From Glandiceps talaboti (taxonomy: Eukaryota; Hemichordata; Enteropneusta; Spengelidae), in contig NC_135570.1 in NCBI RefSeq assembly GCF_964340395.1, positions 15,132,822 to 15,196,821 on the forward strand: a stretch of 64,000 nucleotides of DNA. The letters run 5' to 3'. Under the pieces are notes generated by a model. That model was given only the letters and a program-made list of their open reading frames with translations. It searched no databases and was not told the DNA's origin. A program made the translations under genes and the position numbers. This document shows, piece by piece, positions 1-64,000 of this stretch (within the stretch, counting starts at the first letter, position 1; every line of letters begins with the position of its first letter).

Positions 1-356
1 GAGGGTATGATGCCGCAAATTCTCAGAATGAACACTAGAGGGCAGCTCAAAATTGAAAAAATGGACATCAAAATTTAGTTAAGAGTTATACAGGTGATAT
101 ACAAGTATTTGTTGCCCTGAACCCAAGTTCCAATGACTGCATTATTAAAACAATACACAACTTGTCCTGTTTTGTAAGATTGTGTTGTTTAGTAGTTAGT
201 ACATAATAGGATTTTATGTACTAACTATTTTCATTCAAGTCAAATAGTTTATAAACTTTGAAGTCAAATCTTGAGTACTGTAAACTTGGATATTTTCAAT
301 TCTAGAAATTTTTGAGTTTTTGCAGTCTTCAGCTGATTCTCAAAGACTAATTTTTT

Positions 357-876
357 ACTAATTACCTGACTGGTACATTGTGTTCATGTACAAGAAGACA
401 TTTTAGTCACTACTTATTTTTACTAATTACCAGACTGGTACATTGTGTTCATGTACAAGAAGGCATTTTAGTCACTACTTATTTTTACTAATTACCAGAC
501 TGGTACATTGTGTTCATGTACAAGAAGGCATTTTAGTCACTACTTATTTTTACTAATTACCAGACTGGTACATTGTGTTCATGTACAAGAAGGTATTTTA
601 GTCACTACTTATTTTTACTAATTACCAGACTGGTACATTGTGTTCATGTACAAGAAGGCATTTCAGTCACTACTTATTTTTACTAATTACCAGACTGGTA
701 CATTGAGCTCATGTACAAGAAGGCAGTTTAGTCACTACTTATTTTTACTCATTACCAGAGTGGTACATTTTGTTCATGTACAAAAGACATTTTAGTCACT
801 ACTTATTTTACTAATTATCGGACTGGTACATTGTGTTCATGTACAAGAAGACATTTTAGTCACTACTTATTTTTAC
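357..876. repeat. 65-bp tandem satellite, about 8 copies
   Basis: Eight tandem copies of a unit that starts TACTAATTACCAGACTGG and ends TTTAGTCACTACTTATTTT. Copy starts fall at about 357, 421, 486 and then every 65 bp. The middle copies are nearly identical; the last two differ by substitutions and 1-bp deletions. No open frame runs through it. Confidence 0.95.
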
Positions 877-3800
877 ATTTTATTGTCCAGTGAAATAAAC
901 AAAAATAAGTCGTCAGTGAAAGTGTCCAGCTTTCCAGAATATTTTGGCTAGACGTATCACAAAAATCAATACCATTTTTCTTGATGACAACACACTTTTA
1001 TTATTTAATTTTGTCCAAAATGGAAAAAACAATAAAATATTTCATTACATTCACACACAAAATTGAATAAAACAAAAAGTGATACATCTGTTTAATCATG
1101 GTGAAGGTTACAGACAGAATTTTACAAAAACCATAAACAGGAAGTACAGAGAACATAATATGAAAATAGGTTGGGTTTTTTTCAACAATGTAGAAATATA
1201 GTATGGAAGTAACTCACATGTAGCAAAACCTCTCTCATCACACAAATTACTTGCTTAGATCATCATGAAGGACTTTGTACATGATTGTAATATTTTCATG
1301 AAATTGTAATAAAATTGACATTTGTAGCTAGCACTTAGACAGAGAACTGTGGAATTGTTTGAGTTTTTGTTCCTATTAAAGAAAGTGGGACACGTGTATG
1401 GAAATCTTTGGGCTGAAAACAGGGAATATTCCTGATAGCAAAAGGATGCTGATTTCCTTGAATGTATACCCATAACATAAGGAAGGCACAGGTGGTTAGT
1501 GGATTGCACTCAAAAATCTTAACTTGTAAATTTTGTACAAATATCTGATCATAACATGTGCATATATGATAACAGTTCACTATTGCTGCTAGAACACTGC
1601 AGAATGGTCAAGTAATAGAAAAACAGAAACTCATGTCACCATTGTCATATCTTCACTAAATTTTGTAAACATAATCAAAACTCTGGTAACTTCTTACAAA
1701 TTGCGACTAAAGCTCGGTCATGAGTGCAAATCAACTTCCAGTGAGTGAAAACGACTTTGAAGATGGCCATCAAAAAAATACAATTAATGTAACCATGTGA
1801 TTCGACATCACATTTCAGTAACTGTGACATGGGCAAGTTCTTTGATTTTGTTTGTTTGTTTGTTTGTTTGTTTGTTGTTTTATCTATTTTACACTGTTTT
1901 TGGAAGGCATATTACATTATGTTACATTCTCTTGTCTTATCAGTGACAGTCATTGATCCAACTGAAATTTACCTACCATATACAAATACCGGTAATTTCA
2001 AAATCTAATTTTCAAACTACAAAATTTACATCACGGAAAAATCATCCATACATGAGAGAACTCACCAATAACTAGGTGACTAGTTTGCTTTGGTTCATAC
2101 ATAACTGTGAAAATAGAAAGATTACAAGTAAAAACTTCCATTATTTGGGTGAGGTTCATGAGCAAAAAAATCCCTGGTGAACTCAGGTAAATCTTTACCT
2201 CACTCTCACCCTTGACAAAAAACACTGAAATAATTACTCTGGATAATCAAAGTTGCTTTTCATGTTGACTAAGAAGTCAAACAAAGTCGTAGACTGTTCA
2301 AATAGTATCCATATACAGAGCATTTAATATTACATCATTCTGAGACAAAATTTTCAGCTCTTGCTTTTGGGATGAGATTCTATTGTTGCTGTTACAGTTA
2401 TAAGACCTGGCTAGCTGGTGGTTTTACTACACACTGAAAACTAGAAAAATTCTCTTTCATTGTAATATACCTCCAAATCTGATTCAAACCCGATGTAGTG
2501 TACACTGCATGATTTCTTTTTGGCTGTTACATTTACTGTCGTCCTGTGCTTGTGCTCTTTTCGAACAGAGCATTTTCAAGTACTGTACCCATATGTTTTG
2601 GCGCATTACACATTCTTATTCACTGAATGAATTCACTCAATGCTCTCACGTGGCTCTGGAAAACCTATGATATATTGTGTCAGATGTATGTAACAGGTGC
2701 TCACAAAAGAACAACAGACAGTAAACGTAACAGCCAAAAAGCAATTGCACCGTGTACACTACATCAGATTTTGATCAGACTGTATACCTCTCCCAACATC
2801 TAACATCTACACAAGTCTCATAATCTGACCTGTCTGTACAAAAACTATAACTTGTCTACTAGCTAACATGATTACATGACTCTGTAAATTCATCTTCGCT
2901 ATAATCATGTGTTTAGAAACACTACAAAAATCTACAATAATTATACACAATACACAAATTTTCTCATTTTTTCTTCACACAATACACAATCTGAAAGTAA
3001 TAAAAAAATACATGTTTGTGTTTGAAATTTCTTTTTTCTAATACAATTCACTTGAACATTCAAAATGTAAATTCAATTTAAGTGATACGCAATCTCTCCA
3101 AATCTAACCCTTAATTTTCAACATCAATAAATACAATTCAGTTAATGGTGCAAGGAATGCGTGTATGGAAATATTACAACTTTGCATACCTTGGAAGACT
3201 GCATCTATATATTAGATTAACCTGTCTGTTTGCCTAGCAACCCGAACAAGCAGACAGAAAGAAAGCAACCCGAATTCTGACTGTGATTCTGTCCCTTACT
3301 GGAAAAAATCCTTGAAAAAAAGTAACGTCTACAAATTTTAAGCTACAATATATTAAGCTATATAAAGTCATTTTGAAACAATTTTCACAAAAGCCATATT
3401 TAGACGATATCTATTTTAAAATATTATTGCAATCAAACAGTGATGAGGGTACATTAATAGCCGATAAAGACTACATTCTCTGTGTACTGGCGAAAAAACA
3501 TATGATTGGTAAAATATGCAAACTGCATGGACTTATCACTCTATTCATTGAAGGCATGCAACTAGAAAATTGTAATACAAAAGTTTCATTCAGAAATTCA
3601 CATATCTTGATATTTCATGAACAAATTGTTCAAACTTGAGACCCAGGCAGTGCAAGACATATCAAATATCAAAATATACATAATATATATAAATGGTGAC
3701 TTTCCATCATATGATATTCAACTTGGAGAAATATTTCAATATTCAAACTTTGCCAAATATTTGTAATAGCATCTGTATCTACAAGAAATCTCATCCATTT

Positions 3801-4153
3801 GATAAAATTTACAAAAAAATGATGTAAAATCTAGAAGCCAAATATGTAGCTACTACTCAAATATATCCACCTCTCTAACCACTGTCATGTGGTTTAATCC
3901 TATTATTGTCTATTATGAGAATGGGTCGCTAAACATTGCAACAGGGGGTGATGCAGGGTGTGAAATTAAATTCACAAGATATCAAAATTAAAAAACACAA
4001 AATGATCGATACAGAGTTTATAGTGATAATTTAAACTGATAAAATTCAATAAATTTATACATCACTGGCCAGAATATCTGCATTTCAGTAATTGTATTTG
4101 TTTTCAAATTCCATAGCACCATCCATAATGAAATATTAAATACATCTCAACTG

Positions 4154-4592
4154 CTAGTCTAGTTTCCAGACAGGGACAGTATTACGTATTAAAAACTCCA
4201 TCTCTTTCCCAGGCTAGTCAAGGTCTCCAACAATTGCACATAATTCTGTGCTCCCTCCCACAGGGTTCATATAAACATGATGACGTCCTCGCGTCCCCAT
4301 GTGATCTTAGTTTAAACAGACTGGAGGTGGAGTTGGTCATTTACATATCATTATTATGTGCTAAATTCCCTCGATAGTCAAAACAGCTGTATGAGTGATG
4401 ACAACATCCTGTCAATTTGTGACGGATTACTACTGACATGCGCCATTTGTTCTTTGCTCAAAGTGATGTTCAAACACACGACACCTTTTGTTGGGATCTT
4501 GACTGGACCTCAGATCACTAACAAAGAGACTAGACTGGCAAAGAGATTAAGTTTTTAATACGTAATACTTTCTCCGTCTGGAAACTAGACTA
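4154..4592. mobile_element. Foldback/MITE-like element with about 75-bp inverted arms and 8-bp flanking repeat
   Basis: The left arm begins TAGTCTAGTTTCCAGAC at 4155. The right arm, read on the minus strand from 4592, begins with the same bases. The arms stay alignable for about 70 bp, including a shared TATTACGTATTAAAAACT block. CTCAACTG directly abuts both ends (4146-4153 and 4593-4600), as expected for an 8-bp target-site duplication. There is no coding capacity, so it is probably a non-autonomous DNA element. Sequences sharing TAGTCTAGTTCC-type motifs occur near 20.7, 23.5 and 10.3 kb. Confidence 0.75.
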
Positions 4593-5282
4593 CTCAACTG
4601 CCTACATCACAAATATTTAAAGACGTGTTCCATTTCGATACAGCACCATCTCAAAATCATTCAACTCTACCAAAATCTACTTTCCTGAATAATTTCCTCA
4701 CGACAAATGTACGTAACACAGTACACAATTCTGACTAATAAAATGGACAATTGGAAAAATAAACACTTTTTTTTCCCTCAAAAAGAAAATATGTTATAGA
4801 AAGAAAAGTTTTTGATAATAAATAAAATCATACATTTGTTTTTGAAAGCTTCACATCCATGTACTTCTAATCAGAACATAAAATTTTCTGGTTTTCACTT
4901 TTCAAAAATACTACTACAAATATACACTACAAATTTAAAAGTAAAATTTAACGTGATCCATATTTTAATTCTTAGATTAATTGAAGGAAATCTAATAAGT
5001 TTTTTGTTATCAATATTTGGCTGGATGTTATTCTTGTGTCCATATGGATGAGGATTGGTATTTATTTTGGATTTTTAAATTACACAATAATTTTATCACG
5101 GCTTCCTACTTGAGAAATCAATGTGAAACAACATAGACCAAGTCTGTGTTTGTAACTCAATACAATTGTAAAAAGCTAAAATTTGTGTAAAAATTTGTAA
5201 TCAATTTGGAATATAAGCCCTGACTGTGAATTTAATACTGATATTTAAACATGTAAATCTCCATACAAATAAGTTATTGTGT

Positions 5283-5402
5283 GCTTACATTTTTAACATA
5301 GCTATCTGTTTTCTTACATTTTTAACATAGCTATCTGTTTTCTTACATTTTTAACATAGCTATGTTTTCTTACATTTTTAACATAGCTATCTCTTTTCTT
5401 AC
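5283..5402. repeat. Short tandem repeat, about 29-bp unit, 4-5 copies
   Basis: Repeats of CTTACATTTTTAACATAGCTATCTGTTTT with small deletions in the third copy. Confidence 0.85.
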
Positions 5403-7452
5403 ATTGTCAATTACATCGAACTATAGTACTATGTGATATATATATTACCTAGCAACAACTTCACTACAAGTTTAGTTACCTAATTTTCCTTATTGTCGTT
5501 TTGTTTACCACAGTTATAAAACTTTGATTTTTTTTTTTTTATGTGCTTTTTTCACTGACTTTTACAGCTCCTAATTCTACAAAAACCCTGATCATGATAA
5601 ACCTGTAAACATTTGTATCAAAACTAAGTGGAATGTGTCAGAATGGTTATCAAAATTGAATAACTGTGAAATCACTTCTAACAAAGCATTATACAAGGTC
5701 GGATAAAATCAGGCAATATATCAAATTGTCATTTACTTTGCAATAACAAACTTGATAACCATAATCTAGGCTGGAGTCTCCCTGCAGTCAATTCTCTGTA
5801 AATCTTGACAGTGTTTCTGACATGCATGCTTTATAGTTCAGTAACTTTCAAGGTTCAAAACTGAATGATGTGTCTTTGAGGGCGCTATTTAAAGAACTCA
5901 ATCACAACACAGTGAGTGATCAGAAAAAGGAGTGCAAATGTAATGATGGCTCTTTCTGCCTTATAGCAGATATCTCCAAAGTACGGGTCAGTATCTTGTT
6001 AACTACTAGATAATGAGTACAGATCTGTAGCTAATAATATTACATATCTAATTTCAACGGAATATCAATCAAGTTAAAATATCATAAATTACTGTAAGTT
6101 TATTACATCAATAATATGGCTTTGTTTACATCAGTGTTCTCCCCACTATAGAGAAAGCACGGTGCAAACACTGTCCTTGCCATCTAGACTGCCATGCTTG
6201 GCAGGTTTCTACCATGCTTCAAAAGTGTTATACCATATTTCGGCTTTGGTAATCTTTGAATGACAATATCAGAAGTAACACTTTCACATGAAGAGAAATG
6301 GCTGATCTCAATGTACATGTATGTATGTGTTAAAATAAACATGTCAGAGTTTGGAAAGTAACTGAACTTTAACTTGAACTAGAGAGGGCGCTATAATCAA
6401 TTTGAATACTTTTATTGCAACTGGTGGAAATGCCAGCTACCGTATATTGGACCATTATTTTGGTATTCTTTTATTTCATAATTCATGGTTTCAAGAGTAC
6501 TAAACATTATTATTATATTCATCAAAGGTCAAAGGTTGAAGGTTAAGGATTTATTCATGATTCATACAGATTGTTTTAAGTTTACTTTACCATTGCAGGT
6601 GAATGGTATGTTATGATGTTTCATTTTTGATAGATTGAAATAAACACCACAACTTATAATTAATGCATTCTACATTGTGATATAATAACTCTCCTCGGCT
6701 TTTATCATTTGGCCTGGATTAAAGATTTTCTGCTGACTAATTTCAAAATAAATGGTGACAGTTACGTCAAGAAACAGTGGATGAAATAAATGAAAACATT
6801 GTGAGATGAGCCATGAAAATCTATAGGTATACGAGACTTGTGATTTGTAATTAACAACCTGAGATGTGATTTTTTTCAACATGAATATATTAACAACCTT
6901 CTATACATACACTTATTAGGATCGCAATAAATAATGCCACTATTAAAACAGAGGTGCAGCTGTTAGTTTCTCACTCACTTCCTTCCTGGTACACATTGCA
7001 TTTTGAAGCTAAAATGGTCTCTGTGCTGATCGAGGAAATAAAACTAAAAACTCTCTCATGACTTTTTTAAGAGTACAAGGACAGACTCATGCTACGGTAT
7101 GCAATATCTGCAAGATATGTTAATTAGCACTTTGCATAATTTGAAGGCAATAGTGATAGCTCACTTTTTTCAATGTGATGTAATTTTAAATTTGAAAAAA
7201 TTCATTGCTTTGATCCCTGTGATTCTAATAAGTATTCCTGCCAATTTTTTTTTCTCAATTTTCATGAGGTATTTTACATTTAATGTAAATCACAGATAAA
7301 ACTTAACAATTCATTTGTACGCATATCAAGTTAAACGTGAACTTGAACTTGTACACATAAACATATAGCTCTGACGTTGTTCATAAATATTCCATAAAAT
7401 GCATCTTTTGGAACACATTTACAGATTTCTACTGCTAGGAAAAAACTCTGCC

Positions 7453-10400
7453 TTAACTCGTACTATGCTTCTCAAAATACTCAACCAATCGTACAGGTTT
7501 AGGTAATGGCCAGTTATATTCATTTGGAACATTGCCCTCCATCTTCGATTCCAGAAAACGAACCATTGGAAACCAAAAGTGCCATCTTTTGTAGCGCGCC
7601 CTCGTAGTTCGGCTGACAGCTAACGTATGATAGTATAAAAACATTCTACATGTTAGATAAAATGCTACGATGACGTCCACGGTGTAGTGTCCATGTGCTG
7701 CCAAAATTGCAAACATACCAGATACACTCATCATCCATATTATCACATGTAGCAACCAAAAACTGCGAGGTGTATCTATGGAAAAATAAAGAAAAGAGAA
7801 GTGTGAACGTTAGGCTGCATCAATTCAATACTTTGTTTGCTGTCCTTGAATTTCCCCAAAACTTACAAGGTAAACAGGGAATAAAACAAACACAGTAAAA
7901 AACCATAATACATGTCATGTCATGCAAAACCCATTTTTCTGTTAAGTTATTTTCTGTTTGTATCTAAATGTACTTGACTAGTGAAATATAAATTTAAAAT
8001 CCTAAGTTTGAATGTCTTAAAATAACTATTTCAGGATCTAATATGTACAGTTGTTCTGACAATATTTGAATGGTCTATCCATTTACAATATTACAGCATG
8101 TGGCCTTCTGCATTTTCAAACTAAATGTGTTTGGTTTTTTTGAAATCTATCAACAAACATACATGTACCCGCACAGGGACAGTAAACAAAGAAGTTAATT
8201 GATGGCGACTTATGTATATCACAGTGTAAAATCTATGCCATTCCTACATCACAAAAGTGATTTTTCGTTTTGCATTGTGTGGTTGAGAAAGGATTACGGT
8301 CTTTTATGGGTATTGTATATTTCGGTATTGTATATTTCGGTATTGTATTATTTTGGTATTGTATATTTCGGTATTGTATATTCTGGTATCGTATATTTCG
8401 GTATTGTATATTTTGGTATTGTATATTTCAGTATTGTATATTCTGGTATTGTATATTTCGGTATTGTACATTTCGGTATTGTACATTTCGGTATTGTATA
8501 TTTTGGTATTGTATATTTCGGTATTGTATATGTCAGTATTGTATATTTCGGTATTGTATATTTTGGTTCACCAGTGAGTCTCATGTCTGGCGTAATTGCA
8601 AAATCTTGTACGATTGAAAAACACGCTTTTTGAGAACAAATCAAGACTGGATATCTTTACCATCACTTGGATAATTAGATATTAATCCCCAACGTTTCTC
8701 TTTGTTCAGTCAAGGAAAATATGAGTGACTTAAAGGGCCTTGTCACTACGAGTCACTAAACAAGTTGTGACAAACCATTAAGTCATAAGTATTTTATGGT
8801 TGAGTGAAGTAAAAATATTGGGGAATAGTGTAATTATACCCCTTCAAGCAGGATGATTTATGAATAAAATAAATAAATAAAATAAAATAATATAAAATAT
8901 ATACTTACACTGTGTGATAAAAAAAGTGAAATTTGTAATAACCATAGCATGGCCACTAAACATATAAGCACCACAAGTTCTTCCACCAGTGGATGCCATT
9001 CCAAGTTTGATAAAAATGGCAGTAGATTTTAACAATCTTGACCATGCACTACCAGTAAACTGTTAATACAAAGTACAACTCTAAGGTAAGGAAATTTTTT
9101 TACAAAACTTTGTTTCCGATAACATCACTTCAGAAAATATGGTAGGGAGGTCGAGATTTTATTTATTTTAATTACTTCAACCCAAAGACAAGATACTCAT
9201 TAGTCACAATACTTCCATAACAGTTGATGAGGTATAAAAGAAGTAAATGAAGACAGTTATTTCACACACAAAATTGCTTCAGACAAATTTCGAGCCACAA
9301 TCTGTACATGTATAGTATATTTTATGAATTCAAAATTCAATGTACCAGTGACCTAAGGGGCCTTGTCATTATGAGTTGAAGATGAGTAATGACAAAATCC
9401 TTAAGTCACAAGAACTTTGCAGCTGAGTAAGGAAATTAATGGGGAACGGCTATAATACTTGCGAAGGCACAAAGTATGAAAAATTTGGAAAGAAATATGG
9501 TGATTTTGATTGCTTTGCCTAAATTTTGGGAATCACAGAACCCATGAAAAAGATATTTATAAATAATCTTTATTTATACTGGATAGTTCTTTAAGCATAT
9601 AATCACTTATCTCCCAAGATGTCAAGTGAGGGCCATCCCTCATGGGTTCAGTGTTAATGCAGGAGGAAACCAGAGTACCCGGGGAAAACCTGCGTTGTTC
9701 GGTAGAGTCAAACTGAATGACCCTCTTACTTACAGCGTGGTAACTTTAATCAAACCCTGAATGGGTTGGAACCCTGACTGCAGTGGTAAGAGGCAAGTGG
9801 TTTAACCAATGACACCCCACAATTTGTTGTTCTGCGGAACGGCCAGGATATAAATGCTATAATTTGTTTGTTTGTTTGTTTGTTCGTTTGTTTGTTTGTT
9901 TGTTTGCTAAACAACTGTAAACAATAAACTGTTAGTAGGTAAAATAAGAAAGACTTCATCATATACACTTACATTGGCAGAACAATCAACATGTTGTCCT
10001 GTTTCTGGAAGTGAAGTGACAGAAATGGTTGCCGACCTGAGAAGATATAGTGTACCAGTTATACAAAAGAAGCGCCTAAGAATGATAAATCTGTGGGAAA
10101 AAAGAAGAAAGAAAGTGTTTGGTTGTTCGTTGGTTTGTTGTCATTTACTCATGTATGTATCTACTCATTTGTCAGTTTATTTTGTTTGTTTGTTTGTTTG
10201 TTTAATTGTTTATTTGTTTTTGTTTGTTTGTTTGTTTACTTGTATGTTTATTTTGTTTTGTTTATATTTGTAAACAGAACTAAATGAGCCTAAGCACCCT
10301 GTGGTGTAAATGGTAACAATACTGTATAGGAACTAGACTGTGAGTGGATGTGTTACCCATTTTTAATGATACTGTACAGGAACTAGACTATATAAGAAAG

Positions 10401-13400
10401 TAAACTTTACCGAAACTCAAATTGTGCTAAAAGTCAACAAAGACTCCCTAGGTTATGATAATTAATTATACTTATGTATGCATGGATAGATCCAGGATGT
10501 ATGTAAATCAACCCTGGCTGTTCTACAATCGTTATGTCAAAAGTGACAGTTTCCATAACAACCACATGTACATTTCTACATGTATGGTGTCTTTATGACA
10601 GGTATTTATATCACCCTACAGTAGGCTACATGTGTACAAACCAACTGACATCAATCACTTTCCCATTCAAGCGAAGTGTCATGTACTTATGTAATGCAAA
10701 TAATCAACATGGCATGGAGTGTTGACATTTGACCTATAATTACAAATGTATAAGTTCGCTGTATTTACATTAGTAGCGATTAATGTACACTGAGTTATAA
10801 AAAAAGTCAAGAAGTGAAAACATGCAATAAATCCTAGCTGAGTTGTTAACACACTAAAGAAATCCAAGAATCAATATTTTTCACCAATTGACTATTTTTA
10901 TAACTCTACATTACTTCCTTAATCCTCTGGCTGCTAGTTTCATAAAATTTGATCCTTTGAAAGTAATTTACCCATTACATGTAAGAAAAGAATTCCAATC
11001 TGCTAAAGTGTGCAACATGTGAAATGAGATGTTGTATATTCCCCAACATTGTTCTTTATTCAACCAAGGAAGATACAAGTGACCGAAGGGACCTTTGTCA
11101 CTACAGTTGCTACATGACTAGTGACAACCCTTAGAGCAAGAGTATTTTCCAGCTGAATGAAGAAAAATATTTGAGAATAACATAATTATACCAGTGCCAG
11201 TAATATCAAAGAAAAAAATAGAGGAAAGAAATGGCAATTTTGAACATTTTGACTCATATTTCAAACACAGCAAAACCAGAATAGACACACGTTGTTGTGA
11301 CACAGACACACGTTTTCGTGATGTACAACAACAGGAGTATATTTTCCATATTTTTTGTTCAATTTGGCTTGTACATGGTATATATATATAGTTACAGGAC
11401 TATATAATGGTAGATGCTTCAAAATGAATAAATTACCATTATTCAAATTAATTATTTATTAATCAAATTATAAATTCATATTAATAGAACTGCAAGTATG
11501 TTTAATAGTAAATTTGTTGGTTTTTGATGTTGTTGTTGTTCTTGTTGTTGTTGTTATTGTGACACTCTGAAGGTATCTTGAGTGATAAAATAAGTGCAGG
11601 TAAATTACCCTATACATGTAGATATATCGATTGTATAAGGTATTTCAACAATGTAAAGTTTGAACTTTGGTAATTAATATTCATTATCTGTAACTTTATC
11701 TACATCATACTCACAGACAATAGTAGTCACTGATGCTCACAAAAACAATGTCGCACCAACTCAATAAACGAACATCCTTCATTTAGGTCAAAACAACCTC
11801 CCCTAATCAAACGTTCAGAAGTGTGACATCAAACATTTATATATGATGTAAACTATGATGAAAACTGTAGAGGTCACACCACTACGACCGATGTAATGTA
11901 AAAACATGATTGTAAACACATTAACATACTACCAGAAACCGGCCAGAACTATCTTACATTTAAAAGTAAATTTTTTATCAACTTATCAACATCTCAGTAG
12001 TAAATACAAAAGCAGTTATCATTGAAGTGAAAAAAAGTACATGTATCTAGTGGCTGTGATAAAAGTTGATGTTTTTGGTGAGCTTACAAAATAACAAGTG
12101 AAGGACTGAAAGTTTTCTGTTGAAAATTGGTTAGAAGTGTGAAAATGAAGTTCAGCAATCGCATTGACACTAGACCGGGCCCTCCCACTAAATGAACAAA
12201 GTTTATTACTTGTATTGTGTGACATTGTGCGGTTGTCCCTAACATATATAACATTGAACTCTTTCTCTATGTAACAGGGTTATTATATCGCGATGAACTC
12301 TGAACTCTGTTAATCTATCATTGAACTTTGATAGCTTTGTAACCTTAATCTGATATAGTAAATTATTACGACTGATTACATGTATTGTATTGATTATACA
12401 CAATGTATAGGTGATACCAAATAATGAGATATCAGAGTGCATTGCACTGATTATGCAGATGAGGTGGATTTAAAAGCCCATATGTTACATTTCATGTCAA
12501 AATTTCACTCAGTCTGTTAAATTAACTGCTTTGCATGTGTCACCATTGTATATTCACTACATTGCATTTTATTTTAGAAGAAGCTCAGGGCTTTTATGTT
12601 TATGAATACATGATAGAGATTACAGTATACAAAGTTGATGTTTTTGGCCACTTTTGTAGGGATCGACTTATACAGTTACATGAACCATGGAAGTAGGGTT
12701 CTACTTCCATGAATGAACAAACTGAAAAATACATGTACACACACACACCGGCATGCACCTACATGTATACACAGCAAACAGACAATCGACAGACAATAGC
12801 AGACACATAGACAGACAATAGCAGACACATAGACAGACAGACAGACAGACAGATTAAGATAGACAGACACAAAGAAACAGTTTATATTATACACACACTC
12901 ACACATTGTAACTATCAAGGCACTAATTAACACTTTTATCACAGCCAGTAGATACATGTCTGTGTATATACATGTACAAATTTGATGCAAAAACGGAAGC
13001 AACCAAAACACAACTCTGCTTCCATATGGTCATTGATTTGAGACAAGAACTCAAAGAAATTTAAGGAGCTTAAATGTGCCCCCCCCCCATCCCCCACAAA
13101 CCCACACACCCTCAAACATTGTTTTTTAACATATCAAAAGTAAATGATGCCATTGATGGTCTATGTAATTGTGGAATAGCTTGAATAGGATATTGGATGA
13201 CTATATAATTCACATCTTCCTAAAATTAATCAGATTAAATCTTGTTTAAAATATAATCGATTCATCAAGGAAATCAGAAATTATAAGCCGACATTACGTG
13301 TTAATGTTGGTTCTGTTCTGTTGATGGCAATCAATGCACTACTAGTGTATAACAACATGATATGAACTATAATTCTAGACAGGAGTATTATTGTACATTC

Positions 13401-14937
13401 TGTAGTGTACTTTATTGTAAATACAAAATATATCAGCTGTTACAATTTATCACATAATATCAATTCATCATTTTGCAGTTGATCATTAACCCTTTCAGGG
13501 CTAGAAACTTTCCCGCCAAAATTTTTGAACAAAAATTCTTGTTTCTCTGTAATTTTTGGAAAAAGATCAACTTTATTTTAGATCAGAATTCAAGAAATAT
13601 TACTTCCCAATGAAGTAATATTCTTAAATTTTAGAAAATGTTCTTACAATCAAGTTTCGTCTCTAGGAATGAAAGGGTTAAATAAACAAATGTCTCATAA
13701 ATATATGTGTTACTCGTGGTCTTCTCATTTGAAGAAATGTTGATTTTTTGGTATTTTAAACAGATTGAGAATATTAACAAGAGATAGCGTGTTAATCCAA
13801 ACTTACTTGAAATTTGAATTGTATTGTAAATGTTACTTTAGTAATGAATTTCTACTCACAAAGTCATAAAAATTCTTGGAAACAAGTGCCTATTTTTCAC
13901 CAATGTCTCATCAACATTAAATTCTAATACACCCCTGACGATATTGGTGAGATGTTGGCAGAAATTTTGAACTTGTGGTTCTATTTTCCAAGTAATTTTT
14001 TGACTCTGTGAGTAGAAATTAATTACTACGTATAAACCCAGAGTCCATGGACATTCACTACCATTTAAAGTACTGTTTTAAATGTGAATAATCAATTAAC
14101 TGAAACCTTGAAAAGTTAGGATTTCACTTCAGATTTCAAACTTTTATCTGTTCAGTTGAAATCAAACCCAATCTATAATTTAATTCATTCATTTCAATCT
14201 CATTAAACTGTTTTTTTATTTCTTTTACGTGAATAGTAAATGTATGTGAATAGTAAATGTATGTGAATAGTAAATGTATGTGAATAATAAATGTACGTAA
14301 TCCATTTCCTGAAAAAAACAGTATACGCAATAGATACCTGTTGTTTTTGATAAAATTGCAAAACATACATGACGTACGTTGAAACACAGACATTGCGGTT
14401 TGGATATCTTCTATCTTCTATCGATTACAGCTACCTCAAGGTCAAAGGTCAATATTCTGATATCTACAGGTTTAGCCGTTAAAGATATACAAATGTAACC
14501 TACCTGTGTTGATGAAAGAAAACAATTGTAACAAACATGATCCCGAGAACAGTTATAATTCCTTCTGAGACTTCTCCTGCCCATGGTGTTAACGGTATAT
14601 TATCGAGAATAAGGTCCGGTAGAGGGGGATATTTTTCTTGATTGGGCATACGATCATGTACGATCGTCAGTATGAACGTCAAAAAATACGTCCCTATGCA
14701 CATATAGGTAAAACTAAACAACGTTTTCCAATGTTCGGGTTCAATTTGTGTGCTTGGTTTGGTATCTGTTAAGCCATTTTCAATTAATGGCAGGAATTGA
14801 GTCCTTTCTGTGGTTAGTTCAATATCATCATCCAGGTTTACAACTGTATGGTCCGAATTGTTGACTGAACCATTCCAATGTTTGCCGTTTTCCTTAATAA
14901 TTCCATTTTCACACCGTTTTAGTTCCGTTTCTTCCAT
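7453..14937 (-). CDS. Sphingomyelin synthase-related phosphotransferase (SMSr/SAMD8-like), 4 coding exons, 341 aa
   Basis: Join 14937-14504, 10090-9973, 9059-8909, 7775-7453. The lengths (434+118+151+323) give one frame of 341 codons plus stop, with all junctions at AG/GT sites. These enzymes are polytopic Golgi or ER proteins that move a phospho-headgroup from a glycerophospholipid onto ceramide. Residues 67-144 resemble the first membrane segments of vertebrate SAMD8 (EPEHWKTLFSF, YPPLPDLILDNIP). Exon 2 has the LRRFFCITGTLYLLRS block. Exon 3 has CGAYMFSGHAM with candidate catalytic H221. Exon 4 has AAHGHYTVD with H264 and D268. The C-terminal FPMVRFLESKMEGNVPNEY matches SAMD8 better than SMS1/2. 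The N-terminus is a polar region of about 65 residues with no SAM domain, though an upstream exon cannot be excluded. Oddities: the usual Asp of CGD is Ala215, and the residue before H264 is Gly263 where relatives have Asp or Glu. Confidence 0.93.
8293..8569. repeat. 15-bp minisatellite (TATTGTATATTTCGG), about 18 copies, downstream of SMSr-like exon 3
   Basis: A 15-bp unit with variants TTTTGG, TTCTGG and TTTCAG. Because the unit is a multiple of three, several frames on both strands stay open. They encode only low-complexity repeats such as VLYIS. The array lies in the intron between exons 3 and 4 of the SMSr-like gene and is not a gene. Confidence 0.95.
8685..8840. mobile_element. Small palindromic (foldback) element, copy 1
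   Basis: The two arms are imperfect inverted copies: TCCCCAAC..GTTCAGTCAAGG..GAGTGACTTAAAGGGCC on the left, and the complement of TTAAGTCATAAGT..GGTTGAGTGAAG..ATTGGGGA on the right. Related copies occur at about 9340-9460, 11032-11190 and 28170-28320, three of the four inside the SMSr-like gene. Exact ends and target duplication are unclear. Confidence 0.65.
9340..9460. mobile_element. Small palindromic element, copy 2 (partial)
   Basis: Shares GTGACCTAAGGGGCCTTGTC and the inverted CTTAAGTCACAAG arm with the copy at 8685-8840. The right end reads TAATGGGGAACGG. The outer left arm is missing or diverged. Confidence 0.5.
9861..9905. repeat. TTTG tetranucleotide repeat
   Basis: (GTTT)n with one interruption, in the intron between exons 2 and 3 of the SMSr-like gene. 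A second TTTG/TTTA-rich tract lies at about 10175-10245 in the intron between exons 1 and 2. Confidence 0.9.
11032..11190. mobile_element. Small palindromic element, copy 3
   Basis: ATTCCCCAACATTGTTC..CAACCAAGG on the left, with a diverged inverted right arm ending near TTGAGAATAACATAATTATACC. Copy 1 is followed by a similar TGTAATTATACC, so the element may extend a few bases beyond the CCCC ends. Confidence 0.55.
12810..12856. repeat. GACA/CAGA microsatellite
   Basis: (ACAG)n-type repeat with TAGACAGACA interruptions, inside intron 1 of the SMSr-like gene. A similar short tract is at 25977-26003. Confidence 0.85.
14227..14296. repeat. 17-bp tandem repeat, 4 copies
   Basis: GTGAATAGTAAATGTAT four times, the last copy diverged, about 200 bp downstream of the SMSr-like exon 1 donor site. 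Confidence 0.9.
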
Positions 14938-16159
14938 ATTGTTGTTACAGTATCAAATGGGTCGCACTCTGTAGATGGAAATAGATAATGTATTTGGTTT
15001 ACTCATTCACGTCATTAATATAGATGTGATAAGAGCATTGACAACCTAAATATTTTGCGGGAAACACTACGAGTCATATATGTACCTGTGTACACTGTGT
15101 ATGTCAAACGTTGTGTACACCATACATGTATTTTTGGACTGTGAACATCACGTAATCTTTGCGGGCAAGTTAGTGAAAAGTCTGTGTTGCATCAAAACAA
15201 AATGGATTAAGCCATGACATAAATAATCTCAGTCATGTGATATATGATTCCATTCAAAAATCGTCCTTAAGTTTTGAGTCATAGATATTCACGAATATTT
15301 ACACTTTAGCATATTGTTCCCAATCACCGCTATCACAATTATAAACACGATATATATAGTGATAGCAGCCAATGATGATACTTAGTGAACATTTGTAAAC
15401 ACATGTAATGATCAAAATATTTTGTACGCTAACAGTCTTTGAATTAAATCTTAATTCACCTCAACTGACTGCAGTGTATTAATCATCCTTTGACAAGGGA
15501 GAGTGTGGGATACGGTTTTCACTGTTACAGGGTAACTACAGTCAGTCCTCTAAACTAGTTTCGGTTAGGACATGTTTTGGTACATGTATGCCCCTGAAGT
15601 ACATCAGGCATAATTGTTGATTGACTTCACCTCTTAGTATGTTTATGTAGCCTTGTTAGATGCATTCATGATCTGATGCCAAGTAAACATATCAGTGGGT
15701 GCAATTTACATGTGTACACATTACCTTTAAAGTGGCCATGGTGATGAGAAATACATGTAAGCATTTTCATAGCTTTCGTTTTTTGATTAAAAACTACTTT
15801 TTCTGTTCTGAAAAATCGTTTTTAACTGATATCACACAGCTGCAAAAGCCCAAAACAAAAACATTTATGAAAGCTTTCAACTAGAACCTCTATAGCATTG
15901 TTTACTTATTACTGCCACTAGAGGACAGAGTATAGTAGCAGTTTTTCTACTTTGAAAAACAATGCAGATAACAGATCAAATTATGTCTTTAATCATAACT
16001 TTGGTAAATGAAATGCAAATGAACTAAAAAATGCTCAAAGGTTTATTATCACACATACATGTATAGGTATGTAGGTTAGCAAGTGCTTTGTCAACAAACT
16101 GGGTGACATTCATGACATCATTTAAATATTTGCATATCTATGACATCATTTTATCATTA

Positions 16160-16206
<47 letters not shown>

Positions 16207-17270
16207 TATCTAAATTCAATAGAGATAAATAGATAAATACAATTGGTCCTGCAAGTACGATGAGTCAGTCTTCACAAATTCTATCATTACACATACAAAC
16301 ATGTAGATTTATTGAGCAATCTACAAATGTAAATCTGTAACCTGCACCCATAAAAATAAGTCATTTCAACAATTAGAGAAAATAGTTACAAATAAAATTA
16401 ACAGTACAAAGTTCAAATAATAAAATGTAACTGTGCAATAATTTAGTGCTTTGTAGATATGATAAGTATGTCTGTTTTAGAGACCATCCAAATATGTAGT
16501 CTGCTAGAGACTAGACTCTCTCACCAGTCCTGGGGAGCATCATTGCTATTGTAGTTGTTTTGTATGTACATCTACATGTACAGATAATCTACCTAATAAT
16601 TGTACTATAATATCCTTGTACTGTGGGCCCTCATTGACTACATTAAAGTGCAATCATTTGTTGATGTGTTACTTCGATGCTCCGTGTTATTGCGATGCCC
16701 CAAGCATCACAGTAACATGTTTTGGCAGTCGGATATTATCCTACATGTATGCCAAGTATCTAGCATTAGGTTGTTTTCCGCTATTTCCTACAGTAATGAC
16801 TTCGTGGAGTTGACTGGGCGTACCACTAGAAGTCGGCTACATGGTAACCTTCAGATATGTAGATACATGTAAGTCACATGGGGTATATTTTCCCACAATT
16901 CCCAAACATGGAATTACAACCCCGAAACGTTAGAGATATTTTGTAGCCTATTGGCCTAATTTTTGGTGGGATATAAAAAGGGGAGATCTTCCGAGATTTC
17001 GTCAGTCAACCTGGGGACTCACTGATGCTGTAATTTTGGGAAAAGAGTACAAAATGTAATCTGTACTCTCATGATATCGTAGCTGATGTGACAGTGGTAG
17101 ATGCTGCACAAGTTGTATAGTGGGAAACTGGGCTTTGAAAATACAAAACTAGACCTCCATCCCTGACGTACCAAACTGCTGTCTTGTATTATCATTTAGC
17201 TTGAAATAAAAGTGACGGTTAGTCTGAAACGTACTTGCTGTGTGTTCTACTTGTTTTGTGTTTTCCAGGA

Positions 17271-17518
17271 TTTACCAGGAATCAACTTCTATCATTTTCC
17301 AGGATTTACCAGGAGTGAACTTCTATCATTTTCCAGGATTTACCAGGAGTTAACTTCTATCATTTTCCAGGATATACCAGGAGTCAACTTCTATCATTTT
17401 CCAGGATTTACCAGGAATCAACTTCTACCATTTTCCAGGATTTACCTGGAGTTAACTTCTATAGTTTTCCAGGATTTACCAGGAGTTAACTTCTATCATT
17501 TTCCAGGATTTACCGGAA
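17271..17518. repeat. 34-bp minisatellite, about 7 copies
   Basis: The unit starts TTTACCAGGAGTTAACTTCT and ends ATCATTTTCCAGGA. A diverged unit recurs at about 17670-17715. An inverted, shortened relative (GACTTTCCAGGAA) sits at 17930-18020. The open frame across it only reflects the repeat. Confidence 0.93.
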
Positions 17519-20344
17519 GTTTAAATTGCATACAAATATCTAATAGAAAATTCAATAGATTCTTACTAGATTCTCATTGTTTTCTCACTAATATGCATAC
17601 AAATACCTGATAGATTATTAAGAGATCCTTACTAGATTCTTATCAGAATCTATTGAGAGATTTTTGTAAGGGGTAACTTCTGTCGTTTTCCAGAATTTAC
17701 CAGAATCAAGTATGTATCATTTTCTAGGAATGTTTTGTGGTATTAGTTAGTTTAATGAATTAAAAGTTGTCATTGGTTACTATCTGACTTGACATGCTGG
17801 CTGGACAGATGTAGATGGTGAACAGAATTTCCAAGCCAATTAATTCTCTGGGCTAGGTTTCTTGTTAAAAAGAGTTTACATGTACTTGCAGAGAATGGCA
17901 TTTCAATGTATGATAATTTTGTAAATTCAGGGACTTTCCAGGAAAAGTTGAAATTCCATGACTTTTAAGAACTTTCCAGGAAATTTGAAATGCCATGACT
18001 TTCAAGGACTTTCCAGGAGTTGTTGAAAATCTAGGATTTTTGAGGACTTTTCTAGAGCTATAAGTACTCTGGAATGAAACATTTAGGAGAGACTGGGTAA
18101 ATTTTTGTAATGATGTAACGGTATCTAACAGTGATATCACCTTTAGACTACACTGTGATGTATGAATTCTAGTGTGTCAACATTGTAAATCTAAATGGTT
18201 ATCTTCTCTTAGCAACAAGAATATCCCATACATCTACGATGTCAAAATACCAGTGTTTATCTGCAACATCTGTCCATAACTCATAACCTATATCTTGTTT
18301 CTTGAGTCAACTGTGAAATACTGGATTATCAATTAATTTTAATAATTTTGTTGGTATGTTTTTTTGACAAGACAAAATTCGATGGAAAACATTTTTATTC
18401 ATAATTTCATGCAAATTAATTAATTATCATAAATTAGTGATAACTAGGTTCTTGAGTGAAACAGCAAATTTTCCACAATATTAGCCTTTTTTACTATACA
18501 TGTAGTATACAGTACAGCACAGTTCCTGCTAGTAGCCAACACAGTCAAATCTAGAAATAGTACTACACACATGTACACAGGGTGGTTCTCATCAAATCTG
18601 CAGTATAATCGATCAATACATGCAATTCTTATATCTTACAAATACCATGGCATTATCTACGATTCCAGCCTGGATTACAGCAGACTCATCATCTATGTCA
18701 GATGACAACCCCACCCTCATTCTGTTTTTCCGTAGTTTTCTTCTCATTTCAACAATGATTCGGCAGTAGACAAAATGTGTGTGATGGGAATACTTGAATG
18801 TACTTTATATATATTAAAAATATTTTACAATGTTGATATTTCAATTATTAACCCCAATAAAGAATGCTATGATGAATGTTATCTTTGCCATAACCATATA
18901 TTAACACATGTGTTTGTCATCGGCATACTACCATCTCACATGACCTCTCAGATAGTTTCATGGGGATATCGGTTGTATATTTTTATCACATGATTTATTG
19001 GGGGTTAAAATGTTACATGATGTACACCGTCTTCTCAGTTGACATGCACTGGTCATGCACTCGCTCAATACTTCTGATGTCTAGTTGGAAGTGTGACACT
19101 TTACATGTACATGCAAAATACAATTGTATTCCTCAGTTTGTAAATCTTAGGTGGACCAAGTGTGCATATGTCGAGGTTACCCAAAATGGAGGGGGGGGGG
19201 GGGGGGGGGGGGGTAAATGAACCAAAATGAAAGATTTGTTGGTAGGCTAGGTTTTATGAAGAATGGGATAAAACAGCATGTCCCTAGACCAAATAAAAAA
19301 AGTTGTTTGGTTCCGGTTACCCAACCCCACCTAGTTTTTCACGCTGACCCTGAACTTTTTATTACATATTCAAGAAAAAAATAAGAAATTTGCAAAAATT
19401 GTGACATCTCGCAAGAAATAGAGGATGGGGAAACTGACATCAACTGAAAAAGACAATGTAAAACTGGTCTTCCAATCTGTAATGGTTGTATATCTGATGA
19501 GAAGAAACCAATAACATAGAGACCATATGAAAACAACAGAAAAACATAACTACCTGAACTAGATACCCACATATGAAAAAAAAATTTAGATAAAAAAAAA
19601 AAATCTACCCACCCCACCTATTTCAAAATTGAATGTAATCGGAACCACACAATTTTTTTACGCCTTATGAACCAATAAAATACTGACATTTTGGGAATCT
19701 GTGAACCCTTATTCTTTCTGAGTTCAAGTCCCCTGGGTAAAGTTCTAAGGCTTTTAGCATTGACGTGGTACCAGGAAAATATGTACCATAGTATTTTGAA
19801 TGGCCTATAGTATAGAGAAGAAAATCACAAAATTAACAAAATAATAGGTGCTACATGTACATGTATGCAGGATAATTCACTGGCCTTACAAGTTAAAGGT
19901 GTGATAAAATAAAAATGGAGTACAGGAAAAAAGAACAAACACACAAAAAGTAAAATCATACGCACTGCATTTAAGTCAACTATGGCAAACCCAATTTTCC
20001 ACTGAAATACACAGTATACTCAGAAACATGGAGTTGAGCAATATAATAGTTTTTTCACCACTTCATAATTTGATCTAATTGCAAATTAGCAAATGTCCAA
20101 TGATAATTTTCTGAGTTTTTATGGCGTTAAAAATGTTAATTGTTCACATTTGACCAACATTAAAATTTCATAATTCTGTTCATAAACCTCTTTATACACT
20201 GTTTACAGTTTTTAATGTCTTTATGGTCATAAAATATCATAAAAAAACTTTTAATAAATCAAAATTGGCTGTCTGGTTTATAGTAGCTAGAAGGAAGCTG
20301 CCAAGTTTGCTTGTCACAATGTGTGATATGTGACCATACTTCTA

Positions 20345-20555
20345 CATTTATTTGTTTACGCTCATTTCTAAATTGTTTACCCTCATTTCCACATTGTTTA
20401 TTTGTTTACGCTCATTTCCACATTGTTTATTTGCTTACGCTCATTTCTAGATTGTTTATTTGTTTATGCTCATTTCCACATTGTTTATTTGTTTACGCTC
20501 ATTTCTAGATTGTTTATTTGTTTACGCTCATTTCTAAATTGCTTATTTGTTTCTC
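20345..20555. repeat. 29-bp minisatellite, about 7 copies
   Basis: The unit is ATTGTTTATTTGTTTACGCTCATTTC followed by CAC or TAG variants. It is open in more than one frame but low in complexity. Confidence 0.93.
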
Positions 20556-20804
20556 ATTTCTGTTACATCACATTTATTCTTTAGAATATTTACAGTTCTT
20601 TTCAATTTAATTCAAATTTCTTGAAAAAAAAACCACTCAGGTGTGAAACTAGTCAAAGATTCAATCTGTTTATGTACTGGATTACCACTTAGTAGTCTAG
20701 TTCCTATACAATATGAGTTATGATTTCTATGATCATTTCCACTCACTACGTCTAGTCAAAGTCAAACATTTTACAGTTAATCTTGCTAAACCCCATGCTG
20801 GGCG

Positions 20805-20905
20805 AAGGGTAACTGGTGCACTTCAGTAGTACTCCATCACAAATTGACAGGCAGTTGTAATTGGTTTACTTCCTTCAGATAATTGCTCATTAATATTCAA
20901 TTAGC
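20805..20905. repeat. Interspersed repeat fragment, inverted relative of 23880-23990
   Basis: The reverse complement contains AATTAATGAGCAAT, GAAGTAAACCAATTACAACT and GCCTGTCA..GTGTGATGGAGTACTACTG-type blocks. They match, in order, the plus-strand sequence at about 23880-23990. A TAGTCTAGTTCCTATAC block precedes each (20693 and about 23497). This looks like two diverged copies of one transposable element. Confidence 0.6.
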
Positions 20906-23879
20906 ACAGCTGTACTAAACTAAAATTATGTGGATATGCGATAACGTCATCACGTTTATATATGCATAGTATATATGCATGGTAAAATGATGTTTATTTG
21001 TACTAGATCTTTCTTAATTACCTAAGGCCTAAAAAAACTTGTCTCCCAAGAAGTCCAGTGAGGCTGGGTTTAATGTGATAGTGGAGTTTCGTGCCCAAGG
21101 GAAACCAGTGTTGGTCGGTAGATTGAGTCAAATTGAATGAAACTCTCCTTTACAGCATGACTGCAGTGGTAAGACATAACTTGGAGTTATTTGATTTCAG
21201 TACTAGCCAACCTGTAGACTTGAGAATGGCTATCACTACATTTTGAATTTTTGAATTTACAATCAAAATGTCCGTTAGGAGATAGTGGATAGTGTAGCGA
21301 TTTCCGTTCTCACGTCTACAGGTAGACTACAGTTAGGATAGCGGAATAGTGTAGTGGTAGCCATTCTCACGTCTACATGTAGACTACATCATGGATGTAT
21401 TAGTAGTTTAAGGATAGTGGACAGTGTAGCGATAGCTGTTCTCAAGTCTATACATGTACAGGTAGGCTACTTGGCATATGACAAAGCTTTGGGTCGAGGT
21501 ACAAATTCCTTGGTATTCATATTTGATTTTACTATATCACTTACCTGGAGGTTTAATCTCCTTAAAATGATGAAAATACACTATATGTCTGAACAAGAAG
21601 GTTTAAGAATCATGTCGTCCTGGTTTTAATAGTCTTTTGAAATATTATGATAAAAAAAGAATGACTTTTGAAAGTCTAAGTGAAATAAAGGTTGGGATAA
21701 TTAACACATGGAAATAATTTTCTGTGTTTGCAAATTTGCTCTTTTAATTTATTTTAGTTAAATTTTTTTATATTGGTTGGACACAAGTAGAGGTGCTCGG
21801 CACCTGTTTGTTCATTCCATTCACAGGCTATCTTTTGTTGTTATAGTTGTATTTTTATTGTTTGCTAGTTGCCACTTTTTTGTAATATGTATGTTTTTCT
21901 GTCTTGTCTAGTTACATTGTTAATATTTTTTCTTTATTGTGGAAATCAATTTTTGCCTGTGATGAAGAGTAATAAATAAATAAAAAAAAAATTAAAAAAA
22001 ATTTGACCTATGGTTAGTTAACCATGTCTGGTCAAAGTCCCTCAATCAGGACAAATAGTTGTTCATCCAATCAGTGAACCCCAACTGATATAGTGATGTA
22101 AACAGTGTCATTTATCCTGAGATGACAAATATACCAGATTTGTACATTACATACAACATGGAAGTATACTTCCATGATTACAAGCAGCCCCAATGAACAA
22201 TTAAGTGTAGTACTAACTTTATGACGAATATCGGTTAGAATTTTGTGATTGATTAACAAAGACATGATGTTAATGACTGTGTGGGTGGCTGTGGATGAAT
22301 TTTAAATTGCATTTCATGCATCTCAGGATTTCTAGAGTAATGACTTAAATTGACTATACCTGTGTGTGCAAGGTGTAAATTGTAATGATATTAGACTATA
22401 CCTGGGGGTTTATATAATCACCTCAAAATGAAAACAAATGTCTCAACAAGAAAATTTAAGTGTTATAAGTCCTGGGTTTAATAGCTAGTACTAGTGTCTT
22501 TCAAAATATTATAATAATCAATGACTTTTGAAAATCTAAGTGAAATAACTGGAATTATTTACGCTTGGAAATAATTTGACTTTGATGAGTAGAGTTTGTA
22601 GATTCGTAATATAGCTGTCAAGTTAGTGTGATCATGGATCTGATGTATTATCAATAATAGATCCATGATGTGGCCTCTCTTTTACTGTCATTGTGTTCTG
22701 TGCTAAGCTTACAACTGCATGTATGTAACACATGTTTGTTATGTCAACATAGTAAAATAAAACATTTCTCCTCTTGTTATAACAAATGCCTGACGTATAG
22801 TACACACACACCCTATCACCCTATCTTTGTTCTCATAATTTAGCAATATTGAGAGAAAATCTGAGAAAATTCCTGAAAAATTACATACATCGTTTCATAA
22901 TTACCAACATTAGTCCGTTAATTAATGAACAATGGATATAAACAACTTTAGATTCACCGTTAACCTCATGTACATGACTTGATTATTTCACAGTAATGTC
23001 TATCTTCAGATATCACATATTTATAACAATTATTATAATACAGAAAAGAAGACCTGGACACACCTTTTTTAGGACCAAACAGCTGAAGTTCCTGACAACA
23101 CAGTATGATCACCAACACTTCTACAGTGGTGACTCATCCACAACACTCTCACTCACACAGCTATACAGTATGCATAGTTGTTAGGTAATGTTACATAATA
23201 GAACAATGTAAACAGCTCATATTGTGGTGTGCTTCAATTAATTCCACAGTATGGCCAAACCATTGTCCAGTGGAATCACCCTAGACAGCTCTTTTCTATT
23301 CATTAAATGCTTATGATTATCAATAAATAAGTATATACAGCCCTCAAAACAATTTTTTAAGTCAAGCACTGGTCTCCCTGCACCCTGGAAATATTCTGAA
23401 GGGATCAGTTCATATATAAATCTGAACCTTTTCCCCTTTCCGTGGGATATACAGTGTTCAGAATACAATCACCACAGCTAGATCAGTGAGTATAGTCTAG
23501 TCTAGTTCCTATACTGTTATGATTTACACCTCCATTCACAGTTAGTTCCTTTATAGACCATGTTGGCATCCAGACTATTATGTAACCTCTGAATAAAACT
23601 GTACAGTAATTTGCTATCAAACCATATAACTCCAGGACAATAAATGTTTGGGTGGAGTTACGAATTTGGCCAGATTTTTCCCCTTTTCATTATGGGATTA
23701 TTGTTACGATCACTCCAATCATCCCTATTGTAGTCAAATGGGTTACTCTAGCACAATTTAATCCCAGACAACTATTATTAATAGTTTAATGGTATTTGGA
23801 GCAAAATAATATAACGTGATGACATATCAATGTCCCATATGAGTTATACCAGTCAAACACGGCCAGTACTAGTTGAAAA

Positions 23880-23990
23880 TTAATGAGCAATCATCGGAAT
23901 GAAGTAACCAATTACAACTGCCTGTCAGTGTGTGATAGATTACTACTAATATGCACTGTTCAGCCTTTCCCCAGCAGTCGGTTTCACTAG
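23880..23990. repeat. Interspersed repeat fragment, copy 2 (opposite orientation to 20805-20905)
   Basis: Contains ATTAATGAGCAATCATC, AAGTAACCAATTACAACTGC and CTGTCAGTGTGTGATAGATT, shared with the reverse complement of 20805-20905. Confidence 0.6.
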
Positions 23991-25180
23991 ATTTCGAGTA
24001 AAATTTGTCTGTTTGACTATACATGGAGAGGATAGTGATGATGTGATCTAGAAAACATCGACTGGTACAGGACGTACGGGTACTAGACTATTATGGGATA
24101 TAGTCTTCAGAATAATACATCAATACATGGATCAATAAGTAAACAAAAGAACTAACCTGATGACAGACAGACAATGACTTGGTATATAATTACTCCATGA
24201 CAATAAACATGTGGGCAAACTTAAATTTATCAAACCAGATTTTTGACTTTCCATACACGATCTACACAGATTTAACTAAACCTGAAACACAGTGTTACAG
24301 TAGCAATATCCTACAATTGAACAATAAATGTATAGGTGACGTTGAACTTCTGATTAATATCAATTTGTACATTGATTGGAGGGGTGAGATCAATACATGT
24401 AGTTCAATGTATGAAACTAACTTCTAACTAAATTGGCCAAAATTGAAAATTGATTCTTAAAACAAGAAATGGAATAATTGAGATCAAGTCAAAAATAACA
24501 GTTGTTATTGAGTTGACTGTATTTCAACCATGTTAAACCTGGTGACTAGACTGTCTGTGTCACTTTCATTTGAACAATTTTTCATCTAGACACTCACAGT
24601 AATGTCTCCACCAAATAGATATTTTTACTTTTTAGTCATTTTTAAAAAATTATCTAATATACATTTTTTGTACATTTTTGAATTGTACTTTTTGTCTATG
24701 GATATGCTGACCCCTAATGACCTCATTTATAACATACAAAACGGTCAATTTATCTAAACATGGGTGTTCCCCAAGACTTTAAGATATATGGGCAATTTAT
24801 AGCATTTGATGCCATTAGTTTTATTACCCAATGACAAGTGATCTAAATTGTTCGCATATCTGACCCATATAAATCTCCTGTAAAGTCAACAGAAGTGATC
24901 TTGAGGAATTCAAGCCCTCCCTGTGCCCTCTAACGATAGTCGAATTTTGTTGTTGTGAGTCAAAATGATAAAAACTGGCATTTCTTGTGATTCACCACAT
25001 AGTAAGAGATAGAGAAACATCAAATTTCGGTGTGTCACTAGAAATTGTGTGCGTCAGTGGTGCGTCAAATTGGCTTTAGAGCGATTACTACCTTTTACTT
25101 TGTGATGTTTTCATTGACTGCAGTTACGTGTGAATTTTGAGTTCCCAATGTGTGAAACTCAGTCAATAACTCAAGACTAT

Positions 25181-25235
25181 GTCTTGGTGTTACATCTTAA
25201 GAGAGATTCTTGAGATGTAACACTTGTACCAAGAC
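25181..25235. repeat. Imperfect hairpin
   Basis: GTCTTGGTGTTACATCTTAAGA pairs with a downstream TCTTGAGATGTAACAC..ACCAAGAC arm across a loop of about 5 bases. It could be a small foldback element or a structured transcript. No flanking gene suggests a role. Confidence 0.6.
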
Positions 25236-25974
25236 AAGTGCCTATGCTAGTTATATAACAAAAAAATCTTCAAAGGTGTCTTGACACATGGATATATAGT
25301 CTACAATCAAGTTGTGTGGGAAGTTTTGGCTATCACCTCTTTTCACTCCTAGCATTAATTTCCCAATCCTAAAGCCACATTTATCAGTGATAATATCATG
25401 GTAATCAAATTCAGTGGAAAGCAAAATCGATTTTGTCGGATGACAACTAAAATAGGTCAAACCCCCACCCCCAAACTAAAGGAATTTATTTTTTATCCGA
25501 CAATGAAATGTTGATTTCGCCCCTCAAGCCTCACCGGTCAATGTGAGGCGATCAGAAGTTGTAGAGATACACCAATCACAGTACGTTATTAATACCTCGA
25601 TGACATATGAAATTTTCTTATTGGCTAGAATGGTTTTGCTACACTCAGTAAAAGGTTACGCCTAAACGATGTATTCTAATATCATGGGGGAGACTTGAAA
25701 CGGGATATATATATTATGTATTCAAATTAGACAAAGTGATGTGCTCAGTATGAAGCACATGTAAACAGCTTATATGAGTTGGGCTTATTTCAATGGGCCA
25801 TTTTTCAGTTGAATGCGACTATGGTGTTGGGTCGCGTTGACTTCCCTATCACTGCTGTCATGTCATTTTGCTTTGAACAATTTCCCAACTAGACACCAAA
25901 AAAATGTCTCCACCAAATACCAAGGCAATCGGTCTGGCATTTTTTGAGTTTAAGTTGTCCACACACATGTACAT

Positions 25975-26005
<31 letters not shown>

Positions 26006-26045
26006 CTGCTCGATGCATACTGAACCTTATCAGTTCAGTTGTGCT

Positions 26046-26181
26046 AAAAATTTGGATGTTAAATGAGAAGAGACGTGTTTGTTTCATTTACTTTCACAAG
26101 TTGTAATGATGTCAACACCATACTGATAAGTGAAAGTAAATGAAAGCAACACATTTTGTTTAGTTTAACATCCAAGTTTTT
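26046..26181. mobile_element. Short inverted-repeat element (MITE-like)
   Basis: The left arm AAAAATTTGGATGTTAAA plus TTTCATTTACTTTCA is mirrored by TGAAAGTAAATGAAA and TTTAACATCCAAGTTTTT on the right. The whole is about 136 bp with no coding capacity. No clear target duplication was seen. Confidence 0.65.
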
Positions 26182-27377
26182 ACTAATCATAATGAATTGA
26201 ATCCTTTCACTTTCAAATCTAAATTCTAGTAGCGGGAAGTAAGGAGTTTTGACAAATTTTAAGTGTCGCCAACATCATCAGTTATGGTTTTCTACAGTTC
26301 TTACAATTATACAAGATTTAGAAAAAGGTTAAACATTTATTTATTCTATATCACTAAAATAAATTTGCTTGTAAGATTTTCACAAAGTTGATTGTTTTAA
26401 AGGGTGTTTTTAGAGTGGAAATTCAAAGAGATTCACTATCGAGTTTCCCCAAGTATAATATACCCAGTGTTCCCACAGATATTATCACTATCGCCTTCAA
26501 AATAATCCAATATTATTGTACAATATAGTCATCCAAGGGATGTGATAGTTTGCCAGTTTTCTCCATAAAGCGGAATCATAATGGAAGGATTTATCCAAAC
26601 CATATTGGTAAACACAGGAAGTGAATGGTATCATGTGACAGTCATGTGACAGCACATGATATAAATAGAATTACAATATTACATAGATTGAAACTAATGA
26701 TGTCAATATTAGGTTTCTCCCTGTGAAAAAATTATGCAATTGTGTTGTCTTCATAATGATCCATATTATTTGTTAATGTTTATGAAGGATTCTATTAATC
26801 ACAACCAAGTGTTTATTTTCCAACAACTGCTATCACACTTAATATCAAACTTTACAAAATGTAAGATCTGCGTTCAGAAATTCCAACAACTGATATCACA
26901 CTTTAAGATGTGCTACTTAGTAGTTGATAGGGTACTTGTCACAATGGATATATTCAGATTGAATATCACAATCACAGCTATCTGTATTACAACTAAAATG
27001 TTGAATCTCAGTCTTTAATAGGAAAAACAACAAGTTGTCAGGAAAGGCAAGGTGTAAGGGTGGCAAGGTTTTGGACCTGGCCCATACTAAGGGGATTGGA
27101 CTGACCCATACTAAAGGGGGGGGGGGGCATGCAGGAGCTGGGCCTAATCTTTTGTAGCGGGTGACTCTGAGCCAAAGTAGGAGCTGGGCCTGGTCAAAAG
27201 TAGTTTGTTATTCAGTCATTAAATATCACTTCATTGAAAATGAATCTCTAGACATAGTTAGTCATGTGTAAACCAGAGACTTGGTTATTTGGCTTGACAA
27301 TTTTGATCCATTCACCAGAAAAGTCAATATGTTGTACTAGATCCTAGGATGCAGTTACTCTTTGGGTTAGTATATGT

Positions 27378-27570
27378 ATAGGTGTGTGTGTTAAATATGC
27401 CAGTGCGTGCATGCGTGGTGTGTGCATGCATGTGTGTGTGTGTGTGTGTGTGTGTGCACATCCATATGTATCTGTATGAGTACACATGAATGTATGTGTG
27501 TGTAGACAGTGTGCATGTGTATATATGTGTGCATACATGTGAATGTGTACATGTCTTATTTAACATGAAT
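27378..27570. repeat. GT-rich microsatellite region
   Basis: (TG)n tract at about 27429-27456, surrounded by degenerate GTGTGCATG repeats. Minus-strand open frames here are His/Thr-rich repeat translations. Confidence 0.9.
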
Positions 27571-28169
27571 GTGTGTGCGCCAGCATACCTACATCATTAC
27601 TTGTGTGTGTAATGGCAAGTAATCCGACCCTCATTTCCTATACATTCATTCAATCATGACTTCCCTTCAGAAACTCACAACAAATACACCCACTAAAAAT
27701 AACACTAACTGATGCTATCAAAGTTAATCTATACCTTCTAATGCATAAAGAAATCAATACTCTGATTTAATACATACATTATATAATATATGATTAAAGT
27801 ATTCATACTTCATTTGAGTACTGGTTACACGGTGGGTTTCTTCAGTATACTCATTAATTTATTTATTACTCTCGGGACAATACTAGGAGGTCCATTTGAC
27901 TGGCATGTAATGAAGACTTACTAGAACTTGTCATTTAAATAAAAATTTGTAATTATAGTACTTTTGTGTCAGGAATAGATTTTTGTATGTCTGAATAAAC
28001 ATGTAGTTGACAATTATACCATGCATGATCCAAGTTCAACAAAAAATATGGAATATATACTCTGGTCATTCTACATCACGTGTCTATTTTGTAATATTAT
28101 TCAAAATGCTCAAAATTGCCATTATTTTCCCTGATTATTTTTTCATATTACTGGTGCTGGTATGTTATT

Positions 28170-28320
28170 CTCTAATAATTTTCTTTATTCATCCACAAAA
28201 TACTTGTGACCTAAGGGTTGTCACAACTCGTCTAGCAACTCGTAGTGACAAGGACCCCTTTGGTCACTCACATTTTCGTTGTCTGCCAACAAAGAATACT
28301 GGGGACTAATATTTCAAATA
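28170..28320. mobile_element. Small palindromic element, copy 4
   Basis: TTCTTTATTCATCCAC..TTGTGACCTAAGGGTTGTCAC pairs with GTAGTGACAAGGACCCCTTTGGTCACTC, and the right end reads AATACTGGGGAC. Same family as 8685-8840, in inverted orientation. Confidence 0.55.
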
Positions 28321-30424
28321 TATATTTTCAGTTCATTTCAAGCTAGTTTATACAATATTCACACAATGGGAATCAACTGTTTGCAACAAGATCCCAGGTC
28401 ATTTTCAGTTTTTCCGTGTATAACCAGTGTGTCTGTATCAGCTGATATGTATGACACAATCTGATTGGGTGAAGTGTTTTACTAAGAGACCATATAAATG
28501 ACACAATCTGATTGGTAGTAGTGTTTTACTAAGACTGTATAAATGGCACAATCTGATTGGTTGTTGTGTTTTACTAAGAGATTGTCAAAAATAATGCTTT
28601 TGTATCTGAATGAAATAAACCATATCATCTTGGTGGCTTATATATGTGTCTTACATGATTGAAACCATGGCGTCTTGGTGGCTATGCTTAGGCCTGTGGT
28701 TTCTACAACAATGAGTAAATTAATGCAAAAAGATTTCAAAGTTTACAGTGTTTGCTTTTGCCAGCACTTTGGATTAGCATTAGTTTACATGTGTGAAATC
28801 TGATGGCTTGCCAGAGCAAGAGAAAAAAAATTGGGCCAGAACAAAAGAATAATCACATATGCATTAAATCTTTTTAAAATAACACTAATGTGAGAACTTG
28901 GGATTCAAACATAGACCTTTAAGTTAAACCAATGGGGCTCATACCTCTATTCATGACTTTCATAGAGGCATCAAACCAGTAATAATTAGTCTATATCAGT
29001 TAATCAGAAAAAATCACTTGTTACTAGTAAAAGTTTAATATGTTTTTCACATTTACAATACAAATAAAAATTAAAAAAAATTGCAAGTTACTGTATTTTT
29101 GGATTTTAAGTTTCAGAACGGATGAGTTGTCTATTTTTCAGATTCTGAGTAATAGTATGTACCACGTACTTCCTGTGTACAGTTTAAATACTATTCCACA
29201 ATGTTATCGCAAGGGGCAAGTGCCGTTATCACAATTAAACCGCAAAGTCAAATTCCTTCCTTTTTAATGACTGACTGACTGAATGAACGACGGAATGACT
29301 GAGTGACTTAACAAACAAAATCAAAAACTGTCGCTCCACCCAATTCACAGTACGATTAATGCGATGACGGTGATATTGAATCACATCTCCACGTGTCTAT
29401 TCATCATGTACAATAGCCGTACGCACGCATACAGGCTAAGCGTACGCGTGGTACCAAACGTCATCCGGCGTGTTACACTTGTTGTAGATGAGACTTTGTA
29501 CTATGTATATAATATGGCATATACACTATCTATCTTGATTAATGTAACTAAGAATATTGAATGTTATGAAAAATCACTTTCTTTACCAATAATTTGTCTG
29601 AAAATTGTATAACATCAATTAACAGAAAATATTTTTGTGTGGAAAACTTCCAACCACTGACAACCTTAGATGAATACGTTCATATATCGTACGGTTGAAA
29701 ATATCAAAATATAGTGTCTTTTCTTTTCTTTTCTACAATCAAGCCAATAACCATACTGTGTACATAAAACGGATAGCCATCGGCTTCTTTGAGTAACACC
29801 GGCAAGATTGTCTCTTGGGTACGAGTGTCGCATGGCATCGCTCGTGATCATACCTCAATTCAACTGACAACGCGTCAACACTGACACAGAGTAGAATGAC
29901 GTGACGTTGACACGGACACCACTCTGCTGACACCGAAATCAAAATAACTAAAAACAATATTATTTAAACTTACCGTATGATAACGTCCTTACATCATTTA
30001 GTCACAGCGTGGACATACATCTTAGAAGTTTGAGTAAATACTACGAGCACACTTTTAACACTGTCTCGTACACATAGGTAGTACTGCAGTGACTTGTTAG
30101 AGTTTGTACTCATCCGTCTGCTGTTTCGTGAAGCCTCGATCCAGCCTCGCACACAGACCCTCTATGTAAACAATAAAATCTACATAGGGGCCCTCTAGCA
30201 AAGAATTGGATGTAATAATACCAGTATGTGATGTAAAGTAGATAAACATATATTTTCGACAAAAAATTAATATTCTTTCAGTGTTTTAAAGGAGACAGTA
30301 ATTGTATTGTATATTTTATTATTAGGATGATCGTCTGGTGTTTACTCACTCCAACTTTTCTGTTGAGTGGTTTGTATTTGTTATTTTTCATGGGTTCATA
30401 CACTGGGAGCCCAGCAACCATGTT

Positions 30425-30600
30425 ACAAACAAACAAACAAACAAACAAACAAACAAACAAACAAACAAACAAACAAACAAACAAACAAACACACACACAC
30501 ACACATACATACATACATACATACATACATACATACATACATACACAAACAAACAAACAAACAAACAAACAAACAAACAAAAACAAAAACAAAAAAATAC

Positions 30601-30635
<35 letters not shown>

Positions 30636-30705
30636 TACACACACACACACACATACATACATACATACATACATACATACATACATACATACATACATAC
30701 ATACA

Positions 30706-30739
<34 letters not shown>

Positions 30740-30740
30740 C
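30425..30740. repeat. Compound microsatellite (CAAA)n, (CA)n, (CATA)n, (CAGA)n
   Basis: About 315 bp of alternating tetranucleotide blocks. All six frames are open here and give long Thr/Asn/Lys- or Cys/Leu/Val-repeat translations. None is a protein-coding gene. Confidence 0.97.
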
Positions 30741-32607
30741 ATACGTTGCTGTATAATATTGTGACAGTGTCTGTTTCATTCGGTGTAGCATTAAAAAAAA
30801 CAAAGCGAGCAGCTCGTGTGTGGACAATTATTTAAGAATAAAATTATTTATCTACATGTATAGCTGTATATAGCCCCAATACACAACATTAATTGAAAAT
30901 GAAAATGACACAATAACTTATTAGGTCCTTCGATGAGTTGATCTTGACTATGTACTTTCTCTCTCAAGGTGACACTCCTAGATAATTGTGATATCATTGA
31001 TATTAACGAAGATGTTAATGTCACGTGTACGACTTTCTCTGTGAATGAATGAATGGAAGTGATACGATTAGTTAGATGCTGTGTGTGGATTTGATTAAAA
31101 ATACAAAGAATTTGGAATTATCCCCTGTTCTGAATTTCACCATTTTGACTTATCGAGGAATGTTTGTTTCCCGGAACGTGTTTCCAATCCTACGCCGGCG
31201 CGGCATGCGGGATCGGGAGCGAAATGGAGCGAGATAGACAGAGTACGAGATAGATAGAATATATTGAAGCCCGCCCTCTTGCGGTCACAAGGTGGAGCAA
31301 AACTTTATCATACATACCAACCATCAGGCTCTGGTTGCTAATCAAAATAAGCCAATCTTATGATAATTCGTTTATATTTTTATTTCATCTTAGGTCCATG
31401 GGCCATTGAACATAACTGTCAACTTATTGGATCCTTAAAGACAAGTAAATTACATTCAAGTTCACAACACGGTTACAGCAGATCTAGAACCATGAAACAG
31501 ATACCATGAGATACTAAAACACTCGTCGGAAACACGCGTCGGAAAGTTATCCGAACGCATAAAATCGCAGCGCCATCGTGAAGAGAGAGATTTAACGCTC
31601 AATAATTACATCATAGAATGATCAAGGTCCGTAATAGACAGATCGCCCCCCCCCCCCTACCCAGTAGAAGAGCACCCCCACCCCCGCGCGGTTAGAGGCT
31701 GGGTAACCAAGACTACCGCTTAATAAGTGTGTTCACTTTTATCATATATCTACAAGCAGCAAAGATAGATTTTTCTGGCATGGTTAAATGCGTTATGACG
31801 TGTTACTTGTACATAATGTCGTCAAAAGAGAAGACAGATGTGCAAGTAGATAATCAGGTCATTGACCCTTGTGGCAAGATTTCTGTTATTCGTCTAATAC
31901 AGTTAAAACGATGTAGGTTTGGTGTTTCACTCAGTAACATGACATTTATAATTTAATACACACCATCATACAACTTCTAATGCAAAAGAAACAATTACAT
32001 ACTAGGTGTCATGCACAGTGGGGATGTAGAAGTAGTCAAGTTGAAATGTTGATTATCAGTTAGAAAATAATATATAATGTTTTTCATTACATGATAAGCC
32101 TGTTTTTACTGCAGTGTGAAAGAATAGCAATGCTTATCCGTTTTCAATGTACAATAGTTTATTGTATATTTTGTAAATCATTCTGGGATTAAAAGAAAAC
32201 ATAGAATTTAGACTATAACTGATTTTAAACGAGAGGAAAATAATGCAATTGCTGAAATACAACTAAAAATGTTTTCTTGTTTCCCGGATTGTAAAAACTG
32301 CGACGTTAACATAGAGATATGGAGAACTAGAACCCCTTGCAATTGATAGATTATTTACATCATTTCCTGTCTAACTACGCGTATTCTATATTTCAGGCGT
32401 GTTCTGTTGTGTTCTTTTGTGTTCTTTTGGGAAGTTTAGAACTTTTCACACGTTGTCATTCTATTCCATAACATTCAGATATAGTCAGGTGTTTACCAAC
32501 TATGTCTTGCCTTATACATTGAAAACGAATTTTTATTCGAAACGTCGGATTACATCTATTTATTCGGACTGTCTCACTCGTTCTTTACGCATTTCACGTC
32601 CAGAGAC

Positions 32608-32800
32608 CACAGGGGCATGTATTATTGCTTAGATTGCTGTTTTCTTTGGAAAGTATCGTACGAATTCTGCTACCACAAATGTATCAATCTCTATACTACG
32701 ACGAAAGATATATTCTTCAGGAATATATAATCAAAAGATTGTTATATTTAGTCTGTAGATCTGGAAAACAACAATCTATGAAATATTACACGCCCCTGTG
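32608..32800 (+). mobile_element. hAT-like MITE, copy 1, with perfect 8-bp TSD
   Basis: 193 bp. The left end is CACAGGGGCATGTATTA and the right end is TATTACACGCCCCTGTG, so the termini are inverted repeats. CCAGAGAC lies at 32600-32607 and again at 32801-32808. The interior shares TCGTACGAATTCTGCT, ACAAATGTATCAATC and AATCAAAAGATTGTTATATT with the copies at 33196 and 63305. TIRs starting CA..GGGGCG and 8-bp TSDs are typical of hAT-derived MITEs. Open frames across it are incidental. Confidence 0.88.
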
Positions 32801-33195
32801 CCAGAGACTACGAGATGCATTAACTATATCTCAACAAGAACTGTATGTTTACCTCCAATCCCATAAGGTTGGTTATATGATTTTATTGAGGACATGAGGG
32901 AGCTCAAGGTTATAGAGTGATATGCCATTTGGAAGTTTTAGTTTGACTACTACTAGTTGAATTTGACTGAAATCTGCTAGGATGGGTGTGTCAATCTGAA
33001 GACATATTGACACAACTGACCTTAGCAATCACGACCACGCCTTGACAATAACCAAAAGCCATTCTATTTTGCAAAGATAACATTATTGAGTAGGTACACA
33101 TTAAGTATAAGTACATCTGATTAGTCTGGGACAATTTGCAGTTTAAAGCTTTGTCATAAACTGTCAGATTTATGCCGCTCCGCCCTCGTCGGCAT

Positions 33196-33428
33196 CACAG
33201 AGGATTGTTATATTTCGTAGATTGTTGTTTTCTTATTGTTTAGAATGTCGTTTTCTTAGGAAAATATCGTACGAATCTTGCTGCTACAAATGTATCAATC
33301 TTTATACTACAAAGAAATATTAGTCTCTTCCCCTTACATGTAGGAATATGTACTAATCAAAAAGTTGTTATATTTAGTAGACCTGGAAAACTACAATTTA
33401 TGAAATACTAGTATTACACGCCCCTGTG
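33196..33428 (+). mobile_element. hAT-like MITE, copy 2, with perfect 8-bp TSD
   Basis: 233 bp. It begins CACAGAGG and ends TACACGCCCCTGTG. GTCGGCAT flanks both ends (33188-33195 and 33429-33436). The arms extend inward as an imperfect inverted repeat of about 40 bp (TAGATTGTTGTTTTC against GAAAACTACAATTTA). Confidence 0.88.
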
Positions 33429-33789
33429 GTCGGCATGCTCCCAGGCTGTCCGATGTGTGAGGGCGTACGTTAATACAAAGGAATGGAACATGTGTGAAAT
33501 AGAAATGTAATTCCGTGACTTATAGAAGTCAGTCAAGTCGGAAAAATGGTTATTGGGTGCGATCTAAAACTATCATTGTTGAGTTTCCCTGCAAAACTTT
33601 GAAACGTATTTGAAACTCACATCAGATTGACATTCTACTTCATTTACTTCTAAGAGCGCCACTGGCGGTCAACGTGTATAGCTTTTTTTCTTTCCAAGAA
33701 GTGAACTAACTATCAAGGTATGAAAAAGATATAAAATGTAGATATACAAAGTAGTAGTGTGGATGCTACTGGTCGAGTATAAATTGATC

Positions 33790-34335
33790 TTGAATGATGC
33801 ATTAGTTGAGAGGCCAGGATGCTCTGTGTGAATGTCACATACATGCCCAGTTTAGAAGTTTAGTACTCCCAGAGTCCCCTATGTGTGAATGTCATATGTG
33901 CAATTTAAGATGCCAGTATTCCCATAGTCCTTAGCTTTGTGTGTAAACAGTCCCAGTTTAGAGGCCAACACTTCCAGAGTATTTGGTGTGTAAATACGAC
34001 ATGCCCGGTTTACAAGCTAATACTCCCAGAGTCCTTTCTCTGTAAACAGTCCCAGTTTAGAAGCCAAGACTCCCAGGTTAAAGGCCAAGACTCCCATAGT
34101 CCTTTGTGTTTGACCATGCCCGGTTCAGAGGCCAATACTCCCAGAGTCCTATGCGTTTGAACAGTTAAAGGTTAGATGCACGTTTTCCCATAGTCCTTCA
34201 TGTTTGGGCATGCCAGTTTAGAGGCAGTTTAGGCCAATAGTCCCAGAGTCCGTTGTGCATGTACAATCGTCGGTTAGAGACCAAAACTCCCAGAGTCCTT
34301 TGCATGTAGACATTCCTGGTTAGCTATGACCCATA
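33790..34335. repeat. Degenerate tandem array, roughly 50-60 bp unit, about 9 copies
   Basis: Repeated blocks of ACTCCCAGAGTCCTTTGTG, TGTAAACAGTCCCAGTTTAG and AGGCCAA, with many substitutions and deletions. No gene is seen. It ends about 700 bp before the transposon. Confidence 0.8.
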
Positions 34336-35014
34336 GCGGTGAGATTCTTGTGTTTCTCACTAACATTGATTATAGACACAGATAATCATCTGCACTTACG
34401 AGGGGCATCTTCAACCATGGATATATTAGTGAGATAATACATCCATGCTTGAACATTCATTCTCATACACTCATGACAGATATATAACTAAATGTCTTTG
34501 GGACTGCTCTCCTCAGGATTACACACAATGACATCTTCAGGAACATTGTCAATATGGAGTCATTCTTTGCCACTGGGTGCTGGGAGTTAGGGAGGGACGC
34601 AACTGGTTGCAAAGGGTCAAGGATACCAGAGGAGGGGGAGGGGAGGGGATTAGGGCAGACAGATGAATGTCAGTCATTAACAAGTCAGTTGCATTCTGAC
34701 AAGTATTAGAGTGGAAAACACACTAACTGTATCACACACTGCTCTTTACTCTGCACACTTAAAGACACAACACACTTGAAATGCATTTATTGAAAGTTTA
34801 ATATATATAACACATCCATATGTATGTCAACATAGTGTATACCTGTGTTTGACATACTAATAAAGATGTAGAACCACTGCATTGTAGTATCAAAGTGTAA
34901 TGTTCACTCCTTGATGTCTTGAACGCCTTGTCAAGTTTACCAGTGTACTGCAATAATATATTTCAACTCATAGCTAAACGTAGCTAGCCCTCGGGCTTAC
35001 TAGAATAAGCATAT

Positions 35015-35022
35015 TGTATTGC
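35015..35022. repeat. 8-bp target-site duplication, left copy (TGTATTGC)
   Basis: TGTATTGC directly precedes the left inverted repeat and is repeated exactly at 47913-47920 beyond the right one. Eight-base duplications are the known insertion signature of Zisupton/KDZ transposons. Confidence 0.88.
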
Positions 35023-35146
35023 AGGTATATATGGGTGTATCAAAACAGCATCTGCTAGTAAAAAGTGCTACTAGCAGTTTCAACAAAACACTGTTTGCGA
35101 CATGTAGCACTTCGATTCTGCTATACCTGTAGCACTTGCATTCTGC
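35023..35146 (+). repeat. Left terminal inverted repeat of the KDZ element
   Basis: Begins AGGTATATATGGGTGTATC and ends TTGCATTCTGC. It aligns to the reverse complement of 47787-47912 with a few substitutions, a 1-bp length difference in an A tract and one extra terminal G on the right copy. It contains a palindrome: CTGCTAGTA (35052-35060) pairs with TACTAGCAG across 8 bases. Confidence 0.92.
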
Positions 35147-35228
35147 GACCACTATAGCACTCTGACTCTGCGACTCATAACACTTTGATTCTGCGATTGC
35201 TAGCAAATGAAGCACTTTCAGCGATTCT
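35104..35228 (+). repeat. Subterminal iterons (GTAGCACTT..ATTCTGC, about 25-bp spacing)
   Basis: The core AGCACTT or its variants starts at 35106, 35131, 35156, 35179 (AACACTTT) and 35211. Each of the first four is followed by ATTCTGC or a close variant. The first two copies lie inside the inverted repeat and are mirrored at the right end; the others extend inward on the left only. Regularly spaced subterminal repeats are the usual form of transposase or accessory-protein binding sites. The binding role is inferred. Confidence 0.8.
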
Positions 35229-37095
35229 TGCATCGATGGTCGAACAGCGATAATGTAGCTGCATGTATGCGCCGAACTATGACGACAGCACCCGTGACCC
35301 GGTAGCTACCGATCCACGGTAAATTATGATCGACACTCTCCTGACGCATGTGAAAGTAAGCCTAATCGATGTTTCAGTTTACTTTGTCATTGATGTCAAT
35401 AAAGTTTTTGCTCACATTGGTGTTTTATTGTATTGGCGGCAAAACAGACAACATTTCATGTCACCTTGTAGAATGTTTGCGTGGAGAGAGGCGACGGCTG
35501 TGACCTTGATCCCCTGCCGTCGACAACGTGCGAATCACAAAATACTAAGTAAACAATCGGCTGCGGTGGTTCATTCTCACCTCGTCCATGACAATGCAGT
35601 ACACGTACTCGGGTTTTTTCATCGAACAAATATGTTTATACAGATGTTGGAGGAGGAGTTCATGATTATTATTATCACTTTGTTTTGACTAACAGCCATG
35701 CTTTTACATGCGTTCTTATCTATGACAGTATCGTAGAATTCATAGTCCAAATTTGTAAAGTAATACGACGTAACAGCTCTAAGTTTTTAATTTAAAAATA
35801 CAAATTCACATCTATTTTATATTTATGTGTTAACTTCAATGACAAAGGAAAAATATTGTTACCGGTCTCAAATGTTTTTGGAGGACGTTGATGAATTTAG
35901 CTGACGCACCACGGACTAAAAATTAACATGTGCTGCATGCAGACGATTGCGTCCTTGAAATCACGGTCCGTGTTGAAATGCACGTCTTGTGAAGAAAACA
36001 TTGTATCAAACATTAAACGTTTGTTTAAAAAGTTGCAATCCTTTTCGTTGCCTTTGCCGATGTAAATAAGGCCAGCTTGCCGAAAGGGAACATGTTGTTA
36101 AGAACTATGAAACTTGTGAATTGGTGACGTCAGATGACTTGAATAAATTATGATGATATTAGCTGATGTGACAATGGCTATTCCTTTTTGAGAATGCGTG
36201 ACAACGATTGACTGATAGACTCTCTGTGGAAACATGCCGACATAACTTTTCCGCGTAAAATACACCGAAATAGGGTATTCTTTTATACATGCCATACGTC
36301 ACCTTAAAACGGTTATCTGAAGTTGTTATTTTTTCTGATAGAAATTCTTTCGATCGACATCTCTGGTATTTTCGGAGAATTTTTACTGATTGTCAGATTT
36401 GTAGGAGCAGTCGTACGGGCGGACGGACAATGAATTACATATTTGTGAGTGATTGTTAATAATAGGCACCATCCTACCAGTGTGAAACATACTATCTAGG
36501 AAAGGGGTGTGATGGCGCTCGGTGTGTCCTACCACTACATGTATTCCCTGCATGTATTACCATAGACCCTATGGTATTACGAAGTGTTGGCGGCCATAAC
36601 CACTAATCTCATTAGGGAGCGTGTGTGTAAACTTCAACATAGTCGAAAACAGTTAGAACTGTTTAGCTGGTTTTTTACAGCTGTGGACGTACTCGTTATT
36701 GCACCCACGAGATTGTTTTCGGCCAAGATACATGTAATGTTTGGTGAGATGAGATGTGTCTGCTGGGTGATGAGATCGCGAACCGTTCGGTTAGTTACAG
36801 CAACACAGTTGTGTGGTTAACGCTATGAGTTCAATAACGCCGTCAATTAGCACCAAGATAAATGATATTGTCTTTATACCCAACTTTACCGTCTTTTGAT
36901 GTTACATTGCGGATTGACTGTCAGCAGATCCTTGACAAATGACATATCATAAAGCAGTAAAAGTGTGAACTGGTACCGCTCTTTACGTCACCGACGACTT
37001 TACGCGGCGATCCGCCACTTGCTGCCCGGCGGATCGATCAGTTTAGCAAAGGCGACATTAACACTTTCTCACACTGTTCTTCGACTTTAAAAGCC
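35229..37095. other. Left interior of the KDZ element; 5' region of the NRF1-like gene
   Basis: No recognisable protein. A 120-codon plus-strand frame at 35326-35688 has no family features, and I do not call it. Towards 37095 the base composition becomes richer in GC, consistent with a promoter. Confidence 0.5.
36982..37040 (+). promoter_or_regulatory. Putative promoter elements upstream of the NRF1-like gene
   Basis: TTACGTCA (CRE-like, about 36983-36990) is followed by a perfect 9-bp inverted repeat, CGATCCGCC (37008-37016) and GGCGGATCG (37028-37036), about 60 bp before the start codon. The symmetry suggests a dimeric protein site. Autoregulation by the encoded DNA-binding protein is only a possibility. 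Confidence 0.4.
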
Positions 37096-40000
37096 ATGGA
37101 AACTTCTTTCGACCACATCATTATCAATATAAAATTCGTAGTCGACACATCGAGAAGACTGTATACCAGCAAAATGTCATTCCTCTTGAAGAAGCAGGCT
37201 GAAAGTTGGCTTCTTTTAAAGAAGCAGATCGATATGTTCGTAAAAAAGACTAACTTAGAAGTTGGAGTGGTCGTATCGTTTTACGACAAAGTGTTAGCGA
37301 AACGCAAGTTTATCGTCCACGGTACTGATTGCATGCAGCAGTCACTTCAAGAAAAACTTCCAGATATGGTTATACCACCCGTTACATCCACTCGGTATCA
37401 ACGTACAGCCACTGATGAGACAGATAGTTCAGATGTCGGCGGAGCCACAGACAACTCAACGTCCGTACCAATCCCAGACCTACCAGACATCCGTGACTCA
37501 CCACAAGGCTGCCTGAGCAAGCTTACGTTTGCCGAACTCAGACATCTGATTCCAACCATCGTGAAGACTAGCGTCGGTCGAAACCAGGCGTTATGGGGTA
37601 ATCAAGACAAAGCTCCCATGTGGTGGCCTGTAGATGTGCCCTACTGCAACCCATGCAAACGTCCGAAAGAGGTAGACGGCTGGACAGAACTCTTGAGGAG
37701 AGCTGCAAAGGCTTGTTACGTGTACTACCAACGAGAAGATTTGACAGGTAGGTGCAACGTCATAACCTGTTTTCAAAACTAGAGTTGATATAGTATTCAT
37801 ATAAGGCGACTTTCATCTCAGCGAGTTTATGCTGTGCCTTTATCATTGAGTAGTATACTCAGTACTTGTTTTGATTAGTTGAAATTTTATCGCCGCCTTC
37901 CCACGCGATCACTCCGAACAAAACAAACGTCACAACATGATGAATAGAGGTAAATAAGGACATCTAGCCGCTTTCACCACATCTGATTTTAATCAGATTG
38001 AGGGCGAGGGGTGATTCAATATCAATTACCTAAAATGTGGTAGTAGTGCACATTTTTTCTGTTCATTGTCCTACTTATGCTGAGCTGTATGTGTCAGTAA
38101 ATAAACAAGGCATGTTTGTTTTATTAATATTTTATTACTCCATATTTCGGCTTGGTTTGTGACATTTGAATGTATGTATTAGCAAGTATTATGAAGATAA
38201 TTTATTTTCCAATCAAATGATACCTCACTTGTCAAAAATGGGTAACTCTAAGTATTTTTATAACTATTTGATTACATAACACTCAGTCTCACTTTATTCA
38301 AATTATTGTCAGTGAGGGGCTCGGAGGAAGAACAATCTCATGAGGCCATGAGTGGTGAAAGAGTTAACAGTCTTCACCCCCAAGAGTAAGTGATACTAGA
38401 AAATATTTGAAACATTAATGAATCTTTCTTTTTTTTTTCACACAGGAGACAATACAGCAGAGCAACCTCAGTTATCTGAAGAGAACCCCACATTTACTAA
38501 TGGTAAGTCAACTTCTATTATCATATTTATTATCAGATTTGTGGGTAATCATGTATATGTGGTGTTGGGTCAAAAACTACCCACTTGTTTCATATACTAT
38601 TCCCCCCCCCCCTTTTTTTTTTTTAAATTTCTTTGATATTTCATGTACATCCAACTTGTTCTTGGATTTTTTTAAGTTACTTTTTTTTTGGAAATGGCAA
38701 GTTGTCTGTGTCTTATTATGGGTACACATGTCACAATTTTTTTTTTATTCCATCATGAACACTTTTACCTAGTCCCTCTGAGTTAAATTTCACAACCAGG
38801 ACAGTTAAAATAGGGTGTTCTGTAAATCATTTTAATTGAAAGTAGACTGTAATTGCAGTTATGTGTACATATTACTTTTACACCATAATGCGATTATGAC
38901 CATAATCACTCTGCACCTTTGTAGGATGACTGTATGCTACAACTTACAAACATCTGTTTGGATAGCAAGCTGATGTACACATTATTGTTACAATTTAAAA
39001 TGCCAAAACACAGATGAACATTTACATCTATAATATAAAATAACTTTGATGAATAACCATCTGAAATATATATATTAGTAAAAAAGTTAGGTAATTTTGA
39101 TATGTATTTGAAAAATGTACAAGACAACTCCCAGATTTTGAATATGAATAGGATAAAGTTTCTTCAGGGATATTTGGACAAAGGTTGAATATTTAATTTC
39201 GAAGGCACGTTTCCCTGAAGATAAACATACAATGTTAAAGCATGGATAATTTATTGTATATTAAAGCAATACAATATCTGCCTTGTTAACTGTTCAAATT
39301 CTTGTTTATTTCTCTAGCTGCTACACCAGAAGATATACAATTCCATCCTGAAATACCTGCCCTCCAGCAGATAGTTTACAATTATACCACACTGAATCAA
39401 AATGATCTTGGTAAGTAACAACATAAAATTCTGATATTAACCGTGAAAATATATATTGGTGACTTGTCAAAGGCTAACATACAGTAAGCGTGTAATTGTT
39501 ATTGAAAGACACTAAGAATAAATTCAGAAATACATGGGTACATAGAAAACCATATGTTCATACATACAGATGGTAGAAGTCAACTTCTATCTACTGAAAT
39601 TGTTAAATTTGCTGTGTACCTTCTAATCGATACTTTAGATATTCAGTCAAGACAGTGCAAAAAACACACCAATATACACATATTATAATGAGTTCAAGAC
39701 CAGTTGCATGGAATCTACAAGTAGGGTTTGTAAACAGAAAATGCTAAGCAGCAAAGTCCTATTTGCATCAGAATACATTGAGTTTGTCATAACGTAACAA
39801 ATGTCTAGTTAGCCTCAGAATTGTACAATATTAATCCACATTTATTCATTTTGTCTCTTTTCACCAGAACTTTTAAATATGCATTCTACACCGGAAACAC
39901 TACATGTCCTACCATCAGCCATGGAAATATCAACAATACCGAGTTTTGAAGACAGTACTCTCCACACCAATGACTCACTGTCTTTTCATGACACATTCCA

Positions 40001-40223
40001 AGTAACTGAGGAAGCCTCCTTGCAAGACCAAACCCAGTCTGATGACCAGTTTGGCATGCACAGCCACGACCTATCTGAGCACACAGTATCATATGCCATT
40101 CAGTCCCCAAGCCAACCTATGCAGTCATCATCATCCATGCTTGTCAGGAGGAGTCAAAGAAAAAGCAAGAAAACAACAAGAGCTCTAGAGTATGTGATGC
40201 AGATAGCACGCCGAAGAAGATGA
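37096..40223 (+). CDS. NRF1/EWG/P3A2-family DNA-binding protein carried by the transposon, 4 exons, 385 aa
   Basis: Join 37096-37747, 38446-38502, 39318-39410, 39868-40223. All introns are phase 1 with GT..AG ends, and the total of 1158 nt is 385 codons plus stop. NRF1-family proteins are dimeric nuclear factors that bind GC-rich palindromes. Residues 28-95 (SFLLKKQAESWLLLKKQ.., then KRKFIVHG) resemble the first half of the NRF1 DNA-binding/dimerisation region. Residues 143-216 carry its signature: LTFAELRHLIPTIVK, SVGRNQALWG, PMWWPVDVPY, then ACYVYYQREDL. A Ser/Asp/Thr-rich linker (about 100-135) separates the two. The C-terminal half is acidic and Ser/Gln-rich, and the last 26 residues are basic (RRSQRKSKK, ARRRR), a likely nuclear signal. 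It is well diverged from vertebrate NRF1, so it is probably not the host orthologue. It lies fully within the transposon and converges on the transposase. Confidence 0.87.
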
Positions 40224-40363
40224 AAGGAACTGTAAAACATTGAACATCTAACTGATCCACTAATTCTTTGTCCAATTGTAACACTCATTAAGTTTCTATC
40301 AATTTCTTTGACAAACCAGTATTTATCTTATTTTGATAGACATTACTAAAATTGCCATTCTGC

Positions 40364-40369
40364 ATTAAA
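40364..40369 (+). terminator. Candidate polyadenylation signal (ATTAAA) of the NRF1-like gene
   Basis: ATTAAA lies about 140 bp after the stop codon and is followed by a T/G-rich stretch (GTGTAGTAGTCTTGTC). Using it would end the transcript before the convergent transposase exon 8. A canonical AATAAA at 40850-40855 would instead make the two 3' ends overlap. Confidence 0.45.
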
Positions 40370-40446
40370 TTTTATAATAGTGTAGTAGTCTTGTCAAATA
40401 TTCCATACTGAGGTGGCAACTCCTTCCTTTTGATTGTTTTCACTGT

Positions 40447-43400
40447 TTATGACAGCAGAGCACCTTTCACTTTTTTATTAGCAAGACCAAGGAAGAGGGC
40501 TGCATGAAAGATAAAATTGTCAGGTAGCATGTACGATAGTTGTGCCTTGATTCTTGATATGGAAGTGTTCGTCTGTTCGCAGATTTGACTGTTCAGATTT
40601 GTTATCTCTCTGTTTCCTTTGTACCTGTCCATGTTATAACCAGTTGAACATCTGTTGGAAAGACATAAAACAGCCATTTAGATCAATGAATGTATTTTTC
40701 ACTATGTTACTACAAGATGATGACTACAGTGTTCACAAAATCGTATAAAATTGACACAATTGACTTTATACTGTACTCTATATAAATTATGTCAAGAAGT
40801 TTTTCCATTCTTTTCACAGTTAAAGTCTGTAACATGGTTTGTAAATTTGAATAAACTTGCTATTTTTGGTCATTAATGAAATATACTGCGTCACTATTGG
40901 TGTGATTCCATCTTGTTCCTAGAATGTGTTGTAAAAAGGTATTTGCTGACCTGACTTTTAAAACTATTCATCCTCAACATTTTGGCATGTTCAAGAACTG
41001 CTAAAATTTGCAAATCACTTTACAAAAAAAATCCCAACTTAACACTCCTGTTTCCTTAATATTTTGAGCATATCTTCACTCACAAAAATATGGTCAGATC
41101 CAAACCCACCTACATGTATTTTGTATTGAAAGGCATTTCACAGTAAGTACATCCTTTTATTATAGGCCTAAAAATACTTGGCACTTACCCTGTGTGATTA
41201 CACCAATGAAGCCTGTCCACCAGGAACATTGTATGCTTGAAGAACTCAGGCTCTCTGCAAGAAGAAAACAAAAAAGATACAAAAGATGATTATCACAAAT
41301 GACTTGTTAACATGTACATCTGAGGACTTGCTGGTATCTCAGAGAGATTAAGCTGAAAGCAATCCATGGGACATAGTAAACAAACTATCAACATAGGTAT
41401 CAAACACATGCGTATGATGGAGGTAGACATTAAATAATATTGTACAAACTTAGACTACTAGTGGCACTAGCCATATAGATGTACTCACCTATTCAGGCAG
41501 TATTGATTAAGCTTACAAGCATTGTCGTAGATTATGATGTTTGGTGCCTTTCGGAAACGCTGCTTTATGATTTGGAATGGTAATGCAGGAGACTCGTGGT
41601 ATTTCATGACTTGAAACCCAAGACAGACTTTGTGTTTGCAGTACATTGTAAAGAGACCAGGAGAGAGAGTTGGGTGCCCCTTGGAGAACTTATTGCAGGT
41701 ATCTGGGCCCCTACAGGCAACACTCTCTCTTCTGCAGTCACATTGATAATTTCCAGCTCTGATAGTAAAAATGAAGAATTATTATAATAAGTGTTAAGTA
41801 TTATGAATTGACAGTATGTTGAATATATTAGGAGTGTTAAACTTAATCACTTTATTCAGCATGTGTTTCTTTGCAAATGCAATTTGATTACTGGTATTTT
41901 CCATCATCAGTGTTCAATAAAGCTATGTACATGTAATATATTCAGTGAGAATGTGACAAAACTACATCTCAACAACAGCAAAAATATTGATTTTTTTGAA
42001 AGTGAAAACATACACAAAAATGAAGAAGAACTGATAAGACTAAGTATAGAAATAACTGACTAAGGACAATAGACTTGCACCAGTCCCTTGGGTGATTTTT
42101 TTTCACGAGTCAATGAGAAATAAGTTATGAGTGAAAAAGAGTGAGATTCTTAAAACTGCTTAACAATGAGCTTTAGACTTACCCATGTATTTTTGGCATA
42201 TTAGGAAAAAAATCCAATGACTTGAACAGGTCTGCCTGGTTTGGGTTGAGGTAATGGTGACTGTCTGCTGTCATAGGTGCTTGTAACTTAGAGCGCTTTA
42301 GAATTTCTTGGAGCAGATACCGAACATCATGTGGTAATCTTCCATTGCTGGAGATTGCCTCGATAAAGTTGCAAATGATGGGTGCATCCTTCTTCAGTAA
42401 TTGCAGTTTATCACGGTGCTGGCTGTGGAATACATTAAGTCCTTTGATAAATATTTCTTTCAGGATATGCCGGGTTCTTACTGCATCACTACTTTGGAGT
42501 AGGGAAGAGGTCGGTGAGTTTCGGGAAAGATCTTGTAGGAAACTGTGATAACTTTCTGGAGCAAGGAGTTGTGTTCCATCAATGCTGATTCGCTGTAAAA
42601 TGTTGACTAGAGATGACAGGTGGTTGTGTTTCCTTAAAAGACTGATGAGACGTTCATATTGTTCTGGTGATAGTGATACAGGGGGCAGATTGTGCTGATT
42701 CTTGTGGTCTGGGTTCATTCCTGCAAATTGTAACAGAAGTTTCCTTGCTTGAGGATTTGGAATGAACACCCTGTCTGCATGTTTTGTACCAATGATGGGT
42801 GGCAGGTGACTAACTTCTTCATCTTCACTGAAGCATTGTAGTAGTTCTTTCTGCAGACCGATGCCAGTCCCATCACAAACAATAGTGTCTGGAATTGTCC
42901 CACATAGATTGCAGTTGAATACTTCATTGAAGTCCAAGTCCAACAGTCTAGCATATCCATTCCATGCTGTTCGCAATTTATGTAATGGTAAATGTGAAGT
43001 GGATGATAGTGTTGAATGTTTCTGTGCATATGCCCTGTAACAGCAAACACAAGAAAATGTTTTGTCAGGGTTCTCAAGTCATCTTACAAATTGAAGTTAC
43101 CATTTGGGAATGTAAATAAAATTGCTTGTGGGACAGGATTCTTGTTACAGTTCTAACTGTTTGTACAAGTATCTAAAACTTTTGCAAGTTTACCATATGG
43201 GAAACAGTCAAGTTAAAACCGACTCAAAATAAAGCTATGCATTTTTTTGTGGCGATGATAAATTGGGCATTTTCAGTAACTGTATTTATGAATATGTAGG
43301 AGCTTCAGTGAGGTGGTCACTATACTAATATATAGACAGGTTGGCTGTTATATGAAGGTGGTCTTTAACACAGGTTTGTAGTCAACTCAAAGAAAGCAAA

Positions 43401-46400
43401 CACTTGCATACCTGTGAAACGCTGCAAGGGGATTCCTTCCTTCTAACATAAGATGCAAATAGCTGTGTAGTAACCCGTAGTGTATCATATCATGGTTGTT
43501 TAAATTGAATAGCAAGTCATCCTTTCCATCATAAGAAAGACGGCAACCACATTGCCCATTACTTGGTCTGTAGTAAACTGAAAGAAAAATTAGTAAAAGT
43601 CACAAAGTGCAAAACCAAAGAAATTTTCTTTAGTTTGAATAATTTTCATTCCAACAAATGCTAAAGAAACTCCCCCTCAAAAGTTAGCAGAGAATACCAG
43701 GACAACATGTTTACACAACTAAAAACACACTATCTCCATTGTTAAAAAATGGTAACTTACCTTTGAATTTTTCATGGACATCATCTACGCTGACTGTACT
43801 GATAGTGCTGTTTTCTTTGTAGATGACAGCATCACCAATATACCAGTCATTCTGAACTGGGTCGTCATCATTCCAAGTATTACCATGTCTGCATACACTT
43901 AGTGGTTCATCTGATTCTGGTATGGAAGGGACCAGGTGCCTTGGCAAGGGGAGTTGCCCTGACTCTTGTTTGTCATACACATCCTTCAGTTCAGATGTTA
44001 GTGGATAGGGTATCTTTTTATATGACACATATGAGAAGTGACTTGTCCTTGGATGATCCCTCTCACTTTCTGGTGTAGGTTTGTCAGTCTCTTCCAACCA
44101 TTCTTTATACATTTTGACATATTCACAGGTCCTAGTACCATAATTACAAGTCATACATGCTAGTTTCTTGCCACCCACTGTCTTCTTAAGGTGCACTAAA
44201 TGAACTTCTTCCATTGTAACAGCTGCTAAGAGAGGGGTGTCTTGTAGCAGTTCAACCACAACATGTGAGGTATCTGTAAACAATAATCATTAGAAGTCAA
44301 TCACAGGTCTTGTCCAGTACAGGTAATACAGGACAAACTCAAGTTTCACCTATACATGGACTAGAAAAAAACCCCAGCAAAGAACAGGCTTAATAGAGGA
44401 AAACTGTCATGTTATACTTGGTTTTATATTTCACTATATTTATGTATTTATACAGTAAAGTTCACCATAATTCACTAAATTCATTACCATGCCTGGAATT
44501 ATTTAGTAAAAATGTAACAGTAGGATCTATTTTCTCAAAGGAGCATCACAGTATATGAAATCAAAAATTTGTGTCGGAAACATCAAGATAATAGAAATAA
44601 ATTCCAGTGAATGTATGGATTTACACTGTATCAAAATCATATTAACAAGTACTCTATGACACAGTTTTAAAAATAGGCCAAAGGGGAGCACTGTGACTTT
44701 CTAATTTTACAAAACTTGAAATGGAAAACTCAGAGATAAACTTTGAATTATTTGGCAGGTGACACTGTAATATTCACTGATATGAAGAGAGTAACAATTA
44801 TAAAACTTGATGCAATTATGGCTACCTCTTGCAGTTGTGGTTGTAGTATATAAGTAACAAAATTGAATTGAATTTAGCAACAGTAGAATTGAACTCTTAC
44901 CATTATTACTCTGAGAGTCCAATTCAGTATTTGTTTCTGGAAACAATCTGTCAACAGTAGCAGCATGCAGACAGTATTTGGTCTTCTCAGTTGCTACAAA
45001 CTGGTGAAACTCTTCTGTGATGGAAGAGTTCGTGTTTGATAGTCGTTGGCGCTGGATTAAACCATCCTCACAATCGCAAGTGACCAGAGAAACATTGTGG
45101 TTTCTATCAGAACTATAGAAGACCCTGTTTCTTTCCACTAAGCGATATTTTTCCTTCAGCAAGACACCAGTATCTCTATCACAATTAGCTACAATGTAAC
45201 TGCCATTTGACAACTTCCAGAACTTTTTAGCTTTTTGTAATTGTCTGAGATACTCATCTCTAGGATCAACAGCATATGCCTCTTCAGAACTGATCATCCT
45301 GAAATCAAGTACATCAAATAACTGAATCAGTATATTTACATACATGCATAGCAATTAGAGTTAATCTAAAATAAAAAGTAAGATGTTTAGAATGTGAAAC
45401 ATGTAAATTATAGTGATTCTGAGACTCTTCTACCTTATCTAACATTTTGACTGAAGCCAATACAATATTGTCAATTATTTGTGATTTCTATTTCTGCTGT
45501 ATATAAAATACACAATGAAAACAAAGTACAAACTACAGCTGGTATAAAGTCACGAGTTGGGACTTCATTGATATTATTCACTCTGCTTTTAAACATCTCA
45601 AAAAGAAATCACAAACTAAAAGAAGAAAAATTAGTAAACCATGGTATAACAGTTCCTGCTACCTTTGAAGAAAGGGGTTATTTGAATTTGAAAATTACTT
45701 CAGGAAATTATCAAATCAGGGTTTTAGAAGTGTACATAATTAAAATGTATCTATGATATTCATTCAGTCTTAATAACCAAGTCTTGTATCAAATTGACAA
45801 CTGAACTGGCTTCACTAAATTCTTTTCATATGTATTGGCACAAGACAAGGTTGTAATCTCAACCCCACTCAATCCACTTTATTCATGAACGAACAAATGA
45901 AGGAATGCAACCATTACTACACAGAAAATGTATTAATCTGCTGATGACACTGTGTTGCTATTCACTAGTGATGGTTTATAGATTCACAGTCCCAATTAAA
46001 ACTATTTGAATCTTTTTGTAATAAACGACAACCATCAGTGAGTCATAAAGAAACAACTAATAGTACTCCATGCAAATATCAAAATAAATATAGTGTAGGT
46101 TTTTTTTTCATTTATAATGAAAACTTGATTCTGGTATGTTTGCATTATACACTTATCTAGGAGTTATTGATGTTTTCTGGAAATATTTTCTGAAAATTTT
46201 AAGAATTATTATACCAGAGTGGCTTTGAGAATAAGGTCATGTGAAAAATAGTGTCCTTATAGAATGTCACTTGTTGGGTACACAGCTTGTACATAAATAA
46301 ATAAATAAATCTCCTGTTCCACTGGTTTTTTTTATGAAGTAAAATCGAACACAATAAATCCACTGATAAATTGCATAATAAATAATATATTCACTATTTT

Positions 46401-47672
46401 TTGCAGTTTGCCCCTGTTCTATTCTACTTTATAAATTTGTGGCATTGAAAGTTGGCAGACACTGTTTCAACCAATTGATCGTTATGAACATATTTTGGTT
46501 CATTTGTTGCGAGTTTCTTATCTTATTTCGAACGGTCACTATGGCTACGCTATCGCTGTTTGGGTCGAGAGCGAACTGCAGACTGGATCATGGAGTTCAT
46601 TACGAGGTCACACATGTCACATGTGTTATGATGGAGGACTTTTGCACGTACAAGTAGGGAGAAGTATTTCTACACAATTCAAAGTGCGGTTGGAATACAC
46701 GTTTAATTTCAATTACTTTATCTAGTGGTAGTGGTATTTCTTCCTGCACTATGATTTACTATCGAAGTCGTCATTCAGTTTGAAAAAATGTTCTGTGATG
46801 GTGGCTGAACAAGTGAAATCGTCTGATCAGCAAGGTCTCTGACCTACCCTTCGCAGCGAATAGAACGATCGGGATCAAAAATGGCGACGCGGTGTTCAGG
46901 AGTACCGCTCCTGTGGTTTTTTACCGGAACACTGGGATGGCACCGTTCGTCCACGAAAACCATGGAGTGTATTACAAATAAATCACGAGAACAAGCAGAC
47001 ATCCCAGTTTGCGTTAAACGATAAAGTTTGGTGAGGTACTCGTACGTACACGTCCCTTCGATTCAACCGTCATCGCATATGCATGCAAGGTCCGGCTTGA
47101 GTCCGTGTATTACGGGTAATTAACTGCGTCCGGGGTAGTCCTGCTTGCATACGGAGGAATTCGGGACTCGATTCTGACAATTGTCCCTCCCCTTGCATAC
47201 GGAGGAATTCGGGACTCGATTCTGACAATTGGTGTTTAGAGTCAAGTCAGTAATACAGACTCGTGCACCGTCATGTAAGCAGGACTACGTCCGGGGGCGG
47301 GAGGTTAGTGGGTCCATGGCCACGGAAACGTAAAGAACGAGGACCACTCGATGCTATAGATTGCAGGAAAGTGAACACAAATAATTGTAATAAAAAAATT
47401 CGAAACAACCTTTCTTAATTCTGCACTGAAACGGAGTAGTGTTATATTTGCTTAACGTTGCGTCTGTTGATAACGATCATAAACATTGACACTGCATTAC
47501 ATTACAAGACTTCGATGAAAATGTAGAAAAGAAAGTGAAACACTCACCTCATGGGTCTTTTTCTGGTCACGGGAACGGCCGACGTATTCTTCCTCTTCCG
47601 ACAAGTTGATAGTAATGCTCTAGTGGTTTGAGCGACTCTACAACGTTCAATGAATGATTTGCTCGATGACAT
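40447..47672 (-). CDS. KDZ-superfamily transposase with SWIM/CxC cysteine clusters, 8 exons, 864 aa
   Basis: Join 47672-47548, 45298-44901, 44273-43761, 43577-43412, 43034-42183, 41758-41489, 41254-41189, 40651-40447. The total of 2595 nt is 864 codons plus stop, with every junction GT/AG and in phase. Features in order: a basic N-terminus (RKRK); a SWIM-like motif C116-x-C118..C151-x-H153; cysteine-containing MTCNYGTRTC in exon 3; a CGC cluster with LLFNLNNHDMIHYGLLH in exon 4; NLCGTIPDTIVCDGTGIGL with D455; a Cys-rich CDCRRESVAC..DTC block; then the hallmark IIYDNACKLNQYCLNREPEFF (D763) and NSQICEQTNTSISRIK (E822). D455/D763/E822 are the likely RNase-H-fold catalytic residues (inferred). 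Related proteins include animal HMGXB3-like sequences, but no HMG box is seen here. Transcription starts near the right inverted repeat, so the gene belongs to the element. No internal stop or frameshift was found. Confidence 0.92.
47127..47296. repeat. Nested direct and inverted repeats in transposase intron 1
   Basis: A 39-bp unit starting CTTGCATACGGAGGAATTCG occurs at 47144-47182 and 47192-47230. GTAGTCCTGCTT (47135-47146) has its perfect inverse AAGCAGGACTAC at 47277-47288. CGTCCGGGG flanks both sides in the same orientation. The stretch is GC-richer than its surroundings and lies about 250-550 bp downstream of the transposase start. It could be an internal regulatory region or a small nested insertion. 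Confidence 0.7.
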
Positions 47673-47786
47673 TGTGACGCTGACAAGGACTGGTGATGTT
47701 AACTCTGATACGAATTTTTGAATTATGACCGGTCGTTCAACAAGCGTCAGTAGTACAATACAAATGCTAGTTTAGCATGTTTAGTA

Positions 47787-47912
47787 GCAGAATGCAAGTG
47801 CTACAGGTATAGCAGAACAGAAGTGCTACATGTCGCAAACAGTGTTTTGTTGAAACTGCTAGTAGCACTTTTTTACTAGCAGATGCTGTTTTGATACACT
47901 CATACATACCTC
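47787..47912 (-). repeat. Right terminal inverted repeat of the KDZ element
   Basis: Read on the minus strand from 47912 it begins GAGGTATGTATGAGTGTATC and matches the left repeat to its TTGCATTCTGC end. It includes the CTGCTAGTA/TACTAGCAG palindrome and two GTAGCACTT iterons. The transposase start codon is only about 115 bp inside it, so the promoter probably overlaps this repeat. Confidence 0.92.
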
Positions 47913-47920
47913 TGTATTGC
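47913..47920. repeat. 8-bp target-site duplication, right copy (TGTATTGC)
   Basis: Exact copy of 35015-35022, immediately outside the right inverted repeat. Confidence 0.88.
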
Positions 47921-48135
47921 TTACCCAGTATTCCAGGCTTGGGACTGGCTAAGTTATTCAATGCCAATGAATAACCTAGGCGCCTTTACTAGCTACACCT
48001 ACAGTATCCCATAACTTGGCAAATCAAACGCCAATCACCCACCCACCAACATTTGCTGCGCGCTTGCAAATGTTGGGTCAGTTCAAAGCCATAAGCCTGG
48101 GGACTGTATTTTATGACTATAGCCCTGAACTGGTT

Positions 48136-48336
48136 CTATAACCTTAGATCTAACTTAGTCCACTGGGACTGTGGACATCTAACTTCAACACAGTCTGACC
48201 ATGTTGTATAGTTCCCTGTCCTATATCTATCCTGATTAACTATTGTAATGATGCCGCTGTGTGTGGCCGACCACCTGTCCACATCTTCCCAAGCCTTGTG
48301 TTGTAATATGGCTGGAATTGGTTTCTGCAAAAGATA
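48136..48336 (-). CDS. Possible terminal exon of an unrecognised protein (partial)
   Basis: On the minus strand a good acceptor (TTATCTTTTGCAG) at about 48326-48338 opens onto a frame that starts near KPIPAILQHKAWEDVDRW and ends in a TAG stop at 48136. The translation (DRWSATHSGIITI, TGNYTTWSDCVEVRCPQ) has ordinary amino-acid composition, unlike the flanking AT-rich DNA. I do not recognise the family, and no upstream exon is evident because tandem repeats follow. It could be the remains of a mobile-element gene. Confidence 0.3.
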   Translation of the reverse strand, partial: YLLQKPIPAILQHKAWEDVDRWSATHSGIITIVNQDRYRTGNYTTWSDCVEVRCPQSQWTKLDLRL

Positions 48337-48776
48337 ACTTAAAAGAGACATTTTATTAGTATAATGAAAATAAATTACAAGTCATGAGTACTTTATTGAA
48401 AACATTACATTCAAATAAATACAAAATTACATTTGGATAAATACAAAATACAAAATACAATTTAACAATGGTGAAATTAAAATTACATATCAAATCATGA
48501 ATCAAATGTTAAATTCACAATTACAATAACTTCCTCTTGATGTGATAGTCTATTCCATAAAGTCTTCTTTCCTGCATCCAGTATCTTCCTGTACTTGTAG
48601 CTTTCTTAAACTCAACTCAACTCAAAGAATGTTAGAACAACAATATGATATTACACAATATTTTAGATACATGCATTTTATCTACATCATTTAGTATTGA
48701 AAATTATATTGGCCAAATATATTTTGTAAATTTATCTCCTTTTCTCAGTAGCTCTTATCCTTGTGGATGATTTTTT

Positions 48777-49700
48777 ATGGGGCAATCTGTGGGTGTCTCT
48801 GTGTCAACATTATTTATGGGGCAATCTGTGGGTGTCTCTGTGTCAATATTATTTATGGGGCAATCTGTGGGTGTCTCTTTGTCAAAACTATGGGGCAATC
48901 TGTGGGTGTCTCTTTGTCATCATCTATGGGGTATCTGTGGGTGTCTCTTTGTCAAAACTATCTATGGGGCAATCTGTGGGTGTCTCTGTGTCAACATTAT
49001 TTATGGGGCAATCTGTGGGTGTCTCTTTGTCAAAACTATCTATGGGGCAATCTGTGGGTGTCTCTGTGTCAACATTATTTATGGGGCAATCTGTGGGTGT
49101 CTCTTTGTCAAAACTATCTATGGGGCAATCTGTGGGTGTCTCTTTGTCAACATTATTTATGGGGCAATCTGTGGGTGTCTCTGTGTCAACATTATTTATG
49201 GGGCAATCTGTGGGTGTCTCTGTGTCAACATTATTTATGGGGCAATCTGTGGGTGTCTCTGTGTCAACATTATTTATAGGGCAATCTGTGGGTGTCTCTG
49301 TGTCAACATTATTTATGGGGCAATCTGTGGGTGTCTCTGTGTCAACATTATTTATGGGGCAATCTGTGGGTGTCTCTGTGTCAACATTATTTATGGGGCA
49401 ATCTGTGGGTGTCTCTGTGTCAACATTATTTATGGGGCAATCTGTGGGTGTCTCTTTGTCAACATTATTTATGGGGCAATCTGTGGGTGTCTCTGTGTCA
49501 ACATTATTTATGGGGCAATCTGTGGGTGTCTCTGTGTCAACATTATTTATGGGGCAATCTGTGGGTGTCTCTGTGTCAACATTATTTATAGGGCAATCTG
49601 TGGGTGTCTCTTTGTCATTATCTATGGGGTATCTGTGGGTGTCTCTGTGTCAAAACTATCTATGGGGCAATCTGTGGGTGTCTCTTCGTCAACATTATCT
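48777..49700. repeat. 39-bp minisatellite, about 23 copies, open in three frames
   Basis: The unit is GGCAATCTGTGGGTGTCTCT plus GTGTCAACATTATTTATGG, with occasional TTTGTC/AAACTATC variants and a few truncated units. Because 39 is divisible by 3 and the unit has no plus-strand stop, all three plus frames stay open; the longest reads 341 codons (MGQSVGVSVSTLF repeats). There is no splice or promoter support for translation. Confidence 0.95.
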
Positions 49701-50336
49701 CGAGAAACATTTGTGGAAATTAAATTTGTTGGGTTTTGATATTCTTTGGGTACAAATATGTGTGTACATTCTACTGGTTTTTGAATAAACTCACGGTGAT
49801 CAATGGGCTCTATAGTTTGTATAGGTTTTTTTTAAATGATTAAAAGGGAGAATTTTTTGACCACAGTACTGAGTGATTGTGGTCATATATTTTTAGTAGA
49901 GAAATTCATATGAAGAAATTTGTATAACAAGCATTATAATTGATGAAATTCTGTGTTACTATTTCTACCTGAACAACAAATCTCAGTGTTAAGAAAAGAC
50001 AATGAGAATAATCCAGTGAAAACATCTCTATGTTATCAAATTAATTAATATAAAATGACAACCATCTACAAATTTATACTTGTACAAACTTGTGTATAAA
50101 AAGAATTGGTACAAATAATATTTTGGTTAACCCTAATTCTGCCTCAGCTATTATCTTTTGTCTTTAAAATAACTCCAAAGAGTTTTAATGAAACTAGTAC
50201 AAATTTGCCAAACTTATTTATAAATGATTCCTCTCTCTACCAAGGGGTCATGTGTTTGTACACAAGTTATTACTACAACAAGATTATTTTGCACACAAGT
50301 GGTTCGCATTGAATTTTATGTATCTTCAGAATTATG

Positions 50337-50550
50337 AAATTGCTACAAAATTTGGTATTCTTTGTTTTCAGCTGAAGGGTCCTATTTAAATCATAAGATC
50401 TCTAAATGGCCAATCCTATGACAACATAGTAGTGGGGGGGGGGGGGGTAATTGTTACAAAATTTGGTGTTCTTTGTTTTCAGCTGAAGGGTCCTATTGAA
50501 ATCATAAGATCTCTAAATGGCCAATCCTATGACAACACAGTAGTGGGGGA
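50337..50550. repeat. Tandem duplication of about 105-110 bp ending in a poly-G tract
   Basis: The block with TTTGTTTTCAGCTGAAGGGT and CTCTAAATGGCCAATCCTAT occurs twice (about 50345-50447 and 50456-50550). Each copy ends in GTAGTGGGGG followed by a G-rich run. Confidence 0.9.
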
Positions 50551-51508
50551 GGGGGGGGGGATTGATGCCCTATATATTTTCAATTTGATGAAACACTTAA
50601 GTTTTCAGTTTCACTTCTTTAGAGTTAATATATAATATGTTTAAAAACGCCTACAAATGAAAGTGTTACATCCCAATACAATTTCAAAAAGACACTCGTA
50701 TATATTAATTAGATACTGGTTAGAAGTTAGAAGATTAGTTGGTTATTAGTTATTAATTGGGTGCAAATTATAGGATAAAGTCGAATTTAAATGCCAGGGA
50801 AAAAAGAAGAGTGCCTTCTTGAAGCAATATTGGGATAATAAAACTTGTTTGTAGTTTGTTCAAGTAAATTGATGAACTTAGTGTCTAGCTATAAACTTAT
50901 TTGTATTTCATTTCGAAATCTAAAGTTACTGTATTACAATTTGAAGGTTCTAAGATGTTGGGGAGAAATACTGTTTTCATTCTGGCTTTTCTTGGTTGAA
51001 TAATAAAATTAGAATATAGTATTTTGTGAACAGAAAATGTAGCCAGGATTATAACGGTACATTAGAGTTCCTGTGAGTTTGGATTTGGGGTTTCCACGAA
51101 ACATGTTGTTTTAATTTATTGATAGTGTTTTGGTCTTTCAGTTAAATAAACCTTTTTCTTTTACAGTTTCCAAAAGAAGAGTTGAAGAGTCGCTTGTTAA
51201 TCTTGTTTCCCTAACTTGTGGTTTTTTGTGTACAAACAAATATCCCTCCTGGTAGAAAGAGGATTCATTTAACCCCCTCCCCAGTAGAAAGAGGAATAAC
51301 TTCCCCCTCTGACTTTTAAGGTTTTGACTTGTATGACCGAATTTGATAACTTAGTTTTAACAAGTAGAACTTTGTATCAGGTTGTCGTTTATACAATAAA
51401 CTTGATAGCATAAAAATAGTTTCGCTAGACAAATTCTATTGTCTATTCTTAGCATTGGGATCTATGCTTCAGGTAGAAATACAACAGTGTGGGAGAGCAT
51501 CAGCGATT

Positions 51509-52320
51509 GCAGGGCTTTAATTTAGTAAATATTAATATGCATCATGACTAAATGTTTGCTCACCGTGCCATGGGTTTTGAGAAATTGATTAGGAATTATT
51601 TTGTTGGTTATTTTACACTTCCGGAAATGGCATCATTTGTACGACCGATTTTTTGTGTGAAATATAGTAATTATAGGGCCTTAATTTTGAATGTAAATTA
51701 GTATTGAGACACAAATGTTTGGTCAACTATGCAATGGCTTATCTTATGAATTATTTTACACTTCTGGTATGTAGCAACATTCGAATGAACACAATAGTAA
51801 TTATAGTTAACTATAATTATAATTTAGTTAGTATCGAGACACAAATGTTTGATCTCCCAAATGGTTGGTCACTGTGGTGTCATAGGTTTTGAGAAGTTAA
51901 CTAGAATGTTTCTTATTTTTTTACACTGGAAATGGCAACATTTCGACGAACCATTTTTTTTTTTTGATAATTATAGAGCCTTAATTTTATATGTAAATAA
52001 AGACACAAATGTCTGGTCCACTGTGTCATGGCTATAAGAATTCACTAGAATTGTTTCTTATGAATTATTTTACACATCTGGAAATAGCAACATGTGGACA
52101 GGGCCTGATTTTGTATGTAAATTAGTATCTTGACACAAATGGTTGATCACTATGTCATAGGTTTTGAGAAATTGTATGGCTAGAATTCTTTCTTATACAT
52201 TATTTTTACACTTTTGGAAATTGCAAAATTTGGACGAATGAGTTTTTTCTGAACAATGATAAATATAGGGCCTTCAATTTGGTATCGAGACACATATTTG
52301 ATTACTATATCAGGGGTATA
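51509..52320. repeat. Degenerate tandem repeat, about 120-180 bp unit, about 6 copies
   Basis: Each unit contains a version of AGGGCCTTAATTTT, GAGACACAAATGTTTG, TCATAGGTTTTGAGAA and GAATTATTTTACACTTCTGG. Divergence is high, so the array is old. No coding potential is seen. Confidence 0.8.
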
Positions 52321-52639
52321 TAACTGAAGCGGTGTCATTATTTGGTATTATAATTTATAAATTTTCTCAACATCCAAAATAAATTTGGTACACATTTTGG
52401 TTGTTATGCAGTTATTAGATATATTTGTAATATTATAAACAAACTTATCTTTTTCATCATCATCATCATCTTCAAAGAAGAATGTCTTTACGGAAATAAC
52501 GCTAAACAAATTTTAAATTTGTAACATGAATGAAAAAAATATGTGCTGCAGAGCAAAATACATGGGTTTTAATTTTGTATGATTAGCACTTTAATGAAAG
52601 GAATATTTCAAATCAACTTTGTATTTCTAGAAACAACCA

Positions 52640-53155
52640 TGGGGGCATATTTATTTTACATTTAGTTAACTAGTTTTTGTGAAAACTTTTACTTTTAGTA
52701 TGGGAGCCCTAAATAGAAGTGGCATATCTTGAAAAAAAACTATTTTAAGTTTACAGTTGGTTAACTAGTTTTGGGGTAATTTTAGTATGGAAACCCTAAA
52801 TAGAAGTGGCATATCTAGAAAAAAAACTATTTTAAGTTTACAGTTGATTAACTAGTTTTGGTGTAATTTTAGTATGGAAACCCTAAATAGAAGTGGCACA
52901 TCTTGAAAAAAAACTATTTTAAGTTGCATTTGGTTAACTAGTTTTGGTGTAATTTTAGTATGGGAACACTAAATTGAAGTGGCACATCTTGAAAAAAAAC
53001 TATTTTAAGTTTACAGTTGGTTAACTAGTTTTGGGGTAATTTTAGTATGGAACCCTAAATAGAAGTGGCACATGTAGAAACAACCTATTTTAAATTTACA
53101 TTTGGTTAACTAGCTTAGAGTAATTTTAGTATGGGAACACTAAATAGAAGTGGTG
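52640..53155. repeat. About 88-bp tandem repeat, 6 copies
   Basis: The unit holds GGTTAACTAGTTTTGG, AATTTTAGTATGGAAACC, CTAAATAGAAGTGGCA and GAAAAAAAACTATTTTAAG. Copies start near 52664, 52757, 52843, 52932, 53019 and 53104. Confidence 0.9.
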
Positions 53156-53356
53156 TTCGGTGGTTACACGCAATGGCTTTCAGTTTTTGTTTGGTAAATA
53201 GTCTAATATAAACATCTATGATTTTTCATTTGAACATGGCAAAATACAATTGTTTAATTTAAGTTTTGAAAGAAACGTGTATACCGGAGGTGTCTGAATT
53301 TAGAGGAATCTGGGTACCCGAGAGCAGCTTTGTGTACATGACTATGTATGACGTAT

Positions 53357-54001
53357 CTATTCAAATTTGTTTGTCGATAAATTTTGGGTTGTATTTTGTA
53401 TTCGTAGATAAATTTTGATATGTATTTTATATTTGTATTTTGCGTTCTTAATGTTTTCGAAAATGGGGAATATTACAGTCTGTGACACTTGAACAACCAA
53501 TGACAAATTTTCCTCCTGACAAAACCCTCTAAATCCTAACCTGTCAACCCGGGCCGCCACCATCCCGCCAAAAAAGGTACCACGCCGAAATTGCCCCCAT
53601 TCCCATACAACGGGCCCAAATGCAGCAGAAACAAACATTGCAAACCGACTTATCTCATATACCATCCGTCGACATTCTCGCAGGGACCATACCATGACAA
53701 ATTGACGAACCAATACGCAAACCATAGACTTCCATTCTCGAACAGTCTCTATTGAACGGCGAACAAACATCTGAACCAAACACAGCATCCATACGGTGAT
53801 ACACGTTGAAATTTTTCCTTCCATCTTCCTCTTTTCGACCAGTGAGCGAAGAACACAGCATCCAGCATCCAGGACCCATACCAAACATCGGAATATTCTT
53901 CTATCATCATCCACTCGCAGCAGTTCAACCAGGTTTCGGATATATACCATGACGACATAGACCAGAGTTAGCAGCACAATACACGGGGAACCAGTATCCA
54001 T
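53357..54001 (-). CDS. Unrecognised single-exon ORF with TATA-box promoter, about 214 aa
   Basis: The open frame runs from an ATG at 54058 (233 codons), but that ATG overlaps a TATATAAA box (54058-54065). The first start that a TATA-driven transcript would contain is the Met at 54001, giving about 214 residues. The N-terminus from there is MDTGSPCIVLLTLVYVV, a hydrophobic stretch fitting a signal peptide or membrane anchor. The middle is rich in Arg, Val and Cys (FRCLVWVLDAGCCVLR, TVWMLCLVQMFVRR), and the tail is Lys/Asn-rich and may be read-through beyond a real domain. CCAAT motifs lie upstream, near 54103 and 54265. I do not recognise the product. GC content is higher than in the surroundings. 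Overlapping open frames on the same strand mean coding status is uncertain. Confidence 0.35.
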   Translation of the reverse strand: MDTGSPCIVLLTLVYVVMVYIRNLVELLRVDDDRRIFRCLVWVLDAGCCVLRSLVEKRKMEGKISTCITVWMLCLVQMFVRRSIETVREWKSMVCVLVRQFVMVWSLRECRRMVYEISRFAMFVSAAFGPVVWEWGQFRRGTFFGGMVAARVDRLGFRGFCQEENLSLVVQVSQTVIFPIFENIKNAKYKYKIHIKIYLRIQNTTQNLSTNKFE

Positions 54002-54057
54002 CTTTGTTTTTCGTTTGCTGGAGTCGCAGGGACAGTTTGAAAATGTATCGCCCGTCA

Positions 54058-54065
54058 TTTATATA
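54058..54065 (-). promoter_or_regulatory. TATA box for the 53.4-54.0 kb ORF
   Basis: TATATAAA on the minus strand. Start sites normally lie about 25-30 bp downstream, here near 54030, just before the Met at 54001. Confidence 0.45.
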
Positions 54066-54822
54066 GCCAAACCAAGGTGTTACATTCCTATCGAGAACCA
54101 TGAACCAATCAGAACTTGAGGATCCAAATTTTCCTCTACCCGTCCAGCTGCAGGTGTACTATGACGTAGTGACAATTATTGTGTTTGTAAGACTAGTTAG
54201 GTGTTGTTTGTTACAAATTGGCCAATCACTTGACAGGGAGTACACGTGTTAGATTTGACAGATAACCAATCAAAAGTCCGGAGTTAATTTCTCCACATTC
54301 TTTTATTTTACAGGAATACAAACTTATGTAACGTACACAGGGGTTGCCCACTATGTAATGAAGGTATAGACTGTAGCGTTCCTCGCTAAATGTGTTCAAT
54401 GATGGGTGCGCCGATATTGTTGATGAATTATGAACGTTCGTAAATGTGTCGACCCCCGTTTGAATGAAAGTATAAGGTATAAAATTACGTGAAAACCAGG
54501 ACGTTTTGGCGGGGGCTATTGTCTTGCAATAAGGTGTTGTATTTTGTTATTGGTATAATTGACATATAGTTTATTTATTTATTTATTTATTTATTTAATG
54601 GAAGGCAAGTCCCACTTAAAGGCTCTTAAAAATGAAAAAAGAGAAGAATACAAAACACAGAAACACTCGTCGTCAAACGAAGAAAACTTAGACTAATAAA
54701 ATGCATACAAAACACATCGCAGGACATACTATATACAATCAATATTGCCAGGTGGAGATGACAATCTTGCAAAATTGCGCATGCGTGTTTTTTCTTTAAT
54801 TTAACTTATTCGAAATACTACT

Positions 54823-54853
<31 letters not shown>

Positions 54854-56908
54854 AGCCCACTAAGTTGTCATACATCTCTGAATGGCACAATGTTTAAAAA
54901 CATTAATTCTATAGCTACTGGCATCAGGTCTAAAATACGTCAGGTTTCTAGTTCTCTTAATCTTATGTGGAACACTAAAACGTAAATTAGAGTGAATATA
55001 CGGACTCATAAACATTATTTGCACACTTGTATAAGAATACAATGTACCATGTCCTCCACTGAGAGAGGATTGGGCAAATCGAAAAACTCATCGAAAAATA
55101 TGCATGATTATGACGGTTAAACAAATATCATTTTAATACTTTTTTCTGAACCCTGTTCAATGCTATCCTGTACTTTCTTTTGCCAAGAGGACCAAATGAT
55201 TTAGCCGTAATCCAGAATACATGTACTTCAGACATAGGTAACATAGATAGTTTTATGTAAGAGAACGTATGCAAATGAAATAATTACAATTTCTTTTTAT
55301 AAAACCCAGCCGGGGGGGGGGAGGGGGAGGGGGCTTCCACTGACTATGATTCCACGGTCACATCAATCAAGAGTTTGATGGAGTTAATTTCTTTACGTTT
55401 ATGGATTTTGCACGACAAACGTACATACTATATACAGGGTTACACACTACACCGGCACAGAAGATAAAATTTCCGGCAAAATGGCGCCAAAATATATGTA
55501 TTTGGTAAGCATTACGAGCGTGAGAGTTGCATCCCTACTCCCACCCTACCCCTTACGTCAAAGGGTATAAAATTAGAATGTCTAAGTCAGTCAGGTATGA
55601 ATGTCGTGAATATGACATCTGCCGAAATAAGCATTTTATTACACGACAAGACAAGACAAGTCGAATATGGCATGTATATACACTCACATAGTTTATTAAT
55701 ACTTCCCTGAAAATCAAGGTTCTTAATATCTCTCTGAATATTGATATCAACTAAATAAACTAATTATGATATCATTTTGACCTCAAACATTGTTCGATGA
55801 CCAAAGAGTTTGTATCGATTTATTTAACTGAGAATAAATTGAGTTTTCTTGAAGAAACTAACAGCAAATTTTTAGAAAATAGAATTAGGGCAGAGGCACA
55901 TTTTACTTTGACACATTGTATTATCTAACTTTGCATTATAATTGTTTTGTGATTTTGGCATCCCATCGCTGCCTCCGGTTCCACATCCCACTGCTATAAC
56001 ATCCCACCAGTGCCACCAATGTACATTAATATAAGAACCCCCAGTCAATTGCTACGGACAACCATGCAGTGAATCATATCAATTGTTAATTGTGAGGAGG
56101 GGGTGGGTCTCAAAGAAATCAAGGGGGAATGATAAGATATTGGTGATAATGTGATGGAGTGGGGATGTTATCCTCGATCCCAACAAGGTCGGTAATGCAA
56201 CCATCTAGTCTTTGGTAGTTCTGTCTTTCAGCTCTGCCATGTGGATTCAAACTTAATTTATACAACTTACGTCTTAACACAAGTGAACTGTGGTGGTAGT
56301 AATGTGAAACAACCAATGTCTTTACATATATTTCCTTTCATTAAAAATTATACTTACTTCAAAACTAACTACATAAAAGGTGCAATCCCTCTAATTAGAA
56401 GATTTACCTGTCTACTAGTCACCGATGTTGTATGACACGTGATCGTGTGATTTATTGTTACGTTCTTTCACAGACAGTAGAGGGGTCACTCTCTATCAAT
56501 CTTTATACTAGTAACCTGTCAATTTTATATCAACTTGACCAACTCAGGCTGTTCATGCCAAGCTCTATGACAAGGTAATTTACGTTCTTTCAATAGAAGT
56601 AGAGGGAATGTATTCAAGTCAAAACGTTGTCATGTTAGACTGTAGACATAACAAGGAAACAACAATCTAAGAATACTACACACCCCTATACGTTTATCAT
56701 CATTCTTCAGGAGACACGACGCGTACGAACGAAGGCACGTACGCCGCGCGCGGTGCGATGGTGCCTGGTAACACGTTGCCATGACGCTTTGTTTACCAGA
56801 ATGCATGCCGGGTAGTTCTTTCATCAGCATACTAACGTTAACGATTGCTGACAAAGTTTTCTCTATCTATTGCGATATCTCACGAGTAATTTACCAAGAC
56901 ACTTGAAA
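54066..56908. other. Intergenic; no recognised gene
   Basis: Contains TTTA (54566-54598) and CAA (54822-54852) microsatellites, a G-rich tract at 55310-55332 and, at about 56640-56690, a diverged piece of the hAT-like MITE end (GGAAACAACAATCT..CTACACACCCCT). The last 200 bp are GC-richer (56715-56830) and probably hold the promoter of the gene that begins at 56909. Confidence 0.5.
54566..54598. repeat. TTTA microsatellite
   Basis: (TTTA)n, about eight units. Confidence 0.9.
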
Positions 56909-59419
56909 ATGTTACACTGCAACATGATGACAGAGATTCAGAGTAAAGGTAGGAGTGATTTAAAGGGTATCTATTGATAACTGACAATATTTTTGGAGTG
57001 ATAAAAAGAATCATGACTATTCGTGATCAGGGCGAAACAAAGCAGATATTACGACCAATACATTTGGAGAAAACGCTGTCCCGATATGTAGCTACCGCAT
57101 CTTACCGAATCCTACCCTTTGTTATCCCTTTCAATCAGATATTATCCGAGTAGCTGCAGAAATTGCAGATATCGTACCTCGAGAGGTCCTTTCTGCAACT
57201 CAATATGAACAATTGGTAAGACTGGTAACTTGTGACAAGATAGGGTATTAGTATTATTCAAACAGATAGCTAGGAAGAAAATATTTTGATAGCAACACAA
57301 TAAAAACGTTGTAGATTTTGCAAGCATTCAGTCAGCGATTTCTGAATAAGCAGCCTATCTCTGAGATTTACCGATGAGGAAAATAGAATTTCGCGAAGCT
57401 GTACGAGTTTGGAGTCCAAATTGTTTTCAATTCTACACAATAAAGACACGCTACTAGACTACTCTTATATACTTCTTGCGTGTATCGAAATTCTTACACA
57501 ACATACCTACGATTGTTTTTGTTCTTGAATATTTTAGAGTCATGGTTGCGATTGTCGCTAACAAGTCCACTGTGTATAGGCCTACTTTATTTTGACTTTG
57601 GTACTGAGTCTATGTATATTTTTATTTCTTCAGCAGTGTCAATATATACCGGAATCATCCATCGAACAACCAGAAAGTTTCACGAACAACTCAGAACACT
57701 ATGTAAGTAATTGACACAACTAGTATATCACACGTATGTCAGTTATATCGTTATAAAACCGATGTGAGCATGCTACAGGTTGCCAATTCAAAGTATACTA
57801 TGTTTTGGTAGTTTGGTCACTTTGTTGTATGGATAGTATAATGTAATTTCTCCTCTATCTTGCCAGACTCCATCTAATAATAGCATTGGTCAGACTCCTA
57901 GTAGAAATAACCCGTGTATTTACTTTGCATCCCCCATGACAAGATGGGGTACAACGTATCCAGATTTCTCTTTATCAGATGAAGCTGAGTATAGTGATGG
58001 GTGAGTACAAGCAATGTCTTCATAATTATTTTTTGTAATTACTCTAGGCTTTCCTCTCATGTCTGACAATAATTACTCTGTGACAATAGAAACTCCAGAC
58101 GTTGAACAGAACATCAAAATATCAAATATACTTCATTGAAATATTCGCAGTTACGAATACTTTCATAAACTTTCATTTCAGATTACAATTTGAATATCAC
58201 AATCCTTGGTCTACAACCTCTCCATATTACTTGCAATCTACTCCATCAACTCTAGTAGTCACACCACGTGACACTACGTCAACCAATCACAACAAAGCAC
58301 CATGTACACCGGTTCTACCATACAATCCATTGCTATTGTCAAATTCTAGATATTCGAACCCAAGAAAGAGAAGTCTCAATTAGTAAGTATAAAATCTCGC
58401 GCTACACTGAAACTGAATGGAATAAGTTACCTTTTTTATCACGTGGTTGTTTTTGATACATGGCAAGACATCCAATGAATCAAATTGGAAGTAATGCTTC
58501 GCCTTGTAAGTGAAAACGATATAATATACACAAGTGGCGATGAGGGACAGAGGGACAGATGTCGATGAGGACTTGGGCGAATTTAGTTCGTGTAACAAGT
58601 ATCAAGATATTCTGAATACATTCTTGATCATATGGACGAATTGAAAGTATGTAGTGAATGAAATTTCAAAAATCTTTCAAAGCATCCACTATTCATTAAA
58701 CAGAAATGAGTGTAATTTTGAAAGGGTGGTGAAACCTGAAACATCATTATCGAGTAAAAAATAGTTTCCATAGCATTAGTTAATGGCAACTCAAGCTACT
58801 TGAACACAGTGACAACATTATTTTAATCTTATCCATCGCTATTGTTCATTTCAGTGATATTTATACATCAACACCTGTCACCAAAAGACTTAGATCTGAC
58901 ATTCACGGTGACTTGTTTGATGATAACGAGACTGTCTTTTCACCAACAAATGGGTGCTTTAAAATCAGAAGACGACAAACCCGACAACACAAGTGAGTAT
59001 AAGAAAGACAAGAATAGTCACATAACGGATACACTTGCTTTGGATCAGTACACTTTTCTGAGTTACTGATTACCTCCTATTCACACAATATTTAACCACG
59101 TCGCGGTGTGATCGATCTTCGAACTCTTTGATCAACCTTCGAACTCTTTGATCGACATTTGAACTCCTTGAACAACCGACGACAATAAATTTTGCCTACA
59201 CAAATTATATAGAATGTTCTCCTTTCATTAATATTTGGGAAAACTAAATATATTGATCGAATTACGACGTTTACTTTGGTTCAAAAATAGTTTCTTTTGT
59301 TTACCTTTTACTCATAATTGTACTTTATTTTCTGTTTTCTTTGTAGGGGTTTGTTCAGGAGAGTTGTCAATAGAGCCAGGAGTGCAGTCGCCTCTGTCAA
59401 GGCTCATTTCAAACACTAA
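56909..59419 (+). CDS. Unrecognised 243-aa Ser/Thr/Pro-rich protein with basic C-terminus, 7 exons
   Basis: Join 56909-56948, 57139-57215, 57634-57702, 57867-58000, 58182-58382, 58855-58992, 59347-59419. All junctions are GT/AG, phases match throughout, and the 732 nt give 243 codons plus stop. I do not know the family. The N-terminus is a short predicted helix (DIIRVAAEIADIVPREVL). The middle is low-complexity and rich in S, T, P, N and Y, with several S/T-P sites (TPSNNS, QTPSRN, TSTPVTKRLR) that look like proline-directed kinase targets next to basic clusters (NPRKRS, TKRLR). It continues FDDNETVFSPTNGCFKIRRRQ and ends in an Arg/Lys-rich amphipathic tail (GLFRRVVNRARSAVASVK). A small nuclear or cell-cycle-regulated protein would fit, but that is inference. 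The start could instead be Met6 or Met7. Exon 3 begins with a CAGCAG acceptor, so one Gln may be optional. Confidence 0.72.
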
Positions 59420-60011
59420 TTAAAAAGAACTTTACAAATATTTAACTTTTGAATTTTAAAAAAATTGTATAATGTTATTTTTGAGAAAATATATGAGATA
59501 TTATTTATAAGAAAGACAATATATAACTTATTTTCTAAAACGACTTGTTGTCTTGTCAGATTAATGTAGATGATATATTTATTCTTCTTAATGTCTTTAA
59601 GACGTTTTCGAGTGTACATCGCCCAATTTCAATTTCTTGAATGGGGAACAAAAGTGAGATTGATTTTGCCTAAGCAGGATTTCTCACACTTACTAAGATA
59701 TATATAAGGAAATTCATTTTCACCAACCATGTTGCACGTGACCTGTCTACAATAGATGTACAAAACAAATATTGCATAGAAGAGACTCGTTATAGAATAG
59801 GGTGAAGCATTATGGGTATTAAAGTTAACAATGATAGGAGCTCCATAGATTTCAAGTAATAATTATGAGCCACGATGTGAAAAAGACGTGTGATTCTGAA
59901 GTACTTGCCAATGAGGAGATAAAATGAGACAAATGGTAAAAGTACTAGATTTGTAAGGACAATGACCTCGGTGACAATGAGTCTTTACTAAATAATAAGT
60001 GTTTGTTGTAG

Positions 60012-60075
60012 TGATGATGACGACAGCGATTACTCACCTGACTTATACCTAGATTCCTGTATTTGTTCAAAATGA
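60012..60075 (+). CDS. Possible alternative last exon of the 56.9-59.4 kb gene
   Basis: After a GTTTGTTGTAG acceptor, a phase-compatible frame encodes DDDDSDYSPDLYLDSCICSK and then TGA. It could join to the phase-2 donor at 58382 or 58992, replacing the basic tail with an acidic one. An AATAAA lies downstream at 60767-60772. Transcript data are needed; this is a weak call. Confidence 0.25.
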
Positions 60076-60766
60076 TATGACATGAAAAGTGTTCTGCCAC
60101 AGTATCTTATTTTCTCTACATTAGTTTTCTAAATTCAAACTTTATCATGATCAGACAAAGGTATTTTTGATCAGTTCAACACGTTAAAATAGTAAAAGAG
60201 AACAGACTTTTAGTCCTTTACTTAAAAAAAACGGGGATGAAGGTATGAGGGAAGAATTTGAGAGCTGAGATGACATCTTGTCCTCCTGTGATGATGATAA
60301 CAACTTACAGTTTACAGCAACTACACGCAGTGATAGGCTCATGGAAATTAAAAAAAAATAATTAGAATATAAACTAAGGTGAAATTGAAACAAATGACAC
60401 GGTGCCATAAAAGAGGCTGTGGTTTACGACGATGAATTTAGGTAAACGTATTACACCTGGGTGCTCTTCACGGCGTGCTGCCAGTGCATAGTGATACACA
60501 GGTAGGCGATCCTCCTCCTAGGAGGCGATCAGGCTAAAAAATGTAAACATGTACCAAGAAGGTCAATTCAGGCAAAATAACGAAGGTAAAATAGCAATGA
60601 ACGATTAGCCGACATCTATACATCGGATTTTAAAGGTTGTATCATCGCTTACATATTAAAACAGATGTTGTATATATTCTATCAACACGATCATACATCC
60701 GTTGTACCAATATTAGTTACCGCCCACTTTCAATGCTCTGAACTTTTAACATTACTTATCCTGTGA

Positions 60767-60772
60767 AATAAA
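60767..60772 (+). terminator. Candidate polyadenylation signal (AATAAA)
   Basis: AATAAA inside CTGTGAAATAAAGTATTCTG. It is the first canonical plus-strand signal I noticed downstream of the seven-exon gene, but its use is unproven. Confidence 0.35.
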
Positions 60773-61655
60773 GTATTCTGATTTTAGCCACAACTGGAGT
60801 GGCTCCTCTCTATTCACCGTTCCCCACACTCACTCTGCCTCACAACAACCTGCCTAGACTCTCTCAAGTCCTCGAAGCTTCGCCTAACACATCAACAAAA
60901 GGTTAGCCCTATTAGATCGATGAGGGCGCACAGTACAGGGCTAGGGATCCTGGGATACTAGTATACGAGTACAATTATGCAGTAGATACATACAAAACAA
61001 TCCAAGTTTTAGCTATTTATGCTGTGAGGACTGCGAGAGAGTCTACAACCTGCCTAGCCACAGTGTTACTTATCTGAGTACACTGACGTCATTTCGTAAC
61101 ATGCACCTCACGTATGATCTCGTTCTCGTGAATCGCGCGATTGTTGTTTTGCGTCAACAGCGTCACTCTGCACCCAACCCCTCCTCAAGAAAAACAAGTG
61201 TATATTTGAAGGGTACAGAAATAGAATGTAAAAGTTTCGGTTGCTTATTAGTATCATGAAAAATGACTAAATAGTCAGACACGCTGTGTATATAATGTCG
61301 TCGACGCGTCACGTGCATCATCACGTGATTGACAAAAGGGTATTCCCCAAGAATGAGTCGATGGAAAGCCCCTGTATGTGTATGCAATAACATAGCGTCA
61401 CGTATTTTCCCCAGTTGTGAATTTTCAGAACGAAACAGCACAACTATTTTGCCCGCGATTACTTTAGTTTTGGAAATGATCTCAGACTTTCTCTGGAAAT
61501 TTCTCTGCTAATGAACTGGTTACACAAGAGGTCGAAACTACGTTCAATTTAATGACTTTTCGAGACACAAACGTGTACTACTACTACAAAAAGAGTTGTT
61601 GAACATTTCAAATGTTTTAGTGTTGGATATCTTTGCGGAATATAGGCGTACCACG

Positions 61656-62078
61656 ATGTCGGAATACAGTCAACAATTATCACTGCGACTTGCTAGTGTT
61701 ACAGCTGAGCTTGGTTCGTTAAAACAAAGGCAACCGAAACTGGATAACTTGACACGGGTTCTACATGAAATGAATACGGACAAAGTACGGCTGCTGGAAC
61801 ATATCGAGTTTTTAAACCAAGACCTTGAAATGAGTCGAATTCAACTAGCCAGTGCTTTGAAACAAAAAGCCAACAAAACTGAAGAGTCAGGAGAGGACAG
61901 CTTACAGAAAAAACTGCAGACCGAAAGCATAAATCCAGTGGACAGTCTATCACCAGCAAAATTAGTCGTGCAAGGAAATTCTCATGAACTTCTGGAAAAC
62001 CTCATACGGGAATTGAATCTTTGTAAACAACAATTACAAAAGATGCTCGATGGAAAAATTGATATCAGAACATTTCTT
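61656..62078 (+). CDS. First coding exon of a coiled-coil protein (partial, 141 codons)
   Basis: The frame begins MSEYSQQLSLRLASVTAELG and runs to ..GKIDIRTFL, where a strong donor (CTT|GTAAGTT) lies at 62079. Two segments show heptad-like spacing of L/I/V: residues about 5-70 (LASVTAELGSLKQ, NLTRVLHEMNTDKVRLLEHI, FLNQDLEMSRIQLAS) and about 107-135 (LLENLIRELNLCKQQLQKM). A polar Ser/Glu/Lys linker separates them. An upstream in-frame ATG at 61596 would add 20 residues and cannot be excluded. The remaining exons probably lie beyond 64000 or were not recognised in 62.1-64.0 kb. Many cytoskeletal or ciliary proteins look like this, and I cannot name the family. Confidence 0.65.
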
Positions 62079-63304
62079 GTAAGTTCATTTGTGTCAATGC
62101 TAATGTTAACTTGTTTCGTAGATTTAAGATACTTCTCAATATGAGAGTAAGTTTTCAGGTAGAGGTGAGATGAAGAGTTGTTACTATCTGATGTTTTCCT
62201 TCAAGATAAGATACTAAAATACATTGTAGATGTGGATGATGAAGAGTGTGTACACCATATGGTATCATCATTTTGGCTTGGTGATTTTGAAACCATGTAC
62301 CAGTAGTACAGTAATTATCTAATAGTATCAACTTCCTCCTCCTTCTTCTCCTCCTCCTCCTCCTCCTCCTCCTCCTCCTCCTCCTCCTCATCATCATCAT
62401 CATCATCATCATCATTGCCATCACCACCACCATCATCACCACCACCATCATCACTGCCGCTACCACCACCATCATCACCACCGCTACCACCACCACCACC
62501 ACCACCATCATCACCCCCACTACCATCATCACCATCATCATCACGAGTCATCAAAGACAGTCATCATCATCATCATTATTATCATCATCATCTCTTTAAT
62601 TACAACACCATGGCACCATCCGTTTAAAATTATTTCATCATCATCATCATGATTGTCATCACCATGGGATGATGATGCTATCACAGAATGCCCACTTTAT
62701 TGACAATAACTTGTCTATTTGATAAGTTGCCAATCATGTATTCACATGATACACGATATTGCTAGGCGTGACAGATGTGTGTCCTTGTAAAGGAGGAAAA
62801 TCTTTGGGAGCTAATCATGCAGAGATGATCAATCACATGTAATGAGGTCAACAACCGTAACTTCATACCATTCCGATGATGTCACCAGTAAACCTAGCCA
62901 ATGTGAAATTAAATGTGACAGTTCATACAACAGTCAGGACATTGTATATCAAATGTGGGTGGCAACTAAGGGGGAATGTTGACTCTACTGTGACTTATTT
63001 CTCAGTATTGTTACCTTTGTACTTTACTATTATTACATTATTCCTGTCTCACACCCAAATACTTCACCAATATTGCATGTTACTGACTTTTTCAGATCAG
63101 TTTAACCACCTACAGTACACATATCAGAACTGAGTTGAAACCCAACTCACATGAAAATAGTTACCCCATAGGCAGATGATAAAAACTCCATTGTTCACAG
63201 AGTCTAGAGTTTCAAGGTCTTACAATGCCCAATGAATTATTGGTTTGGTAGTCGGTTTTACTTCCTCATCAGATCTGTGTAGACTTCATTCAGGATGTTG
63301 AGCA
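62079..63304. other. Intronic or intergenic, mostly simple repeats
   Basis: No recognisable exon. Dominated by the CCT/CAT trinucleotide tract and ATC-rich sequence up to about 62680. Confidence 0.5.
62335..62580. repeat. (CCT)n/(CAT)n trinucleotide repeat
   Basis: (CTC)n from about 62335, then (ATC)n and mixed CAC/CAT triplets. Open frames on both strands (poly-Glu/Asp/Gly, poly-Arg/Met/Val, poly-Pro/Ser) are repeat translations. Confidence 0.95.
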
Positions 63305-63513
63305 CATAGGGGCGTTGTTTTCCAGGTCTACAGACTAAATATAACAACCTTTTGATTATATATTCCTACATGTACAGGGAAAGAGACTATATTTCTTCAT
63401 AGTATAGAGATTGATACATTTGTAGCAGCAAGATTCGTACGATATTTTCCTAAGAAAACGGCATTCTAAGCAATAAGTAAACAACAATCTATGATATATT
63501 ACACGCCTCTGTG
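63305..63513 (-). mobile_element. hAT-like MITE, copy 3, with perfect 8-bp TSD
   Basis: 209 bp. The ends are CATAGGGGCG and CGCCTCTGTG. GTTGAGCA lies at 63297-63304 and 63514-63521. The reverse complement aligns closely to 33196-33428 (TCTTAGGAAAATATCGTACG, AATCTTGCTGCTACAAATGT). The inner part of the 63305-side terminal repeat is deleted. Confidence 0.88.
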
Positions 63514-63521
63514 GTTGAGCA

Positions 63522-64000
63522 TACTTTCAACAAAAGGTTGGGGAAGAGTCAAGAATCTTTTTAAGTCTGTACAAGTCATTTTTCATCATTTTCATGATAC
63601 AAAAGCAAAATTATTGTAATCTCGTAACGCTACCCACAAAGAAATCATGATGTTTTAGTGCAATACCACTGCACACAACCAGCAAAGATTCAACAAACTG
63701 TATCACCTAATATGAAGTGTTTACATGTACATCGTACATGTTTGTTTTTAAATGACTATTTATGGATATTAAGAATTGACATTGATGGTAACTTAGTTAA
63801 ATTCCGTCCAGAGATGGTAGCTACTTATAATATTCATATTAGTAATTATGTGTAAAGATGGTAATCTGCATAACATGATGTACAGTACTGTACCACAGGG
63901 AAAATAAGACTACTTCTGAAAGACATTTTGTAAAAAGTCTACAGAATGAATGTCTTAGAGTTAGTAAAGCAGACTAAGCATATTTATAAGTAAATATGAA
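63522..64000. other. No feature recognised
   Basis: AT-rich. A 65-codon plus-strand frame (63658-63855) has no splice or family support. Confidence 0.5.

Follow-up and report, generated by a model that had tools for sequence, protein, structure and literature searches.

Does the hemichordate Glandiceps talaboti harbour a transposon with a transcription factor gene of its own and, if so, what could this gene do for the element? We analysed a stretch of 64,000 nucleotides (the window) and confirmed that it holds a transposon carrying a KDZ-type and an NRF1-like gene.

Boundaries and copies of the element

The element, its target duplications and its terminal inverted repeats are placed as follows.

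35022..47912, KDZ-group transposon, 12,891 bp, CAGGTATATATGGG...CATACATACCTC; ends common to other copies
35015..35021, + strand, left target duplication, 7 bp, TGTATTG
47913..47919, + strand, right target duplication, 7 bp, TGTATTG
35022..35149, + strand, left terminal inverted repeat, on the NRF1-like side; first base set by comparison of copies
47784..47912, - strand, right terminal inverted repeat, on the KDZ side; last base set by comparison of copies

The inverted ends are about 128 bp long, in agreement with the roughly 125 bp of the initial annotation, and comprise an outer block (35023-35064/47870-47911; 42 nt, 95%) and an inner block (35060-35149/47784-47873; 90 nt, 97%). The 8-mer TGTATTGC stands at 35015-35022 and again at 47913-47920. 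It is not rare in itself (3 in the window vs 3.5 expected), and the proof of a duplication was therefore taken from other copies.

Besides the window copy, the genome contains five copies, so that six copies lie on six contigs and differ by 0.14-0.29% at aligned bases. Both ends are assembled in five of them (window copy included), and each of the five is flanked by a duplication of exactly 7 bp, different each time (TGTATTG, AATAAAG, GGTTAAG, ATTACCC and CAATAAA); the sixth, on C20, runs into an assembly gap at one end. Because all five readable copies have 7 bp, the duplication in the window is 35015-35021/47913-47919, the C at 35022 is base 1 of the element, and the eighth matching base of the flanking repeat is a coincidence. 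An 8-bp target duplication is thereby ruled out for the window element. The exact duplication around 12,890 bp that had been reported initially is real, but it measures 7 bp instead of 8 and encloses 12,891 bp.

We also found a site without the insertion (C24:15100557-15100856), which is paralogous and matches at 295/300 positions, gapless and with 98% identity across the junction. An empty site exists for a sister element family as well. Dispersed copies with differing duplications, each keeping both genes, had been proposed as a check; the copies are dispersed and the five readable duplications all differ, but the length is 7 bp and the whole transposase gene is present in only 2/6, while the NRF1-like exons are kept in 6/6. 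The C10 copy lacks NRF1-like exon 2. Our analysis shows that the window element belongs to the KDZ group of DNA transposons and was active recently.

The KDZ and NRF1-like genes

Both genes are intact, with GT-AG boundaries at all introns and no internal stop. They are convergent, their stop codons lying about 220 bp apart, which bears out the earlier description of one complete gene of each kind in this orientation. The KDZ gene (- strand, 47672-40447) has 8 coding exons for 864 aa.

47548..47672, - strand, KDZ exon 1, its start codon lying 240 bp in from the right end; 98% identity to the same exon of the C22 family
44901..45298, - strand, KDZ exon 2
43761..44273, - strand, KDZ exon 3
43412..43577, - strand, KDZ exon 4
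42183..43034, - strand, KDZ exon 5, first invariant Asp (CDGT)
41489..41758, - strand, KDZ exon 6, second invariant Asp (YDN); weak Pfam KDZ match
41189..41254, - strand, KDZ exon 7
40447..40651, - strand, KDZ exon 8 including the stop, invariant Glu (CEQTN)

The window protein itself stays below the curated cut-offs (CxC4 22.6 of 26.9 bits; KDZ, with exon 6 alone, 15.7 of 26.6). In an alignment of 11 relatives with 34-76% identity to it, 9/11 match CxC4 and 7/11 match KDZ. Judged from these comparisons, the protein is homologous to the KDZ/CxC4 families, as expected of a member of the KDZ group. D455, D763 and E822, which we take to be the catalytic triad, are invariant in the alignment, and the homology together with these acidic residues indicates that the protein is probably a transposase. 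Relatives were found in lancelets, a brittle star, a sponge and an annelid.

The element resembles Kyakuja-Dileera-Zisupton transposons in its large size, short target duplication and KDZ/CxC4-related transposase, and differs from them by an additional NRF1-type accessory gene. It shares with Kyakuja the 7-bp target duplication (given in PMC12730594), which is present in 5/5 copies of the window family. Kyakuja, in contrast, has CA..TG termini without inverted repeats, while the window element has CAGG..CCTC with inverted repeats of about 128 bp. Zisupton and Dileera duplicate 8 bp, and the C22 family is the sole one here to do so; two copies of the C1:6.2M-family have 7 bp. In the C4/C14/C23 family no inverted ends were found in the first stretch examined, and in longer sequence it is bordered by AT-rich satellite, with no clean duplication.

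The NRF1-like gene (+ strand, 37096-40223) has 4 coding exons for 385 aa, and its product is the same, residue for residue, as isoform X1 of the annotated Glandiceps protein LOC144452195.

37096..37747, + strand, NRF1-like exon 1, DNA-binding and putative dimerisation region of NRF1 type
38446..38502, + strand, NRF1-like exon 2, 57 nt, a multiple of three
39318..39410, + strand, NRF1-like exon 3
39868..40223, + strand, NRF1-like exon 4 including the stop

The protein shares with NRF1/EWG/P3A2 the DNA-binding and, putatively, the dimerisation region over Pfam Nrf1_DNA-bind (62.4 bits vs a cut-off of 23.5) and was also aligned with the NRF1 DNA-binding domain in PDB 8k3d and 8k4l. Its match begins at model position 67, those of relatives in other element families at 25-26, and in some transposon families the match covers positions 25-208 of 213. 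The AlphaFold model (mean pLDDT 48.7) was too poor for use. The residues of NRF1 that contact bases are R206, N242 and R244, according to PMC10810270. Counted on the alignment, R206 and N242 are retained in the window protein and R244 is absent from it, and its recognition loop is five residues shorter than that of NRF1. At the R206 position, 8 of 12 aligned NRF1-like domains have Arg, 3 have Lys and 1 has Cys, which means that recognition varies among these proteins. The gene differs from NRF1/EWG/P3A2 further in being mobile and multicopy and in having its domain in a single exon, whereas the match of the host NRF1 gene falls into four stretches. That canonical gene is separate (C1:26114033-26117544, best stretch 163.7 bits), which rules out the transposon gene as the host's own NRF1 orthologue.

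Element ends and the proposed role of the NRF1-like protein

The element ends, which contain the transposase promoter region, have the following features.

35052..35280, left subterminal TGC[G/T]A sites and repeats of about 25 bp (TRF array 35096-35196)
47650..47881, right subterminal TGC[G/T]A sites
35001..38000, left end, rich in CpG; observed/expected 0.88-1.32 per 500 bp
46501..47912, right end, rich in CpG; observed/expected 0.75-1.27 per 500 bp

TGC[G/T]A, a motif picked after the repeats had been inspected, occurs in either direction at 38-50 per kb in the ends vs 2.3 per kb outside the element. TGCGA points inward in 7/7 ends tested (five families; one site is outward) and lies above the Markov expectation in five of the seven, the other two not doing so (p about 0.1). 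The motif resembles the TGCGC half-site of NRF1. The classical GCGCATGCGC site was rejected, with no match, two mismatches allowed, in the outermost 320 bp of seven ends tested, and no single long motif emerged from the words of 6-10 bases that are over-represented in the long ends.

The role of the NRF1-like protein may lie in helping transposition, in regulating the element or in altering host expression. The reading we favour, to which we give an even chance, is that a KDZ lineage took up and kept an NRF1-type gene whose protein binds the element's own ends. With its changed recognition loop, the protein would most likely bind the terminal and subterminal repeats at their TGC[G/T]A sites. 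The start codon of the transposase is situated 240 bp inward from the right end, so binding there would also control how the transposase is transcribed; binding could, moreover, help to bring both ends together. The cysteine clusters of the KDZ protein may be an alternative binder. Spm/CACTA elements with TnpA combine a transposase, a second DNA-binding protein and short subterminal repeat arrays. The window element likewise has a second gene of DNA-binding type and subterminal repeats; a shared way of working is only proposed, and its proteins, ends and duplication are unrelated to those of Spm/CACTA.

NRF1 binding is methylation-sensitive, and TGCGA contains a CpG. By occupying such sites, the protein could instead counter silencing, keeping the ends open and unmethylated in the germ line, which we regard as possible but rather doubtful. 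CpG observed/expected is high at both ends and drops to 0-0.37 mid-element and 0.19-0.39 just beyond both borders, as this would predict; yet it also reaches 0.88 at 33.0-33.5 kb, outside the element, and CpG-rich promoters look alike without any such role. A counterpart would be the TET/JBP dioxygenase genes carried by fungal KDZ elements, as described in PMC12730594. These and other TET/JBP-carrying transposons likewise carry, as a second gene, one of host type with a possible role against silencing; they differ in that the window element has a transcription-factor-type DNA binder, not an enzyme, and an animal host. Equally tentative is a combined version, in which a captured NRF1 was re-tuned from TGCGC to TGC[G/T]A and one protein would mark the ends, drive the transposase promoter and keep the ends CpG-rich and unmethylated, an animal parallel to the fungal TET/JBP capture.

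Retention of the gene and its significance

The convergent layout is common to six element families. A Ptychodera query found 18 KDZ loci, 14 of which have an NRF1-like match within 10 kb (convergent in 13/18), and with an amphioxus query 9/10 catalytic-core loci are paired. In Ptychodera flava, an NRF1-like and a KDZ protein come from contigs of the same length in two cases. Divergence of the one gene correlates with that of the other (Mantel r=0.69, p=0.005, eight pairs). No NRF1-like neighbour is present at 4/18 KDZ loci or at the locus C6:28.6M with a Pfam KDZ match; conversely, about 13 NRF1-like loci lack a KDZ match within 10 kb. An NRF1-like profile search of limited reach returned the same four hemichordate proteins and none further. 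The pairing is a long-standing lineage trait, with the gene kept as an accessory, as the initial annotation had supposed; the dispersed copies, empty sites, exons in 6/6 copies, separate host NRF1 and six families all speak for it. This suggests that the element captured the host regulator NRF1 long ago and then retained a version of its own. In the open-licence literature we found no description joining NRF1 with KDZ or Zisupton elements.

It is unlikely that the captured gene is carried along without a role. The gene persists in four deleted copies that have no whole transposase gene, as a passenger might, and some NRF1-like relatives are broken by stops. Against this stand its retention in six families, the divergence correlated with KDZ, and the differences among copies, which number 4/5733 in NRF1-like coding and 86/37176 in noncoding sequence (p=0.008). 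In KDZ coding sequence, divergence is not significantly below that of noncoding sequence (p=0.13). Deletions spare the constitutive NRF1-like exons (p=0.015, simulation; with exon 2 included, p=0.11 for at most one hit). The C4 family has dN/dS >1 on few changes, and dN/dS between families rests on saturated dS.

The kept NRF1-type domain would also suit a protein acting mainly on host promoters, NRF1 targets included, to the benefit of the element. We consider this quite unlikely, since the protein lacks R244, one of the three base contacts named in PMC10810270, and has a loop five residues shorter; its targets may therefore be other than host NRF1 sites. That a host NRF1 gene was caught by chance between unrelated repeats is refuted by the six copies on six contigs, the empty site and the host NRF1 elsewhere, with nothing found in its favour, and is practically out of the question.

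Host genes derived from transposons are well known. Here we have the reverse case, in which a conserved animal transcription factor was acquired by a transposon lineage and retained through long divergence, and since intact, near-identical copies exist, the case is directly testable. The families provide a collection of naturally occurring NRF1-type domains whose recognition loops are altered and whose likely target sites lie next to them. Transposon genes with NRF1 domain matches could pass for host regulators, which calls for caution in annotation. For the KDZ group, the NRF1-like gene is a second kind of accessory gene, after the fungal TET/JBP genes.

Structure of the element and its copies

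The KDZ-group element in the window ends in inverted repeats of about 128 bp, which pair over two ungapped blocks at 95% and 97% complementarity, and carries two convergent genes.

35022-47912: KDZ-group element, 12,891 bp
37096 to 40223, rightward: NRF1-like gene, 4 coding exons, 385 aa
47672 to 40447, leftward: KDZ gene, 8 coding exons, 864 aa

In both genes every intron is GT-AG and the reading frames are unbroken. The translated NRF1-like gene model was 100% identical to LOC144452195 isoform X1 of Glandiceps talaboti, an acorn worm of the Spengelidae. KDZ exon 1, located by inspection of the right end of the element, showed 98% identity with its counterpart in a different family, C22. At 7453-7809 (-) lies an exon encoding a PAP2_C domain (E=3.6e-14) of the sort seen in sphingomyelin synthases, and 48770-49698 holds 24 tandem copies of a 39-bp unit, about 860 bp from the right end of the element.

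We searched the genome (590 Mb, 47 contigs), in which the window is C24:15132822-15196821, with the left 186 bp of the element and found 24 matches. Near-identical copies of the window element accounted for six of these left ends; the other copies differ from the window copy by 0.14-0.29% mismatch over aligned bases.

Copies of the window family
C24: window copy, both ends
C8:21.85M: 12,888 bp, both ends
C7:20.83M: 10,617 bp, both ends
C10:1.19M: 8,772 bp, both ends
C18:17.85M: 8,259 bp, both ends
C20:14.39M: right end falls in an assembly gap

The five copies with both ends have exactly 7 bp duplicated around CAGG...CCTC, and the word differs every time. This agrees with the dispersed copies and differing duplications that the initial annotation named as support and corrects its 8-bp length: the eighth matching base is, on the left, the element's first C and, on the right, a flanking C.

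When the flanks of the window copy were joined with a single TGTATTG, 13 genome matches were obtained, four of them end to end (98, 95, 94 and 89%). The junction was crossed without a gap at that point in the two end-to-end matches inspected; the 95% match reads TGCATTG and has a 2-bp gap away from the junction. These matches are paralogues of repeated sequence with no allele among them, and the empty site with a single duplication word was found in this paralogous form. The insertion site itself (34872-35021 and 47920-48069) is repeated sequence, with more copies on C24, C23, C12 and C14.

A copy of a sister family, that of C1:6.2M, is inserted at C8:24.2M in a satellite array. Its predicted 31-bp empty site occurs exactly five times in about 1.0 kb to the left and seven times in 1.5 kb to the right; therefore, the duplication there is 7 bp and the base outside AGG...CCT belongs to the element. 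Of the near-identical C8:24.228-24.241M and C1:6.235-6.248M, one has the terminal bases G..G and the other C..C, as though the sequence enclosed by the 199-bp inverted ends had been turned round.

Judged by the relatives of its transposase, the element is of the KDZ group; the KDZ protein itself scores under the Pfam cut-offs. It matches no named subgroup on the tested features. As described in PMC12730594, Zisupton and Dileera differ in their duplication from the 7 bp found here, and Kyakuja differs in its ends from the inverted repeats and CCTC end. Searches of open-licence full texts turned up no account of a KDZ transposon with an NRF1-type gene.

Retention and pairing of the two genes

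All six window-family copies retain NRF1-like exons 1, 3 and 4. Five also have exon 2, whose 57 nt are divisible by three, and their proteins are 0-1 residues off the window protein. C24 and C8 alone have an entire transposase gene; deletions in the other four copies take several of its exons, wholly or partly. The expectation of both genes in every copy held for the NRF1-like exons but not for the transposase. With random placement of the nine deletions, p was 0.015 for losing no constitutive NRF1-like exon in the four deleted copies and 0.11 for at most one hit with exon 2 included; in this small sample, with the C20 assembly gap excluded, the sparing of constitutive NRF1-like exons is only suggestive. 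Both genes belong to the element.

The Glandiceps NRF1-like protein P0003 matched at least 58 stretches of the genome and the Ptychodera KDZ protein P0005 at least 68, the latter sorted by eye into 18 loci. An NRF1-like match lies within 10 kb of 14 of these, 13 convergent and one, the broken C1:24.76M, same-strand; among the matches listed, C13:0.527M, C27:0.07M, C12:21.2M and C24:17.5M have none within that distance. The window family, which is recent, supplies six of the paired loci and two further families two apiece, giving six convergent families. With an amphioxus KDZ query (P0009), chosen from a non-hemichordate, the catalytic core was matched at 10 loci, nine with an NRF1-like neighbour. 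The Pfam KDZ model gave one locus over the cut-off that the protein queries had not found (C6:28626839-28627297), probably another KDZ lineage; its closest NRF1-like match among those listed is about 2 Mb off.

The C22 element (9,797 bp, 8-bp duplication) has similar ends and the window layout. Its KDZ gene is 59-78% identical to the window's, with 98% in the first exon, and its NRF1-like gene 52-62% identical over the stretches that match. The 12.9-kb C1:6.2M element, with perfect inverted ends of 199 bp, shares this layout. Identity matrices of the two proteins were correlated (r=0.69, Mantel p=0.005) over eight pairs, six from Glandiceps and two presumed pairs from Ptychodera matched solely via equally long contigs; C4 versus C1:31.2M was discordant (NRF1-like 61%, KDZ 55%). 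The pairing is old.

About 13 NRF1-like loci and 20 short repeated pieces had no KDZ match within 10 kb among the matches listed. Two of these loci (C23:19.3M, C16:20.9M) are closely related to elements paired elsewhere; C23:19.2946-19.2976M, about 2.9 kb long, arose by deletion and keeps NRF1-like exon 1 and none of the transposase exons. The P0003 gene (C7:17879940-17881698) encodes a long Gln/Pro/His repeat, has no KDZ match listed within 10 kb and is a solo or possibly domesticated copy. The repeated piece, 63 aa of the N-terminus with one stop, is near-identical in at least 20 places (C7, C19, C22, C23, C29, C30, C32), several of them close to the end of a contig or on a small one, and is an amplified remnant or another mobile family. 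Several diverged NRF1-like pieces cluster within 50 kb at C17:14262025-14312499, with no KDZ match among those listed. Left-type ends at C10:14127913-14143000 and C1:3989500-4002711, where 13-15 kb of sequence matched neither the NRF1-like nor the KDZ protein, mark truncated or gene-less relatives.

The NRF1-like protein and the element ends

The host's own NRF1 gene lies elsewhere (C1:26.114-26.118M), which upholds the reading of the NRF1-like gene as a distinct transposon gene. The host gene's DNA-binding sequence is close to human NRF1's and its domain is divided among four matching stretches; the transposon versions hold the matching region in a single exon, as might be expected after capture by way of mRNA or after loss of introns. 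According to the human structure paper (PMC10810270), R206, N242 and R244 contact bases of TGCGC. Aligned to human NRF1 and counted from T201, the window protein keeps R206 and N242 without R244, and the following loop is five residues shorter. Over 12 aligned NRF1-like domains the R206 column holds eight Arg, three Lys and one Cys.

Coding differences in the window family were 4/5733 for the NRF1-like gene versus 86/37176 noncoding (p=0.008) and 10/7224 for KDZ (p=0.13 versus noncoding). The NRF1-like frame of the C1:6.2M family had 0/624 and 1/624 versus 25/2799 and 20/2863 outside (p=0.015, 0.15). The C4 family gave a contrary sign (dN/dS 1.1-2.5), from few changes in stop-to-stop frames that include untranslated sequence.

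The element ends examined start (C/G)AGGTAT or CATGTAT. The motif TGC[G/T]A, selected after the repeats had been seen, occurs in either direction at 38-50 per kb over the window element's final ~260 bp versus 2.3 per kb outside, with inverted pairs 9 nt apart in 6/7 ends. Across the terminal 200 bp, all seven ends (five families) carry inward-facing TGCGA; the single outward-facing site is in C23. Relative to a first-order Markov expectation, TGCGA was in excess in five ends (p≤0.005); C24_R and C4_L showed no such excess (p about 0.1). TGCGA stands at position 32 in four of the seven; both C24 ends carry TGCTA there. CpG observed/expected (500 bp) was 0.19 just outside and 1.00 just inside the left border, 0.75 just inside and 0.31 outside the right border, 0-0.37 in the middle of the element, and also 0.88 outside it at 33.0-33.5 kb.

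We propose that the KDZ protein is the transposase and that the NRF1-like protein may bind the TGC[G/T]A sites of the ends, near where the transposase gene starts, and thereby regulate, perhaps assist, transposition. It would then be an end-binding partner like TnpA of the Spm elements. A rival reading, and the boldest, would give it a counter-silencing role, parallel to the TET/JBP genes that fungal KDZ elements carry according to PMC12730594. Whether end-binding regulator or not, it is encoded by the second gene, of NRF1 type, of an intact, recently mobile two-gene element, and this gene has been retained across long divergence.
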